A DNA stretch of 8,090 bases, taken from assembly GCA_902774195.1 (NCBI GenBank), contig CACYHM010000083.1, positions 1-8,090 on the forward strand, read 5' to 3'. Each line of letters opens with the position of its first letter. Position 1 is the first letter of the stretch. This document shows, in pieces, positions 1 through 8,090 of the stretch. Origin of the DNA: an uncultured Eubacteriales bacterium. Its GTDB lineage: Bacteria; Bacillota_A; Clostridia; Peptostreptococcales; Anaerovoracaceae. The position numbers and the translations under genes are program-made. The notes below the pieces were generated by a model, which saw nothing but the letters and a program-made list of their open reading frames with translations, made no database searches and had not been told where the DNA came from.

Positions 1-1
1 A

Positions 2-271
2 TACATCCGCTCGCTTGGAGACACGACTGAAGCAGGAACGCGTGATGAGGCGCTGGAAGCATATATCTCAATCAATCAGTGCCTGATGGACATCGACAGG
101 CTCATAAGAAGAGACTATCTGATCTATGAAGAGGGCTACCGTCATCATGAGACCAGAGAAAGACTCGCAGGACTGATAGGATATACCGCAGGCTTTTCGG
201 GCATAGCTGAAGAGGATGATCCGGCGTTCCTGGATTATTCAAGTATACGGGATGAACGGTGCCGCGACTGA
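2..271 (+). CDS. 3' end of an unrecognised protein (partial)
   Basis: The frame is open from the left edge of the window to a TGA at 269-271, so this is the C-terminal 89 or so residues of a longer protein. The first ATG in frame (86) has no Shine-Dalgarno sequence, and the codons before it read as ordinary protein, so 86 is probably not the start. The segment is rich in charged residues and looks helical (for example RLIRRDYLIYEEGYRHHE), with no membrane segment. I do not recognise a family; a C-terminal helical domain of a regulator or enzyme is possible but not shown. About 100 bases separate it from the next gene and hold no convincing terminator. Confidence 0.5.
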   Translation, partial: YIRSLGDTTEAGTRDEALEAYISINQCLMDIDRLIRRDYLIYEEGYRHHETRERLAGLIGYTAGFSGIAEEDDPAFLDYSSIRDERCRD

Positions 272-359
272 CAGCGGTAGCCGGGATCCTCAGCCGTGAG
301 ATCAGCAGAACTCTCTGTGGACAGATATGATCCGCGATTCGTGAAAACAGACATCTGAT

Positions 360-366
360 AAAGGAG
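360..366 (+). promoter_or_regulatory. Ribosome binding site of the OPT fragment
   Basis: AAAGGAG lies 11 bases before the ATG at 378. It shows that the start of the transporter gene is preserved even though its body is lost. Confidence 0.6.
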
Positions 367-377
367 AAAACAAATAA

Positions 378-590
378 ATGGATGAAAAGAAACAGGATTT
401 CAAGCCATATATACCGGCCGACAAGGTGACTCCGGAATTCACAGCTACTTCGGTCGTGATGGGTATCATTCTGGCGGCCATATTCGGAGCTGCAAATGCA
501 TATCTGGGGCTCAGAGTCGGTATGACGGTTTCGGCATCGATCCCGGCAGCGGTCATATCGATGGGTGTGATCCGTCTCATACAAAAATGA
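378..590 (+). pseudogene. N-terminal fragment of an OPT-family oligopeptide transporter
   Basis: Only 70 codons remain of a membrane transporter family whose members are usually well over 500 residues. The fragment holds the typical start of bacterial OPT proteins: a short charged leader with YIPADKVTPEFT, then the first membrane helix running into AANAYLGLRVGMTVSASIPA and the start of the second helix (AAVISMGVIRLI). The intact family moves oligopeptides or metal chelates across the cytoplasmic membrane by proton symport. The frame closes at TGA 588-590, just after a run of five A. In the neighbouring frame the next codons read EKPTIENIVRNT, which resembles what follows in OPT proteins (recalled as PTILENNIVxT), so a frameshift in the A run is likely. 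Everything after that is missing. The fragment cannot transport anything alone. Family assignment is from recalled motifs. Confidence 0.75.
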
Positions 591-612
591 GAAGCCGACG
601 ATAGAGAATATT

Positions 613-969
613 GTGAGGAATACTTTTGATACGGTTGAACGGGCAATACGGTTTAATCTGTCAGGCTGCTTCCAGAAGTTTACGGAGGAGGTTAAACTGC
701 AGGATCCGGAGGATGCATCCATCGATACGAACGACTGGCACATCTATACGGAATACGGGGCTAATGACCCGCGCATGATCCTTCTGCAACGCATGGACTA
801 TTCCCGCGGATCCGCAAAATACATCGTGGAGCACGGAGACACTCTTATTGTTGGTGCGGGTGAGAATGAGATTGTTCTTTCCCTAGCCGCACTTGAAGAG
901 TGTGAATTTGGAAGCATTGCTACGGAAACCGAAAGCATAAAACTTAATTATCCGGAGAGCTTCAGATAA
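613..969 (+). CDS. Hypothetical 118-residue protein, possibly the tail of a chimeric gene
   Basis: This ORF starts at a GTG with no clear Shine-Dalgarno sequence. The frame is open back to a TGA at 568-570, and the codons before the GTG read EKPTIENIVR, resembling the continuation of the broken OPT gene. The ORF may therefore be an out-of-frame continuation joined to unrelated sequence, rather than a gene with its own start. The product is soluble, mildly acidic and without membrane segments; it mixes polar stretches (SIDTNDWHIYTEYG) with short hydrophobic strands (DTLIVGAG, EIVLSLAALEECEF). A terminator seven bases after the stop suggests that the 3' end is a natural gene end. I do not recognise the family. 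Confidence 0.45.
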   Translation: MRNTFDTVERAIRFNLSGCFQKFTEEVKLQDPEDASIDTNDWHIYTEYGANDPRMILLQRMDYSRGSAKYIVEHGDTLIVGAGENEIVLSLAALEECEFGSIATETESIKLNYPESFR

Positions 970-975
970 CAGAAA

Positions 976-1002
976 CGGGAGGACATTGAGCCTCCCGCTT
1001 TT
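976..1002 (+). terminator. Rho-independent terminator after the 118-codon ORF
   Basis: A 7-bp stem, CGGGAGG (976-982) with CCTCCCG (991-997), has an 8-base loop and is followed by CTTTT. It starts seven bases after the stop codon at 967-969. Confidence 0.8.
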
Positions 1003-1164
1003 AATCCTTCCTGTAAAACATGGTTTCATAAACAATACGATTGTTGGCTGCATTATTACACCGCCAATGGACAATAAGGTTAAAGTTGCGTATTATATAG
1101 GCGACGCAAAAGAAGAGGAACTTGTTGATTAACAAGAGAATGTAACAACGTAAAGCAAAAGTTT

Positions 1165-1359
1165 ATGATAGAGCAAAGAGACGGGGCTGACCTTAAAGAG
1201 GATGAAATAATAATAGCACGGAACGGAACACCTGTCGCAAAGCTTATTCCGTATATGCAAACCAAAGAGAGGCCTTTCGGCGTTCTCAAGGGGAAGCACG
1301 TTGTTCCGGATGACGTAGATCTGTGCAATGACGAGATAGCAGAGATGTTTGGGGTGTAA
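1165..1359 (+). pseudogene. Phd/YefM-type antitoxin, N-terminus missing, no toxin partner
   Basis: The 64-residue product carries the core signature of the Phd/YefM antitoxin family: DEIIIARNGTPVAKLIPY at about residues 13-30, then a Pro-rich linker and the acidic tail found in VapB-like members (GVLKGKHVVPDDVD...EIAEMFGV), which normally wraps the toxin. Intact members begin some 15-20 residues earlier with a DNA-binding segment of the type INVxEAKxxLSxLI. Here the in-frame codons upstream (back to TGA 1126-1128) do not encode that segment, and the ATG has no Shine-Dalgarno sequence. The next 200 bases encode no PIN-domain or RelE/Doc toxin. It is best read as an antitoxin remnant. An expressed short antitoxin that still binds a toxin encoded elsewhere cannot be excluded. 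Confidence 0.65.
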
Positions 1360-1436
1360 CATATACAATGGAGAAATGCCTATGCTTTGGTATAACAGTG
1401 TTTTCTATGAGAGCTATCTAAAATGGTGTCGTATTG

Positions 1437-1466
1437 GTGACAAAAAGACTGGTAAAAGCTGATAAT
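1437..1466 (+). promoter_or_regulatory. Possible sigma-A promoter upstream of the lipoprotein remnant
   Basis: GTGACA (1437-1442) and GATAAT (1461-1466) each match the consensus at five of six positions and are 18 bases apart. They lie about 90 bases before the ATG at 1559. A perfect TTGACA at 1475-1480 is also present but has no good -10 box at the right distance. The rest of 1360-1558 is AT-rich and shows no gene. Confidence 0.35.
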
Positions 1467-1558
1467 GCAGATAATTGACATACATATAGACAAAACCAGA
1501 TATCAAATAATACTGTATATAGGTATAACCACATGGGCATTATCGAATTCGAATAACA

Positions 1559-2193
1559 ATGAAAAAAGCACTGGTCATTTTGCTTGCAGCAGCAATGCTG
1601 ACTTTCACAGTTTCCTGTGAGAAAGGAAATGCAGCTTCACAGAAAGAGTCATATACGATCATCAGAACAGAAGGAGACCCTGACTGGAGCACGGGATCCG
1701 CGGGCAAGGACAGCTATGCTATTCAGATGAATGTCTCTTTGTTCATCTCAGTGCGACCGAAAAAGACATTCGTGCTGAGTATACAGAGCCTCTTTCACCT
1801 GTCTACGAAGACAGTTGTCTCGAATTCTTTTTCAAAATCGCTGACTCGCAAAACTACTTCAATTTTGAGATCAATCCGAACGGCTGCCTTCACACGGGGT
1901 TCGGACCGAAAAAGACTGACCGTATCGATATCGTAAGAGAAGATGCTCAGGAATACTTTGATATCCATACAGACAGAACTTCAGATGGATGGGAAGTGTT
2001 TTACAGGATCCCATTGAAATTCATCAGGCTGTTCTATCCGGATTATAAGTTTGAAGGGGAGCTGGAAGCCAATTTCTATAAATGCGGGAACAAGACTGTA
2101 AACAAACACTACCTTTCGTGGTCGCCTATTGATCTGGAATCACCGAATTTCCATTGCCCTGAGTATTTCGGTACGATCAGATTTGAACCATGA
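1559..2193 (+). pseudogene. Frameshifted lipoprotein with a CBM9-like (DOMON-type) beta-sandwich domain
   Basis: The start encodes a lipoprotein signal peptide: MKK, a hydrophobic stretch, then the lipobox TVSC with the lipidated Cys at residue 20. The mature part begins YTIIRTEGDPDW, typical of the first strand of CBM9-like domains. From about 1690-1710 the original frame turns into nonsense and ends at 1936. The frame starting with codons near 1705 instead continues sensibly as GQLCYSDECLFVHLSATE, then EPLSPVYEDSCLEFFFK, YFNFEINPNGCLHTGFG, WEVFYRIPLKFI and HCPEYFGTIRFEP, ending at TGA 2191. These are the characteristic blocks of the CBM9-like family, which in related proteins binds carbohydrate at the cell surface. 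The join seems to lack part of the region between the first Trp strand and the LCY strand, so a small deletion that shifts the frame fits best. No Shine-Dalgarno sequence precedes the ATG. Confidence 0.7.
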
Positions 2194-2244
2194 TATACAG
2201 CTCCGACAAAGCTTGTTTTTGTGAACACGATAGATTCGAATAAC

Positions 2245-2772
2245 ATGAAATATGTAGTTTTTGATGTGGAAACACCGAACAGATATAACAGCCGGATAAG
2301 CGCAATAGGTATCACCGTGATCGAGGATGGAGAGATTACTGATTCATTCTTCTCATACGTCGATCCTGAGACGTTCTTCGATACCTTTAATACACAGCTC
2401 ACGGGGATCGATGAAGACACGGTCGCTGGCGCACCGACTTTTCCTGAACTCTGGGAACAGATTTCTGGTTTGATGGGCAGCGGTATCCTGGTAGCGCACA
2501 ATGCTCCTTTTGATATGGGTGTACTGAAGAAATGCCTCAGCTATTACGATATTTACTGGAAACCGGCAGCCTCATATTGCTGTACCGTCCAGATCGGCAG
2601 AAGGCTTCTTCCTGATATAAGCCACAAATTGAACTGTATGTGTGATTATTACGGGATCAGCCTTGACCATCACCAGGCAGATTCAGACAGCAGAGCTGCT
2701 GCCGAGATATTGCTGAGGTACATGAAAACAGGTGCAAAACCTGAAGACTATGTGAAGCTGTATAGGTTCTGA
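2245..2772 (+). CDS. DnaQ-like DEDDh 3'-5' exonuclease
   Basis: This 175-residue protein is the size of a stand-alone exonuclease domain of the DnaQ/RNase T superfamily, which removes nucleotides from 3' ends of DNA or RNA with two metal ions. All catalytic residues are visible: Asp7 and Glu9 in VVFDVET (Exo I), Asp90 in LVAHNAPFDMGVL (Exo II), and His143 and Asp148 in HHQADSD (Exo III, HxAxxD pattern, hence DEDDh type). The block LTGIDEDTVAGAPTF before Exo II is typical of the PolC/DinG-like epsilon branch. I chose ATG 2245 over the in-frame GTG 2221 because family members start right before the first beta strand; neither start has a Shine-Dalgarno sequence. It probably acts in DNA repair or RNA processing, but the substrate cannot be read from the sequence. 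It lies in the same frame as the following ATP-grasp ORF. Confidence 0.88.
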   Translation: MKYVVFDVETPNRYNSRISAIGITVIEDGEITDSFFSYVDPETFFDTFNTQLTGIDEDTVAGAPTFPELWEQISGLMGSGILVAHNAPFDMGVLKKCLSYYDIYWKPAASYCCTVQIGRRLLPDISHKLNCMCDYYGISLDHHQADSDSRAAAEILLRYMKTGAKPEDYVKLYRF

Positions 2773-2799
2773 CCGGACAATATTCGATCAGGGGGCTGA

Positions 2800-2958
2800 A
2801 AGCAACGCGTTAAGATACGGCAATTTGCAGAGAAGGGATCGCTGACTGCCGGAATAGTATTAACTATAGAATACAGGAGGTCTTTTTCGGAGATCATAAA
2901 AGAGGCGGATTCCTTTGAAGAGACTGTTGAGCTTGTAAGGTCCTTTGAGCCGGTCCTG
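2800..2958 (+). other. In-frame 5' extension of the ATP-grasp gene without a start codon
   Basis: The ligase frame stays open upstream to a TGA at 2797-2799. These 53 codons read like genuine family sequence (for example AGIVLT, then EADSFEETVELVRSFEPVLV leading into VIAGSENG), matching the N-terminal pre-ATP-grasp region. They contain no ATG, GTG or TTG. The AGGAGGT at 2875-2881 looks like a ribosome site but has no start codon in this frame at a suitable distance; there it simply encodes part of YRRSF. The codons between the exonuclease stop and this TGA (PDNIRSGG) might also be family sequence, so a nonsense change or a lost 5' end is possible. Confidence 0.5.
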
Positions 2959-4410
2959 GTGATAGCAGGCTCGGAAAACGGAGTGCCGCTGGCGACACAT
3001 CTTGCGGACGAGCTAGGACTTCCGGGAAACCCGTGGAAGAATATCGATAAAATGATCAACAAGGACGCCATGCAGAAAGCGCTGGAAGACGCCGGCATAC
3101 GTTCGATCAAAGGGCGAATAGTCAAATCTCCGGAGGAAGCGCTCGAATTCTGCCGCGAAAACGGCTTTACTACTGCAGTGGTAAAGCCTCTACGGGGTGC
3201 AGGAAGCCAGGGACTCTTTCTGTGCGACGATCTTGATGAAGTGAAAAACGCCGTAAGCGAAGTCCTGTCGATGAAGAACTTTTTCGGCAATGAGAACAGG
3301 GAAGTGCTCGTGCAGGAACGTATAGTCGGTACGGAGCACATAGTCAATACTGCTTCGTGCGACGGGATGCACAGAGTCACATCTGTTCTCAGGTACAGAA
3401 AGGTAGCGACTCCTGAAGGCGCATATATATATGACTACATGGAAAACATCATGAGGCTCGAGCCGGGTCATGGTGCACTGATAGAATACGCGCTGAAAGT
3501 CGCCGACGCGATCGGGATAAAGTACGGGATGATCCATGGCGAATATATGCTCGACAAGGACGGCCCGGTGCTTATAGAAGTAAACTGCCGCCCTATAGGC
3601 GGTACTCAGCCTGCCGAATACATGGATATGATCTTCGGCCAGCATGAGACGGATTCCATGCTCGACAGCATGCTCGATCCCGAGAAATTCAAACGTGATG
3701 CGGCAAAGCCTTACCGCCCTCACCGCAAAGCGGTGCTGAAATTCATCATGGTGCCGAACGAGATGGATGTAGAAGATCATCCTGTCTGGGTCGTAGCAAA
3801 AAGACTCAGAAGTGTGTTCAGCCTGTCCGCAGAAAAAGTTTCTACGCCGAAGCACTATTTCAAGACGAGGGATGTTGAGAGCAGCGGAGGCATGATATTT
3901 ATGGTCCATGACGACGAAAATGTCGTACTGTCGGAACTCAGTTTCCTGAGAAGGATAGAGAAGAGCTTTTTCCAGTTCCTGCTGAACGAAGGAATGTCAA
4001 GACCGTGGTTCAAAAGGGAAGACACTATGACAGACTTCAGCGAGGTGATACGCAGGAACGGCTGCTGCGGAAGCATACTACTGGCGACGGATACACCGGA
4101 ACGTAAAGAGGGCATGCAGGTAGTGTCGCCGGATACTCTGTCAGATGCGAAGGGAGGCTTCGATTATGTTATCGTGGGATATCAGAACAGCCTGGTCGGC
4201 CGCAGCGAGTCAGATCTGCTGGAGCTGTTATTTGACACGATCGATCAGGTACGGGAGGGCGGAAGAGTCATAATACCGCCTGAGATATACCGGTACTTCT
4301 CGTACGGAAGGAAAGGCGCGGAGCTGCTGCTGTCCATAGGAAGGTGCACGTTAGAAGCGCCGACACAGGGTGCTGCAGCGGATGTAGTGGCTACAAGGGA
4401 ATCTTTATGA
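2959..4410 (+). CDS. ATP-grasp carboxylate-amine ligase-like protein with an extra C-terminal domain, 5' end uncertain
   Basis: ATP-grasp enzymes activate a carboxylate with ATP as an acyl phosphate and couple it to an amine or thiol. Counting from GTG 2959, the sequence shows GLPGNP and KDAMQKALEDAGI (start of the fold), the nucleotide-binding Lys76 in AVVKPLRGAGSQG, Glu120 in VLVQERIVGTEHIVN, and the metal-binding acidic site at Glu195 (HGEYM) and Glu207/Asn209 in GPVLIEVNCRPIGG. This resembles the amino-acid or dipeptide ligase branch (BacD-like). Residues from about 365 form a separate segment (GSILLATDTP, FDYVIVGYQNSLVG, VREGGRVIIP, then a long tail to ADVVATRESL) reminiscent of the C-terminal half of a class I methyltransferase, without the SAM-binding glycine loop. 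GTG 2959 has no Shine-Dalgarno sequence and cuts into conserved sequence, so it may not be the true start. The gene could be a 5'-damaged pseudogene. Substrate unknown. Confidence 0.75.
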   Translation: MIAGSENGVPLATHLADELGLPGNPWKNIDKMINKDAMQKALEDAGIRSIKGRIVKSPEEALEFCRENGFTTAVVKPLRGAGSQGLFLCDDLDEVKNAVSEVLSMKNFFGNENREVLVQERIVGTEHIVNTASCDGMHRVTSVLRYRKVATPEGAYIYDYMENIMRLEPGHGALIEYALKVADAIGIKYGMIHGEYMLDKDGPVLIEVNCRPIGGTQPAEYMDMIFGQHETDSMLDSMLDPEKFKRDAAKPYRPHRKAVLKFIMVPNEMDVEDHPVWVVAKRLRSVFSLSAEKVSTPKHYFKTRDVESSGGMIFMVHDDENVVLSELSFLRRIEKSFFQFLLNEGMSRPWFKREDTMTDFSEVIRRNGCCGSILLATDTPERKEGMQVVSPDTLSDAKGGFDYVIVGYQNSLVGRSESDLLELLFDTIDQVREGGRVIIPPEIYRYFSYGRKGAELLLSIGRCTLEAPTQGAAADVVATRESL

Positions 4411-4446
4411 TCATAGCCTGAGAAGTTGTGCAGCAAAAAAATAAAA

Positions 4447-4563
4447 AAGGAAGGGAATTTTGCGCGCGGGACACGAGACCGGCTTCGGCTGCTGCGGTTT
4501 CAGACGCGTGTACATGCAGCTTGTCCGATCTTCCTGAAACACACCTGGCGGTGTACCTTCCTT
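4447..4563. repeat. Structured repeat, copy 1
   Basis: The outer arms are AAGGAAGG (4447-4454) and CCTTCCTT (4556-4563). Inside are GTTTCAG (4497-4503) complementary to CTGAAAC (4534-4540), GCTGC (4491-4495) complementary to GCAGC (4516-4520), and a hairpin ACACC-TGGC-GGTGT (4541-4554). This is the most divergent copy: its left internal stem around CGG/CCG is only about 3 bp, and its last hairpin has an extra C-G pair. Confidence 0.8.
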
Positions 4564-4605
4564 CGAAATCATATTATATACTGCTTTCAAAAAAAGTCTA
4601 CAAAA

Positions 4606-4721
4606 AAGGAAGGGGATTTTGCGAGTCGGCAACGAGACCGGCTTAGGCTGCTGCGGTTTCAGACGCGTGGATATGCAGTTTGTCCGATCCTCCTGAAACA
4701 CACTTTGCGTGTACCTTCCTT
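4606..4721. repeat. Structured repeat, copy 2
   Basis: The outer arms are AAGGAAGG (4606-4613) and CCTTCCTT (4714-4721). The left internal stem is GTCGG with CCGGC (one G-U pair). GCTGC pairs with GCAGT through a terminal G-U. GTTTCAG/CTGAAAC is unchanged, and the last hairpin is ACAC-TTTGC-GTGT. Confidence 0.8.
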
Positions 4722-4763
4722 CAAAATCATATTATATACTACTCTCTAAAAAAGTCCACAAAA

Positions 4764-4879
4764 AAGGAAGGGGATTTTGCCGGTGAGCCACGAGACCGGC
4801 TTAGGCTGCTGCGGTTTCAGACGCGTGGATATGCAGCTTGTCCGGTCTTCCTGAAACACACTTTACGTGTACCTTCCTT
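4764..4879. repeat. Structured repeat, copy 3
   Basis: The outer arms are AAGGAAGG (4764-4771) and CCTTCCTT (4872-4879). The left internal stem is a perfect 6 bp, GCCGGT (4779-4784) with ACCGGC (4795-4800). GCTGC (4808-4812) pairs with GCAGC (4833-4837), GTTTCAG (4814-4820) with CTGAAAC (4851-4857), and the last hairpin is ACAC-TTTAC-GTGT (4858-4870). Confidence 0.8.
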
Positions 4880-4982
4880 TGAAAACATATTACATGATTT
4901 CTTTCTAAAAAACCATAAAAAATGATATTATGAACGTGACTTTATATTTACTGGAAGTGATTGTAATATCTTTAGGAATAAC

Positions 4983-4988
4983 GGAGAG
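4983..4988 (+). promoter_or_regulatory. Ribosome binding site of the 5'-nucleotidase gene
   Basis: GGAGAG lies 8 bases before the ATG at 4997 and fixes this start rather than the ATG at 4989, which overlaps the site. Confidence 0.6.
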
Positions 4989-4996
4989 ATGAAACG

Positions 4997-6802
4997 ATGA
5001 ACAATGACACCGTAAAGAAAAAATGGTACATGGAGATCGCTGTCATGCTCTGCATCAGCGCACTGGTACTTGCTGTCCTGATCGTTGCGACCCCGCTCTT
5101 TCCTGCTGCAGGGACCGGCGAATACAGGCTTGCGGTCATAGAAACATCGGATATCCACGGAGCGCTTGTAACGGGGGAAGACCCTGACTATCAGTACAGG
5201 GTCGCATACATTGCCGACAAGGTCAATGATGCGAGAATGACGGAGGACGGCGAGGATCCCGACAGGCTCGTGCTTCTGGACGGCGGCGATATCTATCAGG
5301 GCTCTTCGCTTTCGCTTCTGAGTGAAGGCGAAGCTATGTCGGCGGTATTCGATGAGATGGACTACGATGCTGTGGCAGTCGGCAATCACGAATTCGACTG
5401 GGGCGTAGAAAAGGTGATCGATACTGATCAGACCATGCGCGACTACGAGATAGACGGGAAAAAACATAAGAACGACATTCCTGTCATATGCTCGAACCTG
5501 TACAAGGACGGCAATAAGGTGGAATTTGCTGATGACTACGTGATACTCAATAAGGAAGCCGCAGATGATGCCGGAAAGACGAAAAAAGCCAGAATAGGCG
5601 TGCTGGGCTTTGCCGAAGATTATTCCCTTTCGAATCCTGAAAAGAAATTTACGGATCTCGGCTACAGCATATCGGAAGACTATGATGAGACGAACCGGCT
5701 GGCCCGGGAGCTCAAGAGCGAAAAGGGATGCGAAGCGGTCATACTGCTGTCTCACGGGAATGCACAGAAGGCCGCGGAAGGACTCGGAGAGGGCACTCCG
5801 GTAGATCTCGTTCTCGGAGGCCACATACACAAAAGTGTCAGTGATACCACTGAATGGGGTCTCAGGTACCTTAGTCCTTCAGGCAGCGCCTATACATATG
5901 TCTACGATGAACTGGTATTTGAAAATGACGGCAGAGGCGGCCTCCGCACAAAGGAAGGCGCCGATGACAAAGCGCAGTGCATCAAAACTGCCGATGATGA
6001 GAGCAAACTTGTCGATGATGAGAAGAACGCAGAGGAGCTTGACCATGAGGCCATCGAGCTGACGGATGAGTATATCGACAGGGTCAGGCCGTACCTTGAG
6101 GAAGAGATCGGATACATCACGGAGGACGTGACCAAGGATACTATCGAAGGCAGCGGCAACAGATCATCAACGGAGAACAATTTTGTGCTCAATGCCATGA
6201 GACGATCTACCGGTGCTGAGGTAGCATTTATAAACAGGTCCGGGACACGCGGTAATATGTACCTTAATCCGGGGAACGACCGCCGCTCAGTGACCATGGG
6301 CGACATGTTCACGATGCTGCCTTTCGATGACAGACTGTATGAATATGACCTCACATACGGAGAACTGCTGGATGTACTGAATTTCGGGATGAACGGCGGA
6401 GCATTTACTCTTTTCACCTGCATGACCGGTATCGACTGCTTTTTTGAGGACGACCCGGCGTCAGATCCGAACAAACAATACAAGGACACTGTCGTTACTG
6501 CGCTTGTTAAGGACGGAGAACTGATCTACCATGACGGACGATGGAAAGAAGGGTGGAAGGACAAAAAAGTCAGAGTCGCAGTGATCGAGTTCGCGGCCGT
6601 CGCTGAAAAGACAAAACAGGGGGCCGTAAATCCGCTGTACGGATTAAACGGAACAGACAGTCTGGTGGCAAATGACAAGATCGTTCGCGACTGTGTGATC
6701 GAAGGCCTCAAGGCTGAAGCAAAGGAAAACGGCGGACATCTCAGTGTGGACCACGAGACATGCTATAAATACAAGGCTTATGACGGCGGAGAGGAATTAT
6801 AA
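4997..6802 (+). CDS. Membrane-anchored or secreted 5'-nucleotidase / cyclic phosphodiesterase family metallophosphatase
   Basis: The 601-residue product begins with a short charged stretch and a hydrophobic segment (about residues 14-36), a signal peptide or N-terminal anchor, so the enzyme should act outside the membrane. The N-terminal metallophosphatase domain shows every motif of the family: Asp52 and His54 in SDIHG, Asp98 in GGDIYQGS, Asn130 and His131 in GNHEFDWG, His253 in LSHG, and His276 and His278 in GGHIHKS, together binding two metal ions. The C-terminal substrate domain follows from about residue 370, with ENNFVLNAMR, an NRSGTR block (family usually NxGGIR), TMGDMFTMLPFDDRLYEYDLTYGELL and the NFGMNGGAF region. 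Such enzymes remove phosphate from extracellular nucleotides or 2',3'-cyclic nucleotides. An unusually acidic, Lys/Glu-rich insert lies around 310-370. The C-terminus shows no LPXTG motif. The gene appears monocistronic and ends at a strong terminator. Confidence 0.9.
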   Translation: MNNDTVKKKWYMEIAVMLCISALVLAVLIVATPLFPAAGTGEYRLAVIETSDIHGALVTGEDPDYQYRVAYIADKVNDARMTEDGEDPDRLVLLDGGDIYQGSSLSLLSEGEAMSAVFDEMDYDAVAVGNHEFDWGVEKVIDTDQTMRDYEIDGKKHKNDIPVICSNLYKDGNKVEFADDYVILNKEAADDAGKTKKARIGVLGFAEDYSLSNPEKKFTDLGYSISEDYDETNRLARELKSEKGCEAVILLSHGNAQKAAEGLGEGTPVDLVLGGHIHKSVSDTTEWGLRYLSPSGSAYTYVYDELVFENDGRGGLRTKEGADDKAQCIKTADDESKLVDDEKNAEELDHEAIELTDEYIDRVRPYLEEEIGYITEDVTKDTIEGSGNRSSTENNFVLNAMRRSTGAEVAFINRSGTRGNMYLNPGNDRRSVTMGDMFTMLPFDDRLYEYDLTYGELLDVLNFGMNGGAFTLFTCMTGIDCFFEDDPASDPNKQYKDTVVTALVKDGELIYHDGRWKEGWKDKKVRVAVIEFAAVAEKTKQGAVNPLYGLNGTDSLVANDKIVRDCVIEGLKAEAKENGGHLSVDHETCYKYKAYDGGEEL

Positions 6803-6812
6803 AAGAAAACAT

Positions 6813-6863
6813 AGAAGAGAAACAGTGATCAAGGGAATGTCCTCTGATCACTGTTCTTCTTTT
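6813..6863. terminator. Bidirectional terminator between convergent genes
   Basis: An 11-bp perfect stem, AACAGTGATCA (6821-6831) with TGATCACTGTT (6845-6855), has a 13-base loop. On the + strand it is followed by CTTCTTTT. On the - strand the sequence after the stem is also T-rich (complement of AAAAGAAAAC at 6801-6810). It can end transcripts of both the 5'-nucleotidase and uridine kinase genes. Confidence 0.85.
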
Positions 6864-7468
6864 GCAAGATGCGAGAGTATCTTTACCTTGATGACATCGA
6901 ACACGACGTCATTCATGCCGCTGTTGAGAACTATGTCTGCCAGATACTTCGTAGGCTCTACATAGATATAGTGCATCGGCTTTACTGTCGTCAGGTACTG
7001 CATGGCTATACCCTCCACGTCTCTTCCGCGGTACTTTACGTCACGGATGACGCGGCGCAGTATCCTTTCATCGGCGTCAGCCTCCACATATATTTTTATG
7101 TCGAGCAGATCCCTGAGATCTTCGTTCTGAAGCACCATGATCCCCTCGACTATTATCACCGGAGACGGCTCTATCCTTACCGTTTCTTTGCTGCGGTTAT
7201 GCACCGTGTAGTCATACACCGGACAGTCGACAGCTTCGCCGTTTCTCAGCATCCTCAGATGCTTTATGAACAGATCCGTTTCGAAAGCATCGGGGTGATC
7301 GTAATTGATGAGCTTACGCTCTTCGAAAGGGATGTCATCGTGAGATCTGTAATAGTTGTCATAATACATTATAGATATCTTGTCTCCGAATTCATCTTTT
7401 ATGCGGTTTGTGAATGTCGATTTGCCGGAACCTGTACCGCCGGCAACGCCGATTATAAGGCAGTCCAT
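6848..7468 (-). CDS. udk: Uridine kinase
   Basis: The 206-residue product phosphorylates uridine (and usually cytidine) to the monophosphate in pyrimidine salvage, in the cytoplasm. It starts with the P-loop GVAGGTGSGKST (Gly10 to Ser17, catalytic Lys16). It continues with YYDNYYR (Asp37 in the position of the catalytic Asp), NYDHPDAFETDLF, the CPVYDYTVHNRS block that contacts the nucleoside, the Walker B-like VIIVEGIMVL, the lid RRVIRDVKYRGRD, and EPTKYLADIVL near the end. Length and order match the family. The frame is open further upstream to 7591, but the ATG at 7468 is the start: it directly precedes the first beta strand, has a strong Shine-Dalgarno site, and the earlier codons overlap the promoter. 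Its stop codon lies inside the shared terminator stem. Confidence 0.95.
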   Translation of the reverse strand: MDCLIIGVAGGTGSGKSTFTNRIKDEFGDKISIMYYDNYYRSHDDIPFEERKLINYDHPDAFETDLFIKHLRMLRNGEAVDCPVYDYTVHNRSKETVRIEPSPVIIVEGIMVLQNEDLRDLLDIKIYVEADADERILRRVIRDVKYRGRDVEGIAMQYLTTVKPMHYIYVEPTKYLADIVLNSGMNDVVFDVIKVKILSHLAKEEQ

Positions 7469-7477
7469 CAGTTTGAT

Positions 7478-7483
7478 CCTCCC
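7478..7483 (-). promoter_or_regulatory. Ribosome binding site of udk
   Basis: On the - strand GGGAGG lies nine bases before the ATG at 7468 and decides the start against longer readings of the frame. Confidence 0.8.
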
Positions 7484-7547
7484 TGAAAAAGAACAGAACA
7501 TGTGAAAGCCGATATACTGCATGATCTTTTCAGATCCTGCTGCTCTG

Positions 7548-7576
7548 ATTGTATTATCCTGACTGCCTTTTGGCAA
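7548..7576 (-). promoter_or_regulatory. Sigma-A promoter of udk
   Basis: Read on the - strand, TTGCCA (7571-7576) and TACAAT (7548-7553) each match the consensus at five of six positions with the ideal 17-base spacing. The transcript would have a leader of roughly 70 bases before the ATG at 7468. No attenuator hairpin is obvious in it. Confidence 0.7.
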
Positions 7577-7650
7577 GATGCTCCCGACCATTAAGTATCA
7601 CCTTGAACGAAGCAGCAGCTCTGATGTAGACTCTGATAGAGGGAAAGATC

Positions 7651-8090
7651 ATGACAGACGGAAAGTGGCAGAAAAGATTTCAGACCAGAAAGGACTTTGA
7701 AAAGTGGTTCAGCGAGAACGACTATCTGCTTAATGCGCCCGGGACCCTGCTGGGCGATGAGATGAACAGCTTCCGTTTCGACTGGGAGCAAGCCTTTGAT
7801 GACGGAACGCTTGAAGACCATTTCCGCATCGCGCTGGCAGATGTCAATGCAAGCGCGGAGGCGAGCTGTTCTGTTGCAGTCAAGCTGTTCTATCAGGAAT
7901 TGCATGAGTATGATCCCTCCTGGATCGTGGAGCGTTTGCTGTGCCCTGCTGATGAACATAATGACTTGGTGCTGAGGGAGAAAGGTTTTTCATATCTTTC
8001 GCTCGAGGGACGGATGCCTCCTTCAGCCTTCAACGTCATATGCTGTTCCCAGCAGATGATAGGAGACGAGGTGAATCTTATAGGGATGCT
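7651..8090 (+). CDS. N-terminal part of a B12-binding-domain radical SAM-like protein (partial)
   Basis: The frame opens at ATG 7651, eight bases after AGAGGG, and runs off the window after 146 codons. The order of blocks resembles the N-terminal cobalamin-binding-like domain of the radical SAM family annotated as TIGR03960: APGTLLGDEMNSFRFDWEQA (family: RYLGxExNxxxKDW), RIALADVNASAEASCSVAVK (rVALafPDvYEiGMSxLGl), WIVERLLCPADEHNDLVLRE (aERvfaPwxDmExxlR), SYLSLEGRMPPSAFNVI (pLfsLExxxplxeFDii) and IGDEVNLIGML. Compared with that recalled pattern it is divergent: the GMS-type motif is replaced by ASAEASCSV. The CxxxCxxC cluster that would prove radical SAM chemistry would lie downstream of the window. 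It diverges from udk across about 180 bases; a weak -35-like TTGAAC at 7603 has no good -10 partner. Confidence 0.55.
   Translation, partial: MTDGKWQKRFQTRKDFEKWFSENDYLLNAPGTLLGDEMNSFRFDWEQAFDDGTLEDHFRIALADVNASAEASCSVAVKLFYQELHEYDPSWIVERLLCPADEHNDLVLREKGFSYLSLEGRMPPSAFNVICCSQQMIGDEVNLIGM

What the first reader, a model, noticed from the sequence alone, without database searches (positions are those of the whole stretch)
4447..4879. Three tandem copies of a palindrome-bounded, multi-helix unit: candidate new structured RNA or repeat family
The same unit of about 116 bases occurs three times with period 158-159 and is bounded each time by AAGGAAGG and CCTTCCTT. Inside, at least four complementary segment pairs sit at the same relative places in every copy. 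Conservation is highest in CACGAGACCGGCTT and GCTGCTGCGGTTTCAGACGC, not in anything protein-like. I cannot match it to a riboswitch, 6S, tmRNA or other known RNA from memory. A tandem array of structured RNAs, or amplification of a MITE/REP-like element that folds, would both explain it.
Basis: partly seen in the sequence, partly recalled or inferred. Interest (0 to 1): 0.75.

Follow-up and report, generated by a model that had tools for sequence, protein, structure and literature searches.

The report
Three tandem small-RNA genes, opposite strand
Three neighbouring near-copies of a 158-base unit in an uncultured Clostridia-type bacterium look most like three sister small-RNA genes read from the strand opposite to the one first suspected; no relative was found, so the function is unproven.

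Summary
The repeat is real: three units with arms AAGGAAGG/CCTTCCTT at 4447-4563, 4606-4721 and 4764-4879, period 159/158. No Rfam family matches. Best reading: three tandem sibling small-RNA genes on the MINUS strand, about 120 nt each. In both inter-unit spacers a minus-strand TATAAT with a 4-of-6 -35 box ends 9 nt before the 5' arm, and in 3 of 3 units the 3' arm runs into six T. Shuffled spacers give both together in 0.04% and 0.1%. The first gene of the array (copy 3) has a weaker promoter. Inside, helices P4/P5 and P3 either form a pseudoknot or alternate. A 9-column stretch beside an invariant C-rich tail holds 7 of 18 variable columns. Three duplicates show no covariation. No homologue was found in the collections searched; the own genome is not held. 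A plus-strand 25-aa ORF behind a Shine-Dalgarno-like arm is open in 3 of 3 copies, but shuffles give one in 23-28%: a live, weaker rival. Verdict: probably a new tandem sRNA family of a known kind, function inferred only.

The parts
4760..4880 (-). sRNA copy 3 (first in transcription order): predicted RNA from about 4880 to the T-run at 4765-4760
   Evidence: arms and T-run read; model match 4763-4880 minus
4602..4722 (-). sRNA copy 2: predicted RNA from about 4722 to the T-run at 4607-4602
   Evidence: 4605-4722 minus
4443..4564 (-). sRNA copy 1: predicted RNA from about 4564 to the T-run at 4448-4443
   Evidence: 4446-4564 minus
4731..4758 (-). promoter of copy 2: TGGACT, 16 nt, TATAAT
4573..4600 (-). 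promoter of copy 1: TAGACT, 16 nt, TATAAT
4889..4894 (-). possible -10 box of copy 3: TGTAAT, poor -35
4764..4879 (-). P1 closing stem of copy 3 (arms 4872-4879 and 4764-4771); same in copy 2 (4714-4721, 4606-4613) and copy 1 (4556-4563, 4447-4454)
4814..4857 (-). P3 of copy 3: GUUUCAGG (4857-4850) with UCUGAAAC (4821-4814); crosses P4/P5
4793..4848 (-). P4 (4848-4842 with 4799-4793) and P5 (4837-4833 with 4812-4808) of copy 3
4781..4789 (-). variable stretch of copy 3 (copy 2: 4623-4631; copy 1: 4464-4472), alignment columns 94-102
4770..4774 (-). C-rich tail UCCCC before the closing arm (copies 2 and 3; UUCCC in copy 1)
4777..4854 (+). rival reading: 25-aa TTG ORF of copy 3 (copy 2: 4619-4696; copy 1: 4460-4537)

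Best explanation
Three tandem sibling small-RNA genes on the minus strand, made by duplication of a promoter-RNA-terminator unit of about 158 bp. Each RNA of about 120 nt would start at the arm GAAGGAAGG, fold into a closing stem (P1), a hairpin (P2) and a P3/P4/P5 core that is either a pseudoknot or a pair of alternating folds, and end where the arm CCUUCCUU runs into a U-run. Shown: the repeat, the motifs and their spacing. Inferred: transcription, termination at P1, and function. Most likely function (inference): trans-acting regulators that pair through the C-rich tail (UCCC, CCUUCC) and the neighbouring variable stretch with ribosome-binding sites, the siblings differing in targets through the variable stretch.
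For: Minus-strand promoter boxes at the same place in both inter-unit spacers, -10 ending 9 nt before the arm, and six T directly after the closing arm in 3 of 3 units; 5000 shuffles of each of the two spacers give promoter in place in 0.34% and 0.84%, T-run in 5.1% and 5.9%, both in 0.04% and 0.1%. On plus, the best site in about 50 bases upstream of each unit has 8, 7 and 7 of 12 matches and no T-run follows. Of four pairs that vary, three stay paired on minus and one on plus (and its complement). Fold z-scores are lower on minus: -2.09, -1.42, -3.26 against -0.51, -1.22, -2.69. No minus-strand gene follows for it to control. Clustered variation, 7 of 18 variable columns in 9, P 0.0018. UCCC in 3 of 3 tails.
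Against: Promoter-like sites in the 800-base region are not in excess (2 found, 1.3 expected) and the terminator scan finds none, as it allows loops of 3-8 only. The promoter thresholds were set after the sites were seen. Copy 3 has a poor -35. No covariation. P5 has a broken pair in copy 2. Plus-strand energies for the same helices are as good or better in 5 of 6 comparisons. The plus ORF is open in 3 of 3 copies. A stem closing a loop of about 100 nt is not a usual terminator. No homologue found.
Confidence: 0.5

Rival explanations
1. Three small plus-strand cistrons behind the ATP-grasp gene, each coding a 25-aa peptide with ETG-x-GCCGFRRV-x-MQ-x-VRSS; the purine arm is the Shine-Dalgarno site, the pyrimidine arm masks it. 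They could be precursor or leader peptides.
For: ORF open with the same stop in 3 of 3 copies, the one-base indel lies behind the stop. SD-like arm: only 1.6% of 699 start codons in the window have one as strong as copy 2. 7 of 13 variable bases are third codon positions, P 0.10. Codon score is the best of the three plus frames in 3 of 3 copies.
Against: Shuffles give such an ORF in 23-28%. Codon scores 0.9, -2.7, 0.6 against 6.5 (sd 5.4) for gene pieces. TTG start. No Pfam or NCBIfam match; no relative in viral contigs by an exact degenerate pattern; only weak matches, E 0.8 to 7, in phages and plasmids. It does not explain the minus promoter boxes.
Confidence: 0.15
2. Both strands work: the minus RNA is an antisense regulator lying over a small plus-strand peptide gene, in a tandem repeat as in E. 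coli Ibs-Sib.
For: The predicted minus RNA covers arm, start and all 25 codons in 3 of 3 copies. Sib RNAs cover the whole ibs coding region and ribosome site in a repeat of about 140 nt found five times (PMC4147584, passages).
Against: The peptide is charged, not hydrophobic as type I toxins are described; the ORF is within chance.
Confidence: 0.1
3. Plus-strand tandem cis-regulatory elements (riboswitch or leader) for the 5'-nucleotidase gene that starts at 4997.
For: Same orientation, 117 bases from the last arm to the ATG; two alternating folds of similar energy.
Against: No Rfam match; no plus terminator or promoter by simple scan; P4 has A-C mismatches on plus in copies 1 and 2.
Confidence: 0.1
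4. A MITE- or REP-like palindrome-bounded repeat without RNA function, amplified in place.
For: Palindromic ends; duplication in tandem.
Against: Spacers are duplicated with the units, unlike separate insertions; no copy elsewhere in the window. Scattered copies in the genome could not be tested.
Confidence: 0.1

Closest known systems
LhrC1-5, multicopy sRNA of Listeria monocytogenes
   Same: Several near-identical sRNA genes, each with a promoter; UCCC motifs that bind targets; small differences between copies (PMC4132741, passages)
   Different: No sequence match in Rfam search here (that LhrC is in Rfam is recalled); closing stem, P3/P4/P5 core; promoter control, expression and targets unknown
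csRNAs of Streptococcus and other sibling sRNAs
   Same: Two to six related sRNAs, some in tandem, probably from gene duplication (PMC4211561, passages)
   Different: No sequence relation shown; no CiaR link tested
Ibs-Sib type I toxin-antitoxin repeat of E. coli
   Same: Short repeat in several copies, RNA antisense over a small ORF (PMC4147584, passages)
   Different: Peptide here is not hydrophobic; ORF may be chance
STAXI motif
   Same: A pseudoknot usually repeated three times (PMC2864571, passages)
   Different: No Rfam match (that STAXI is in Rfam is recalled); none of 8 ORFs scanned is a DNA-binding STAXI neighbour

Membership tests
Tandem sibling sRNAs (LhrC/csRNA kind) | Two or more highly similar copies | tested here: met
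   3 copies, 10-14 differences in 118 columns
Tandem sibling sRNAs (LhrC/csRNA kind) | Own promoter for each copy | tested here: inconclusive
   good boxes for 2 of 3 copies, weak for copy 3
Tandem sibling sRNAs (LhrC/csRNA kind) | Intrinsic terminator | tested here: inconclusive
   closing stem plus six T in 3 of 3; standard hairpin scan finds none
Tandem sibling sRNAs (LhrC/csRNA kind) | Expressed as a discrete RNA that acts in trans | not testable with these tools
   needs RNA-seq or northern blot
Any Rfam 15 family | Score above the family's gathering cut-off | tested here: not met
   0 matches in the window; E 1.3 and 1.5 at best in 4380-5000
Type I toxin-antitoxin (Ibs-Sib kind) | Small hydrophobic peptide | tested here: not met
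   peptide sequences, judged by eye
Type I toxin-antitoxin (Ibs-Sib kind) | Antisense RNA over ORF and ribosome site | tested here: inconclusive
   geometry fits in 3 of 3; both transcripts unproven
Riboswitch or leader | Controlled gene downstream on the same strand | tested here: inconclusive
   true for plus (4997), no downstream gene on minus
MITE/REP repeat | Scattered copies in the genome | not testable with these tools
   own genome not held; no fourth copy in the window

The most novel reading that the evidence does not exclude
A new sRNA family of Mogibacterium-like Clostridia: a folded scaffold, copied in tandem, that carries an exchangeable 9-nt targeting segment beside an anti-Shine-Dalgarno tail, each copy lying antisense over a small peptide gene whose ribosome site is the other arm of the same palindrome.
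Probability: 0.1. Interest if true: 0.65.

Novelty: new member of a known kind. Interest (0 to 1): 0.35.

Why it matters
If true it adds an unlisted tandem sRNA family in uncultured Clostridia, and a natural case in which duplicated RNAs keep fold and promoter but vary one short stretch: a direct test of how sibling sRNAs gain new targets.

Tried and rejected
Rfam at gathering score (whole window) and at E up to 10 (4380-5000): nothing credible. One pattern scan of genome contigs gave one hit, L001, Anaerolineae, which on reading lacks the arms and the rest: taken as chance. Eight viral-contig scans gave no relative: seven DNA patterns (hits 0, 4, 2, 8, 39, 0, 0) and one protein scan. The neighbourhoods of the hits were printed and judged by eye; the 39 were judged only by model R1. 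R1 over the window and 54 of the 55 loci then held (L002 left out) found the 3 window copies and one match of E 1.9. DNA search of phages: none; plasmids: one 28-base match, E 0.4; E. coli genomes (copy 3 only): none.

A 23-aa minus ORF is in phase in copies 2 and 3 but not in copy 1, and its ATG lies before the predicted transcription start. Paired-loop test: in the real MFE folds the loop complement appears in copy 3 only (7 nt, not 8; 0.3% of 600 shuffles), not in copies 1 and 2, so the pseudoknot is weakly supported; with linkers of about 1 nt both helices may not fit together, and alternation is as likely. The variable stretch is not plainly single-stranded: constrained folds give it a different small hairpin in each copy. 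By pairs its clustering is weaker: P 0.036, 0.050, 0.008. Duplexes with gene starts in the window were computed without a control and are not used. Integron attC sites, CRISPR and type III antitoxin repeats were set aside from recall: no such gene among the 8 ORFs scanned, and spacers that are conserved.

Full report
What is there. The window holds three tandem copies of one unit between an ATP-grasp gene (plus strand, stop at 4410) and a 5'-nucleotidase-like gene (plus strand, ATG 4997). Arm to arm the copies run 4447-4563, 4606-4721 and 4764-4879, spaced 159 and 158. They differ pairwise at 13, 14 and 10 of 118 gap-free columns. The 3' arm plus spacer is 91% alike after copies 1 and 2; the same stretch after copy 3 is 71% alike. 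So a unit that includes the spacer was duplicated. The closest named relative in the listed part of the uridine-kinase search is a Mogibacterium sp. MAG, 86%; those of the nucleotidase and ATP-grasp are Lachnospiraceae MAGs, 62% and 57%. The host is an uncultured Clostridia-type bacterium (inference); no whole genome is held.

Which strand. On minus each inter-unit spacer reads: T-run of the previous unit, TGGACT or TAGACT, 16 nt, TATAAT, 9 nt, then AAGGAAGG. At the other end CCTTCCTT continues so that six T follow CCTTCC in 3 of 3 copies. In 5000 dinucleotide shuffles of each of the two spacers, a promoter of this quality in this place occurs in 0.34% and 0.84%, and together with the T-run in 0.04% and 0.1%. 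The thresholds were set after the sites had been seen, and over 800 bases promoter-like sites are not in excess (2 against 1.3 expected; no standard terminator). So this is good, not overwhelming, evidence. For copy 3 the -10 is TGTAAT and the -35 is poor. On plus the best sites upstream of copies 1, 2 and 3 have 8, 7 and 7 of 12 matches, and no T-run follows the units.

Structure. On minus five helices can be written: P1 (9 bp), P2 (4 bp), P3 (8 bp), P4 (7 bp), P5 (5 bp); 99% of 97 cells pair, slid controls 36-52%. The structure was read from these same sequences, so the slid controls prove little. No pair changes on both sides, and the measures equal their shuffles: no covariation. Four pairs vary on one side; three stay paired on minus (P1 end, two in P4) and one breaks (P5 end, copy 2); on plus, by complement, the reverse holds. 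P3 crosses P4/P5. With P4/P5 against P3 the minus energies are -37.2/-35.0, -28.5/-34.1 and -36.7/-34.1 kcal/mol for copies 1, 2, 3: the folds may alternate, or coexist as a pseudoknot. The same helices on plus give -36.3/-37.7, -32.6/-38.6, -41.4/-40.8, so energy does not favour minus; z-scores do. The free consensus folds of the two strands have nearly equal energy, -33.65 and -33.61.

Variable stretch. Seven of 18 variable columns fall in 9 neighbouring columns (94-102), P 0.0018 for random placement; pair by pair P is 0.036, 0.050 and 0.008. It lies just before the invariant GCAAAAU and the C-rich tail, with UCCC in 3 of 3 copies. In Listeria LhrC, UCCC sites bind targets, and small differences in the C-rich segments are suggested to widen target choice (PMC4132741, passages). 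The same role here is inference.

Plus-strand ORF. A 25-aa TTG ORF follows the purine arm in 3 of 3 copies. For it: a strong SD-like arm (matched by 1.6% of 699 start codons of the window), 7 of 13 variable bases at third positions (P 0.10), and the best codon score of the three plus frames. Against it: 23-28% of 4000 shuffles per copy hold such an ORF, its codon scores (0.9, -2.7, 0.6) lie below those of gene pieces (6.5, sd 5.4), and no family or convincing relative was found. It stays a rival, also as an Ibs-Sib-like antisense pair.

Homologues. None was found in Rfam, one genome contigs pattern scan, eight viral-contig scans, phages, plasmids or E. coli genomes. The patterns demand exact stretches, so diverged relatives would be missed; metagenome contigs were not searched.

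Literature. In seven searches with capped listings I saw no title or abstract start describing this element. Beyond listings I saw only found passages of PMC4132741, PMC4211561, PMC2864571, PMC8632094 and PMC4147584. Tandem sibling sRNAs are a known kind. I file this as a probable new member of a known kind, function unproven.

Noticed in passing
2890-4407: The ATP-grasp protein matches a 560-aa relative (P0121, 98%) from residue 55 on; its first 54 residues were not found in the window by tblastn. Truncation, replacement or an assembly join upstream of 2890.
   Followed up: partly
378-590: A 70-aa ORF matches only the first 49 of 623 positions of the OPT transporter family, then breaks off: a gene fragment or another join.
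   Followed up: no
4059-4070: The 12-mer CGGCTGCTGCGG of copy 1 also occurs inside the ATP-grasp gene, probably by chance.
   Followed up: no
2959-4407: The ATP-grasp protein scores below cut-off but best with PRK07206 and dapdiamide A synthase DdaF: perhaps an amino-acid ligase.
   Followed up: no
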